Source of the DNA: an uncultured Bacteroidales bacterium
GTDB lineage: Bacteria > Bacteroidota > Bacteroidia > Bacteroidales > Bacteroidaceae
DNA length: 41,330 nucleotides
NCBI GenBank assembly: GCA_902779845.1
Contig: CACZCZ010000027.1
Location: forward strand, 1 to 41,330
Reading direction: 5' to 3'
The stretch's first letter is position 1. Each line of letters opens with the position of its first letter. Positions 1 through 41,330 of the stretch are shown piece after piece. Position numbers and translations under genes: made by a program. Under the pieces are notes generated by a model, which made no database searches, was not told the DNA's origin, and saw only the letters and a list, made by a program, of their open reading frames with translations.

Positions 1-1
1 G

Positions 2-1438
2 CAGCGCAACGACCGCAAGACGCTCATCACCTACTACGCCTACGCCAACAAGGACTTTACTGCTTTCGAGAGCGAGCCGAAGGTGCTGTTCTCCGCCAAG
101 TACGGTTCGATAGACAACGACATCATCTACAAGGACGGCATGTATCACCTCTTCTACAAGGGCAACACGAAGGACGAGAACGGCAAGGAAATAAAGAACG
201 GCATCCAACAGGCAACGTCGAAAAAATTGACGGGACCGTATAAGGAGGATTTTGAGTATTTGGATGCATACGCTGGCACGAGGACACATGTGGAGGGCAG
301 CGGAGTGTTCCAGCTGAACAACAGCGAGGATTGGATTTTGATGTACGACCTCTACAGTTCTGGTCGCTATGAATTCCAGCGGTCGAAGGACCTGAAGACG
401 TTTACAAAAGAACCAGAGTCCTTCCGCAAGGACTTCTTTCCCCGTCACGGCACAGTGATGTCGGTGACGGCAGACGAACTGGAACGCCTGCAGCAGAAAT
501 GGGGCTATGTGTTGAAGCATGAGTTCGAGAGCACGGGCAACCCCATCATCCGTGACAAACATACTGCTGACCCCGCCGTATTGGTGGAGGGCGACACCCT
601 CTGGCTCTTTGCTGGACACGATGCCGCCGGCAATCAGTCGGGCTACGTGATGAAAGACTGGTTGCTCTACTCCACCACCGACATGAAGCACTGGACAGAA
701 TATCCCTCGCCCCTGCGCGTCGACGACTTCAAGTGGGCCGACAGCCATCAGGCCTATGCCGGACACGTGGTCGCTCGCGATGAAATTGTAAATGGTAAAT
801 CTGTAAATCGTAAATATTATTGGTATGTCTCCACCAACTGGTGCGGCATCGGCGTGGCCGTTAGCGACAAAATTACCGGACCGTACAAAGACGCACTCGG
901 GAAACCCTTGCTCACCAACAAGGATTGCTTCGCCTCGAAACACAGTTGGGCGTGCATCGATCCCGCTATCCTCATCGACGATGACGGCACACCGTATATC
1001 ATCTGGGGTAACAAAGAGTGCTACTACGCCAAGCTGAAGGACAATATGACGGAGATTGACGGCGACATTCATCGCATCGATGTACCAAACTTCACCGAGG
1101 CTCCGTGGATGCATAAATATAATGGCAAGTATTATCTGACCTACGCCAGTGAGTGGCCCGAAAAGATTGCATACGCCGTAGCCGACCACATCGGCGGCCC
1201 ATATACCCCCATGGGCATCATCAGCGAGATTGCCGGCAACTCCAACACCACCCATCCTGCCATCATCAAATTCCGTGATAGATGGCTCTTCTTCTCCCAC
1301 AACGGCGGTCTGCCTGATGGCACTAGTTACAGTCGTAGTATCATTGCCGAGCCTATGAGCTACGACGCCGAAGGGCGCATCCGCAGCATTCCCGCTACCA
1401 CCGAAGGCATGCAGGCTTGCACCTTAAAAAGAGAATAA
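2..1438 (+). CDS. Glycoside hydrolase family 43 protein, 5' end missing
   Basis: The reading frame is open from base 2, so the true start and any signal peptide lie outside the window; 478 residues are visible. The family are five-bladed beta-propellers that act on arabinose- or xylose-containing plant glycans. The three expected acidic motifs are visible: DPAVL (Asp base), WACIDPAIL (Asp that tunes the acid) and EAPWM (Glu acid). The first 150 visible residues look like a further propeller-like stretch (NDIIYKDGMYHLFYKG), so the full protein may be larger than a single-domain enzyme. A short 7-bp repeat (GTAAATN) runs through the coding sequence near 788-815 and encodes VNGKSVNRK. Substrate cannot be told from the sequence. 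A terminator lies downstream at 1786-1816. Confidence 0.88.
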   Translation, partial: QRNDRKTLITYYAYANKDFTAFESEPKVLFSAKYGSIDNDIIYKDGMYHLFYKGNTKDENGKEIKNGIQQATSKKLTGPYKEDFEYLDAYAGTRTHVEGSGVFQLNNSEDWILMYDLYSSGRYEFQRSKDLKTFTKEPESFRKDFFPRHGTVMSVTADELERLQQKWGYVLKHEFESTGNPIIRDKHTADPAVLVEGDTLWLFAGHDAAGNQSGYVMKDWLLYSTTDMKHWTEYPSPLRVDDFKWADSHQAYAGHVVARDEIVNGKSVNRKYYWYVSTNWCGIGVAVSDKITGPYKDALGKPLLTNKDCFASKHSWACIDPAILIDDDGTPYIIWGNKECYYAKLKDNMTEIDGDIHRIDVPNFTEAPWMHKYNGKYYLTYASEWPEKIAYAVADHIGGPYTPMGIISEIAGNSNTTHPAIIKFRDRWLFFSHNGGLPDGTSYSRSIIAEPMSYDAEGRIRSIPATTEGMQACTLKRE

Positions 1439-1439
1439 C

Positions 1440-1648
1440 GGCACGATCGTCGTCAGCCGGGAGTTCAACCAAGCCGGATCGCTTCTCCCTGCCGGCCAGG
1501 GGGTGCTCCTGAAAGCCGAGCCTGGTACATACGTCATGGTCCCCACGACACGGAAGAAGGACCCTTGTATAATCTTGCCGGACAACGCGTCGATAAATCC
1601 TATCGTTCCATCGTCGTCAAGAAAGGCCGCAAACTGCTTGTCAAATGA
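1440..1648 (+). pseudogene. Frameshifted C-terminal remnant of a Prevotella-type secreted protein
   Basis: Immediately after the GH43 stop, one frame (from 1440) reads GTIVVSREFNQAG...LPAGQGVLLKAEPGTYVM. A second frame (from 1562) continues as LYNLAGQRVDKSYRSIVVKK and ends in LLVK plus a TGA stop at 1646-1648. The second part matches the short 'IYNLxGQRV...GIxIxxGKKxLVK' tail found at the C-terminus of many Prevotella/Bacteroidales secreted proteins. The two halves are in different frames and no start is visible, so this is a decayed tail rather than an intact gene. The motif match is from memory of the family; the frameshift is seen directly. Confidence 0.7.
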
Positions 1649-1692
1649 CGGCGCAGAGCGCATCGGCTAAAGAGACTCACGTATTTAAATGT

Positions 1693-1740
1693 CACGCAGT
1701 CACGCAGTCACACAGTCACACAGTCACACAGTCACATTTT
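1693..1740. repeat. Octanucleotide tandem repeat CACACAGT/CACGCAGT
   Basis: Two copies of CACGCAGT, then three of CACACAGT, run without interruption from 1693 to 1732, then grade into degenerate units (CACATTTT, CAATCACA) up to about 1780. The array lies between the decayed remnant and the terminator at 1786-1816. It is one of many short-period arrays in this window. Confidence 0.9.
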
Positions 1741-1785
1741 CGTGCAATCACATTTGCACCATCACATTTTCGCACAATCATGATT

Positions 1786-1816
1786 CAGGGGGCGTCGTTT
1801 GGATGCCCCCTGTTTT
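1786..1816 (+). terminator. Rho-independent terminator
   Basis: An 8-bp perfect stem (CAGGGGGC at 1786-1793, GCCCCCTG at 1805-1812) is followed by TTTT. It would end transcription from the GH43 region before the convergent regulator gene. Confidence 0.75.
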
Positions 1817-1864
1817 GGAGCCCGATTTCATCGAGCTTTTGAACTTCATAGAGATAAAGGGAGA

Positions 1865-3469
1865 CTATTCGTCAGAATCCTCCGCCAATTGTCTGCGAAA
1901 ATCCGAAGGTGTCATGTCATAGACGGTCTTGAAATTGCGCACGAAGGTGGCAGAGCTTTTGATGCCGCAGGCATCGGCGATGGATTCGAGGGTGTATTCG
2001 GGGTGCTCCCTCATCAGTGACACGGCGTACTCCATGCGTTTGATGATGATGTAGCCGGACACGTTAGTGCGTGCGATCCTTTGCAGCAGCGCCGGCAGCG
2101 CGTTCTTGTCAACGCCCAGCAGACGCATCAGGTCATCGCGCCCGAAGTCGGGATTGGAGAAGAGACGTTCTTGCATGATGCGCTTATCGACTTCCCTGAA
2201 GTGCCGGAGCTCTTCGTCATCAACAGCTTCCACGGGTGCCGCCTCCACCTTTTCGGCGGTGTCGCCGTTCTGGATGACGATGTTGCGATAGTGCATCAGG
2301 CGGTCAATGAGGGCCATCATCCTGTGGTTTCTCTTTCGGATAATCAGTGCCTGGCGCAAGCCTAAGAGAGAAATAAGTACAAACAGCGCCATCACGGAGC
2401 CTGCGATGATAAGTTGCCTGCTGTGCGAGGCAACGCGGCGCTCATTTTCCATCACCTTCCTAACATCTGCGTTCAGGTTGTTGAGCGTGCGAGCAGCCAG
2501 CGTGTCGGCAATGCTGCTGGTGCTGGCATAATACTCGACGGCCTTCGGGTAGTCCCCTACGCTGAGGTAGTAGTCCCCAAAGTCTTTCTGCAGACGCTGC
2601 ATGTTACGCCCCATGGAATCGCCATCCTCACAGATGTTCTTTTTGGAAAGATTCAGAAAATTCAGGAGCTCGGCATTCATACCACGCAGACGGTAGTAAG
2701 TCAGCAGTGCATCACCGCAAAGGGGGTCCATGATGGGCTGGATGTCATATTTCCTGTAGATGCTGTCGGCCTCTGCCAGACGTCCCATCCTGGCCAGGAT
2801 GCCCAGTCGGACGATATGGACACGCTGCATGTTGCGACGATACCACTCTTCGGAGTGGCTTTTCTCGGAGAGCAGCGCATAATGCTCCTGGAGCTGCGAC
2901 ATGCGCATGGCCTCTTCGTAATCACCGTTCAAACAGCGCAATCTGGCAATGATGGCGTAGAAGTGCGACAGCTCGTGGTCTTTATGCGGAGCATCGGTGC
3001 GTTTCAGCATCTCGGCTGCATCCATGGCCACGCGCATGCCCTCCTCTTTCTGCCCGAGGATGAAGAGGCGCTTGCCGCGCATGAGGAGTGCCATAGCCGT
3101 ATGCAAGGAGTCGCCGCGTTCGCGGGCCAGCATATAGAGGCGGTAGGAGCTCTCGGGCATCTCCTTCCAGTGGCGCAGCACATCGTGGGTGCGCATGATA
3201 CGTTCCAGCAGCTGCAACTGTAAATCCACATTGCGGGCTACAGCGGGGTCATCGAAGGCCTGCTGATAGAAGCCGAGGGCATGTTTGTACTTCCATACAA
3301 GACGACAGGAGTCACCCCGCCCCATCAGCGCTATTGCTGTCGAGGCGTCGGGCTGTTTTGTTTTTGGGAAAGCAAGGAGGGCGGCTGCGGCAAGGGCACA
3401 GAAGACGAAGGCAGGGATTAGAAACTTTCTGTCAATAAATTTATTACAAATGTTTCTAAGCGACGTCAT
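1865..3469 (-). CDS. TPR-containing membrane protein with C-terminal AraC-type HTH regulator
   Basis: The 534-residue protein has an N-terminal membrane segment (about residues 16-34) and a helical TPR-like region (about 45-330). A second membrane segment (about 353-373) is followed by a basic stretch and a C-terminal AraC-type helix-turn-helix (about 440-530, with YTLESIADACGIKSSATFVR). This layout is common in Bacteroidetes: an outside sensor region is tied to a DNA-binding domain on the inner side of the membrane. No histidine kinase domain is present. The gene diverges from the decarboxylase at 3688. A promoter (TAATTTTG, 3552-3559 on this strand) would give a leader of about 75 nt. The ligand and targets are unknown; neighbours suggest either the GH43 region or the decarboxylase. 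Confidence 0.85.
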   Translation of the reverse strand: MTSLRNICNKFIDRKFLIPAFVFCALAAAALLAFPKTKQPDASTAIALMGRGDSCRLVWKYKHALGFYQQAFDDPAVARNVDLQLQLLERIMRTHDVLRHWKEMPESSYRLYMLARERGDSLHTAMALLMRGKRLFILGQKEEGMRVAMDAAEMLKRTDAPHKDHELSHFYAIIARLRCLNGDYEEAMRMSQLQEHYALLSEKSHSEEWYRRNMQRVHIVRLGILARMGRLAEADSIYRKYDIQPIMDPLCGDALLTYYRLRGMNAELLNFLNLSKKNICEDGDSMGRNMQRLQKDFGDYYLSVGDYPKAVEYYASTSSIADTLAARTLNNLNADVRKVMENERRVASHSRQLIIAGSVMALFVLISLLGLRQALIIRKRNHRMMALIDRLMHYRNIVIQNGDTAEKVEAAPVEAVDDEELRHFREVDKRIMQERLFSNPDFGRDDLMRLLGVDKNALPALLQRIARTNVSGYIIIKRMEYAVSLMREHPEYTLESIADACGIKSSATFVRNFKTVYDMTPSDFRRQLAEDSDE

Positions 3470-3551
3470 ACGCGTGCAAGGTTAATTAGATCGAAGTTCT
3501 CCCATGAGGAGAAGGAGCCTGAACCGTGAAGGTGGCTGCTCATTTCAACTG

Positions 3552-3559
3552 CAAAATTA
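3552..3559 (-). promoter_or_regulatory. Bacteroidetes -7 element TAATTTTG of the AraC-type regulator gene
   Basis: It matches the TAnnTTTG consensus on the minus strand, 83 bp upstream of the start codon at 3469. Confidence 0.6.
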
Positions 3560-3646
3560 GAGAGATTTATTGGAACTGCCAAAAAATTTCGAAAAAAATT
3601 TCACATTATTTTATGCGTTATGTTTGGTCATCACAGCAAATACACC

Positions 3647-3654
3647 TACCTTTG
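3647..3654 (+). promoter_or_regulatory. Promoter of the PLP decarboxylase gene
   Basis: TACCTTTG at 3647-3654 has an upstream TTTG at 3623-3626, 20 bp apart. This fits the Bacteroidetes -33/-7 pattern and places the transcription start before the ATG at 3688 but after earlier in-frame starts. Confidence 0.8.
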
Positions 3655-3687
3655 CAACTGATTCCTTCAACTCATCCCTGCAACAAC

Positions 3688-4866
3688 ATGAAAAAAGTCA
3701 CTTCCGGTTACGCCAAGTTGGACGAATGGGTGGCGATATGGCGCGAGACGCTCCCCCACTACTTTGGATATCCCTTTAACGAAGTCTCGCCGCTGCGCGA
3801 TTTCTACGAGTGGTACTATGCCGCCGGCATCAACCTCATGAACCTGAATAATGCCGGCGACCCGTTTACCGACACGCCCTGGGAGGTGTCGTCGCAGGTC
3901 TTCGAGCGTGAGGTCATCGAGTTCTTCGCGCCTCGCTATGACTTCGACGATGACAACCGATGGGGACTCGTCACACACAGCGGCTCCGACGGCAACAACC
4001 ACGGCATCTACTTCGGTGCCAACTACCTGAAGCATCGGACGGGCAAGTCCCCCATCCTCTATGTGAGCGACGAGGCCCACTACTCGAACATGCGACTGGC
4101 TCACCTGCAGAACCTGGAGACGCGGTTGGTGAAGAGCGACACCATGGGGCGCATGATTCCCGAAGAGCTGGAACAGCAGCTCGACACCTCGCGCCCTGCC
4201 CTCGTGGTCTATGCCTGCGGCTCTACCTTCAAGGGTGCCATCGATGATATGCCTGCGCTGAACGCCGTGCTCCACCGCCACCCCGAACTGCCCGCCGTCT
4301 ATCGCCACGTCGATGCCGCACTCTTTGGCGGCTACCTGCCGTTTACGGAGCACGCCCATCTGGTGAGCAGCAAGAAGATGGGCTTTGAGTCCATTGCCGT
4401 CAGCGGCCACAAGTTCTTCGGCATCGACTCGCCCTGCGGACTCTTCATCTGCACGCGCGAGGTCTATGACAACCAGTCGGACTTCGACGTGCCCTACCTG
4501 AACAAGAACATGCGCATGATCAACTGCTCGCGCGACCCCATACAACCACTCAAATACTGGTGGGTGGTACAGAAAGTAGGTGCAGAAGGATGGACGCGCC
4601 AAGCACGTCGCATTATGGAACTGACGGCCTACCTGAAGCAGCAGCTCGACAAGGCCGGCTACCCCGCATGGGTGAACGAATACAGCAACACGGTTTTCAT
4701 GCGCTGCCCGTCCGCCGAACTCGCCCACAAGTACCAGCTGGCACAGAACGACGACCCACGCTTTGGCGGCAAACTGGCCCACGTGGTGGTGATGCAGCAT
4801 TTCACCGAACCCGCCATCGATGCCTTCGTGGCCGAGCTCTGCTCAGAACAAAAGATAGCCCGCTGA
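3688..4866 (+). CDS. PLP-dependent group II decarboxylase (histidine decarboxylase-like)
   Basis: The 392-residue protein has the fold-type I, group II decarboxylase pattern. SGHKFFG holds the likely pyridoxal-phosphate lysine (Lys242), HVDAALFGG holds the Asp that contacts the cofactor ring (Asp209), and THSGSDGNNHGIY lies in the phosphate/substrate region. The layout resembles bacterial PLP histidine decarboxylases, which make histamine and CO2 from histidine, but glutamate, aspartate or tyrosine cannot be excluded by eye. An upstream in-frame start at 3526 is rejected because it lies before the promoter. The gene stands alone, with a regulator diverging upstream and a strong hairpin overlapping its stop codon. 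Confidence 0.85.
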   Translation: MKKVTSGYAKLDEWVAIWRETLPHYFGYPFNEVSPLRDFYEWYYAAGINLMNLNNAGDPFTDTPWEVSSQVFEREVIEFFAPRYDFDDDNRWGLVTHSGSDGNNHGIYFGANYLKHRTGKSPILYVSDEAHYSNMRLAHLQNLETRLVKSDTMGRMIPEELEQQLDTSRPALVVYACGSTFKGAIDDMPALNAVLHRHPELPAVYRHVDAALFGGYLPFTEHAHLVSSKKMGFESIAVSGHKFFGIDSPCGLFICTREVYDNQSDFDVPYLNKNMRMINCSRDPIQPLKYWWVVQKVGAEGWTRQARRIMELTAYLKQQLDKAGYPAWVNEYSNTVFMRCPSAELAHKYQLAQNDDPRFGGKLAHVVVMQHFTEPAIDAFVAELCSEQKIAR

Positions 4867-4890
4867 AACCAGCGGACTATCTTTTTGTTT
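4854..4890 (+). terminator. Bidirectional rho-independent terminator
   Basis: GATAG-C-CCGCTG pairs with CAGCGG-A-CTATC around the loop AAAC, followed by TTTTTG. The hairpin includes the decarboxylase stop codon. Read on the other strand it is followed by TTTTGTTC, so it can also end the convergent tRNA-Ala transcript. Confidence 0.8.
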
Positions 4891-4892
4891 TG

Positions 4893-4966
4893 TGGAGCAT
4901 GCGAGACTCGAACTCGCCACCTCTTGACTGCCAGTCAAACGCTCTAGCCAGATGAGCTAATGCCCC
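4893..4966 (-). tRNA. tRNA-Ala (anticodon GGC)
   Basis: The 74-nt minus-strand sequence folds as a full cloverleaf: acceptor GGGGCAT/ATGCTCC, D stem GCTC/GAGC, anticodon stem TTTGA/TCAAG with loop CTGGCAG, and T arm GCGAG-TTCGAGT-CTCGC. The anticodon is GGC, which reads GCC (Ala). A G3-U70 pair, the alanine identity element, is present. The CCA end is not encoded. It has its own promoter (4987-4994) and shares the bidirectional terminator at 4854-4890. Confidence 0.96.
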
Positions 4967-4986
4967 ATTACTTCGGAAAAGCGGTG

Positions 4987-4994
4987 CAAAGGTA
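4987..4994 (-). promoter_or_regulatory. Promoter of tRNA-Ala
   Basis: The minus strand reads TACCTTTG, with TTTG at 5014-5017 (spacing 19 bp). The likely start is about 14 nt before the mature tRNA 5' end. Confidence 0.75.
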
Positions 4995-5057
4995 GAGAAT
5001 ATTTGTGAGATTGCAAACTTTTTCGCGTTTTTTTTGCTCCGAATGGAAGATTTCGCG

Positions 5058-5065
5058 TATCTTTG
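5058..5065 (+). promoter_or_regulatory. Promoter of the zinc-ribbon/RelA-SpoT operon
   Basis: TATCTTTG has TTTG at 5033-5036 (spacing 21 bp). It drives the gene starting at 5118. Confidence 0.75.
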
Positions 5066-5117
5066 CACTATAAAAAGTGAGATAAGACAGTAAAAACTGT
5101 ACAGAAAAGAGGAAAAA

Positions 5118-6029
5118 ATGAGCTTAATCAAATGTCCCGAATGCGGCCATGAAGTCTCCACAAAGGCCCCCCGCTGCCCCCATTGCGGAGTTCCCATCGC
5201 CGGCAACCTGAAGCGATGCCCCAACTGCGACACCATCATGCTGAAGGATGTGGAGTGCTGCCCCAACTGCGACACCCCCTTCATCGTCACCAATGAAGCA
5301 CCCGAACCCACACCCGCACCAGCGCCAGCAGAGCCTACGCCGACCCTGACGCCCCCTGCACCCGCAGCACCCACAGAGGAAGTCACAGCCCCGAAGACAG
5401 AGAGCGCTGAGCCTGCGTCCAACCAGCCAACCGCCCCCACCCCATCGCCGGCAGCTGCGCCAGCCAAGAAAAAGAGCCTCGGCGGCTGGGCTCTGTTTGC
5501 CCTCATCGTGGTGCTGGCAGCACTGGCCGTGCTCATCGTGTGGCAGATCCAGTCGAGCCGCGAGGCCAGTGCCGAAGCCGCCTTCACGCTGCTGCGCGAG
5601 TGCAACGACCCGCGCAGCTTCGAGGACTTCATCAACCGCTACCCCAAGAGCCGCCACATCGAAGAGGTCGAAGCACGCCTCGAGGAATTGCGCCTCGAGG
5701 AGATTGCATGGCAGGCTGCGCTAAGCACCACGAACCCCGCCATCGTGCGCGACTTCATCGACAACTATCCCACCTCGGCCCATCATTCGGCTGCCCTGCA
5801 CCGCATCGACACCCTAGACTGGCGCGAGGCCAACAAGAAGAACACCTCGGCAGGCTACACCGCTTACATCTCCGCACACGACGCAGGCGACTTCATCACC
5901 GAAGCCTTTACCGCACACGAGGAGGCCGTCAAGCGCGAGGAACAGGCCTACCGCGACTCCATAGCAGCGGCCCGCGCTGACACGCTCGCGCTGCAGCCGC
6001 TGTTCCCCACAACGAACAACACATTATAA
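5118..6029 (+). CDS. Double zinc-ribbon, single-pass membrane protein
   Basis: The 303-residue protein begins with two zinc ribbons: Cys6/Cys9/Cys20/Cys23, then Cys34/Cys37 with Cys47 or Cys48 and Cys51. A Pro/Thr/Ala-rich linker (about 58-115) leads to one membrane helix (about 126-147, GGWALFALIVVLAALAVLIV). The C-terminal part is a charged helical region with repeated 'F(I/E)xxYPxSxHxxxA' units (DFINRYPKSRHIEEV and DFIDNYPTSAHHSAA), which look TPR/Sel1-like. Function is unknown. It lies 10 bp upstream of the RelA/SpoT-domain gene and is probably co-transcribed with it. The start follows an AGAGGAAAAA stretch. Confidence 0.8.
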   Translation: MSLIKCPECGHEVSTKAPRCPHCGVPIAGNLKRCPNCDTIMLKDVECCPNCDTPFIVTNEAPEPTPAPAPAEPTPTLTPPAPAAPTEEVTAPKTESAEPASNQPTAPTPSPAAAPAKKKSLGGWALFALIVVLAALAVLIVWQIQSSREASAEAAFTLLRECNDPRSFEDFINRYPKSRHIEEVEARLEELRLEEIAWQAALSTTNPAIVRDFIDNYPTSAHHSAALHRIDTLDWREANKKNTSAGYTAYISAHDAGDFITEAFTAHEEAVKREEQAYRDSIAAARADTLALQPLFPTTNNTL

Positions 6030-6039
6030 ATCATTCGAT

Positions 6040-7110
6040 ATGGACAAGAAAGTGAATCTGGATGCTCACGGACAGGAGCTCATGCGCCAGTACTACGACC
6101 TGCTGCCGATACTGGAAAAACTGGCCGAGGATGCCTATGACATGCTCAGCAAAGCGCTGCAAGAGCAGGGCATCTACGTCACCGCCATGGAAAAGCGCGT
6201 AAAGAGCGCCCGCTCGCTGGAAGGAAAGCTGGAACTCAAGGGAAGCAAGTACAAGACCGTTCAGGACGTGACAGACCTCGTAGGCCTTCGCGTCATCACC
6301 TTCTACACCGACGAGGTGGACAAGGTGGCCGCCATCACCAAGCGTATTTTCGATGTCGATTGGCACGAGAGCGTCGATAAGCGCAAGCTCCACGACCTCA
6401 CCTCCTTCGGCTACAACTCACTACACTTCATCTGCCGCATGAAGACCGGCAGCCCCCGCTTTGAGATACAGATGCGCACGGCGCTGCAGCACGTGTGGTC
6501 CACCATCGAACACGACATCGGCTACAAGGGTGAAGTCAAGATGCCCTCCGAGTACCGCCGCCAGTTCAGCCGCCTCAGCGGCATGATGGAGCTCATCGAC
6601 GACGAGTTCAGCCGCCTGCGCACCGTGCTCACCGACTACCGCCGCAAGATTCAGTCGCTGGTCAAGAGCGGCCATCTCGACGAAGTACCCTTGTCGCAGA
6701 GCACCTTCCGCAACTACCTTGAGACAGAACCCTTTCACCGGCTCAACGAGCGCATCGCCGCCATCAACCAGGCCGAGATCTACCCCACCTCGCTCATGCC
6801 CTTCCTGCGCGTGCTCGTATCCTTCGGCATGGAGACGCTGGGCGACGTGCAGCGCCTCATCGACGAGAACAGCGAGGATGCCTACCAGCTGGCCATCTCG
6901 CAGCTCGCCATGACCGACCTCGACATCCTCGCCTCCAGCACCGCGCTGCAGAACCTGTGCCTGATCTACGTGCTGCGCAAAGGCGGCGGCCGCGAGGAAC
7001 TCAAAGCCTACTACGACAAGATTAACGGCGCCAGCGATGCCAACTACCTGCTCGCAGACAACATCCTGGAGCAAGCCGCCACCCTCCCCTTCATGAAAAA
7101 TAAGGAGTGA
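6040..7110 (+). CDS. RelA/SpoT-domain protein (putative (p)ppGpp synthetase)
   Basis: The RelA/SpoT nucleotidyltransferase domain spans about residues 45-165. Its typical motifs are visible: DLVGLRVI (79-86), HDLTSFGYNSLHFI (118-131) and FEIQMRTALQHVWSTIEHDIGYK, with the catalytic-type Glu142. These enzymes transfer pyrophosphate from ATP to GDP or GTP to make the stringent-response alarmone. There is no HD hydrolase domain before it and no TGS/ACT after it, so it is a stand-alone small synthetase type. It carries a roughly 190-residue helical C-terminal extension of unknown role. It is the second gene of a two-gene operon. Whether it makes ppGpp, pppGpp or pGpp cannot be read from the sequence. 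Confidence 0.85.
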   Translation: MDKKVNLDAHGQELMRQYYDLLPILEKLAEDAYDMLSKALQEQGIYVTAMEKRVKSARSLEGKLELKGSKYKTVQDVTDLVGLRVITFYTDEVDKVAAITKRIFDVDWHESVDKRKLHDLTSFGYNSLHFICRMKTGSPRFEIQMRTALQHVWSTIEHDIGYKGEVKMPSEYRRQFSRLSGMMELIDDEFSRLRTVLTDYRRKIQSLVKSGHLDEVPLSQSTFRNYLETEPFHRLNERIAAINQAEIYPTSLMPFLRVLVSFGMETLGDVQRLIDENSEDAYQLAISQLAMTDLDILASSTALQNLCLIYVLRKGGGREELKAYYDKINGASDANYLLADNILEQAATLPFMKNKE

Positions 7111-7201
7111 GGGACGCAAACCGCAAGGGCCGGAATGTAAAATCTTTCGGCAAAGCCCCTCATTTTTCTTCTATTTTCTTTGCCCGAAAGACATAAATAA
7201 G

Positions 7202-7209
7202 TACCTTTG
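7202..7209 (+). promoter_or_regulatory. Promoter of the lipocalin-like lipoprotein gene
   Basis: TACCTTTG has TTTG at 7179-7182 (spacing 19 bp). Confidence 0.75.
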
Positions 7210-7235
7210 CGCTGTCTAATCAAATATTCACACTA

Positions 7236-7721
7236 ATGAAGAAACATTTTTTTGCTTGGATGACCATCATGATGGTGGCATTCGTAGGTATCACCGCTGT
7301 TGCCTGCAGCAAGGAGGATAACAGTGAGAACGCCAACGCCGAAATCATTGGTAAATGGCGTCGTGAGTACAAGGAGACTATAAAGTACATCAAGAACGGT
7401 GGCGCATGGAAGGAAGAAAGCCGCAGTTCAAAGAGCTATCCCGAAGGATCGTCAGATGGTCTTATCTTCAAATCTGACGGCACGGCACTGATGGTTGACA
7501 TCTCTCCTGACGGTCATTATTTTATTGAAGAGAGTGACGACTTCTTCTACAAGGTTGAGAACGGCCATCTGTTCTTGAAAGAGAACAACCCGCGCGATAA
7601 GGATGGCTGGGAAGACGTAGCTGCTATCAAAATCTCCGGCTCTACGATGGAGCTGACGGAAGAGGAGATTGAAGGCGACTACAAAGAAGTGACCTTCCTT
7701 CGCTACAAAAAGCTTAACTAA
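7236..7721 (+). CDS. Lipocalin-like lipoprotein
   Basis: The 161-residue protein starts with a lipoprotein signal (MKKHFFAWMTIMMVAFVG...AVACSKED), where the Cys is the likely lipidated residue. The mature part begins with IIGKWRREYKE and is beta-rich with LIFKSDGTALM, a pattern of the small lipocalin-like proteins common in Bacteroidetes. The ligand is unknown. It is monocistronic with its own promoter. Its TAA stop overlaps the TAG stop of the convergent rRNA methyltransferase gene by a few bases. Confidence 0.75.
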   Translation: MKKHFFAWMTIMMVAFVGITAVACSKEDNSENANAEIIGKWRREYKETIKYIKNGGAWKEESRSSKSYPEGSSDGLIFKSDGTALMVDISPDGHYFIEESDDFFYKVENGHLFLKENNPRDKDGWEDVAAIKISGSTMELTEEEIEGDYKEVTFLRYKKLN

Positions 7722-9226
7722 CGCCGCTGCAGCAGCACCACGTTCTCTACGTGCTGCGTGTGTGGGAACATATCCACCGGCTGAATCCGCGTGACCTTGT
7801 AGTCTGTGTCCAACAGCGCAAGGTCACGCGCTTGTGTTGCGGGGTTGCAACTGACATAGACGATGCGCTGGGGGGCGGCCTTGAGGATGACGGCGACGAC
7901 GTCGGCGTGCATGCCGGCACGGGGCGGGTCGGTGATGATGATGTCGGGGCGGCCGTGCTCGCGGATGAAGTCCTCGGTGAGGATGTCCTTCATGTCGCCG
8001 GCATAGAACTGGGTGTTGGTGATGCCGTTGAGCTGGCTGTTGACCTTGGCGTCCTCGATGGCTTCGGGGACGTACTCGATGCCGATGACCTCGCGGGCCT
8101 GACGGGCCACGAAGTTGGCGATGGTACCGGTGCCGGTGTAGAGGTCATAGACGAGAAGACCCTCTCCCCGCTCCCCCGTTAGGGGGAGAGCCTCACTACG
8201 TTCGTTAGCTTCGCGCAGCCATTCCCCTCCTTGACGGGAGGGGTCAGGGGTGGGTCTTTCGAAGGCGAACTCGCGGGCTACCTTGTAGAGTTCGTAGGCC
8301 TGATCGGTGTTGGTCTGGTAGAAGCTCTTGGCACCGACCTTGAAGCGCAGGTCCTCCATGCCCAGAAAGATGTGGTCTTCGCCGAAGAAGACGTGCACGG
8401 GGAGGTCGCCGAAGGTGTCGTTGTACTTCTGGTTGTTGACATAGAGCAACGAGGTAATCTCGGGGAACTGCTCGTGGAGATGCTGCAGCAGCGCCTCGGC
8501 CTGTTGCTGTTCCTGGTCGGTGAAGATGCAGAACTGCATCAGGAGCATGAGGCCGCCGATGTTGGACAGGCGTATCATCATGCCACGCAGGAGTCCCGTG
8601 TGCTCGCGGGCATCGAAGAAGGTGAGGTCGTGGGCGTAGGCGTAGTCACGGATGGCGAGACGCAGGCGGTCGTTGACAGGGTCCATGAGGTGGCATTCCT
8701 CGATGGGCAGAATCTTGTCGAAGGTGCCATTGGCATGGTAGCCCACGCTCTCCTGGCGCTCGAACTGCTGGCCGGAGGCTATCTGTTCCTTGGTGAGCCA
8801 ACGGCGGTTGGCGAAGCCGAACTCCAGCTTGTTGCGGTACTCCTGTGTCTTGGCAGAGCCCAGGATGGGCGAACAGGGAGGCAGTTCTACCTTGCCGATG
8901 CGCGTGAGGGCGTCCATGACCTGCTGCTGCTTGGCCTGCAGCTGGAGTTCGTAGGGCAGCATCTGCCACTTGCAACCGCCACAGACGCCGAAATGGGGGC
9001 AGAAAGGGGCTATGCGGTTGGGCGAAGGCTGCACGAGACGCACCACCTCGGCCTCGGCATAACTGTGTTTCTTCTTGGTGACCTGCAGGTCAACGACATC
9101 GCCGGGCACGGCAAAGGGCACGAAGACGACGAGGTCGTCCACACGCACCAGTGACTTGCCTTCGGCGGCAATAGCTTCTATCTTGACGCCCTCAAGTAGG
9201 GGCAATGGTTTACGTTTACGTGACAC
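7718..9226 (-). CDS. rlmD: 23S rRNA (uracil-5-)-methyltransferase, RlmD/RumA-type, with an in-frame repeat insertion
   Basis: This SAM-dependent enzyme makes 5-methyluridine in 23S rRNA. A TRAM domain occupies the N-terminus (to about residue 65). Iron-sulfur cysteines are seen as FCPHFGVCGGC (Cys76, Cys82, Cys85) plus Cys178. The SAM site is YDLYTGTGTIANF (about 360-372), and the catalytic Cys460 is in VYVSCNPATQARDL. Residues 324-356 (nucleotides 8159-8257) are an insertion just before the SAM motif, encoded by a GC-rich double palindrome (TPDPSRQGGEW...LPLTGERGEG). Homologues join these two flanks directly. The reading frame is kept, so the protein may be functional. Assignment to RlmD rather than RlmCD is not certain. 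Confidence 0.88.
   Translation of the reverse strand: MSRKRKPLPLLEGVKIEAIAAEGKSLVRVDDLVVFVPFAVPGDVVDLQVTKKKHSYAEAEVVRLVQPSPNRIAPFCPHFGVCGGCKWQMLPYELQLQAKQQQVMDALTRIGKVELPPCSPILGSAKTQEYRNKLEFGFANRRWLTKEQIASGQQFERQESVGYHANGTFDKILPIEECHLMDPVNDRLRLAIRDYAYAHDLTFFDAREHTGLLRGMMIRLSNIGGLMLLMQFCIFTDQEQQQAEALLQHLHEQFPEITSLLYVNNQKYNDTFGDLPVHVFFGEDHIFLGMEDLRFKVGAKSFYQTNTDQAYELYKVAREFAFERPTPDPSRQGGEWLREANERSEALPLTGERGEGLLVYDLYTGTGTIANFVARQAREVIGIEYVPEAIEDAKVNSQLNGITNTQFYAGDMKDILTEDFIREHGRPDIIITDPPRAGMHADVVAVILKAAPQRIVYVSCNPATQARDLALLDTDYKVTRIQPVDMFPHTQHVENVVLLQRR
8159..8257. repeat. GC-rich palindromic element inserted in frame in rlmD
   Basis: Two hairpins are joined: CTCCCCC-GTTA-GGGGGAG and CCCCTCC-TTGAC-GGGAGGGG. 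The roughly 99-bp length is a multiple of three and free of stops on the coding strand. Related sequence occurs in the gene at 29171-31696 and between genes at 15412-15455. Confidence 0.75.
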
Positions 9227-9235
9227 GGTGAAATT

Positions 9236-9294
9236 TTACGATTTTACGATTTTACAATCCTTTTAATTGGACGATTTGACGATTTTACGATTGA
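9236..9294. repeat. Octamer-type repeat ATTTTACG between GH43 and rlmD
   Basis: Units TTTTACGA and ATTTTACG occur three times at 9236-9256, and GACGATTT/GACGATTTTACG at 9270-9291. The array fills most of the gap between the GH43 stop (9297) and the rlmD start (9226). Confidence 0.8.
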
Positions 9295-9296
9295 AG

Positions 9297-10340
9297 TTAG
9301 GGTTTGAAGTTGGCAATGGGACGCAGGCGGTCGCCCTCATCATCCATGAGGAAGAAATGGGGGGTGCGGACGTAGTGGCCGTTGCGGTCTTCATGGCTGT
9401 GAAGCACCAGCAGGAGGCGACCCATCCAGTCGTGGAAGAGCATCCCATGGCCGTAGTTGGGCGGCGTGATGGGCTTGGGCTCCTGCACCCAGGGGCCGTC
9501 GAGCGTTCCGCTCTTGCTGTAGGCCACGCCCATGGTATAGACATCATTGACCCAGCTTGTCCACAGACACCCGAGGCGTCCGCTCTGTGTGCGGAAGAGC
9601 CAGGGGCCGTCGGTGACACGATTCGGCCATGTGCCATCGGCACGCTGCTGGCGCAGCGGCGAGCTGGGCTCCACATCGGCAGCCTCGCGGCTCCAGGGGC
9701 TGTCGCTGGCACGGAACATGACGCGACTCCACCCTATCGAGCCGCTGAGGTCGTCGGCGAGACGAATCTTCTCCACGGTGCCATCGCCGTTCTGCAGCCA
9801 TTCGTGGCAATAAACCATGTAGGGACGGCCGTCGGTGTCGATCCACAGGGTGGCATCGAGCGTAGGCTTGAAGGCGGGCAGATAGACGGGGTCCTGCATC
9901 GGGCGGTAGGGACCGTCGGGGCGGTCGCTGACCAGCACGTGGCAGGCACGACGGGGGATGCTGCGACCGGCAACGGTGTCAATGGCGATGGCGTTGTTGG
10001 TGAAGGTGGCGAAATAGTAGTATTTGCCTTTATACTGATGCAGCTCGGCAGCCCACACCTGTGGATGGTGGCCCATCCACGAGGCGGTGTCAACCTCGAT
10101 GACGTTGCGCGGGCCGTCCCACGTCTGCAGGTTCTTGGATGTCCACATGAGGCCACCCGTGCCCGTCATGTAATAGGTGTGGGTGGCGGAGTCAGCGAGG
10201 ATGAAGGGGTCGCTGAGCCGGATGCTGTCTGTGGGCACTCCCTCGCGATAACGGGGCGCATGGCGCTGGGCCATGGCGGGAGCGGAGAAGGAGAGAAATA
10301 TAAAATATAAAATATAAAATATAAAATGGCGGGACGTCAT
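9297..10340 (-). CDS. Secreted glycoside hydrolase family 43 protein
   Basis: The 347-residue protein has a signal peptide (first 24 residues, ending SAPAMAQ) and a five-bladed propeller domain. GH43 acidic motifs are RLSDPFILAD (Asp base) and TLDATLWIDTDG (second Asp). At the usual acid position (EGP/EAP in many members) it reads VTDGPWLF, an Asp instead of Glu; this variant occurs in some Bacteroidetes subgroups as far as I recall, so activity is uncertain. The hydrophobic core of the signal peptide (FIFYILYFIFLSF) is encoded by four tandem ATAAAAT heptamers, so copy-number change would shift the frame. It lies upstream of rlmD on the same strand. Confidence 0.85.
   Translation of the reverse strand: MTSRHFIFYILYFIFLSFSAPAMAQRHAPRYREGVPTDSIRLSDPFILADSATHTYYMTGTGGLMWTSKNLQTWDGPRNVIEVDTASWMGHHPQVWAAELHQYKGKYYYFATFTNNAIAIDTVAGRSIPRRACHVLVSDRPDGPYRPMQDPVYLPAFKPTLDATLWIDTDGRPYMVYCHEWLQNGDGTVEKIRLADDLSGSIGWSRVMFRASDSPWSREAADVEPSSPLRQQRADGTWPNRVTDGPWLFRTQSGRLGCLWTSWVNDVYTMGVAYSKSGTLDGPWVQEPKPITPPNYGHGMLFHDWMGRLLLVLHSHEDRNGHYVRTPHFFLMDDEGDRLRPIANFKP
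10297..10327. repeat. Heptamer array ATAAAAT x4 in the GH43 signal-peptide codons
   Basis: Four perfect copies (10300-10306, 10307-10313, 10314-10320, 10321-10327) plus a partial copy lie inside the coding sequence directly after the start codon region. Confidence 0.95.
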
Positions 10341-10342
10341 GA

Positions 10343-10456
10343 GGGGTTAAGGGGTTAAGGGTTGAGGGTTGAGGGTTAAGGGTTGAGGGTTGAGGGTTGA
10401 GGGTTAAGGGTTGAGGGTTAAGGGTTGAGGGTTGAGGGTTGAGGGTTGAGGGTTAA
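10343..10456. repeat. Heptamer array GGGTTGA/GGGTTAA, 16 units
   Basis: Two 8-bp units (GGGGTTAA) are followed by fourteen 7-bp units, each GGGTTGA or GGGTTAA, without interruption. Every unit holds a GGG tract with 4-nt spacing on the + strand, which fits a G-quadruplex-forming pattern. The array lies between the EamA gene stop and the GH43 start. Confidence 0.95.
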
Positions 10457-10503
10457 AGTTCAAAGTTCAATGTTCAAAGTTCAATGTTTCAATCTTTCAA
10501 TTT
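10457..10503. repeat. Heptamer-type repeat AAAGTTC/AATGTTC
   Basis: Units AAGTTCA and ATGTTCA repeat with 7-bp period, then grade into CAATCTTT. The array runs into the stop codon of the EamA gene (10489). The same unit recurs at 13178-13196 and 13261-13282. Confidence 0.85.
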
Positions 10504-11409
10504 GAAAACGCTTAGCAGCTTCTTGCCGGCCACAAGGAGGGTGACAGCGGAGAGGACGAGGAGGATGCCAAGGCTGATGCGGGGCGTAAGGGTTTCACCA
10601 AAGACGAAGACGCCGATGACGAGGGCCGTGATGGGCTCCAAGGCACCGAGGATGGCGGCAGAGGTGGAGCCGATGTAGTGGATGGAGAGGTTCATGGTCA
10701 CCAGCGAGATGATGGTCGGGAACAACGCCAGGCACACGAGATTGCCCCACAGCCAAGGGTTGTTGGGTGTCTGCAGGGCAAAAGTGAACGAGGCGGTGTC
10801 TATGTCGATGGACGTCAGACGAACCACGTAGAGCAAGGAACCGAACAGCAGCGCCCAGAACGTGAGTGTAGAGGAATCCATCTTCTTCAGCACAGAGCGG
10901 TTGACGCCCACGATGTAGATGGCATAGCTCAGCGACGAGAGCAGCACCAGCACAACGCCTATCATGGACAGCGGCGCATCGGGTTTGCCGCGGTACAACA
11001 GCGCAATGCCCACGAAAGCCATCAGGATGCACAGCCACGTGAGAAGGCTTGCACGCTCATGGAAGACGAGCCACATAATCAGCGCTACCAGCAGCGGGTA
11101 AGCAAAGAGGATGGTGGAGGCGATGCCGGCATCCATATACTGATAGCTGAGGAACAGCAGCAGCGACGAGGCGCTGAAGACGAGACCCATCAACGCCAGC
11201 GACAGCAGCTGGCGACGGCGCAGACGGAACGACTTGCCCTGCAACAGCATCATCGCACCCAGCATCAGGATGGCGAAGACGTAGCGGTAGAAGAGCATCG
11301 AGTCTGCCGTCATCCCGTCGGCATAGAGCGGCAGGGCAAACAGCGGGTTCAGGCCGTAGCTGGCAGCAGCGATGCTGCCGAGGGTGACACCTTTGACTTT
11401 AACGTTCAT
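10489..11409 (-). CDS. EamA/DMT-family transporter
   Basis: The 306-residue protein has about ten hydrophobic helices arranged as two five-helix halves, the drug/metabolite transporter (EamA) layout. Typical pieces are SLSYAIYIVGVNR between the halves and a closing GALEPITALVIGVFVFGE...LGILLVLSAV. Members export metabolites or act as permeases of the inner membrane; the substrate is unknown. Its start codon overlaps the stop of the upstream M64 peptidase gene (ATGA), so translation is probably coupled. Its last codons run into a heptamer repeat. Confidence 0.88.
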   Translation of the reverse strand: MNVKVKGVTLGSIAAASYGLNPLFALPLYADGMTADSMLFYRYVFAILMLGAMMLLQGKSFRLRRRQLLSLALMGLVFSASSLLLFLSYQYMDAGIASTILFAYPLLVALIMWLVFHERASLLTWLCILMAFVGIALLYRGKPDAPLSMIGVVLVLLSSLSYAIYIVGVNRSVLKKMDSSTLTFWALLFGSLLYVVRLTSIDIDTASFTFALQTPNNPWLWGNLVCLALFPTIISLVTMNLSIHYIGSTSAAILGALEPITALVIGVFVFGETLTPRISLGILLVLSAVTLLVAGKKLLSVFKLKD

Positions 11410-12701
11410 TGTTCAGTATAGAAATCGATGAGACGACGGATGGCGCGCTGGCAGACGGGGCAGAACTCAGGAACCTGGTTCACCTTCATGCGGCACTCCT
11501 GAGCAGGACGATAGACGCCCTTGCTCTGGTAGCCTCCACCCTCATAGACACCCACCTTTGTGGTGAGTTCCTTGCCGTCGGCGACGGTGGGGATGGCGGT
11601 GCCGGCGGGCAGCATGTCCTGCCACTTGCTGCTGAAATCAACGAGGGTCGTGAGATTGGGTTCCCAGGGCTCCGTGTCGGCAGGATACCACGACTCGTAC
11701 ATGTCATCATAGTAGTACTCGTCGCCCAGACCGCCGAAGCTGTGACCAAACTCATGCACGATGACTTCCAGCTTAAAGCGGGTGCTCTTGGCCGAGGCGA
11801 TGGTGTAGCTGTTGTAGATGCCTCCGCCACCGTACTCCGTCGTGTTGGCCAGGACGATGAAATGCTCGAAGGGGATGCCCGTGCAGAGGTCATAGAGACG
11901 GAAGACGCTGGGGATGGTCATGTAGCGGTCGCTGTAGAACGTGTCATAGTGGGCACCGAGGGCGGTGTCAAACCACAGCCCCTTGCGGGGTATGGAGACG
12001 CCATTCTGCACAGAACGCGGCATGACGGCCACGAAGTTGAACTTGTGCATCAGAGAGCGGTAGGGCTCATGGGACATCAGCGCCACCATGGTGCTGTCGC
12101 ACATCGCCAGGAAATCGGGCATCTGCTCCTCGCTGAAGCCTTCGGCCACGAGGGCCACATCGATGCACTCGCGAGCGTCGCCGCCTTTCCACAAATAGCG
12201 CCAGGGTGTCTGCAGGTCGGTGGAACGGTCGCGGATGAGGATGTCACGTGGGTCGATGCGATGGCGCAGCTGGGAGCTGACGCGGTTGTGGACATCGGTG
12301 AGCGAGACGACGACCTCCACAGGGCGCTTGGGCAGCGGGATGAGGTAGCTGTTGTCGAAGCTGCGCTCCAGGCGCGTGGCCTCCTCGGTGGACTGCCATT
12401 CCTGGAACAGCGTGGAGAAGGTGTGCTGATAGAGCGTGTCCTTGCTGGCATCGTCCAGCACCACAAGTTGTCCGTTGCCACGCAGCAACTGCTCGCTGAG
12501 GTGGTGGCGACGGCCGTACCAGCCCGTCGTCTTGGAAAGGGCGTGGAGGGCGATGTGCTGGCTCTTGCTGGTTCCCGAGAAGATGTAGTCGATGCGCAAC
12601 GTGGAATCCGAGAAAGCCTCATCGAAAGGCAGCTCATGCGCAGAGAGAATACCGCACAACGAGGTCACCAGAAGGAACAGAGGAAGGCGTGGCAGGTTCA
12701 T
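11406..12701 (-). CDS. Secreted M64-family (IgA peptidase-like) metallopeptidase
   Basis: The 431-residue protein has an N-terminal signal peptide (PLFLLVTSLCGILSAHE), an N-terminal beta-rich domain and a catalytic domain. The zinc motif is HEFGHSFGGLGDEY (about 314-327), preceded by TEYGGGGIYNSY. M64 peptidases were named after an IgA-cleaving enzyme, but most Bacteroidetes members have unknown targets. Four cysteines near the C-terminus (ECRMKV...EFCPVCQRA) may bind metal or form disulfides. The gene lies between a small lipoprotein gene (12-bp gap) and the EamA gene (4-bp overlap), so the three form an operon. Confidence 0.88.
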   Translation of the reverse strand: MNLPRLPLFLLVTSLCGILSAHELPFDEAFSDSTLRIDYIFSGTSKSQHIALHALSKTTGWYGRRHHLSEQLLRGNGQLVVLDDASKDTLYQHTFSTLFQEWQSTEEATRLERSFDNSYLIPLPKRPVEVVVSLTDVHNRVSSQLRHRIDPRDILIRDRSTDLQTPWRYLWKGGDARECIDVALVAEGFSEEQMPDFLAMCDSTMVALMSHEPYRSLMHKFNFVAVMPRSVQNGVSIPRKGLWFDTALGAHYDTFYSDRYMTIPSVFRLYDLCTGIPFEHFIVLANTTEYGGGGIYNSYTIASAKSTRFKLEVIVHEFGHSFGGLGDEYYYDDMYESWYPADTEPWEPNLTTLVDFSSKWQDMLPAGTAIPTVADGKELTTKVGVYEGGGYQSKGVYRPAQECRMKVNQVPEFCPVCQRAIRRLIDFYTEQ

Positions 12702-12713
12702 GATACACAGGGG

Positions 12714-13163
12714 TTATTGAATCTTGAGCTGACCGGAAATCGTTGAGGATTCATCATAGAGGACATTGCCGATATAGCAGGCGAAGTAGCCCTTCATGTT
12801 CACCGTGTATCTGCCCGGCTTGCAGTCGTCGGGGAGCTTGAAGGTGAGCGTAGGGTCGGCCTTGCCGTTGCCGTCATAGTTGGTGTGGACAGAGATGAGG
12901 GTGTCTTTCAACGCGCCGGTCTCCGTAGGCACCACATTCTTGATGACCCACTCGTAGGTAGTGCTGTAGATGCCGTTACCCTTTTGTTCCTGGGCAACGG
13001 TCAGCGTCACGTCCTGTCCGGCTTTAGCGGGATCAGGTGTCTGGGACATCTTGCCGAACTTGGGTGCAACGTATTCATCCTTCTCCTGGGCACAGGAGAG
13101 TGCGACAAAGGACATCGCAAGGATGCATGACAAGAAGATGACAATCTGTTTCTTAGTTTTCAT
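12714..13163 (-). CDS. Small putative lipoprotein preceding the M64 peptidase
   Basis: From the start at 13163 the 149-residue protein begins MKTKKQIVIFLSCILAMSFVALSCAQEKDE, with a lipobox (ALSC). The rest is beta-rich (DVTLTVAQEQKGNGIYSTTYEWVIKN and YTVNMKGYFAC), possibly an Ig-like fold. An upstream in-frame ATG at 13190 is less likely because it would put nine residues encoded by the AAAGTTC repeat before the signal. Function is unknown; the neighbour suggests a surface partner of the M64 peptidase. Confidence 0.7.
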   Translation of the reverse strand: MKTKKQIVIFLSCILAMSFVALSCAQEKDEYVAPKFGKMSQTPDPAKAGQDVTLTVAQEQKGNGIYSTTYEWVIKNVVPTETGALKDTLISVHTNYDGNGKADPTLTFKLPDDCKPGRYTVNMKGYFACYIGNVLYDESSTISGQLKIQ

Positions 13164-13177
13164 ATATTGTTTTGTGA

Positions 13178-13282
13178 GTTTAAAGTTCAAAGTTCAGCTT
13201 TGCTGACTTTTGTCACGACTCGGCCATTTAAGAGCAAGCTCTTATGGCGCTCGCTGCTCCAAAAGTTCAATGTTCAAAGTTC
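13178..13282. repeat. AAAGTTC heptamers flanking a TAAGAGC-AA-GCTCTTA hairpin
   Basis: AAAGTTC units lie at 13178-13196 and 13261-13282. Between them a perfect 7-bp inverted repeat (13229-13235 with 13238-13244) sits in the sequence GGCCATTTAAGAGCAAG. A related GGCCATAAGAGCAAG stretch occurs near 41057. No T-run follows, so it is not a clear terminator. Confidence 0.7.
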
Positions 13283-13952
13283 AAAATGCTTTGAGCGCCT
13301 GATAGAGACGCTGGACAGGCAATCCGACGACATTGAAGAAGGAGCCTTCTATGCGCTCTACGCCAACATAACCAATCCACTCCTGTACACCATAAGCGCC
13401 GGCCTTGTCCAGCGGATGGAAGGTGCTGACGTAGTAGTTAATCTCGTCGTCGGAGAGTTGGCAGAAGGTGACATCCGAGCGACATGAGAACGCCACCTGC
13501 TTCGCCGTTGTCGTGAGGCAGACACCTGTGAACACCTGATGTGTCTTTCCAGACAAGGCGTGCAGCATGCGGCGGGCATCAGCCTCATCCTTGGGTTTCT
13601 CCAGCACTACGCCGTCGAGCCACACGATGGTGTCGGCCGTGATGAGGAGTTCGTCGGCTTGCAATGCTGAGCGGTATGCCTCAGCCTTCTTCTTACATAT
13701 ATACAGCGGGATGTCACCGCCCTGCAGGTCTGCAGGGTGACTCTCATCGATGCCGGGCAGCACACGCACCTCAAAATCGAGGCCGAGGCCCGCCAACAGT
13801 TCACGCCGGCGAGGAGAATTGCTGGCTAAGATTAGTTTATACTTCAGAATATTTTTCAATGTTAGTATTATTAAATCAAATTTTACAGCGTTCCGCTGTT
13901 CCCCGCCCTCGACAGAAGAGGTCTGTCTCGGCCGCTCGGGCCGAAATGACAT
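13281..13952 (-). CDS. maf: Maf-family nucleotide pyrophosphatase
   Basis: Maf proteins hydrolyse non-canonical or canonical nucleoside triphosphates to monophosphates and have been linked to septum control. The conserved start of the domain is KLILASNSPRRRELLAGLG, followed by ITADTIVWLDG and KTHQVFTGV. The start codon is not clear. The only ATG in frame (13952) adds about 35 residues (SFRPERPRQTSSVEGGEQR...) that look like translated intergenic repeat. A TTG at 13859 directly before KNILKYKLILASN gives the usual length. The gene follows the KdsC-like gene on the same strand. Confidence 0.85.
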   Translation of the reverse strand: MSFRPERPRQTSSVEGGEQRNAVKFDLIILTLKNILKYKLILASNSPRRRELLAGLGLDFEVRVLPGIDESHPADLQGGDIPLYICKKKAEAYRSALQADELLITADTIVWLDGVVLEKPKDEADARRMLHALSGKTHQVFTGVCLTTTAKQVAFSCRSDVTFCQLSDDEINYYVSTFHPLDKAGAYGVQEWIGYVGVERIEGSFFNVVGLPVQRLYQALKAF

Positions 13953-13990
13953 TCAGTCATTTCTAAAATGCGCATATTATACGCATTTTA
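13944..13990. repeat. Two adjacent inverted repeats between kdsC-like gene and maf
   Basis: AAATGAC-ATTCA-GTCATTT (13944-13962) is followed by TAAAATGCG with CGCATTTTA (13964-13972 and 13982-13990). Both are perfect stems. They lie just downstream of the KdsC-like gene stop (13997) and overlap the ATG of the long maf reading frame. Confidence 0.75.
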
Positions 13991-13996
13991 CCCTCG

Positions 13997-14515
13997 CTAC
14001 CACCCGAACGCTTTCTTATCAACCATCCATTTCCCCTGCGCCTTCAACACCTGCTCCACAACATCACGACCGCATCCGTAACCACCCTTGAAGTGACTGA
14101 CATAGAGGGAGATTGCCTTAATCTCGGGACAGGCGTCGGCAGGGCATACAGGACAGCCCACACGCTGCATAATCTCGTAGTCAGGAATATCGTCGCCCAT
14201 GTAGAGCACCTCTTCATCCTTGAGATTGTACTTCGCCTTCAGGTGCTCATAGGTCTCTATCTTCACCGCACAGGAGAGAAAGATGTCGGGGATGCCCAGC
14301 AACTCATAGCGCCTACGGATGGCCTCAGGGCGGGCGCCCGTGATGATGGCGATATGCAGACCGCTCATCTGCGCCAAGCGCAGGGCATAGCCGTCCTTGA
14401 TATTCACCGTGCGCACGGGTTCGCCGTCGGGACCTTGGGAAATCGTCTCGGCACTCAGCACGCCGTCAATGTCAAAGAGCATGGCGCGGATTTTGGTTAA
14501 ATCGTAGTTGATCAT
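13997..14515 (-). CDS. KdsC-type HAD phosphatase
   Basis: The 172-residue protein is a compact HAD phosphatase of the KdsC type, which removes phosphate from 3-deoxy-D-manno-octulosonate 8-phosphate in lipopolysaccharide core synthesis. Visible motifs are [10 protein letters not shown] (nucleophile Asp and general acid Asp), [10 protein letters not shown], and [11 protein letters not shown] (Mg-binding acids). The length matches the family, with no cap domain. It sits between the DUF2520 gene and maf on the same strand, an order I recall from other Bacteroidetes. A related sugar phosphatase role cannot be excluded. Confidence 0.85.
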
Positions 14516-14557
14516 TATATCGTTTAACGTTCAATTGTCTCGTTTAGTGTTTAAGAA

Positions 14558-14625
14558 TATGTTTCAATCCTCAAATCTTCAAATCTTTCAATCTTTCAAT
14601 TTTTCACTCTTTCAAGATTCATGAT
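14558..14625. repeat. Repeat TCAATCTT/TCAAATCTT between DUF2520 and kdsC-like genes
   Basis: TTTCAATC, TCAAATC and TCTTTCAA units with 7-8 bp period run from about 14562 to 14615, entering the last codons of the DUF2520 gene. Confidence 0.7.
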
Positions 14626-15390
14626 GCTGGATGAAAGGAGGGTGTAGATGCGCTGCAGGTCGGGACGGTTGGCCAGCATCGCCCTCTGCAGCCCCATCAC
14701 ATTCTCGTCGCGGCGTGCTGCAGGACCTGTCTGTGCCTCTGCCGGCGGCAACTGGTGGAGCTTGGCCACTGTCTCTTCCACCAAGGGCAGCAACACCTGG
14801 AAGTCCAATCCCGCATCCGTGAGCAAACCATCGGCCAACGCGCAGCAATGGTTCGTGAAGTTGCAGGCGAAGACGGCTGCGAGGTGCAGCTGGCGACGTG
14901 TGGCCGAAGTAGAGCGGTGTACGAAGTCCTCATTGTCGTTCAAGCTGAGCGCCAGGCTCATCAAGGATGCCTCGTCTTCGCGCCGGGATGCCTCGATGAA
15001 GAAGTGAACCTGCGAGAAGTCAACCTCACGCTCTTTGGAGAACGTCTGCATCGGATAGAAGACGCCACCACGCTCATGACCGGCATCGGCGAAGAGCGCC
15101 AGAGGCATAGAGCCTGCGGTGTGTGCCATCAGGGCACGCTCGCGGCCAGGATGTAACTGACGGATGACATCTTGCAGCACAGCATCCTTAACGGCTATCA
15201 CATAGAGGTCGGCCTCACACGTGACCACATCCAGCGCCCCCCACATAAAGGGACAGCCGAGCCTATGGGCCAACGCCTCAGCAGAGGAACGGCTCTTGCT
15301 CCACACCTCGACCACCTCTACCCCACTCTGCTGCAACGCAGGAGCGAGGTTCCAGGCTACGCGGCCAGCGCCTATGATTGCGACCTTCAT
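14596..15390 (-). CDS. Rossmann-like / DUF2520 protein
   Basis: From the ATG at 15390 the 264-residue protein opens with a dinucleotide-binding fold (MKVAIIGAGRVAWNLAPAL, GxGxxxxN type) and ends with a helical DUF2520 domain (about 125-255). The family resembles pyrroline-5-carboxylate or ketopantoate reductases, but its substrate is unknown. The open frame extends 22 residues upstream through a GC-rich palindromic element (RGPPPHGGSGERG), which is unlikely to be translated. The last residues (ERVKN) run into a CTTTCAAT-type repeat. It is the first of three genes with the KdsC-like phosphatase and maf. Confidence 0.85.
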   Translation of the reverse strand: MKVAIIGAGRVAWNLAPALQQSGVEVVEVWSKSRSSAEALAHRLGCPFMWGALDVVTCEADLYVIAVKDAVLQDVIRQLHPGRERALMAHTAGSMPLALFADAGHERGGVFYPMQTFSKEREVDFSQVHFFIEASRREDEASLMSLALSLNDNEDFVHRSTSATRRQLHLAAVFACNFTNHCCALADGLLTDAGLDFQVLLPLVEETVAKLHQLPPAEAQTGPAARRDENVMGLQRAMLANRPDLQRIYTLLSSSIMNLERVKN

Positions 15391-15411
15391 TGTGTAACGT
15401 TTAAAGAGTTT

Positions 15412-15560
15412 AAAGCCCCTCTCCCCGCTCCCCCCGTGGGGGGGAGGGCCTCGCAAGCGAGGGTGAAGGGTTAAGAGGTTATGAGTTTAAGATGTTTAAT
15501 GGGTCAAAGGGTCAAGGAAATTGTACATTTGTAAATTGTCCAATTGTCCAATTAAAAGAG
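15412..15560. repeat. Palindromic GC-rich element and short tandem repeats upstream of DUF2520 gene
   Basis: CTCCCCCCGT-GGGGGGGAG is embedded in CCCCTCTCCCCGC...GGGCC at 15418-15450. This is the same type as the element inside rlmD but here it is intergenic. It is followed by GGTTAAG/GGTTATG-like units, GGGTCAA units (15498-15514) and ATTGTCCA units (15534-15551). Confidence 0.7.
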
Positions 15561-15562
15561 TG

Positions 15563-16096
15563 TTAGCTCTTGAAAGTGTCCACGTGGACTTTTTCCCACA
15601 GCAAGCGGTCCTCGTTGAAGGGCTTGCGCTCCATGCCCTTATGACCTACGGCAACGATGCTCAGCACGCGCAGAGGCTCTGGGATGTTCAAGAGGTCGCG
15701 AACGAGCGTGTCCGAGGGGACGCCATCGGGGTTATAACGTTCGCGAATCTGTACCCAGCAGGCGCCGAGGCCCATGTCTTCAGCCTGATAGAGCAGCACG
15801 GTAGAAGCTACACTGGCATCCTCGATCCACACATCACTCTCCGTGGGGTCACCCACGACGACGATAGCGAGGGAGGCACCGCCGAGCCAGTCGGAGCCAA
15901 CGGTTTTCACTGTGGACAACGCCTGAAGCATTTCCTTGTCATCGACCACGACGAAATGCCACGCATGTTTGCCCTTGCTCGACGGCGACATCAGCGCACT
16001 CTTCAGGAGCAGCGTGACCTCGTCGGGCGTCAACTGTTCGTCAGTGAACTTACGCATCGAGCGGCGCTGTTTGACCAGCTCAGAGAAATTTTCCAT
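15563..16096 (-). CDS. Nitroreductase-family FMN oxidoreductase
   Basis: The 177-residue protein begins MENFSELVKQRRSMRKFTDEQL, the nitroreductase-family FMN-binding start (RRSxRxF). It carries the middle ALMSPSSKGKHAWHFVVV and the later DASVASTVLLYQAEDMGLGACW. These flavoproteins reduce nitro compounds, quinones or similar substrates with NAD(P)H; the natural substrate is unknown. The gene is monocistronic. Its promoter (minus strand TACCTTTG at 16132-16139) gives a leader of about 33 nt. Confidence 0.88.
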   Translation of the reverse strand: MENFSELVKQRRSMRKFTDEQLTPDEVTLLLKSALMSPSSKGKHAWHFVVVDDKEMLQALSTVKTVGSDWLGGASLAIVVVGDPTESDVWIEDASVASTVLLYQAEDMGLGACWVQIRERYNPDGVPSDTLVRDLLNIPEPLRVLSIVAVGHKGMERKPFNEDRLLWEKVHVDTFKS

Positions 16097-16131
16097 AGTC
16101 TATATCTGTGATAAATTCAATAATTCGAGCG

Positions 16132-16139
16132 CAAAGGTA
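16132..16139 (-). promoter_or_regulatory. Promoter of the nitroreductase gene
   Basis: The minus strand reads TACCTTTG, 36 bp upstream of the start codon. Confidence 0.7.
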
Positions 16140-16147
16140 CAGATAAA

Positions 16148-16205
16148 AATGAAAAATGAAAAATGAAAGAGTGAAAAATGAAAAATGAAAGAGTGAAAAA
16201 TGGAA
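16148..16205. repeat. Heptamer-type repeat GAAAAAT/GAAAGAGT
   Basis: The pattern GAAAAAT-GAAAAAT-GAAAGAGT occurs twice in tandem, followed by GAAAAATGG. Related units occur at the end of trmD (23258-23292). Confidence 0.9.
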
Positions 16206-16276
16206 AGAGCAAAGAAAAAATGTTACGTTTCCTCAAAATCTTTCAACCTTCAGCCATCAACCTTAAACTTTTTCAC

Positions 16277-16284
16277 TACCTTTG
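16277..16284 (+). promoter_or_regulatory. Promoter almost abutting the helicase start codon
   Basis: TACCTTTG ends six bases before the ATG at 16290 (TACCTTTGCACTCATGG). If the -7 element is used in the usual way the transcript has almost no 5' leader. No TTTG is seen at the expected -33 position. Confidence 0.6.
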
Positions 16285-16289
16285 CACTC

Positions 16290-18452
16290 ATGGAAACTAA
16301 GAACCCCGAAATAGAACTGGCGCGCAACTACGCCCTTTACACCCATCGTAACATCTTCCTCACCGGCAAGGCCGGCACCGGCAAGACCACCTTCCTGCGC
16401 CATCTGCAAGAGGAGAGCAGCAAGCGAATGATTGTCGTGGCCCCCACGGGCGTAGCGGCTATCAACGCTGGCGGCGTCACCATCCACTCCTTCTTCCAGC
16501 TGGCCCCTGGTCTCTTCCTGCCAGGCAAGATGGTGGCAGGCGGCGATGCCAGAAACCGCTTCTCCTTCTCCAAGCAGAAGGTGAACATCCTGCGTTCGCT
16601 GGACTTGCTCGTCATCGACGAGATTTCCATGGTGCGCGCCGACCTGCTGGACGCCATCGATGATGTGCTGCGACGCTATCAGAAACGCGACCAGCCCTTC
16701 GGCGGCGTGCAGCTGCTGCTCATCGGCGACCTACAGCAGCTGGCGCCCGTGGCCACAGAACAGGAATGGCCGCTGTTGCAGGAGTTCTACCAGACACCCT
16801 ATTTCTTCTCCTCGCGGGCGCTGCTGCAGACTGACTTCGTCTATATAGAGCTGCACCACGTCTATCGTCAGCAGGACAACAACTTCGTCAACATCCTCAA
16901 TGCCGTGCGCGACAACCAGCTGACAACCCAGGTGATGCAAGTCCTCAACGCCCGCTATAAACCCCACTACCGTCCTACCGACGGCGAGGACTGGATTACG
17001 CTGACCACGCACAACCATCAGGCTGCATACATCAACAACCAACGGATGGAAGAACTGAAGACAACGCCCGTGACCTTCACGGCAAAAGTGACAGGCGAAT
17101 TCCCTGAAAGCTCCTACCCCACCGACAAGGAACTCACGCTGAAAGTGGGCGCACAGGTGATGTTCTGCAAGAACGACCCCAGCAGCGCCAAGGCGTTCTA
17201 CAACGGGCGCATCGGACGCGTCGAAGCCATCACGCAGGAGAAGATTACCGTGCGTTGCGGCAACGACCGCATCGAGGTGGGGCCGCTGACATGGAGCAAC
17301 ACCAAATACACCACCGACTCCGCCACCGGCACCATCAGCGAGGAGATTGCAGGCACGTTCACGCAGATACCCCTGCGCACGGCGTGGGCCATCACCATCC
17401 ACAAGAGCCAGGGCCTCACCTTCGACCACGCCATCATCAACGCCGGTCGCGCCTTCTCACACGGTCAGGTCTATGTGGCCCTGTCGCGCTGCCGCACACT
17501 CGAAGGGCTGGTGCTGGCAACGCCCATCACCGCAGACCTCATCACCAGCGACCCCGATGTCCTTCATTTCAACACCTACGCCAGCGAACACATCCCCACG
17601 GCCGAAAGTTTCCTGCGCGACCGCCGCAGCTTCATCGAGGACATCCTGTGCCGCATCTTCGACTTCAGCGCCCTTTCCATGCGCCTGCGCTTCTACGAAC
17701 GCTTGGCATCGGAACATCTCTCGCAGCTGTTCCCCGGCTATGCCCGCATGGTAGCAGCCACTGCCTCGCAAGTGGACAGCGAGCTCATGGCCGTTGGCGT
17801 GAAATTCCAGCAGCAGATACGCCAGCTCTCGCCTTTGGCCAACTCCTACAGCGAGAACACAGCCCTTCGCGAGCGTGTGCGCAAAGCGATGAGCTACTAT
17901 GCCACAGCCACAGCACGCATCTTCGGCGACCTCTTCGAACAGGAGATACCCGAAATAGATAATGTACGCGTGCGCGAACAGGTGACACGTGAGCTGGAGC
18001 TCCTGCGCACTGACTTCGATGAGAAGATGGCCGTCTTCATCGCCTGCATGAACGACTTCTCGCTCACCGCCTACTGGGATGCCAAGGCCAAAGCCTCCAT
18101 GACAGAAGACACTACGCCCAGGAAACGCAGCCCACGCAAGCGTGGCGAGAAGAGCACTAGCACCAGGAAAACATCCTCTCCGGCATCTTCCACAGAGGGG
18201 ACAAAGACAGACATCGGCGACATCCAGAACCCCGACCTGTACCGTCGTCTGCTCGACTGGCGCAAGCGCGTGGCCGTAGAGCGCCACCTGCCAGCGTCTT
18301 ACATTATGCCACTGCGCACCGTCATCGCCATCACCAACACAGCTCCCGCCGATCTCGATGAATTGCTCGACATTCCAGGTGTCGGTCCCAAGACAGCATC
18401 CGAGTACGGCGCAGACCTGCTTGCGCTGGTTCGAGAATCACCACAGGCTTGA
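16290..18452 (+). CDS. Pif1/RecD-like helicase with C-terminal HRDC-like domain
   Basis: The 720-residue protein is a superfamily 1 5'-3' type helicase. It has Walker A GKAGTGKTTFLRHL (about 26-39), APTGVAAINAGGVTIHSFF, Walker B DLLVIDEISMV, and GDLQQLAPV. A RecD/UvrD_C2-like end reads TAWAITIHKSQGLTFDHAIIN...GQVYVALSRCR. After a helical region and a basic linker (RKRSPRKRGEKS) comes an HRDC-like tail (YRRLLDWRKRVAVE...LDELLDIPGVGPKTASEYG, about 650-715) that likely binds DNA. Such proteins resolve difficult replication or repair structures. The frame opens at 16200, but the promoter position supports the ATG at 16290. Confidence 0.88.
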   Translation: METKNPEIELARNYALYTHRNIFLTGKAGTGKTTFLRHLQEESSKRMIVVAPTGVAAINAGGVTIHSFFQLAPGLFLPGKMVAGGDARNRFSFSKQKVNILRSLDLLVIDEISMVRADLLDAIDDVLRRYQKRDQPFGGVQLLLIGDLQQLAPVATEQEWPLLQEFYQTPYFFSSRALLQTDFVYIELHHVYRQQDNNFVNILNAVRDNQLTTQVMQVLNARYKPHYRPTDGEDWITLTTHNHQAAYINNQRMEELKTTPVTFTAKVTGEFPESSYPTDKELTLKVGAQVMFCKNDPSSAKAFYNGRIGRVEAITQEKITVRCGNDRIEVGPLTWSNTKYTTDSATGTISEEIAGTFTQIPLRTAWAITIHKSQGLTFDHAIINAGRAFSHGQVYVALSRCRTLEGLVLATPITADLITSDPDVLHFNTYASEHIPTAESFLRDRRSFIEDILCRIFDFSALSMRLRFYERLASEHLSQLFPGYARMVAATASQVDSELMAVGVKFQQQIRQLSPLANSYSENTALRERVRKAMSYYATATARIFGDLFEQEIPEIDNVRVREQVTRELELLRTDFDEKMAVFIACMNDFSLTAYWDAKAKASMTEDTTPRKRSPRKRGEKSTSTRKTSSPASSTEGTKTDIGDIQNPDLYRRLLDWRKRVAVERHLPASYIMPLRTVIAITNTAPADLDELLDIPGVGPKTASEYGADLLALVRESPQA

Positions 18453-18503
18453 TTTTTTTTCATAAACGCATCGAAAAGTGTTGCGTGATTGAAAAAAAAG
18501 ATG

Positions 18504-18511
18504 TACCTTTG
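18504..18511 (+). promoter_or_regulatory. Promoter of the SNF2 helicase gene
   Basis: TACCTTTG is followed by a leader of about 37 nt to the ATG at 18551. Confidence 0.7.
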
Positions 18512-18550
18512 CGGCGTTAAACCTTACAACAACGAAAACACATTAGGTAC

Positions 18551-21500
18551 ATGATTGTGATTCAGCATTATTTGGCATCGCTCAAGCCTGCCACGCAGAA
18601 GTTAGCCTGCCTCTATGCATATATCGGACAAGATCTCTCGGATGATGACCGCACACAGTTGAGCGTACACGGCGCCTGCATGTTGGGCGAACTACCCCTG
18701 CTGACCAACGAGTTGATTGAAGCAGGCATCGTCGTCCACGAACCTGCCACACACTTCACCCCCCAGCGGCAGCTCATCCGCCCGCGTCTGTACGGCGAGG
18801 TGATGCGTTTCTGCATGGAAGAGCATCCTGAATGGTTGGAAGAGTTCGACGGATGGCCCTTGACACGCTATCCCGATTTCGACGCCCTCCAGCGCGCGCT
18901 GCGCATCTGCCAAACCGGCAAGCGCCCCCAACCGATGGTGCTCAACAGCACCCTCCCCCCCTATTTGATTAGCTTAGTTGACGACCGGCGCTATGAGCCG
19001 CTGGTGCCGATGATTCGCGATGTGGACTTTCCGGCCTTCATCTCTGCCGTCGTGCACAAATGGATGAAGGAAGATTTCCCTGATCCCAGCGAAATGATCA
19101 AGCGACAGCTGGGGATGCGCAAGTTCGACACCTCAGACCCAGACATCCGCGAGATGCTGGCTCTCGTGAACTATTTTCATTATGTGTGCAAAGGGCAGTA
19201 CACGCCACCCACCAGCATCCGAATGACACCATCGGACTTCCTGTCGAAGGGCGTACATGCCATGAGCCAGGGAAAGAGCGACCTGGCGCTGAAGGTCTTC
19301 AGCGAAGCCATCAACCAGCGACTGTCGAAGACCAAGAACGGCGAGCCCTATCCCACCGATACCATCGCAGCCTTCTACTGGGTGATTGCACTGTGGACCA
19401 GCAAGCAGAACGATGCACGCAAGACGCTGGCCGCCTTTGCTGCCTACGCCCGCGAGAAGAATCTGATGCGTCTGGGAGCTGCGGCATTGCTGGCCGACAC
19501 GCTGGCCAGTCCGCTACAACGCGTGGACATGGACTTGCTCTCACACCTGATCAATCCCGAGGATATCAACGACCGTGAATATGTGCTCACACAGCGCATG
19601 GCCCAGCTCCTGGGCGCCAACCTCACGGGGATGCAGCTGACCCACGAGAACTTCCAGCCGCAATCGTCATTCCTGCGCCAGGAGGCACAGGCTTACATCA
19701 CACTGGAGAAATTCGAGAAGAAGCAGCTCACCACTAGCTTCGGCAGTAAACCCATCTCGACATTTGCAAAGACCAAAGACCCCTGGGAGCTGATGCTCGA
19801 CCGCCTCATCTCCACGCAATGTCAGAAGGGTGACAACGACGATGAGGACGAACACCGCGTGATGTACATCATCCTCTCCGACGGCGAGAGCGTGGACCTG
19901 CGCGAACAGAGCCGCCTGAAGGACGGGCGCTGGGGCAACGGCAAACAGCTCCACTGGAACCGCTTCATTGGCGGAATGGATTACATGGACCGCTCTGACC
20001 AGGCCGTGGTCTCCGATGTGCGATTCCAGGGGGCTTCGCGCTTGACGGTAGGCCTCATCCTGCCACACCTCGTGGGCACAGACCGTGTATATACAGGGGA
20101 ACAAATGCCCTATCGCCGCGTGGCCATCGAAGAACAGAAACCCTACGTCATCGTAGAGCGCACGGCCGACGGCGGCTTCCACCTGCAGTCCAACGTGGCC
20201 TTCTCCGACCTGCTGTCGCAGACCAACGTATATCATCGCGACTCAGCGATGCACTACATCTACTTCCCCATGAGCGACCGCGAGCGTGCTGTGCTACAGG
20301 AACTTCTCTCCGTCACGGACTTCCCCCCGGAGGCAGAGGAAAAGCTCACAAAGCTGCTGCCGCTCATCGCTCAGGTCACCGACGTTCACAGCGACCTGCT
20401 CCCCAAGGAAAAGGAACTGGACACGCTGGAAGCGCAGACACAGATCATCATCCGCCTCACACCTGACACCAACACACAGACAATGTTCGACGCCTACGTC
20501 CTTGTGCGCCCGCTCATGGGGGGTAAGATGGCGATGCCGCCAGGTCTCGGCGATGCCGTCATCATCGACCAGAACGAGACATCGGGGCGCGTGCGCATTC
20601 AGCGTGACATGGAGGGTGAGGCACGCCATCTCACCACGCTCCTCCAGTTCTGCCAGGAACGCGATATTGAGCTGAGCGAGAGCCTCAACGCCCATCTCTC
20701 AACACCACAGGTGCTGGAGTTGTTGGGCTTCGTCAGCTGTCACCCCGACATCAGCGCTGTAGAATGGCCCGAGGGCGAACGGCTGCGAATGCGTAGCGCA
20801 CAGAACAGCGAGTGGAAGCTCTCGCTGAAACCCCGTGGACACTGGTTCGAAATAGAGGGCAATGTACGCCTTGATGACAATTCGCTGCTCACGGCACAAC
20901 AGCTCATGCAGGCCCTCGGCAACAGTCATGGAGGCTACGTGCAGCTGCAGAACGGCGACTACCTGTGGCTCTCCGAGAAGCTGCGCCAACAGCTCGACGC
21001 ACTGGAGAGCATCACCACCACCGAGAACAACCGTCCGGCTGTGTCCATGCTCCAGACAGGTGTCCTGGCACAGTTGGTGAATGGTGAGATTGACATTCAG
21101 CACGACGACGACTTCGCCACCCTTTGCGAACGTATTCAGCGTGCCGATACCCTCTCCTTCCAACCGCCTGCCGAGCTACAGGCTACCCTGCGTCCCTATC
21201 AGGTCGAGGGATTTCAGTGGCTGATGCGCCTGGCATCATGGGGCGGCGGCGCCTGCTTAGCCGATGACATGGGCCTTGGCAAGACCGTGCAGACCATCGC
21301 TTTCCTGCTGGCCCACGCAAGCGAAGGCCCCGCTCTGGTGGTGGCACCCGCCAGCGTCGTCCCCAACTGGCGCAACGAGATGGAACGCTTTGCCCCTTCA
21401 CTCAACATCTTTAACATCAACGAGTGTTTCGATCGCCCACGCGTGATCCAGGAGGCCGGTGCCGGCGACGTTATCCTTGCCACCTATGGCATGTTGGCTC

Positions 21501-22555
21501 CCCTGCAGGAAGCCTTTGCGAGCAAGCAATGGAACACTGCAGTCCTCGACGAAGCACACAACATCAAAAACCGCGGCACCAAGATGAGTGCTGCCTGTAT
21601 GCAATTGCAAGCGCTCAATCGCATCATCCTCACCGGCACACCCGTGCAGAACCATCTCGGCGAACTCTGGAACCTGTTCCAGTTCATCAACCCTGGATTG
21701 CTGGGCACTTATGAGCACTTCCACCAGAAGTACATCACCCCCATCGAGACTCTTCAGGACTCCGAGCGCCAGCAGCAGCTGCAGACCCTGGTGTCACCCT
21801 TCATGCTACGCCGTACAAAGCAGGCCGTTGTCAAGGAACTGCCCGAGAAGACCGAAATAACCATCGACGTAGAACTCACCGACGACGAGATGGCCTACTA
21901 CGAAGTCATCCGTCGCGAAGCCGAACAACGCGTTCACGACGAAGGAGAACAGCTCACCGTCAGCGTGCTGGCCGAACTCAGCCGCCTACGCCGCACCGCC
22001 TGCTCGCCTGAACTCACGAATCCCGCCTGGACAGATGGCTCCTCCAAGGTCAACGCCTTCATGGAGTTGGTACAGAACATCATCGACGGCGGCCACAGCG
22101 TGCTCGTCTTCAGCCAGTTTACCTCGTTTTTGCAGATCATCGCCAACACGCTGAAGGGGGCTCGTCTGCCCTTCCTTTACCTCGACGGCAGCATCCCCAT
22201 GCGCCAGCGTGAACAGCTTGTGGCCGACTTCCAACGCGGCAAGAGCCCCATCTTCCTCATCAGCCTCAAGGCAGGTGGCGTGGGACTCAACCTGACAGCT
22301 GCCAACTATGTCATCCACCTCGACCCCTGGTGGAATCCGGCCATCGAGCAACAGGCCACCGACCGTGCCTACCGTATCGGTCAGACACAGGCCGTCACCG
22401 TCTATCACCTCATCAGCCACCACACCATCGAGGAGAAAATCCTACGCCTGCACGATAGCAAACGTGCCCTCTCCGACAGCATCCTCGAAGGTGCCGACAA
22501 GAACTTCAAGCTCTCAGCTCAGGAGATGCTCGAAATGCTCTCCAACCAGTGGTGA
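18551..22555 (+). CDS. SNF2/RapA-type DNA-dependent ATPase (DEAD/DEAH box helicase)
   Basis: The 1334-residue protein has a long N-terminal region of about 860 residues without a domain I can name. A complete SNF2 motor follows: YQVEGFQWL, ADDMGLGKTVQTIAFLL (Walker A, about 900), VLDEAHNIKN (motif II, about 998), LTGTPVQNHLGELW, LVFSQFTSFLQII, SLKAGGVGLNLTAANYVIHLDPWWNP and QATDRAYRIGQTQ (motif VI). The family translocates on double-stranded DNA and displaces proteins such as stalled RNA polymerase. It has its own promoter and is followed after 35 bp by trmD. Large SNF2 proteins with unknown N-terminal domains also occur in defence systems, but nothing else here points to that. Confidence 0.9.
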   Translation: MIVIQHYLASLKPATQKLACLYAYIGQDLSDDDRTQLSVHGACMLGELPLLTNELIEAGIVVHEPATHFTPQRQLIRPRLYGEVMRFCMEEHPEWLEEFDGWPLTRYPDFDALQRALRICQTGKRPQPMVLNSTLPPYLISLVDDRRYEPLVPMIRDVDFPAFISAVVHKWMKEDFPDPSEMIKRQLGMRKFDTSDPDIREMLALVNYFHYVCKGQYTPPTSIRMTPSDFLSKGVHAMSQGKSDLALKVFSEAINQRLSKTKNGEPYPTDTIAAFYWVIALWTSKQNDARKTLAAFAAYAREKNLMRLGAAALLADTLASPLQRVDMDLLSHLINPEDINDREYVLTQRMAQLLGANLTGMQLTHENFQPQSSFLRQEAQAYITLEKFEKKQLTTSFGSKPISTFAKTKDPWELMLDRLISTQCQKGDNDDEDEHRVMYIILSDGESVDLREQSRLKDGRWGNGKQLHWNRFIGGMDYMDRSDQAVVSDVRFQGASRLTVGLILPHLVGTDRVYTGEQMPYRRVAIEEQKPYVIVERTADGGFHLQSNVAFSDLLSQTNVYHRDSAMHYIYFPMSDRERAVLQELLSVTDFPPEAEEKLTKLLPLIAQVTDVHSDLLPKEKELDTLEAQTQIIIRLTPDTNTQTMFDAYVLVRPLMGGKMAMPPGLGDAVIIDQNETSGRVRIQRDMEGEARHLTTLLQFCQERDIELSESLNAHLSTPQVLELLGFVSCHPDISAVEWPEGERLRMRSAQNSEWKLSLKPRGHWFEIEGNVRLDDNSLLTAQQLMQALGNSHGGYVQLQNGDYLWLSEKLRQQLDALESITTTENNRPAVSMLQTGVLAQLVNGEIDIQHDDDFATLCERIQRADTLSFQPPAELQATLRPYQVEGFQWLMRLASWGGGACLADDMGLGKTVQTIAFLLAHASEGPALVVAPASVVPNWRNEMERFAPSLNIFNINECFDRPRVIQEAGAGDVILATYGMLAPLQEAFASKQWNTAVLDEAHNIKNRGTKMSAACMQLQALNRIILTGTPVQNHLGELWNLFQFINPGLLGTYEHFHQKYITPIETLQDSERQQQLQTLVSPFMLRRTKQAVVKELPEKTEITIDVELTDDEMAYYEVIRREAEQRVHDEGEQLTVSVLAELSRLRRTACSPELTNPAWTDGSSKVNAFMELVQNIIDGGHSVLVFSQFTSFLQIIANTLKGARLPFLYLDGSIPMRQREQLVADFQRGKSPIFLISLKAGGVGLNLTAANYVIHLDPWWNPAIEQQATDRAYRIGQTQAVTVYHLISHHTIEEKILRLHDSKRALSDSILEGADKNFKLSAQEMLEMLSNQW

Positions 22556-22590
22556 GGACTATAGTTTAAACATAAAACTTTAAAATAAGA

Positions 22591-23289
22591 ATGAGAATCG
22601 ATATCATCACCGTCATTCCGCAGCTCATCGAGGGATTTCTGCAGGAGAGCATCCTCGGACGCGCCCAAAAGAAAGGTCTCGTGGAAATCCATCTGCACAA
22701 CCTGCGCGACTACGCTGTCCGTAAAGACCGCCGCATCGACAACTACCCCTTCGGCGGCTTCGCAGGAATGGTCATGCAATGCGAGCCCATCGACCGTTGC
22801 ATCAGCGCCCTCACGGCCGAGCGCCACTACGACCAAATCATCTTCACCACCCCCGATGGCGAGCAGTTCAACCAGCCTATGGCCAACGAGCTGTCACTCT
22901 GCGAGAACATCATCATCCTCTGCGGCCACTACAAAGGCATCGACTACCGCATCCGTGAGCACTTGATTACCAAGGAGGTGAGCATTGGTGACTATGTCCT
23001 CACGGGTGGTGAGCTGGCCGCTGCGGTGATGGCCGACGCCATTGTGCGCATCGTCCCCGGCGTCATCGGCGACGAACAGAGCGCCCTCTCCGACAGCTTC
23101 CAGGACAACCTGCTGGCAGCACCCGTCTATACGCGTCCTGCTGAATACCGTGGCTGGCGCGTTCCTGACATCCTGCTCTCCGGCCACGAGGCAAAGATCA
23201 AGGAATGGGAACTACAGCAATCCATGGAACGCACGAAGCGGCTGCGGCCCGATCTCTTAAAAAGTGAAAAATGGAAGAGTGAAAAGTGA
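22591..23289 (+). CDS. trmD: tRNA (guanine37-N1)-methyltransferase TrmD
   Basis: TrmD methylates G37 next to the anticodon with SAM and prevents frameshifting. The trefoil-knot SAM site is visible as [20 protein letters not shown] and [16 protein letters not shown]. The substrate loop region is [11 protein letters not shown], where many homologues have GGGAGMVM. The domain ends with [27 protein letters not shown]. The last nine residues (KSEKWKSEK) are encoded by a GTGAAAA-type tandem repeat and are not part of the family, so the natural stop seems to have been displaced by repeat sequence. Confidence 0.95.
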
Positions 23290-23292
23290 AAA
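23258..23292. repeat. Heptamer-type repeat AAAAAGTG/GAAAAAT at the trmD 3' end
   Basis: AAAAAGT, GAAAAAT, GGAAGAGT, GAAAAGT and GAAAAA follow each other. The trmD stop (23287-23289) falls within the array. Confidence 0.8.
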
Positions 23293-23349
23293 AATAACAA
23301 TTTACGCCACTTTCAACAAGCATCTTTCATCTTTCAACGCTAAAGAAAC

Positions 23350-23357
23350 TATCTTTG
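23350..23357 (+). promoter_or_regulatory. Promoter of the zeta-like kinase gene
   Basis: TATCTTTG lies 20 bp before the ATG at 23378, which supports that start over an upstream in-frame one at 23264 within the repeat. Confidence 0.7.
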
Positions 23358-23377
23358 CCATTGTAAAACCCAACATC

Positions 23378-23983
23378 ATGGCAGAAAAGGACAGACTACA
23401 CCTCTATATTATTGCCGGCTGCAATGGCGCAGGCAAGACCACGGCATCCTTCACCGTCTTGCCTGAGATGCTTAACTGCCGCGAGTTCGTGAATGCCGAC
23501 GAGATTGCCAAGGGTCTCTCACCCTTCAACCCCGAAGGCGTGGCCATTCAAGCAGGTCGCCTGATGATTGACCGTATCATCCATCTGCTGAAGGATGGCG
23601 AGACCTTCGCCTTCGAGACCACCCTTGCCACACGCTCCTATGTGAACCTGATCCAGCGAGCCCAGAAGCGCGGCTACTTCGTCACGCTCCTCTTCTTCTC
23701 GCTCTCATCCCCCGAACAGGCTGTTGCACGCGTTGCCAAGCGTGTCAGCCTCGGCGGACACAACATCCCCAACGATGTCATCCTGCGCCGCTACGAAGCG
23801 GGCTTGCAGAATTTCTTTGAGCTCTACACTCCCATCTGCGACTACTGGACGCTCTACGACAACTCCAACATCCCGGGCGAGAAGATTGCCTATGGATGGA
23901 AAAACGAGCGCCTGAACATCGTAGATAAAGAGAAGTTCGAGCGTTTCCATTCACTTTACGCTAAATCCGAAGACCATGAGTGA
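23378..23983 (+). CDS. Zeta-toxin-like P-loop kinase
   Basis: The 201-residue protein has a Walker A loop GCNGAGKTT (14-22), then FVNADEIAKGLSPFNPEGVAIQAGRLM and FAFETTLATRSYVNLI. This is the order seen in zeta toxins and related small kinases (the Asp/Glu pair and FxxETT strand contact substrate and magnesium). Zeta toxins phosphorylate UDP-N-acetylglucosamine and block cell-wall synthesis; other members of this clade are uncharacterised ATPases. The gene has its own promoter and overlaps the next small ORF by 8 bp, so the two are probably coupled. The usual zeta partner epsilon is not recognisable, and the small partner follows rather than precedes. Confidence 0.82.
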   Translation: MAEKDRLHLYIIAGCNGAGKTTASFTVLPEMLNCREFVNADEIAKGLSPFNPEGVAIQAGRLMIDRIIHLLKDGETFAFETTLATRSYVNLIQRAQKRGYFVTLLFFSLSSPEQAVARVAKRVSLGGHNIPNDVILRRYEAGLQNFFELYTPICDYWTLYDNSNIPGEKIAYGWKNERLNIVDKEKFERFHSLYAKSEDHE

Positions 23984-24131
23984 CCGTGAAATCTTAGAGA
24001 TGCAGAATCGCATCGACCGAGGCATTATCCTCGCCCAGCAGCGGCTCGTGGAACGCTCACGGCTCTTCCACTCCACACTCGTCGTCACCCGCGGCGGCCA
24101 TGTCGTAGAACTCCTCCCCGACGACTTATAG
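23976..24131 (+). CDS. 51-residue protein overlapping the zeta-like kinase gene
   Basis: ATG at 23976 opens a 51-codon frame (MSDREILEMQNRIDRGIILA..., ending VVTRGGHVVELLPDDL) that overlaps the kinase stop by 8 bp. It looks real: charged amphipathic N-terminal helix, then a short beta pattern (TLVVTRGGHVVEL), and a stop just before the convergent cyclophilin gene. Length and coupling fit a small antitoxin or regulatory partner of the kinase. I do not recognise a family with confidence. The order kinase-then-partner differs from epsilon/zeta. Confidence 0.72.
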   Translation: MSDREILEMQNRIDRGIILAQQRLVERSRLFHSTLVVTRGGHVVELLPDDL

Positions 24132-24147
24132 CTTCAAGACCACGCTG

Positions 24148-24846
24148 CTACTCCACCACGGCGCGAAGCAGGACGACATCCTTGAGAGGACGGTCCAGCG
24201 AGTCGGTGGGTGTCGCCTGGATGGCTTTCACCACCTTCATGCCATCGATGACATGGCCGAAGACGGTGTAGGTGCCGTCGAGATGTGGCGCCCCTCCACG
24301 TGTGAGATACGTCTGCCACATCTCATAGTTCATCTCTATGCCGTTCTCCTCGAGAGCGCCTCGTACCTTGCCCAGCGATGTCTCGCCGAAGCTGCGGCCA
24401 TAGACGATATAGAACTGCGTGGAGCTGCTACGCATCTCAGGATTCACATCGTCGCCCTCACGGGCAGCAGCCAGCGCGCCTCGCTCGTGGAACAGCCAGG
24501 GCAGACGGAACTCAGGTTCAAGGGTGTAGGGCAGTCCGCCTTCGCCCAGCACTTTGTCGCGCGAGGGTGAGACGATGCTGCCGTCGGCTCCCTGATGCAC
24601 GCGGCTGTCGGGGTCGCCACCCTGAATCATGAAATCCTTGATGACGCGATGGAAGAGGGTGCTGTCGAGGACGCCGTCGCGCACAATCTTCAGGAAGTTG
24701 TCGCGATGACGGGGTGTCTCGTCGCTGAGTTCCACACGAATGATGCCTGCCGTGGTCTCCAAGCGGACCACGGCAGGTTTCTGTTTGGGCTTGGCGCTAC
24801 CTACGAGGGCCACGCCAAGCAAGAGGGTTATCAGGGCCTTACGCAT
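24148..24846 (-). CDS. Cyclophilin-type peptidyl-prolyl cis-trans isomerase
   Basis: The 232-residue protein carries a signal peptide (MRKALITLLLGVALVGSAKP) and a cyclophilin domain with FLKIVRDGVLDSTLFHRVIKDFMIQGGDP and STQFYIVYG. It would catalyse proline isomerisation during folding in the periplasm. An insert around GEGGLPYTLEPEFRLPWLFHERGALAAAREGDDVNPE is usual in Bacteroidetes members. Its ATG lies inside the last codons of carB (8-bp overlap), so it is co-transcribed and probably translationally coupled with carB, although the functions are unrelated. Confidence 0.92.
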   Translation of the reverse strand: MRKALITLLLGVALVGSAKPKQKPAVVRLETTAGIIRVELSDETPRHRDNFLKIVRDGVLDSTLFHRVIKDFMIQGGDPDSRVHQGADGSIVSPSRDKVLGEGGLPYTLEPEFRLPWLFHERGALAAAREGDDVNPEMRSSSTQFYIVYGRSFGETSLGKVRGALEENGIEMNYEMWQTYLTRGGAPHLDGTYTVFGHVIDGMKVVKAIQATPTDSLDRPLKDVVLLRAVVE

Positions 24847-27800
24847 TGTACTCCTGCCAACTCTTGATCTTGATGTCGGCGAGATCGAGTGTGGTGAAGG
24901 CTTCGATGAAGGCCTTGGCCAGACGCGTGTTGGTCATCAACGGGATGTTGTGGTCGATGGCAGCACGACGGATGCGGTAGCCGTTGGTGAGCTCGCGGCG
25001 TGTGCGGTTCTTGGGCACATTGACGATGAGGTCGAACTTGTGCTGTGCGATGAGCGACAGGACATTGTCCTCATCCTCCTCATCAGGCCAGCTGACGCTG
25101 CGTGCGAAGACGCCGTTCTCATTGAGGAAGGCAGCAGTGCCGCCAGTGGCATACACCTCCAGCCCTTTCTTCACGAGCTGGCGGGCAGGCTCCAGCAGGT
25201 CGAGCTTACCCTTGGCCCCACCGGAGCTGATGAGCACAGCCTTCTTCGGCAGACGGTAGCCGGTGGCGATGAGAGCATTGAGGAGCGCCTCGTTGAGGTC
25301 GTCGCCCAGACAGCCCACCTCGCCGGTGGAGGACATATCCACGCCGAGCACGGGGTCAGCATTCTGCAGACGTGCGAAGCTGAACTGGCTGGCCTTCACG
25401 CCGATGCGGTCGATGTCAAACTCGCTCTTCTCAGCACGCTGGTAGGGCGCATCGAGCATAATCTTGGTGGCCGTCTCGATGAAGTTGCGCTTGAGAATCT
25501 TGCTCACGAAGGGGAAGGAGCGCGAAGCGCGCAGGTTGCACTCGATGACCTTCACCTCGCGGTTCTTGGCCAGGAACTGGATATTGAAGGGGCCGCTGAT
25601 GTTGAGCTCGGCAGCAATCTTGCGCGCAATCTTCTTCATCTGGCGGATGGTGGAGAAATAGACATTCTGTGCAGGGAAGACCATCGTGGCATCGCCGCTG
25701 TGCACGCCGGCATACTCCACATGCTCGGAGATGGCGTACTCCACAATCTCGCCCTTGTCGGCCACGGCGTCGAACTCAATCTCCTTGGTCTCCTGCATGA
25801 ACTGCGAGACAACGACGGGGTACTCGTGGGAGACCTCGGTGGCGAGCTGCAGGAAGCGCTCCAGCTCCTCGTCGGAGTAGCAGACATTCATGGCAGCGCC
25901 CGAGAGGACATAGCTGGGACGCACCAGGACAGGATAGCCGACCTCGGAGATGAACTCCTTGATGTCGTCGAGGCTGGTGAGTGCGCGCCATGCGGGCTGG
26001 TCCACGCCCAGCTTGTCGAGCATGGCAGAGAACTTGTCGCGATTCTCGGCGCGGTCGATGTCCACGGGCGATGTGCCCAGCACAGGCACGCCCTGGCGAT
26101 GGAGCTTCATGGCCAGGTTGTTGGGAATCTGACCACCCACGCTGACGATGACGCCACGCGGCTGTTCCAGGTCGATGACATCGAGCACACGCTCCAGCGT
26201 CAGCTCGTCGAAGTAGAGGCGGTCGCACATGTCGTAGTCGGTGCTGACGGTCTCCGGGTTGTAGTTAATCATGATGCTCTTGTAGCCCAGCTTGCGAGCT
26301 GTGTTGATGGCATTGACAGAGCACCAGTCGAACTCCACGCTGGAGCCGATGCGGTAGGCACCTGAGCCCAGCACGATGACGGACTTCTCGTTGGCATAGT
26401 AGTTGATGTCGTGGGCTATCTTGTATGTCTCGCCCGAGGGGTCGCCAAAAGCAGGCACGTGGGTGTAGGTGAAGTAGAGGTAGTTGGTGAGCTCGGGATG
26501 CTCGCTGGCCACCGTGGGAATGCGCTTCACGCTGGGTAAGATGCCGCGCTGCTTGCGATGCTTGCGCACTTCCAGATTCTCCTTCTCGAAATTGCCGGAG
26601 GTGGGTTTGAGCACGAAGCGTGCAATCTGGAAGTCGCTGAAGCCAGCCTGCTTCACTTCGAGGAGGAAACTGTCGGGGATAGCCTCCAGGCTGTTGTAGC
26701 TCTCCAGTTGGTGCTTGAGATCCACGATGCGCTTCATGCGGGTGATGAACCAGGGGTCGATCTTCGTCAGCTGCTCGATGCGCTCCACCGTGTAGCCCTT
26801 CTCCAGCGCCTCAGCGATAGCGAAGATGCGCAGGTCAGTGGGGTTCTCCAGCGCATCGTCGAGGTCGTCGAACTCCACGTGCTCGTTGCCCACGAAGCCG
26901 TGCATGCCCTGCCCGATCATGCGCAGGCCCTTCTGCAGCATCTCCTCGAAGCTGCGGCCGATGCTCATGATCTCGCCCACGGACTTCATCGAGGAACCAA
27001 TCTGACGGCTGACGCCTGCGAACTTGGTGAGGTCCCAACGGGGGATCTTGCAAATCATGTAGTCCAGCGAGGGCGCCACATAGGCGGAGTTGGTGGTGCC
27101 CATCTCGCCAATCTGGTCGAGGGTGTAGCCGAGGGCTATCTTGGCAGCTACGAATGCAAGCGGATAACCCGTTGCTTTCGAGGCCAGTGCGGAGCTTCGG
27201 CTCAAGCGGGCGTTTATCTCGATAATGCGATAGTCGTTGGTGACGGCGTTGAAGGCGAACTGGATGTTACACTCGCCCACGATGCCCAGGTGCTTCACAC
27301 ATTTGATGGTGATGTCTTGCAGCATCTTCACCTGTTGCTCACTGAGCGAACATGTGGGGGCCACGACGATGCTCTCGCCGGTGTGGATGCCGAGGGGGTC
27401 GAAGTTCTCCATCGAGGCCACGGTGAAGCAGCGGTCGTTGGCATCGCGGATGCACTCGAACTCAATCTCCTTCCAACCCTTCAAGCTTTCTTCTACAAGG
27501 ATCTGTGGTGCGAAGGTGAAGGCGCTCTCGGCCAGCTCCACGAACTTCTCCTCGTTGGGGCAGATGCCGCTGCCGAGGCCGCCGAGGGCGTAGGCCGAGC
27601 GAATCATGATGGGGAAGCCGATCTCGCGGGCAGCCTTGAGGGCGTCGTCCATGTTCTCCACGGCGTGGCTCACGGGCACCTTCAGATCCACCTCAGCCAG
27701 TTTCTTCACGAAGAGGTCGCGGTCCTCGGTGTTCATGATGGCCTCCACGCTCGTACCCAGCACCTCCACGCCGTATTCCTTCAGCGTACCGTTGAGGTAG

Positions 27801-28099
27801 AGCTCCGTGCCGCAGTTCAGTGCCGTCTGTCCGCCGAAAGCCAGCAGGATGCCGTCGGGGCGCTCCTTCTTGATGATTTCCGTGACGAAATAGGGCGTCA
27901 CCGGCTGGAAATAAACCTTATCGGCGATGCCCTCGGACGTCTGAATGGTGGCGATGTTGGGGTTCACGAGCACGCTGGAGATGCCCTCTTCACGCAGGGC
28001 CTTCAGCGCCTGCGAGCCGGAGTAGTCAAACTCGCCTGCCTGTCCGATTTTCAAAGCACCGCTGCCCAGCACCAGCACTTTCTTCATGTTCTTTTTCAT
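24839..28099 (-). CDS. carB: Carbamoyl-phosphate synthase large subunit
   Basis: CarB makes carbamoyl phosphate from bicarbonate, ATP and ammonia for arginine and pyrimidine synthesis. The 1086-residue length is normal. The first half starts KKVLVLGSGALKIGQAGEFDYSG and holds ATP-grasp domain 1 (EINARLSRSSALASKATGYP). The second half starts KSVIVLGSGAYRIGSSVEFDW and holds ATP-grasp domain 2 (ECNLRASRSFPFVSK). The MGS-like allosteric domain is at the end (KAVLISSGGAKGKLDLLEPA...VYATGGTAAFL). Start could be residue 1 or Met5. No carA (glutaminase subunit) lies next to it; fetB is 33 bp upstream on the same strand. Confidence 0.96.
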   Translation of the reverse strand: MKKNMKKVLVLGSGALKIGQAGEFDYSGSQALKALREEGISSVLVNPNIATIQTSEGIADKVYFQPVTPYFVTEIIKKERPDGILLAFGGQTALNCGTELYLNGTLKEYGVEVLGTSVEAIMNTEDRDLFVKKLAEVDLKVPVSHAVENMDDALKAAREIGFPIMIRSAYALGGLGSGICPNEEKFVELAESAFTFAPQILVEESLKGWKEIEFECIRDANDRCFTVASMENFDPLGIHTGESIVVAPTCSLSEQQVKMLQDITIKCVKHLGIVGECNIQFAFNAVTNDYRIIEINARLSRSSALASKATGYPLAFVAAKIALGYTLDQIGEMGTTNSAYVAPSLDYMICKIPRWDLTKFAGVSRQIGSSMKSVGEIMSIGRSFEEMLQKGLRMIGQGMHGFVGNEHVEFDDLDDALENPTDLRIFAIAEALEKGYTVERIEQLTKIDPWFITRMKRIVDLKHQLESYNSLEAIPDSFLLEVKQAGFSDFQIARFVLKPTSGNFEKENLEVRKHRKQRGILPSVKRIPTVASEHPELTNYLYFTYTHVPAFGDPSGETYKIAHDINYYANEKSVIVLGSGAYRIGSSVEFDWCSVNAINTARKLGYKSIMINYNPETVSTDYDMCDRLYFDELTLERVLDVIDLEQPRGVIVSVGGQIPNNLAMKLHRQGVPVLGTSPVDIDRAENRDKFSAMLDKLGVDQPAWRALTSLDDIKEFISEVGYPVLVRPSYVLSGAAMNVCYSDEELERFLQLATEVSHEYPVVVSQFMQETKEIEFDAVADKGEIVEYAISEHVEYAGVHSGDATMVFPAQNVYFSTIRQMKKIARKIAAELNISGPFNIQFLAKNREVKVIECNLRASRSFPFVSKILKRNFIETATKIMLDAPYQRAEKSEFDIDRIGVKASQFSFARLQNADPVLGVDMSSTGEVGCLGDDLNEALLNALIATGYRLPKKAVLISSGGAKGKLDLLEPARQLVKKGLEVYATGGTAAFLNENGVFARSVSWPDEEDEDNVLSLIAQHKFDLIVNVPKNRTRRELTNGYRIRRAAIDHNIPLMTNTRLAKAFIEAFTTLDLADIKIKSWQEYNA

Positions 28100-28132
28100 A
28101 GATTCTTGTATTTTGTGTAAGATTGTATTTGT

Positions 28133-28906
28133 TTATCGCATCACCGACCCCAGCCGCCCGAAATCGTCGAAGGCCTGACGGGTGGAGAGAAACAGCGTGA
28201 GAATGAGCGAAAGCATGGAGGCGGTCATCGTGATGATGACAATCATCATCTGGTATTTGACAGCCACGTCGGGGGCCGAGCCGCCCAGTATCTGACCAAT
28301 CATCGTGCCCGGCAGCGCCACGATGCCCATCACAGCCATGTTGGCAATGCAGGGCGTGAAGCTCTTGATGACAGCCTCGCGCATGAACGGCAGCCAGGCC
28401 TCGAAGCGCGTGGCGCCGTTGCCCAGGAGATAATAATAGGTAGCGTGCTCGCGCGCGATACCACTATAGAAGGTGGACAGCGTCAGCACATTCACACCCA
28501 GCATATTGCCCATCAGGATGCCCATGATGGGGATGAAGTAGCGGGCGCCGAAGGGGTTGTCCAGATGCAACACGAAGAGCAGGAAATAGAAGCCCACGGC
28601 CGCTGCCGCCACGATGAAGCCCACGAAGGCGGGCACCGCCAGCACGCGCCACTGCAGACGTGTGCGCTGTCCCAGGGCGTGCGTGGCCACGACAGCCATG
28701 ATGAGCACCCACAGCATGTTGAGCCATGGGTTGTCCCACTCAAAGAGATAGCGAAGATAGATGCTGATGAGGAAGAGCTGAAGGATCATCCTTCCTGCGG
28801 CTACGAGCGTGGCGCGAACGAGACCCGTGCGCAACACCCACAAGAAAAACAGGGGGATGCAGAGCAGCAGGAGGCCGATGGCCAAGGACAGAATATCAAT
28901 ATCCAC
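28133..28906 (-). CDS. fetB: FetB/YbbM-type ABC transporter permease (UPF0014)
   Basis: The 257-residue protein is almost entirely membrane helices (about seven). It has the family signatures GRMILQLFLISIYLRYLFEWDNPWLN in the N-terminal third and FIPIMGILMGNMLGVNVLTLS in the middle. The closing part is GIVALPGTMIGQILGGSAPDVAVKYQ. In E. coli FetB works with the ATPase FetA in iron export and oxidative-stress resistance. No FetA gene is adjacent in this window, so the ATPase must be elsewhere or of another type. The gene has a promoter 25 bp upstream and is probably followed by carB in one transcript. Confidence 0.88.
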   Translation of the reverse strand: MDIDILSLAIGLLLLCIPLFFLWVLRTGLVRATLVAAGRMILQLFLISIYLRYLFEWDNPWLNMLWVLIMAVVATHALGQRTRLQWRVLAVPAFVGFIVAAAAVGFYFLLFVLHLDNPFGARYFIPIMGILMGNMLGVNVLTLSTFYSGIAREHATYYYLLGNGATRFEAWLPFMREAVIKSFTPCIANMAVMGIVALPGTMIGQILGGSAPDVAVKYQMMIVIITMTASMLSLILTLFLSTRQAFDDFGRLGSVMR

Positions 28907-28930
28907 GATACGCTCTTTCTAAAGTCGGCG

Positions 28931-28938
28931 CAAAGGTA
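28931..28938 (-). promoter_or_regulatory. Promoter of the fetB-carB-cyclophilin unit
   Basis: The minus strand reads TACCTTTG, 25 bp before the fetB start. Confidence 0.7.
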
Positions 28939-29079
28939 CGAAAAAATTTCGCAACTATGCTATCATTTTGCACACAAATCTTCATCTTTTCTTTATTTTC
29001 TTACACATGTCAATCCTTATAGCCCGAAATGCACCATAATGACACCGCCCCACCCCACAATTACACCCCACCCCACACA

Positions 29080-29123
29080 ATAGCGCCTCGCCACTCACTT
29101 CCATCGTGAGCCGCGAGGCGCTT
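29080..29123. repeat. Strong inverted repeat after the primase-helicase gene
   Basis: AGCGCCTCG (29083-29091) pairs perfectly with CGAGGCGCT (29114-29122), with an inner CACTCAC/GTGAG stem. It lies 50 bp after the stop of the gene at 29171 (minus strand). No T-run follows, so it may be a structural end rather than a rho-independent terminator. It also marks the transition from core genes to the island. Confidence 0.6.
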
Positions 29124-29170
29124 CCAATTTTTGGTGGTCAACTTATGCTCGAGCTTGCTCGCATGATTCT

Positions 29171-31696
29171 TCAAGAACTGCAACGCTGCAACGATGCAAC
29201 GGTGTGCGTCTTGCAATAGCGGCCGCTGACCTCGTCGAAGACGATGTGTCCGCGCTTCACCCAACTGCGCAGCGTGGCATCACCACTACCGCTGCGACCT
29301 TGTGCCTGCCGCATCTGCCGGTACTCCTCGCGCGTGAACTCATCAGCCAGCTTGTCCAACAGGTTCTGCGGCCCCGACTGGCGCTGCATCTCCACTTCCT
29401 CGCGCAATTCCTTCTCCAACTGCTTGCCGAAATACAGCATCTTGCACCATAGGTTGTACTGCTGCGACCATCGCACGAAATCGGCAATCTCACGCGACCA
29501 TTTGCAGCCGTGGGCCACATAGAGCACCATGCCCTTGAGCCATGCTATCACGTTGGCACGATAGCTCAGGATGCGGTAGGCCTCGCTGTCGTAGAGCGTG
29601 GCACTGTCGGCATTCTCGCTGCGCATCTCCATCGATAGCTTCCGTGCCTGTGGGCACTCTATCAGTCCGCTGGCCGCCTCCAGGCGGTCGATGTAGGGCT
29701 TCAGTTCCTGTGCAAACGAGTGGTCGTAGATGCCCAGGATGGGAGCCGTATCATCATCGTCGTCAGCCTTGATGATGGTGGCAATGTCCAGTCGGCTCAC
29801 GGTGCCGTCGTTGACCATCTTATAGAAGAACTTACAGGCGTTGGGCGGCGTCGTGGAGGCATTGAAGTTCCACCGCAGCGGGGCGATGCCGCTGACGCTG
29901 TCGGCTCCCACGCGCTCCTGACCGGCGAGGCTGTTGTCGAACGCCTTGCGGATGAGCAGTCCCACCTCATCGACCGTGCCCCTTGAGGTCACCTTCTTCA
30001 GCGCCTCTATCTCATCCACAAGGGTGTAGATGTAGCGCTCACCGTTGTTGTGGGCATCCACGATGCGCTGGTTGAAGACGGCATCCGTCAAGTTGTCTAT
30101 CAGCATCTGTATGCAGATGTCCGTGGGCCGCGGCTCTTTCTTCTGTTTCGCGCTCGGGTTCTTCTGCTTCCACTCGGCCTCGCGCTGACGGTTGGGGATG
30201 TCGCGTTGGCGGATATCCTCCATAATGTACTCGATGGGCTTCTTGATAGAGCCCTTGCCGATGGACTGACGACCGATGAGCACATTCATGAATGTCGCCT
30301 CGTGCTCCACATTGTCCCAGTAGCGGAAGCGGACACCGTGCAGATGTGCCCCCAGCGCAGGGAACACGGCACTGGCCACGGCGGGTTTGTAGAAGCCGGG
30401 CACGTTCTTCGTCAGCAGCTTCACCAGTGGCGGCAGTTTCTTAGGCATCGGCGGCGGCGAGGTCAGCGTACCGCCACAGGCCTTCACCGCCTGCTGCGAC
30501 TTCAGCGCCTGCAGCACCTGCTTCAGCCTGAAGGGCATCCCCCTCTTGGGCTCCTTCAAGGCGTTCGAGAGAGTTTGGATCCACTCAGACTCTCCCCCCT
30601 GCCCCTCCCTATGAGGGAGGGGAGTAATTACCTGTGACCCTTGTGAAGTGCTGTCTGCAAAACATTCTGCTCCCTCCCTGATAGGGAGGGCGGGGGGAGT
30701 GTCTTTCCAGTAGTTGGGGATGACCTGCATCATCTTCCCTAAATCATAGCCGCAGATGCTCCTCAGCGTCACTGCCAGCTCAAACGTCAGCACATTGCGG
30801 TCGCCCTCGCTCGGCTCCTTGCCGTCGTTGAACAGATCCCAGTACTTCTTGATGATCGAGGAGAAGGGGATGCCGTGGTAAGTGAGAGGATAGGAGCACT
30901 CTACAGACCCCTCAGACCCCTCTAAATCTCCCCGTGAGGGGAGACTTTCCTGTCCTCGAGACTTTTCTGCAGCCCCCTCTGCGCCAGCCTCTCCCCTCCC
31001 TTCACGGGTAGCGAAGGTGTCAACGGGTTGACTGAATGTCAAGCCGTCCTGAGTGACCGAAGCAGAACTCCTCTGCTGAGGACGGGCAAGGTCGGGGGTG
31101 GGTCTGCCGGGGTCTTTAGAGGGGTCTGTGTCCGTCTTGAAAATCTCATCATCGAGATAGATGAGGTCCTCCTCACTCGCCGTCGTTGTGAAGAACACCC
31201 TTGTGATATCCTTCGCGCCCTTGTCGTAGGCCACGCCCAAGAGATCGCTTGCCCAGCGCAGGTTCTCCTCCTGCGACATCTCCGGGCGGCGACGGAAGAC
31301 GAGGTGGTAGCCCTTCGTGGCTGAGCACTCCAGCATCAGCAGTCCCAGCTCATCCTTCTTCCCCATCACCAGCTCCGGCACCTTCTTCAACCATTCCTCC
31401 TTGCTGACAGCCATCTGCTCTTCCCCTTCAGGGGTCACAAGTGAAGGGGTCCAGTCGATGTCCATGCCCACCGTCGTGCTCATCGTCTTCGAGCCTTTCA
31501 GCGAGCCGTCCTCGTTAGGCAGACATGAGTAGTTCATCTGCACCAGCTTGTGCTTCAGCGACGTATCACCCTCGCGGATGGCAGCCACCATCTGCACTTG
31601 GTTGCCGCTGTTTCTCAGTGCCAGATACGCTGGCCTGGAGAGGACGGGGCGCATCATCTTCGCCCCATCCTTGTAGTAAATCACATGTACACTCAT
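29171..31696 (-). CDS. BT4734-like primase / DUF3987 helicase-type protein with repeat insertions
   Basis: The 841-residue protein joins a BT4734/VirE-N domain (about 1-187) to a DUF3987-type ATPase domain (about 400-790). The N-domain shows MDIDW (Asp79, Asp81) and CSATKGYHLVF (His131), a pattern like archaeo-eukaryotic primases. The ATPase has LIGRQSIGKGS (Walker A, Lys481) and TLVDEIEAL (Walker B). Such proteins are typical of Bacteroidetes mobile or satellite elements and probably start replication. Residues about 188-267 and 332-371 are low-complexity stretches encoded by GC-rich palindromic elements (TPPALPIREG and ITPLPHREGQGG), both between domains. It is the last gene of a four-gene leftward operon. 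Confidence 0.82.
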   Translation of the reverse strand: MSVHVIYYKDGAKMMRPVLSRPAYLALRNSGNQVQMVAAIREGDTSLKHKLVQMNYSCLPNEDGSLKGSKTMSTTVGMDIDWTPSLVTPEGEEQMAVSKEEWLKKVPELVMGKKDELGLLMLECSATKGYHLVFRRRPEMSQEENLRWASDLLGVAYDKGAKDITRVFFTTTASEEDLIYLDDEIFKTDTDPSKDPGRPTPDLARPQQRSSASVTQDGLTFSQPVDTFATREGRGEAGAEGAAEKSRGQESLPSRGDLEGSEGSVECSYPLTYHGIPFSSIIKKYWDLFNDGKEPSEGDRNVLTFELAVTLRSICGYDLGKMMQVIPNYWKDTPPALPIREGAECFADSTSQGSQVITPLPHREGQGGESEWIQTLSNALKEPKRGMPFRLKQVLQALKSQQAVKACGGTLTSPPPMPKKLPPLVKLLTKNVPGFYKPAVASAVFPALGAHLHGVRFRYWDNVEHEATFMNVLIGRQSIGKGSIKKPIEYIMEDIRQRDIPNRQREAEWKQKNPSAKQKKEPRPTDICIQMLIDNLTDAVFNQRIVDAHNNGERYIYTLVDEIEALKKVTSRGTVDEVGLLIRKAFDNSLAGQERVGADSVSGIAPLRWNFNASTTPPNACKFFYKMVNDGTVSRLDIATIIKADDDDDTAPILGIYDHSFAQELKPYIDRLEAASGLIECPQARKLSMEMRSENADSATLYDSEAYRILSYRANVIAWLKGMVLYVAHGCKWSREIADFVRWSQQYNLWCKMLYFGKQLEKELREEVEMQRQSGPQNLLDKLADEFTREEYRQMRQAQGRSGSGDATLRSWVKRGHIVFDEVSGRYCKTHTVASLQRCSS
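30584..30703. repeat. Palindromic elements inserted in the primase-helicase gene (copy set 1)
   Basis: Two hairpins, CCCCTCCCT-ATG-AGGGAGGGG and CCCTCCCT-GAT-AGGGAGGG, frame about 60 bp of other sequence. The set is in frame and free of stops on the coding strand. Confidence 0.75.
30896..31135. repeat. Palindromic elements inserted in the primase-helicase gene (copy set 2)
   Basis: The stretch contains CTCCCC-GTGA-GGGGAG and several GC-rich pieces (CCTCTCCCCTCCC, GGTCGGGGGTGGGTC). ACCCCTCTAAA near the left end and TTTAGAGGGGT near the right end form an outer inverted repeat. It encodes TPDLARPQQRSSAS...ATREGRGEAGAEG between the primase and ATPase regions, without breaking the frame. Confidence 0.7.
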
Positions 31697-31699
31697 CTT

Positions 31700-32026
31700 T
31701 CAATCCTCCAAATCCAATGCATAATCGATGATGGCCATGCCGGCCTCCTTTGTCTCGCGCTCCAGTGTCGTCAGCACCTTGGGCGTGCCAATCACCTTCG
31801 GTATGCTCTCAAACACCTTGATGCGCTCCTGCGATTCCTTCACCCATCCGTGTTCCAGATGGCACAGCAGTCGCTCGTAGCGGTGGCGTGGAGCCTTGCG
31901 CTGGTAAGCCTTGAATGTGATACAACCCGTGTTCTTTTCCTTGAACAGAACACCTTCCACTCTCTTGCCGCATGCGATGCTGTCTAACAGCTCGGCGGCA
32001 TCCTTGATATTGATATACTTTTTCAT
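31700..32026 (-). CDS. Hypothetical protein of the island operon
   Basis: From ATG 32026 the protein has 108 residues (MKKYINIKDAAELLDSIACG...). The opening 'INIKDAAELLD' looks like a short helix-turn-helix or excisionase-like start, but the rest (GVLFKEKNTGCITFKAYQRKAPRHRYERLLCHLEHGWVKES) has no domain I know. The open frame extends 26 residues upstream to 32104 through sequence with small hairpins. It ends 3 bp before the primase-helicase gene and is probably co-transcribed and functionally tied to it. Confidence 0.6.
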   Translation of the reverse strand: MKKYINIKDAAELLDSIACGKRVEGVLFKEKNTGCITFKAYQRKAPRHRYERLLCHLEHGWVKESQERIKVFESIPKVIGTPKVLTTLERETKEAGMAIIDYALDLED

Positions 32027-32142
32027 AATGTGTCGAAAGATGTGAGCTTCGGAAAGCGAAGTGTTAGTTGAGCTCATTTTATCCGGATACTTCCCTTCGC
32101 TCACCTTCGACTCAGTTGCGGCTAAATGCCGCGATGATTATT

Positions 32143-32175
32143 ATTTATCATTTATCATTTATTATTTATTATTTC
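32143..32175. repeat. Heptamer array ATCATTT/ATTATTT
   Basis: Units ATCATTT x2 and ATTATTT x2, with flanking partial units, form a 7-bp period array between the lysozyme stop and the next gene. The lysozyme stop codon (TAA at 32169-32171) is within the array. Confidence 0.85.
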
Positions 32176-32564
32176 GAGGGGCTGAGGAACATTTTCTTTC
32201 CGCCTGCATACACCCATCGCATGAATTCGCGTCGTATTTCCTCGTCGCTGCCCTGTCGCTTGATCACGCGCAGTAGCGTCGATTTGCGTAGTTGGCCGAT
32301 GCCCAGGTTGAACACGAAGCTCGTGAGCGCATCCAGCTGTCCTTGCGTGCGGCAGACGCCTAATTTCAGCACCTGCTTTGCGGCCCTTTCGATGTCCTCG
32401 CGCAGCAGTTCGCGCGCCCAGTACTCGCTGATGCGGTCCCCCTCGCGCACATCGTGGGTGTGTCCGTAGCCAATCGTCAGCACCCCCGCTGCATCGCGGT
32501 ACGCCTCCAACCGGCACCCCTCGAACTCCATCAGCTTCTGTAACAGTAAATTACTTGTTTCCAT
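32169..32564 (-). CDS. GH24 phage-type lysozyme, C-terminus altered
   Basis: The 131-residue protein is a T4-type lysozyme that cleaves peptidoglycan. The catalytic triad spacing is kept: Glu15 (FEGCRLEAYRD), Asp24 and Thr30 (GVLTIGYGHT). The family's next block is present too (CRTQGQLDALTSFVFNLGIGQL). Homologues end with a GLxxRRxxEAxL helix; here the sequence after YAGGKKM switches to FLSPSK and stops inside a heptamer repeat, so roughly 15 residues are lost or replaced. No holin or signal peptide is visible. It may come from a phage or satellite element. The gene is 3 bp from the OB-like gene upstream. Confidence 0.85.
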   Translation of the reverse strand: METSNLLLQKLMEFEGCRLEAYRDAAGVLTIGYGHTHDVREGDRISEYWARELLREDIERAAKQVLKLGVCRTQGQLDALTSFVFNLGIGQLRKSTLLRVIKRQGSDEEIRREFMRWVYAGGKKMFLSPSK

Positions 32565-32567
32565 AGG

Positions 32568-32873
32568 CTACATCATTGGTTTTGTCAGGTTATACACGCG
32601 GATGTTCTGAATCTTCTTGCCCTGCCAATCCGAGAGGGTGAAGCCCACTTGGAACTCACACGTCTCGCGCGCTTGGCACGTCCGTTGGAGACTCGTCAGG
32701 AACTCAGGGTTCCCGTAGCTCATCTCGCCGATTAGTTCATCCTGGCGTTCCTGCCCGTCCTTCGACAGGTAAGGGATTGCCACTGTTAGTTTCACACTCT
32801 GGCGCTGTTCGCCATCTTTGTTGGTCCAGCTCCTGGTCTGTCCAACCTCTTTAATAAATCCTTTTAGAATCAT
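32568..32873 (-). CDS. Small OB-fold-like protein (possible ssDNA-binding)
   Basis: The 101-residue protein is beta-rich: MILKGFIKEVGQTRSWTNKDGEQRQSVKLTV, then FQVGFTLSDWQGKKIQNIRVYNLTKP. The alternating pattern and the phrase 'W-G/Q-G-K-x-x-Q-N-I-R-V' resemble the small OB-fold or DUF3127-type proteins that bind single-stranded DNA. A role in replication with the primase-helicase would fit. It is the first gene of the four-gene leftward operon, with a promoter at 32940-32947 and a leader of about 65 nt. Confidence 0.6.
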   Translation of the reverse strand: MILKGFIKEVGQTRSWTNKDGEQRQSVKLTVAIPYLSKDGQERQDELIGEMSYGNPEFLTSLQRTCQARETCEFQVGFTLSDWQGKKIQNIRVYNLTKPMM

Positions 32874-32939
32874 TGTTCTCTTTGCACCCGACTACCTAGA
32901 AGCGCTCAACGCGAGCCACCTTTGTTCGGAATGCTGGTG

Positions 32940-32947
32940 CAAAGGTA
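32940..32947 (-). promoter_or_regulatory. Promoter of the OB-like/lysozyme/primase operon
   Basis: The minus strand reads TACCTTTG, 67 bp upstream of the start codon at 32873. Confidence 0.7.
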
Positions 32948-32995
32948 CACTATTGTAAACTCCTTAGGAAGAGAAAATACGCGTCGTTCAGCCGC

Positions 32996-33043
32996 CACCC
33001 GACGCACCCGATGAATTTGTGGAGTTTCACCCGATACACCCGA
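32996..33043. repeat. Paired CACCCGA direct repeats
   Basis: CACCCGA occurs at 32996, 33005, 33028 and 33037: two pairs, each with 9-bp spacing, 32 bp apart. They lie upstream of the promoter at 32940 and could be binding sites for a repeat-recognising protein such as an initiator. Confidence 0.6.
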
Positions 33044-33053
33044 TGACAGGCAT

Positions 33054-33090
33054 AAAAAAAGCACCAAATAGCGATGCTACTTGATGCTTA
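33054..33090 (-). terminator. Rho-independent terminator of the two-gene HARE-HTH unit
   Basis: On the minus strand AAGCATCAAGTAGC pairs imperfectly with GCTATTTGGTGCTT and is followed by a run of seven T. Confidence 0.75.
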
Positions 33091-33111
33091 ACGTTCGTTG
33101 ATTCATTTTGT

Positions 33112-33702
33112 TCAGATGCCCTTTTGCAAGCCCTGATAGATGTCTTTCACGATTTCTTGAATTCGCTTCCTCCTTGTATCATCCACATGATATGTAAATC
33201 TATTAGACGTCCATTCCAGCATGGGCGGCAGACACTCGTCCAAGATGAACCAGTTCGCAGACTCCGTTCGCAGCAGGTCTGTATAAGCCTTATAGCGCTT
33301 GTCGCCTGTCTCATCGGCATTCACCTTTGTCAGCACGCCCGGTAGCAACCCTTCGATGTCTTTGAAGAAGTCCACATAACCTTTCATGAGAAACTCGCGT
33401 CCTATATAATAATGGTACGCGATATAAGGCGCCACCCAGTCGCGCCCAGAGCCCACATCCATTCTCGACAGTACACTCTTCAACACGCGTCGCAGTACAT
33501 TCTGCTGTTCCAGCGTGGTAAGCCTTTTATCTTCAAAGAATACGAAATCCACATACTCATAACCCTCGTCGGCTGCTTGCTGCGGCTGACCGTTGACATG
33601 CATGTGTACGTGCTCATTATCATGGATGTCGAACATCGGACCGTTGATCGTTACAGAGCCATTGAACGTTACGCCCATCATCTCAGTTGTCTTATTTTCC
33701 AT
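33112..33702 (-). CDS. Hypothetical protein of the HARE-HTH unit
   Basis: The 196-residue protein starts MENKTTEMMGVTFNGSVTINGPMFDIHDNEHVHMHV, a short strand-rich lead, followed by a helical body (FEDKRLTTLEQQNVLRRVLKSVLSRMDVG and YIAYHYYIGREFLMKGYVDFFKDIEGLL). I do not recognise the family. Its start overlaps the end of the upstream gene by 11 bp, so the two are likely coupled. A terminator follows. It may be a structural partner of the HARE-HTH protein. Confidence 0.65.
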   Translation of the reverse strand: MENKTTEMMGVTFNGSVTINGPMFDIHDNEHVHMHVNGQPQQAADEGYEYVDFVFFEDKRLTTLEQQNVLRRVLKSVLSRMDVGSGRDWVAPYIAYHYYIGREFLMKGYVDFFKDIEGLLPGVLTKVNADETGDKRYKAYTDLLRTESANWFILDECLPPMLEWTSNRFTYHVDDTRRKRIQEIVKDIYQGLQKGI

Positions 33703-34207
33703 TCCCCGTTCCTCCTATATTTACCGCCCCATTTCCCGTAATCTTATACAGCGCTTCGAACTGTGGACTGTTCAGAATGATCTGTGGCTTTTCTTCCTTG
33801 AAATAGCCCGCTTCTCTCATCTCCTTGTAGGCGTTATCCCATGCCGCATTCCCACGGAACATCAATTGCATCAACTGCTTAACATAGACTCTTTCCATTA
33901 AATTATCGAATTCACTAAAGCCTTTGATGATTCCGTCCTTGGTGATATGCATACTGGTGAGTTCGGCAATCTTCTTGTCTTTCTCCGCCAACTCTTCCTG
34001 AAAGGAAACAAGCTCCCACCAACCTTTCACTCCTTCCACATGTCGAAACAACTCAGGTGTTGTTTGAAGCAGCCTTCGGATTGTTGCCTTGATGTCACTA
34101 CTCGGTTTATACGTAACCTCAGGAATCACAAGGGGATATATATCTCTCAGTCTGGCTCTGCCGCCAAGCTGTTCAAGTGCCTTTTTAACTGCATCCTTAT
34201 GCGTCAT
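33692..34207 (-). CDS. HARE-HTH-like winged-helix protein
   Basis: From ATG 34207 the 171-residue protein begins MTHKDAVKKALEQLGGRARLRDIYPLV and continues with IKATIRRLLQTTPELFRHVEGVKGWWELV. This fits the HARE-HTH / winged-helix domain (about 1-70) seen in restriction and chromatin proteins, where it may sense modified DNA. The rest is a coiled segment (EELAEKDKKIAELTSMH) and a helical part. The open frame extends to a TTG inside the promoter (34232-34239), which cannot be used. An imperfect palindrome holding five GATC sites (34251-34294) sits at its -33 region. Confidence 0.65.
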   Translation of the reverse strand: MTHKDAVKKALEQLGGRARLRDIYPLVIPEVTYKPSSDIKATIRRLLQTTPELFRHVEGVKGWWELVSFQEELAEKDKKIAELTSMHITKDGIIKGFSEFDNLMERVYVKQLMQLMFRGNAAWDNAYKEMREAGYFKEEKPQIILNSPQFEALYKITGNGAVNIGGTGNGK

Positions 34208-34231
34208 TGCTTCATTATTACATTTTGGCTG

Positions 34232-34239
34232 CAAAGGTA
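34232..34239 (-). promoter_or_regulatory. Promoter of the HARE-HTH unit
   Basis: The minus strand reads TACCTTTG, 25 bp upstream of the ATG at 34207. The -33 region falls in the GATC cluster. Confidence 0.7.
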
Positions 34240-34250
34240 TGAAAAAAGCA

Positions 34251-34294
34251 GATCACCGCATGATCCGTGGATCAGCGGCGATCATCTTTTGATC
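34251..34294. promoter_or_regulatory. Cluster of five GATC sites forming an imperfect palindrome
   Basis: GATC starts at 34251, 34262, 34270, 34280 and 34291 (spacings 11, 8, 10, 11). The part from 34251 to 34283 is an imperfect inverted repeat centred on CCGTGG, with arms GATCACCGCATGATCC and GGATCAGCGGCGATC. It overlaps the -33 region of the HARE-HTH promoter and lies about 90 bp from the AbiE operator. It could be a methylation-sensitive operator. Confidence 0.55.
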
Positions 34295-34380
34295 TTATTT
34301 AACTATTCCAACGCTTATCGGATTGCGCATTATTGCCCTTATTTGTGTGTAGCTTCATCAAAATAATTATTAAAGTGCAA

Positions 34381-34420
34381 CTAAAAATCGGCAAATATTT
34401 GGAAGTTTGCCGATTTTTAG
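34381..34420 (+). promoter_or_regulatory. Perfect 15-bp inverted repeat at the abiE promoter
   Basis: CTAAAAATCGGCAAA (34381-34395) and TTTGCCGATTTTTAG (34406-34420) are exact reverse complements around a 10-bp spacer. The right arm holds the -33 TTTG (34406-34409). A second TTTG lies at 34426-34429. AbiEi antitoxins are known to repress their own operon through inverted repeats, so this is a strong operator candidate. Confidence 0.8.
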
Positions 34421-34425
34421 TTTCC

Positions 34426-34429
34426 TTTG
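34426..34429 (+). promoter_or_regulatory. -7 region of the abiE operon promoter
   Basis: TTTCCTTTG (variant of TAnnTTTG) lies with the TTTG of the inverted repeat 16 bp upstream (20 bp start to start). The transcript would start about 20 bp before the ATG at 34452. Confidence 0.6.
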
Positions 34430-34451
34430 CACCGTCATAAACGAATTGATA

Positions 34452-35168
34452 ATGTTAGGAGTAAGCGACAGAATCCTAAACTACGCATCCAGCCTGCAAC
34501 ATTTTTCCGTAAATGATATTCAGGCTGAGGAGATTCCGGATATCGAGCGAAACACGCTCAGCTGGCATCTCAGCAATCTTTGTCAGAAGGGTCTGCTGCG
34601 CAGGATCGGGCGTGGCGTCTATACTCGACAATCTGCTCACATGTTTGTCGTGAAGGCAAATGCAAAGGCCCGTTCGCTGTATCGCTCCCTGTCCAGGCAA
34701 TATCCCCTTGCTGATTTCTGCATCTACCATGCCGATATCATCACGCCCTTGCTGCATGACATGATGCCCAACAACACGCTCTATGTTGAAACCAACCGAG
34801 ACACTGTAGAGAGCGTCTTCGACATGCTATTGCCCAAATACGAGGGCCGTATATTCCTGATGCCGACGAAGGAGATAGCGACGACATACATAGATGTCAG
34901 CAAGGAGAACATCATTGTGAAGCCGCTGGTGACAGAGGCTCCATTGACTCATGATGGCGATGTACCCGTTCCGACACTTGAGAAGTTGCTGGTTGACACA
35001 AGGGTCGATGCGGACTTCTATTATCTGCACGGCTATGAGAATCTTGAGATGTTGAGGACGGCCATCAGCCATTACGAGGTCAACAGGAATCGCCTGCTTA
35101 GGTATGCTGACCGCAGGAATGCAAAAGAGTCAATACTGAAAGATTTAGAACTCATCATAGAATCATGA
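34452..35168 (+). CDS. AbiEi-like antitoxin / transcriptional repressor
   Basis: From ATG 34452 the 238-residue protein has an N-terminal winged helix (MLGVSDRILNYASSLQHFSV...NTLSWHLSNLCQKGLLRRIGRGVYTR) and a C-terminal alpha/beta domain. This is the AbiEi type IV antitoxin layout, where the protein both represses the operon and counters the toxin. It sits directly before the AbiEii-like toxin gene, with an ATGA overlap (4 bp), which supports coupled translation. Upstream ATG at 34407 would lie inside the operator and is not used. The AbiE system acts as abortive-infection phage defence in lactococci. Confidence 0.85.
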   Translation: MLGVSDRILNYASSLQHFSVNDIQAEEIPDIERNTLSWHLSNLCQKGLLRRIGRGVYTRQSAHMFVVKANAKARSLYRSLSRQYPLADFCIYHADIITPLLHDMMPNNTLYVETNRDTVESVFDMLLPKYEGRIFLMPTKEIATTYIDVSKENIIVKPLVTEAPLTHDGDVPVPTLEKLLVDTRVDADFYYLHGYENLEMLRTAISHYEVNRNRLLRYADRRNAKESILKDLELIIES

Positions 35169-36241
35169 TACTGGAAGAGTGCTTTGAGAAAGAATGGATC
35201 GACAAGGTCTGCTCATCGCATAAGTTCAAGCATCCCGCATTGGTGGAGAAAGTCATCCGTGCCTTCTCCCTTCTGGAGATGCTGGTCAGGGAAGGTTGCC
35301 CGCTGACATTCAAGGGTGGCACCAGCCTCCTTCTCGTCCTCGGCTCCAACGCCCGCAGGCTGTCTATAGACATCGACGTGCTTTGCCCTCCCGGCACAGA
35401 CATCGAGCAATACCTCCTGCACTGCGATCGATACGGTTTTACGGATTGTATAACCCTCCGACGTGAGAACAGAAATGGCAATATCCCCAAGGGACACTAC
35501 AAGTCTTTCTTCGAAGTGGTCTATTCCGACCAGGCAGAGGACTCTGTGCTTCTTGATGTCCTTTTTGAAGATAACCACTATCATCTTATCGAGAATAAGC
35601 CATTGTCCCATTCGTTCATCCAGACCGATGGCGACGAGACCCTTATCCCCGTTCCATCCATCGCCGATCTGCTTGGCGATAAGCTCACGGCCTTTGCGCC
35701 CAATACCTGCGGCGTTCCCTATTACAAGGGCATACACAATTCCACCATCAACGTTGCCAAGCAGTTGCATGATGTAGGCCGTCTGTTTGATGCCGTAGAG
35801 GACATCGCCACAACGGCCGAGACATTCAAGTCGATAGCTGTCGTGGAGCTGTCATCCTATCGTGGCAAGGGCGACGATCTCAGTATCGTTTACGACGACA
35901 TCCGGGACACAGCACTCGCCCTGGCCACACGAGGAAAGATTGATCCCCATGAGGATTTCGAGCTGCTGGAAGAAGGTGTTGACAAGCTGAAGAGTCACAT
36001 GTTTGTTGGCAGATACACCCTTGACATGGCCACCACCGACGCCGCCAAAGCCGCCTATCTGGCAACGGTTATCCAATACGGCCTGAACAAAATCGAGAAA
36101 TACTCAGGCAAGCCCTCCGACGTGAAGGACATGACCATCAGCCCCGCCATCAGCAAGGACGTAGCAAAGATCCGACGCGGCAATCCAGAGGCATTCTACT
36201 ATTGGTGCAAGATTAGTCAGATACTGCAAGCTTTCACTTAA
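35165..36241 (+). CDS. AbiEii/AbiGii-family nucleotidyltransferase toxin
   Basis: The 358-residue protein has the nucleotidyltransferase signature FKGGTSLLLVLGSNARRLSIDIDVL (GGTS, then SIDID with the two metal-binding aspartates) and the later LLGDKLTAFAPNT. AbiEii-type toxins transfer nucleotides (known members act on tRNA or GTP-dependent targets) and stop growth until neutralised. The gene overlaps abiEi by 4 bp. Its TAA stop shares bases with the TAA stop of the convergent DpnA-like methylase gene (36238-36241), so the two defence modules are fused end to end. Confidence 0.88.
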   Translation: MILEECFEKEWIDKVCSSHKFKHPALVEKVIRAFSLLEMLVREGCPLTFKGGTSLLLVLGSNARRLSIDIDVLCPPGTDIEQYLLHCDRYGFTDCITLRRENRNGNIPKGHYKSFFEVVYSDQAEDSVLLDVLFEDNHYHLIENKPLSHSFIQTDGDETLIPVPSIADLLGDKLTAFAPNTCGVPYYKGIHNSTINVAKQLHDVGRLFDAVEDIATTAETFKSIAVVELSSYRGKGDDLSIVYDDIRDTALALATRGKIDPHEDFELLEEGVDKLKSHMFVGRYTLDMATTDAAKAAYLATVIQYGLNKIEKYSGKPSDVKDMTISPAISKDVAKIRRGNPEAFYYWCKISQILQAFT

Positions 36242-37125
36242 TCGTCTAGAAACGGCAGTGGCATGATTGCCAAAGGCTCTTGACACATGAGACAGCTGGT
36301 CTGCGTGTCTTCGGCCTTCACGATGTCGGCAATTTTTTTGCGGTAGGTGATGTAGTTCTTACCCTGTTCGAGTTCTTCACGTCGGGCCTTGCTCATAGCC
36401 GCGAACTGTTCTTCGCGCTCAATGCCAAGGAACTGCCGCCCCAACAGATTGGCGGCGATGCCTGTAGTACTGCTGCCTGCAAACGGGTCAAGAATCCAGG
36501 CGCCGGGCTCTGTGGAAGCCATGATGATGCGACTCAGCAATCCCAAGGGCTTCTGCGTAGGATGTTTGCCACACGACTTTTCCCAAGGCGCAATGGCTGG
36601 CAATCGCCACACATCGGTCATCTGCGTGTCGCCATTGATGCGCTTCATCAGCTCGTAGTTATAATAATGTGGCACTTTCGCGCTCTTGCGGGCCCAGATG
36701 ATGAATTCTGTGGAGTAGGTGAAGTAGCGGCAAGAGATATTGGGTGGCGGATTGGTCTTGGCCCACGTGATGACATTCAGAATCTTATACCCCAACTGCG
36801 TCAGGCTGTTAGCCACTGAGAAGATATTGTGATATGTTCCAGAAATCCAAATCGTACCATTATCTTTCAGCTTCTCACGACATAGCGATAGCCATTTTAG
36901 ATTGAAGGCATTGATATCTTCCTGAGACATGCTTTTGTCCCAGTCGCCCTTATCTACACATACCACCTTGCCACTCTGTACGCTGATGCCGCCGCTCGAA
37001 AGGAAATATGGCGGGTCGGCAAATATCATGTCGAACTTGAAGTTGAACTGCGGCAGCACCTCAAAGGTGTCGCCACAGACGAGATTGAAGTCATGGTTGG
37101 AGGATTTGTAGTAAGCTTGAATCAT
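36238..37125 (-). CDS. DpnA-like DNA adenine methyltransferase (beta class), second methylase of the GATC system
   Basis: The 295-residue protein has motif IV FADPPYFLSSGG before the SAM motif LDPFAGSSTTGIAA, the order of the beta class. It also has SGTYHNIFSVAN, TWAKTNPPPNISCRYFTYSTEFIIWA and GKHPTQKPLGLL. These match the DpnA/DpnIIB type, which methylates the adenine of GATC and can use single-stranded DNA, protecting incoming DNA. It is the third gene of the operon and overlaps the endonuclease gene by 4 bp. A coding-end overlap with the AbiEii toxin gene is noted there. Confidence 0.9.
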   Translation of the reverse strand: MIQAYYKSSNHDFNLVCGDTFEVLPQFNFKFDMIFADPPYFLSSGGISVQSGKVVCVDKGDWDKSMSQEDINAFNLKWLSLCREKLKDNGTIWISGTYHNIFSVANSLTQLGYKILNVITWAKTNPPPNISCRYFTYSTEFIIWARKSAKVPHYYNYELMKRINGDTQMTDVWRLPAIAPWEKSCGKHPTQKPLGLLSRIIMASTEPGAWILDPFAGSSTTGIAANLLGRQFLGIEREEQFAAMSKARREELEQGKNYITYRKKIADIVKAEDTQTSCLMCQEPLAIMPLPFLDD

Positions 37126-37940
37126 TTCAGGCTGTCAATAAATGCGCTTATATTCGTGAGATTATACACACTCTGGATGGTGTTGTAAGCCTCTTCCAAC
37201 TTGTTGCGAGCGGACTTCCAACCGATGCCGTCGGTGATCCAGACGAACTCATAACCCTTGACGGAATTGACCTTTGGCGCGAGCTCCGTGTAGGCACGCG
37301 CCACCTCATTCAGTTTCGAACCGCCGCCGCTGTAGAAATTCACCTCGATGAGGTATTTCACGGTCGGTGTCTTGATGAAGAAATCAAAACGCTTCTCGTC
37401 CGTCCCCAATACTGCCAATTCAGGAAACTCCGAGGAATAGACCTCCTGACGGAAACGGATTCCGGCATCACGGAAAAGCTTGGCTACCGTGTTCTCCATG
37501 ATATGGCCACTACGGTTCTTGCGGGCATTGGTGTCGAGGCCCGTTTCGATGCCAAATACATAATCCACAAGGTTTTTGATGCGGCGCGACTGGAAGATCT
37601 CAGCAAGTCCCGTCCCCTGAAGGAATTCCACCACCTTGGCACTGGACTTGAAATAGCTCTTCAGCAACACAACATTTCCCCGGCTGTCAACCACGGGTTT
37701 CTTACCCTCGTCTCTCACAGCAATCAAGATGCCAAGAACTTCAAAGACCTTGGCGTCGCGTAGCCAGATATCCTTGACACCCTTGGCCAAATCTTCCTTG
37801 CCAATCAGATAGTTAAGCGTGTTCAGACTCATTTCCACCTCAGCGACATTGGCTGATATCTTGTCGAAGTCGCAGAAGAAATCCAGCGTCTGATTTGTCT
37901 CTTGAAGTTGAGACATAAACAAGTTAAAGTCCTTATTCAT
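37122..37940 (-). CDS. DpnII-type restriction endonuclease (GATC)
   Basis: The 272-residue protein has the family's signature end: FDFFIKTPTVKYLIEVNFYSGGGSKLNEVARAYTELAPKV and YEFVWITDGIGW. The helical N-terminal part, with SRRIKNLVDYVFGIETGLDTNARKNRSGHIMENTV before the catalytic region, is also typical of DpnII and MboI. The enzyme should cut unmethylated GATC. It starts 8 bp inside the end of the Dam-like gene and ends 4 bp inside the start of the DpnA-like gene, so the three are translationally linked with the protective methylase made first. Confidence 0.92.
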   Translation of the reverse strand: MNKDFNLFMSQLQETNQTLDFFCDFDKISANVAEVEMSLNTLNYLIGKEDLAKGVKDIWLRDAKVFEVLGILIAVRDEGKKPVVDSRGNVVLLKSYFKSSAKVVEFLQGTGLAEIFQSRRIKNLVDYVFGIETGLDTNARKNRSGHIMENTVAKLFRDAGIRFRQEVYSSEFPELAVLGTDEKRFDFFIKTPTVKYLIEVNFYSGGGSKLNEVARAYTELAPKVNSVKGYEFVWITDGIGWKSARNKLEEAYNTIQSVYNLTNISAFIDSLK

Positions 37941-38835
37941 AGTTCTTAATCAATAGTTCTGTCAGTTTGCCACGCTTCTCTGGATTCGCATTGATGGCGC
38001 GCGAAGCATTGACGCGATGGAGATGAAAATCGGCGTAGATATCCTCGAAGAAGGTGTCCGCAGGATTCTTCGCCGAACAGTCCGCATTGCTCAGCATCCA
38101 TCGCACATTGGCGTGCCCGCCAAGCCTGGCACAGAAGTCGCGCAGGCGAATCTGTTCCGCATCGTTGAAGTCTTCCTTGGCGTAGGAATTGAAGCTCGAA
38201 GTAGCGTTCAGCGGGCGGTACGGAGGGTCGAAGTAGAAGAAAATCGGCCCATCACCAATCTCCTCGGCTGTACGCTCGAAATCACCACATAGGATCGTCA
38301 CACGGGCTCGATTCAGCAGTTCGCTGTCAGCCAGTATCGTGTTCGCATGGCAAATCGTGGGACGTAGATAGCGCCCGAATGGCACATTGAACCGCCCCTT
38401 GGCATTCACACGATACAGCCCGTTAAAACATGTGCGATTCAGGAATATCAGATACTTCGTACGGTCAACGTTATCGAGCTGCGACTCGTTGAAGATGTTT
38501 CGGATATCCAGGAAGAAGTCTTTCTTGGAAGCCTCGTCCGATTGTGCAACATAGTCCTGCTCCAGAACCCTCAGACGCTGAATCAACTCATTCGGCTGCT
38601 CCTTGATGACGCGATAGGCCGTCACCAGATGAGGGTTGATGTCGTTGATGACCGCATGTGTGATGTTTGGGAACCTACGGAGCATGTGAAAAAGCATCGC
38701 CCCACCACCTACAAACGGCTCCACATAGGTAAACGTCTGCCCTTGCAAATCTTTAGGCAGATGCTCGTCAAGTTGCGATAAAAGTTGTCCTTTGCCACCA
38801 GCCCATTTCAAAAAGGGCCTTGCTTCTGTACTCAT
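37933..38835 (-). CDS. Dam/DpnM-type DNA adenine methylase (GATC)
   Basis: From ATG 38835 the 300-residue protein has the alpha-class order: FLKWAGGKGQLL (SAM site), YVEPFVGGGAMLFHML, and DPPY in FFYFDPPYRPLNATSSFNSY. A Dam-like recognition part lies between, including YLIFLNRTCFNGLYRVN. It would methylate adenine in GATC and protect the host from the neighbouring endonuclease. The open frame runs back to 38892 through the hairpin leader, but the ATG at 38835 with MSTEARPF is the family's usual start. It is the first gene of the operon and follows an unusually long structured leader. Confidence 0.92.
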   Translation of the reverse strand: MSTEARPFLKWAGGKGQLLSQLDEHLPKDLQGQTFTYVEPFVGGGAMLFHMLRRFPNITHAVINDINPHLVTAYRVIKEQPNELIQRLRVLEQDYVAQSDEASKKDFFLDIRNIFNESQLDNVDRTKYLIFLNRTCFNGLYRVNAKGRFNVPFGRYLRPTICHANTILADSELLNRARVTILCGDFERTAEEIGDGPIFFYFDPPYRPLNATSSFNSYAKEDFNDAEQIRLRDFCARLGGHANVRWMLSNADCSAKNPADTFFEDIYADFHLHRVNASRAINANPEKRGKLTELLIKNYE

Positions 38836-39105
38836 CGTCTTTTTGTCTCTTTGGCGTGGACAAAAAGAAAGCGCACCACCTTCGTTTTCCAACTCCTAAC
38901 GAAGGCCGTCCACCACAGAAGCCCATACAGAGAGAAGGAAAGGAAGGGGTACGCCTATACAGGATAGGCGTATCCACATTCCCCGAGACTCTCTGTAACT
39001 ACTGTTAGTTTGGTGGACTGTTTTCGTTAAAAGTCTCTTCGAATTTAGATACTGCTATCTAATTTCCACGATGTCAATAGCGCTCAAGATGAGAATCAAA
39101 AGCGG
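38836..39105 (-). promoter_or_regulatory. Long structured 5' leader of the GATC restriction-modification operon
   Basis: Between the promoter (39108-39115) and the dam start there are about 270 nt. Perfect inverted repeats lie at 39045-39062 (TTAGATA, loop CTGC), 38926-38934 with 38989-38997 (TACAGAGAG/CTCTCTGTA), nested 38946-38949 with 38981-38984 (GGGG/CCCC), nested 38950-38958 with 38964-38972 (TACGCCTAT/ATAGGCGTA), 38879-38886 with 38898-38905 (CCTTCGTT/AACGAAGG), and 38839-38847 with 38859-38867 (CTTTTTGTC/GACAAAAAG). The last ends four bases before the start codon. It could be a regulatory RNA leader or a mobile repeat. No protein of more than 60 residues with family likeness is seen here. 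Confidence 0.65.
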
Positions 39106-39107
39106 TG

Positions 39108-39115
39108 CAAAGGTA
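39108..39115 (-). promoter_or_regulatory. Promoter of the restriction-modification operon
   Basis: The minus strand reads TACCTTTG, 273 bp upstream of the dam start, with no nearer consensus element. Confidence 0.65.
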
Positions 39116-39142
39116 GCGATTTATCTCGAAACACTATCGTGC

Positions 39143-39322
39143 TCACCCCGATTTTTCATCTTTTACGCTGAATTCTGTTCTCTCGTAATCCGAAGCATCC
39201 AGTACAAGTCGGCATTCTCGGTACATCTGACACACACGTTCCGTGGCTTCCGCCTCATTGGCGGCCTCCACCTCCACCGTGCGTCTCAGCACCTCCTTCA
39301 CCTCTATGCAGAACTTCTTCAT
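39143..39322 (-). CDS. DpnD/PcfM-like small protein
   Basis: A 59-residue frame begins MKKFCIEVKEVLRRTVEVEA, continues NEAEATERVCQMYRECRLVL and then DASDYERTEFSVKDEKSG. This closely follows the DpnD/PcfM pattern: beta strands around a helix, 'KKFxIEVxExLxRxVEVEAxNEEEAxxxVxxMYxxxExVLDxxDF'. DpnD is named after an ORF of the pneumococcal DpnI locus; its function is unknown. The gene has its own promoter (39367-39374) and lies just upstream of the GATC restriction-modification promoter. DpnD/PcfM proteins are also found on conjugative and phage-like elements, so linkage to restriction may be chance. Confidence 0.78.
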   Translation of the reverse strand: MKKFCIEVKEVLRRTVEVEAANEAEATERVCQMYRECRLVLDASDYERTEFSVKDEKSG

Positions 39323-39366
39323 ACCTCATGCACTACTGCGCGAGCAGTCGCGTGTGAATCACATTG

Positions 39367-39374
39367 CAAAGATA
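39367..39374 (-). promoter_or_regulatory. Promoter of the DpnD-like gene
   Basis: The minus strand reads TATCTTTG. The leader is about 42 nt and contains a small ACTGC-TCGC-GCAGT hairpin. Confidence 0.65.
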
Positions 39375-39451
39375 GACAAAAAATATGAGATGAGCCGTAT
39401 TAGATCAAAACTTAACAAACGAGAACAAAAAAGATCAAATCCAGATTGAAA

Positions 39452-39526
39452 CTACTTCTGCCGCCATATGCCGACGATCAACATAACAAACCAAATGATT
39501 AAAAGCCAAATGAGCAGAATGTACAT
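39452..39526 (-). CDS. Putative 24-residue single-pass membrane peptide
   Basis: The frame reads MYILLIWLLIIWFVMLIVGI followed by WRQK and a stop. Nearly all residues form one hydrophobic helix with a short positive tail, as in small membrane proteins or type I toxin peptides. A consensus promoter (39562-39569) lies 36 bp upstream, and a perfect 12-bp palindrome TATACTAGTATA (39526-39537) overlaps the first base of the start codon. This supports expression, but the ORF is too short to prove by eye. No antisense RNA gene can be assigned. Confidence 0.5.
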   Translation of the reverse strand: MYILLIWLLIIWFVMLIVGIWRQK

Positions 39527-39561
39527 ATACTAGTATAAAAGGTAATATAGCCCTTTGCCTG

Positions 39562-39569
39562 CAAAGTTA
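39562..39569 (-). promoter_or_regulatory. Promoter of the 24-residue peptide ORF
   Basis: The minus strand reads TAACTTTG, matching TAnnTTTG. Confidence 0.6.
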
Positions 39570-39660
39570 CACATTTTTTCCGAATCGCAGTAAAGAATCG
39601 GGAAAAAACGTCATAAAACAGAAATAGCCCCATACAACCAACACGAGTGAGCTACGACAA

Positions 39661-39683
39661 CGCGCACAAAAAAGCGGCTGAAA
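39661..39683. repeat. 23-bp direct repeat, copy 1
   Basis: It is identical to 40704-40726 (begins CGCGCACAAAAAAG, ends CGGCTGAAA). The copies flank the four-helix-bundle gene and its promoter. Confidence 0.9.
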
Positions 39684-39815
39684 TTCATCAACCGCTGGGA
39701 AAGTTTTACTTCAAAAGGTTTCTGGCACTATTGTCTTCCAGTACCTGCCTGCTTTCTAAACCCTTCGAATTCGAGGGGGTTAAAATTGGCGTTATGAAGT
39801 GTCATCTGTTGTTAT

Positions 39816-39896
39816 TGCTCCGGACTTTCCGGATATTCTGGAGTTTCCGGGCTTTCCGGACTATCCGGGCTCTCCGGCATTTCCGGTGATTCCCGC
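39816..39896. repeat. Nonanucleotide tandem repeat encoding a Gly-X-Y tail
   Basis: Nine or so degenerate 9-bp units of the form TTTCCGGRC run from 39816 into the last codons of the four-helix-bundle gene. On the minus strand each gives a Gly-X-Y triplet (GNAGEPG, stop, SGKPGNSRISGKSG). The in-frame TAG at 39861-39863 cuts the tail. Confidence 0.85.
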
Positions 39897-40616
39897 CTTC
39901 GCCAACATCTGCTTCAGGCGCTCATTCTCCTGGCGCAGAGCTTCTATCTCTGCGGCTTGCCGCGCAATCGTCTGGCGTTGCGTCTCGCGCTGACCCAGAC
40001 GCGCGGCCGTCATGCGCTCACGAATGCCACCTTCGGTGGTAAACTCGCGGTCTTTTCGCTCTATATATTTCGCCATTGCCTTATCCACCTGATGACACAG
40101 GCAGATGGCCATATTGGCCAGCTCCTCATCTGTCATTCGGGCCGTCAGGGGTAGGTAGTCATCCCAATGTGTGTGATCTTGGCAGAAACGGTGCAGACGG
40201 TCAAAGCGTTCGTTCTTGCCGAACCACTCCTTCATGCCTTTACGCTTCAGGTAATCCTGATAGTCCTCCAGCAACTCCTGGTTGCTGCCTCGTGCGATGC
40301 CCAGCAGCTTCAGCTCCGTCTCCGTGGACGTCTGTCCGTCTGTGCTCCCCTCAGCGATATTCTGTTTCGTGCTGCGAGCAGCCTGAACCATCTGATCTAC
40401 AGTGCGGTCGCCGTAATGCGGCAGATAGTGCTGACAAAACACCTGTGTCAGCTGGTATAGCACATCACTACGCTGATAGAAACGCAGCTCCGTATAGACC
40501 ACCGGCTTGCGCATCACGCTGGCCGTGCCGTCCTCGTAGTGGCGGATGTGTGGTTGTTTGGGCTGAGAGGAGTCCTTTCCGTTATGATATTGGTCTGAGG
40601 CCATAATTATATGCAA
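39861..40616 (-). CDS. Four-helix-bundle suffix domain protein
   Basis: The 251-residue protein has an S23-like four-helix bundle (about 38-125, RFYQRSDVLYQLTQVFCQHYL...STKQNIAEGSTDGQTSTETELKLLGIARGSNQELLEDYQDYLKRKG). A further helical 'suffix' region and a coiled coil (about 200-240, IARQAAEIEALRQENERLKQML) follow. This two-part layout occurs in Bacteroidetes proteins of unknown function. The C-terminus runs into Gly-X-Y triplet repeats and stops at a TAG; beyond it the frame stays open for about 23 codons. A promoter (40681-40688) precedes it with a leader of about 62 nt. No reverse transcriptase or template repeat is nearby, so it is not a DGR accessory gene. Confidence 0.78.
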   Translation of the reverse strand: MHIIMASDQYHNGKDSSQPKQPHIRHYEDGTASVMRKPVVYTELRFYQRSDVLYQLTQVFCQHYLPHYGDRTVDQMVQAARSTKQNIAEGSTDGQTSTETELKLLGIARGSNQELLEDYQDYLKRKGMKEWFGKNERFDRLHRFCQDHTHWDDYLPLTARMTDEELANMAICLCHQVDKAMAKYIERKDREFTTEGGIRERMTAARLGQRETQRQTIARQAAEIEALRQENERLKQMLAKAGITGNAGEPG

Positions 40617-40680
40617 TAAATTGGGTTGCTTAGCTGGACTCGCGCCTCACAGCGAACTCATAACCCAACCTTTTCGGCCA

Positions 40681-40688
40681 CAAAGATA
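40681..40688 (-). promoter_or_regulatory. Promoter of the four-helix-bundle gene
   Basis: The minus strand reads TATCTTTG; the -33 TTTG (40710-40713) lies inside the second 23-bp repeat copy (spacing 21 bp). Confidence 0.7.
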
Positions 40689-40703
40689 CACATTATTTCT
40701 TTA

Positions 40704-40726
40704 CGCGCACAAAAAAGCGGCTGAAA
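40704..40726. repeat. 23-bp direct repeat, copy 2
   Basis: Identical to 39661-39683. This copy supplies the -33 box of the four-helix-bundle promoter. Confidence 0.9.
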
Positions 40727-40755
40727 AGTGTTGCTAACAGGAAAAAACGGGGAGA

Positions 40756-40918
40756 GCGTTGCACCGTTGCACCGTTGCAGTCCATGAGAAGGGATTGCAA
40801 GGGGTGAAAAATGGTTCTACTTTATATTATATAATAATATTATATAATATAAAGTAGGGTGAAATTTTGACCTACCCCTACTCTGTGTTTTCAACTGCAA
40901 CGCTGCAACGCGCAACGC
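40756..40918. repeat. Symmetric element: 41-bp perfect palindrome flanked by inverted GTTGCA arrays
   Basis: The centre (40817-40857) is a perfect palindrome with 20-bp arms around one base (left arm CTACTTTATATTATATAATA). On the left, GTTGCACC units form 40756-40780. On the right, CTGCAACG units form 40895-40918, the inverted counterpart. Both arrays lie about 69 bp from the centre. No T-run or ORF is associated. It may be a recombination or replication site, a cruciform, or a mobile repeat. Confidence 0.85.
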
Positions 40919-40987
40919 ATCATGGGACGCTATGAAAATTTTGTAAAAATAATTCGAGAAAAATTTGGGGTATGTCAATATTTTTCG

Positions 40988-40995
40988 TACCTTTG
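40988..40995 (+). promoter_or_regulatory. Rightward promoter at the window end
   Basis: TACCTTTG has TTTG at 40964-40967 (spacing 20 bp), a near-ideal match. It would drive a gene lying mostly beyond the window. Confidence 0.75.
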
Positions 40996-40997
40996 CA

Positions 40998-41322
40998 ACG
41001 TCAAAGGGAAGAAAAAAGAAGACCAAGGTCTTCGAGGCGTAAGAGCAAGGTCTTACGGCCATAAGAGCAAGGGCTTCGGATTGAAAGACAAAAGACCAAA
41101 GACCAAAGACCAAAGACAAAATATAAGATACAAGATACAAGATACAAGATATAAAATATAAGATATAATACGCATCCGGATGTAAAAAACTTTGGCCAGT
41201 TTGAGTTCTCCACGCGAGGAGTTTAGAGAGGGCCCACAAACACAAAACAAACACACGACAAATTCCAGGAAGTGCATTTAGCACACGGTCCCGAGGGGCC
41301 GCCATCTGGGTCTTCCACAACA
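40998..41322 (+). other. Long untranslated leader with hairpins and heptamer arrays
   Basis: The first part holds GAAGACC-AA-GGTCTTC (41018-41033) and CGTAAGA-GCAAGG-TCTTACG (41038-41057). Then come AAAGACC heptamers (about 41090-41117) and ACAAGAT/ATAAGAT/ATAAAAT heptamers (41119-41170). The final 150 nt contain short hairpins such as CTCC-ACGCGA-GGAG. An ATG at 41323 in the context ACAACAATGAAG may start the next gene, but only eight bases remain. I see no complete gene here. Confidence 0.6.
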
Positions 41323-41330
41323 ATGAAGAC

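Follow-up and report, generated by a model that had tools for sequence, protein, structure and literature searches.

The window, by which we mean the whole stretch of 41,330 nucleotides analysed here, is contig C27 of the genome of an uncultured Bacteroidales bacterium (2.92 Mb in 47 contigs, 86% complete). Close to its end lies a symmetric element of 163 bp in which an AT-rich palindrome is enclosed by inverted GTTGCAcc/CTGCAACg arrays (Table 1). The palindrome consists of 20-bp arms around a single base, 40837; the outer edges of both arrays each lie 81 bp from that base, and the array-to-array inversion is 94% complementary over 17 nt and over 16 nt. We found that the longest palindromic arm reached 10 in 2000 dinucleotide shuffles of the 163-bp element, 11 in the same number of shuffles of its 51-bp AT-rich core, and 9 in 40 shuffles of 11.3 kb. 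Folded as single-stranded DNA, the element has an energy of –42.2 kcal/mol; 200 shuffles averaged –15.5 (sd 2.88), which puts the element at z –9.27. The preliminary description had reported the perfect palindrome and the inverted arrays symmetric about its centre, which we confirm, and had judged a dyad at two scales to be non-random; this judgement stands, since shuffles fall short of it and the arrangement recurs in other genomes.

Table 1. Features of the repeat unit and its flank in the window.
Feature	Position	Strand	Basis or remark
Degenerate match (3 mismatches) to TCAGGAAAAGACA, end motif of an IS3-like element	40737..40749	+	
Left (A-side) arm: tandem array of three 8-bp units, GTTGCACC/GTTGCACC/GTTGCAGT, with outer GC	40756..40781	+	pairs with right arm in DNA fold
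Whole repeat unit in common with the C3 copy	40756..41250	+	86% identity
A-side interior of core, partly conserved in family	40782..40816	+	alignments
AT-rich 41-bp perfect palindrome, the hairpin tip	40817..40857	.	sequence copy-specific, palindromic in nearly all
B-side interior with ATTTTGACC (family consensus TTTTTGACTTT...TGTTTT)	40858..40893	+	alignments
Right (B-side) arm: inverted array CTGCAACG CTGCAACG CGCAACGC	40894..40918	+	sequence, DNA fold
Promoter-like region ending in Bacteroidetes-type –7 box TACCTTTG (40988–40995)	40940..40995	+	directed away from core
Leader of three imperfect 22-bp repeats	41019..41084	+	common to C3 and C12 copies; alone at two other genome places

The TACCTTTG box is one that we take to be of the Bacteroidetes –7 type, going by the consensus TAnnTTTG; no gene is visible downstream of it, the contig ending at 41330. 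The 22-bp leader repeats (AAGAGCAAGGTCTTACGG type) are found away from the element at G000:C4:151860-151924 and G000:C22:33087-33145. On the other side, 2–6 kb from the element, the window holds a restriction-modification set of the DpnII type (36238–38892, comprising the DpnII endonuclease and two methylases), which is adjoined by an AbiEi/AbiEii-type pair (34407–36241). The match of the protein encoded at 39861–40616 to the 23S rRNA intervening-sequence protein family falls narrowly short of the Pfam cut-off, and its gene has repeated TTCCGG-type motifs in the 3' end. Solo half arrays of GTTGCAG occur near a GC-rich GCGCCTCGC...GCGAGGCG hairpin at window positions 29179–29200 and at locus L219:295-308, and in L219 the half array is preceded by a small ORF (MKESTKKTLKKVAEIVITIITALLTTLGAHAAGIVQ, translated by eye) that resembles a 'smalltalk' protein.

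In the source genome, we found three strong copies, namely the window copy and two further full copies on contigs C3 and C12 (94–95% identity); there is also a fragment on C2 and a weak relative with different arms on C4. The palindromic tip is different in each of the three full copies, yet palindromic in all, and in the C12 tip a T:A pair has become C:G on both sides. Homology between the window and the C3 copy runs from 40756 to about 41250, through the TACCTTTG box and the leader of small repeats, so that the common sequence continues past 40918. The motif TCAGGAAAAGACA is better kept at the other two full copies than in the window, being exact next to C3 and having 2 mismatches next to C12. 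The C3 copy has a permease (Asp-Al_Ex) on one side and, on the other, a gene that looks nrdG-like by eye but has no Pfam hit; the C12 copy is flanked by a protein that by eye is secreted (no Pfam hit) and by a gene that by eye is GH31-like; an ORF near the C12 copy that looks RAYT-like by eye has no Pfam hit. The element had been tied to the edge of an island, a tie that does not hold, as we noticed no island content in the 10 kb around the C3 and C12 copies, and a site specific to the island is ruled out by copies elsewhere in the genome.

The dyad pattern GTTGCANYGTTGCAN{93,123}TGCAACRNTGCAAC is present in 19 of 139 genomes of the genus as compared to 1 of 139 for the reversed control. With a covariance model built from an alignment of 32 copies, matches at E ≤ 0.001 were found in 64 of the 139 genus genomes and in 78 of 399 genomes of the family, representing 14 of its 30 genera (the source genome is included in all these counts). 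The usual copy number is about 1–5 per genome, as strong copies score on both strands, and in relatives the strong copies number about five at most and have mostly ordinary genes around them; these numbers are lower bounds because the model search scored only 23 or 8 candidates per genome. Copies below 28 bits were excluded from the counts, as were L058, L054, L324 and L123 (and, in some counts, L109). We noticed, with no formal count, that in many fetched copies a contig end is no more than a few hundred bases away, and draft genomes may under-report the element for this reason. A pattern scan of a named genome collection returned 19 stretches, all in Prevotella, Prevotellaceae, Bacteroidaceae, Bacteroidales or Bacteroidetes assemblies, several of them from horse faeces or ruminants, judged by assembly titles. 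There were zero matches to window DNA in plasmid and phage collections and zero matches to one longer exact pattern in viral contigs, where a 14-base pattern gave at least 120 stretches and was not used. The element is not among the families described in Rfam at gathering score.

Aligned copies follow a common plan: tandem units form the outer stem, the interior is asymmetric and conserved, and the palindromic tip is AT-rich and varies in length (median arm length 14, range 6–27, n = 70 copies). In well-conserved members, the interior reads CAGTTCTCGAAAGG..ATTTCC..ACCC..AAAATACTTCTATAT on the A side and ATAGAGTT.ATTTTTGACTTT......CTGTTTTGGAACTG on the B side. While the interior is conserved, the arm unit varies by copy (GTTG-, GTTA-, GCTA-, GTGA-, GGGA- or GTCT-CAGT): among 105 copies there are 49 GTTG, 30 GTTA, 14 GCTA, 5 GTGA, 2 GGGA and 1 GTCT units, and 4 that the parser misread. 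An automatic parse found the identical unit on both arms in 99 of the 105; the six exceptions are in part errors of the parser, as in L117, which has GTTGCAG on both arms by eye. A single genome, G084, has four copies with four different units.

The two arms change jointly. Within the 32 copies of the model set, 53 cells are changed on both sides, as compared to 12.9 in shuffles, and 4 on one side. A second alignment, A2, of 76 further rows holds 14 two-sided pairs and 141 two-sided cells, whereas shuffles hold 7.9 and 32.3; 97.5% of its 1829 cells are paired, 8 are one-sided and 45 unpaired, and the two-sided cells drop to 5–28 when the partner is shifted by 1–3 columns. Four A2 rows (L048, L070, L116, L121) are model copies cut or oriented otherwise, and the 72 rows that remain outside the model set after their removal have 130 two-sided, 8 one-sided and 38 unpaired cells of 1730, with 41 two-sided, 0 one-sided and 0 unpaired cells at the three positions that vary in the inner unit. 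These numbers lean towards pairing, since every test row was retrieved by the model or its profile, although unit types such as GTTA, GCTA and GTGA are absent from the model set. The joint change can be followed in one pair of copies whose flanks align on both sides, G098:C18 and G084:C101, where three left and two right units differ together (GTTGCAG to GCTACAG) and the outermost right unit is unchanged.

The core is found in both directions. Read towards the promoter, the core is A-to-B in 19 of the 48 copies with a decided side and B-to-A in the other 29; a few of these sides lack a clear box and were decided by the IS motif alone. In four comparisons of related copies, the promoter flanks align in one direction and the cores on opposite strands: G084:C101 with G084:C67 (88 bp of flank at 90%), with G098:C21 (101 bp at 89%) and with L175 (108 bp at 78%), and G098:C18 with G098:C21 (74 bp at 96%). 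The AT tip alone matches either way, as seen in two of the four comparisons, and the opposite-strand match also takes in the asymmetric interior. Both orientations of a core were observed between related copies only. The earlier suggestion of a recombination site is supported in part by a core inverted relative to a similar flank in related copies; a recombinase is not indicated.

We found 0 of 105 copies inside an ORF of more than 150 aa. The flanking gene pairs (n = 78) are divergent in 24 cases, tandem in 32 and convergent in 22; in these 22 of 78, where both neighbours point inward, a promoter has no visible gene to serve. Outward TAnnTTTG boxes peak 50–100 nt off the element, with 42 on 99 A sides and 20 on 100 B sides, as compared to 6 and 2 inward boxes at that distance. 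A promoter box within 45–125 nt on either side is absent in 19 of 72 genus rows and in 14 of 36 wider-family rows (two of the 36 being halves of one copy). Many genus copies have an extended promoter type, AAAAAAGTTTG..ATTCGNGAACCGCAATG....TGTYGTATCTTTGCA, whose strict pattern occurs four times in 8 genomes, three of these beside a core. Copies of the same genome have units of about 0.3–0.65 kb in common (445 and 496 bp in the source genome, 475 in G084, 323–326 in G015, 416 in G103 and about 630 in two pieces in G099), and two loci of G105 have only a 99-bp IS end in common.

The neighbours are mostly of different families, with 114 Pfam families among the 150 nearest proteins. For this comparison we used a random 150 of 182 nearest proteins and 110 of 142 distant ones, the 32 distant proteins left out being those of the window, including one methylase (36241–37125). 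Methyltransferase genes account for 7 of the 150 nearest proteins (five C5, two D12) as compared to one C5 match among the 110 distant, an enrichment near the core that is suggestive only. DNA methyltransferase genes were also seen near the core, several directly adjoining it, at L344, L331, L315, L328, L180, L317, L063, L115 and L325.

A second kind of neighbour is an IS3-like element. The sequence GTCAACCNNNNTCAGGAAAAGACA is present in 22 of the 139 genus genomes (control, 0), and in genome G012 (locus L279) a complete IS3-like element (rve, E 8e-22; HTH_Tnp_1 only at E 0.008) has a near-identical end, with a hairpin of GGTCATTT arms 20 nt beyond it. We rejected TCAGGAAAAGACA as a part of the repeat: genome G038 has seven copies of the motif, each followed by a different sequence, which in one case (C10) includes a hairpin with repeat arms. 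Because the G038 sequences behind the motif differ and the G012 IS3-like element ends almost identically, TCAGGAAAAGACA is read as an IS end beside the core. When as many as 3 mismatches are allowed, the motif is found opposite the promoter side in 17 of the 18 genus copies that could be decided, but in only 1 of 4 such copies of the wider family, so this frame is not general. The IS3-like element that adjoins some copies has ends other than those of the element, and relatives of its transposase at 1e-30 occur in 16 of 139 genomes, the source genome not among them.

Behind 54 distinct IS3-like ends with at least 150 nt of following sequence, we found an inverted repeat of score ≥9 in 31 and none in 23. 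By our own count, 21 of the 31 have a palindrome with arms of at least 8 bp in a loop of less than 200 nt; seven of the 21 have GTTGCAG- or GTTACAG-type arms, and the rest have other repeats, in one case a single long arm. Thus, hairpins of the same build exist beyond the reach of the model. The arm repeats seen in such hairpins near IS3-like ends include GATTACA, GTACCACC, GACTTTGTGACAT and GGAACAG, among others, and the different-armed hairpins lie at L208, L209, L214, L216, L217, L237, L243, L253 and L274. At G012 L226 and L256–L261, IS3-like ends are followed by short repeated units (GGACAT-like, GTGACAAAT-like) for which the script found no second arm; AATATTTTGTG is present in several of them.

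Taken together, we consider it somewhat more probable than a coin toss that the element is a dispersed, MITE-like, non-coding DNA hairpin repeat of Prevotella-type bacteria, in which the arms are kept identical and the interior flips, probably by template switching during replication. A strand would fold into a hairpin or cruciform; a switch of the replication template from arm to arm would copy one arm onto the other, giving joint changes with few one-sided intermediates; now and then the same process would flip the interior, and slippage would add or remove units. With less certainty, the non-autonomous unit may spread by transposition or duplication, and the hairpin may modulate the adjoining promoter. 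According to published accounts, template switching between inverted-repeat arms homogenises the arms and inverts the spacer (PMC8604942) and gives multi-base compensatory changes in one event (PMC8794818). Such correction predicts joint arm change together with spacer inversion (PMC8604942, PMC8794818), and because both are seen here we prefer it to the co-evolution of operators. Several observations count against this reading. The spacer inversions described in PMC8604942 changed 2 to 5 bases, and the interior of the element, at about 110 bp, is far larger; mismatched states also occur, as in the 38 unpaired cells of 1730; and the copies with no promoter box nearby, like the inward-pointing gene pairs, weigh on the same side. 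Those papers treat a mutation process at scattered short repeats or RNA genes, unlike the dispersed family with a long interior described here (PMC8604942, PMC8794818). Conservation of the interior goes beyond what a mutation process explains and may reflect a bound protein; it implies selection or recent spread. The element may have MITE-like mobility; by eye, we noticed no empty site or target duplication in the flanks, and we recognised no autonomous element with the same ends in the fetched loci. A farther-reaching version, which is possible if doubtful, is a promoter-linked hairpin that rewrites itself, its structure selected and its arm sequence free, with template switching rewriting the arms and flipping the interior as a recombinase-free means of diversifying and switching upstream regions family-wide.

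Tandem units in inverted orientation resemble iterons or operators, and together with the conserved interior they could be operator or recombination sites of a family of DNA-binding proteins, the unit following the specificity of the protein. A HU-HIG protein, encoded near some copies, would be a candidate. A HU-HIG-like ORF lies within 1.5 kb of 13 of 106 copies, in 13 of 13 cases on the A side and pointing outward (the search profile was seeded with four of the 13, and a Pfam check identified two seeds as HU-HIG), whereas, over all nearest genes, the outward and inward counts are 50 and 39 for the A side and 46 and 48 for the B side. HU-HIG makes up 4 of the 150 nearest proteins and does not appear in the list of 25 families for the distant set, where single matches are shown only in part, and two copies in G099 continue, by eye, into a truncated HU-HIG-like start. 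We nonetheless regard this explanation as rather unlikely: 93 of the 106 copies have no HU-HIG-like ORF within 1.5 kb or up to the contig end, one genome has four units in four copies, and the unrelated arm repeats of the same-build hairpins are very free for one protein family. In a classical MITE, the arms would be terminal inverted repeats of a lost or distant transposon whose transposase moved them. The inverted ends, the lack of coding capacity, the several similar intergenic copies per genome, the units common to unrelated loci and the IS3-like end that often abuts the core in the genus all suit this model, which is still unlikely given that the arms, the would-be transposase sites, vary among copies of one genome, that homology extends well beyond them, that no target duplication was noticed, and that at 1e-30 the source genome contains no match to the IS3-like transposase.

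A strong conserved helix pattern is also what a structured RNA, or the 5' region of one, would show. However, among 70 copies, the outer arms have 8 G:T, 18 A:C and 16 other mismatches in 1190 cells and the tips have 3 G:T and 9 others in 1049, and this rarity of G:T pairs points to DNA rather than RNA. An RNA read off the A-to-B strand gains no support from these mismatches; the number of A:C would, if anything, weakly fit a transcript of the other strand. Since, in addition, the boxes near the core are mostly directed away from it, the core occurs in both orientations relative to the promoter, and Rfam gave no match on the element at gathering score (three matches at a loose threshold, best E 0.059, were taken as chance), we hold a structured RNA to be highly improbable. 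An invertible switch driven by a recombinase and controlling the neighbouring promoter would account for the two core directions and the inversion between related units, and of 105 copies, 32 do have a TAnnTTTG in the interior on one strand and 14 on the other. The window interior has no TAnnTTTG on either strand, and the arms offer no fixed sequence to a recombinase, which makes such a switch very unlikely. The preliminary description had suggested, as one of two options, a replication site, which the place at the island edge would fit; for an origin tied to the island, the iteron-like arrays around an AT-rich dyad and the nearby restriction-modification set and AbiE-type pair might speak. 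The same element at two more loci of the genome and the multiple copies in relatives, with mostly ordinary and varied neighbours and no match in the plasmid and phage collections, contradict this; an iteron origin, one per replicon and beside a rep gene, does not agree with such copy numbers and neighbours. A replication origin is therefore unlikely, and that the element is either an origin or the integration boundary of an island is scarcely credible.

Returning to the hairpin repeat that we favour, several known systems resemble it in part. Integron attC sites keep their structure while the arm sequence varies, have a variable tip, and follow the consensus RYYYAAC...GTTRRRY. The element is similar in its structure kept despite arm variation and in its variable tip; its ends, GTTNCAG...CTGNAAC, are in the reverse of the attC order, and we rejected this identity. 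The BrickBuilt MITE of Porphyromonas gingivalis is likewise an intergenic Bacteroidales element with inverted ends, tandem repeats and promoter activity; it is reportedly a direct 23-nt minisatellite with small inverted ends, confined to one species and present in 19 copies in one strain (PMC4596501), whereas the present element has short units in inverted arrays that vary by copy and surround a palindrome, and it occurs in 14 genera with few copies per genome. REP/BIME sequences with RAYT transposases are extragenic palindromic repeats too; they are reported to be 20–40 bp long, many tagged GTAG or CGTC, and usually present in more than 100 copies (PMC2817692, PMC3733652). The present element, at about 150 bp, with few copies (three strong ones in the source genome) and no GTAG or CGTC end tag seen, is not of this kind. 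The invertible promoters of Bacteroidales, as described in PMC8748976 and other papers, share inverted repeats near promoters and a segment in both orientations; unlike them, the element has no constant internal promoter or fixed recombinase site, and its arms are copy-variable. No description of the element appeared in the literature searched, at the level of titles and the starts of abstracts, nor did a literature search find the four array sequences.

The family is real and widespread, and it is of a known general kind, the intergenic inverted-repeat elements, with an unusual mode of evolution. Joint arm change in a DNA hairpin, extending through repeated units with few one-sided intermediates, provides a natural series on how template switching shapes genomes, and it is a warning that covariation by itself is no proof of RNA. 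If the hairpin acts on the adjoining promoter, it would be an unrecognised, fast-changing regulatory module for genes of Prevotella-type gut bacteria.
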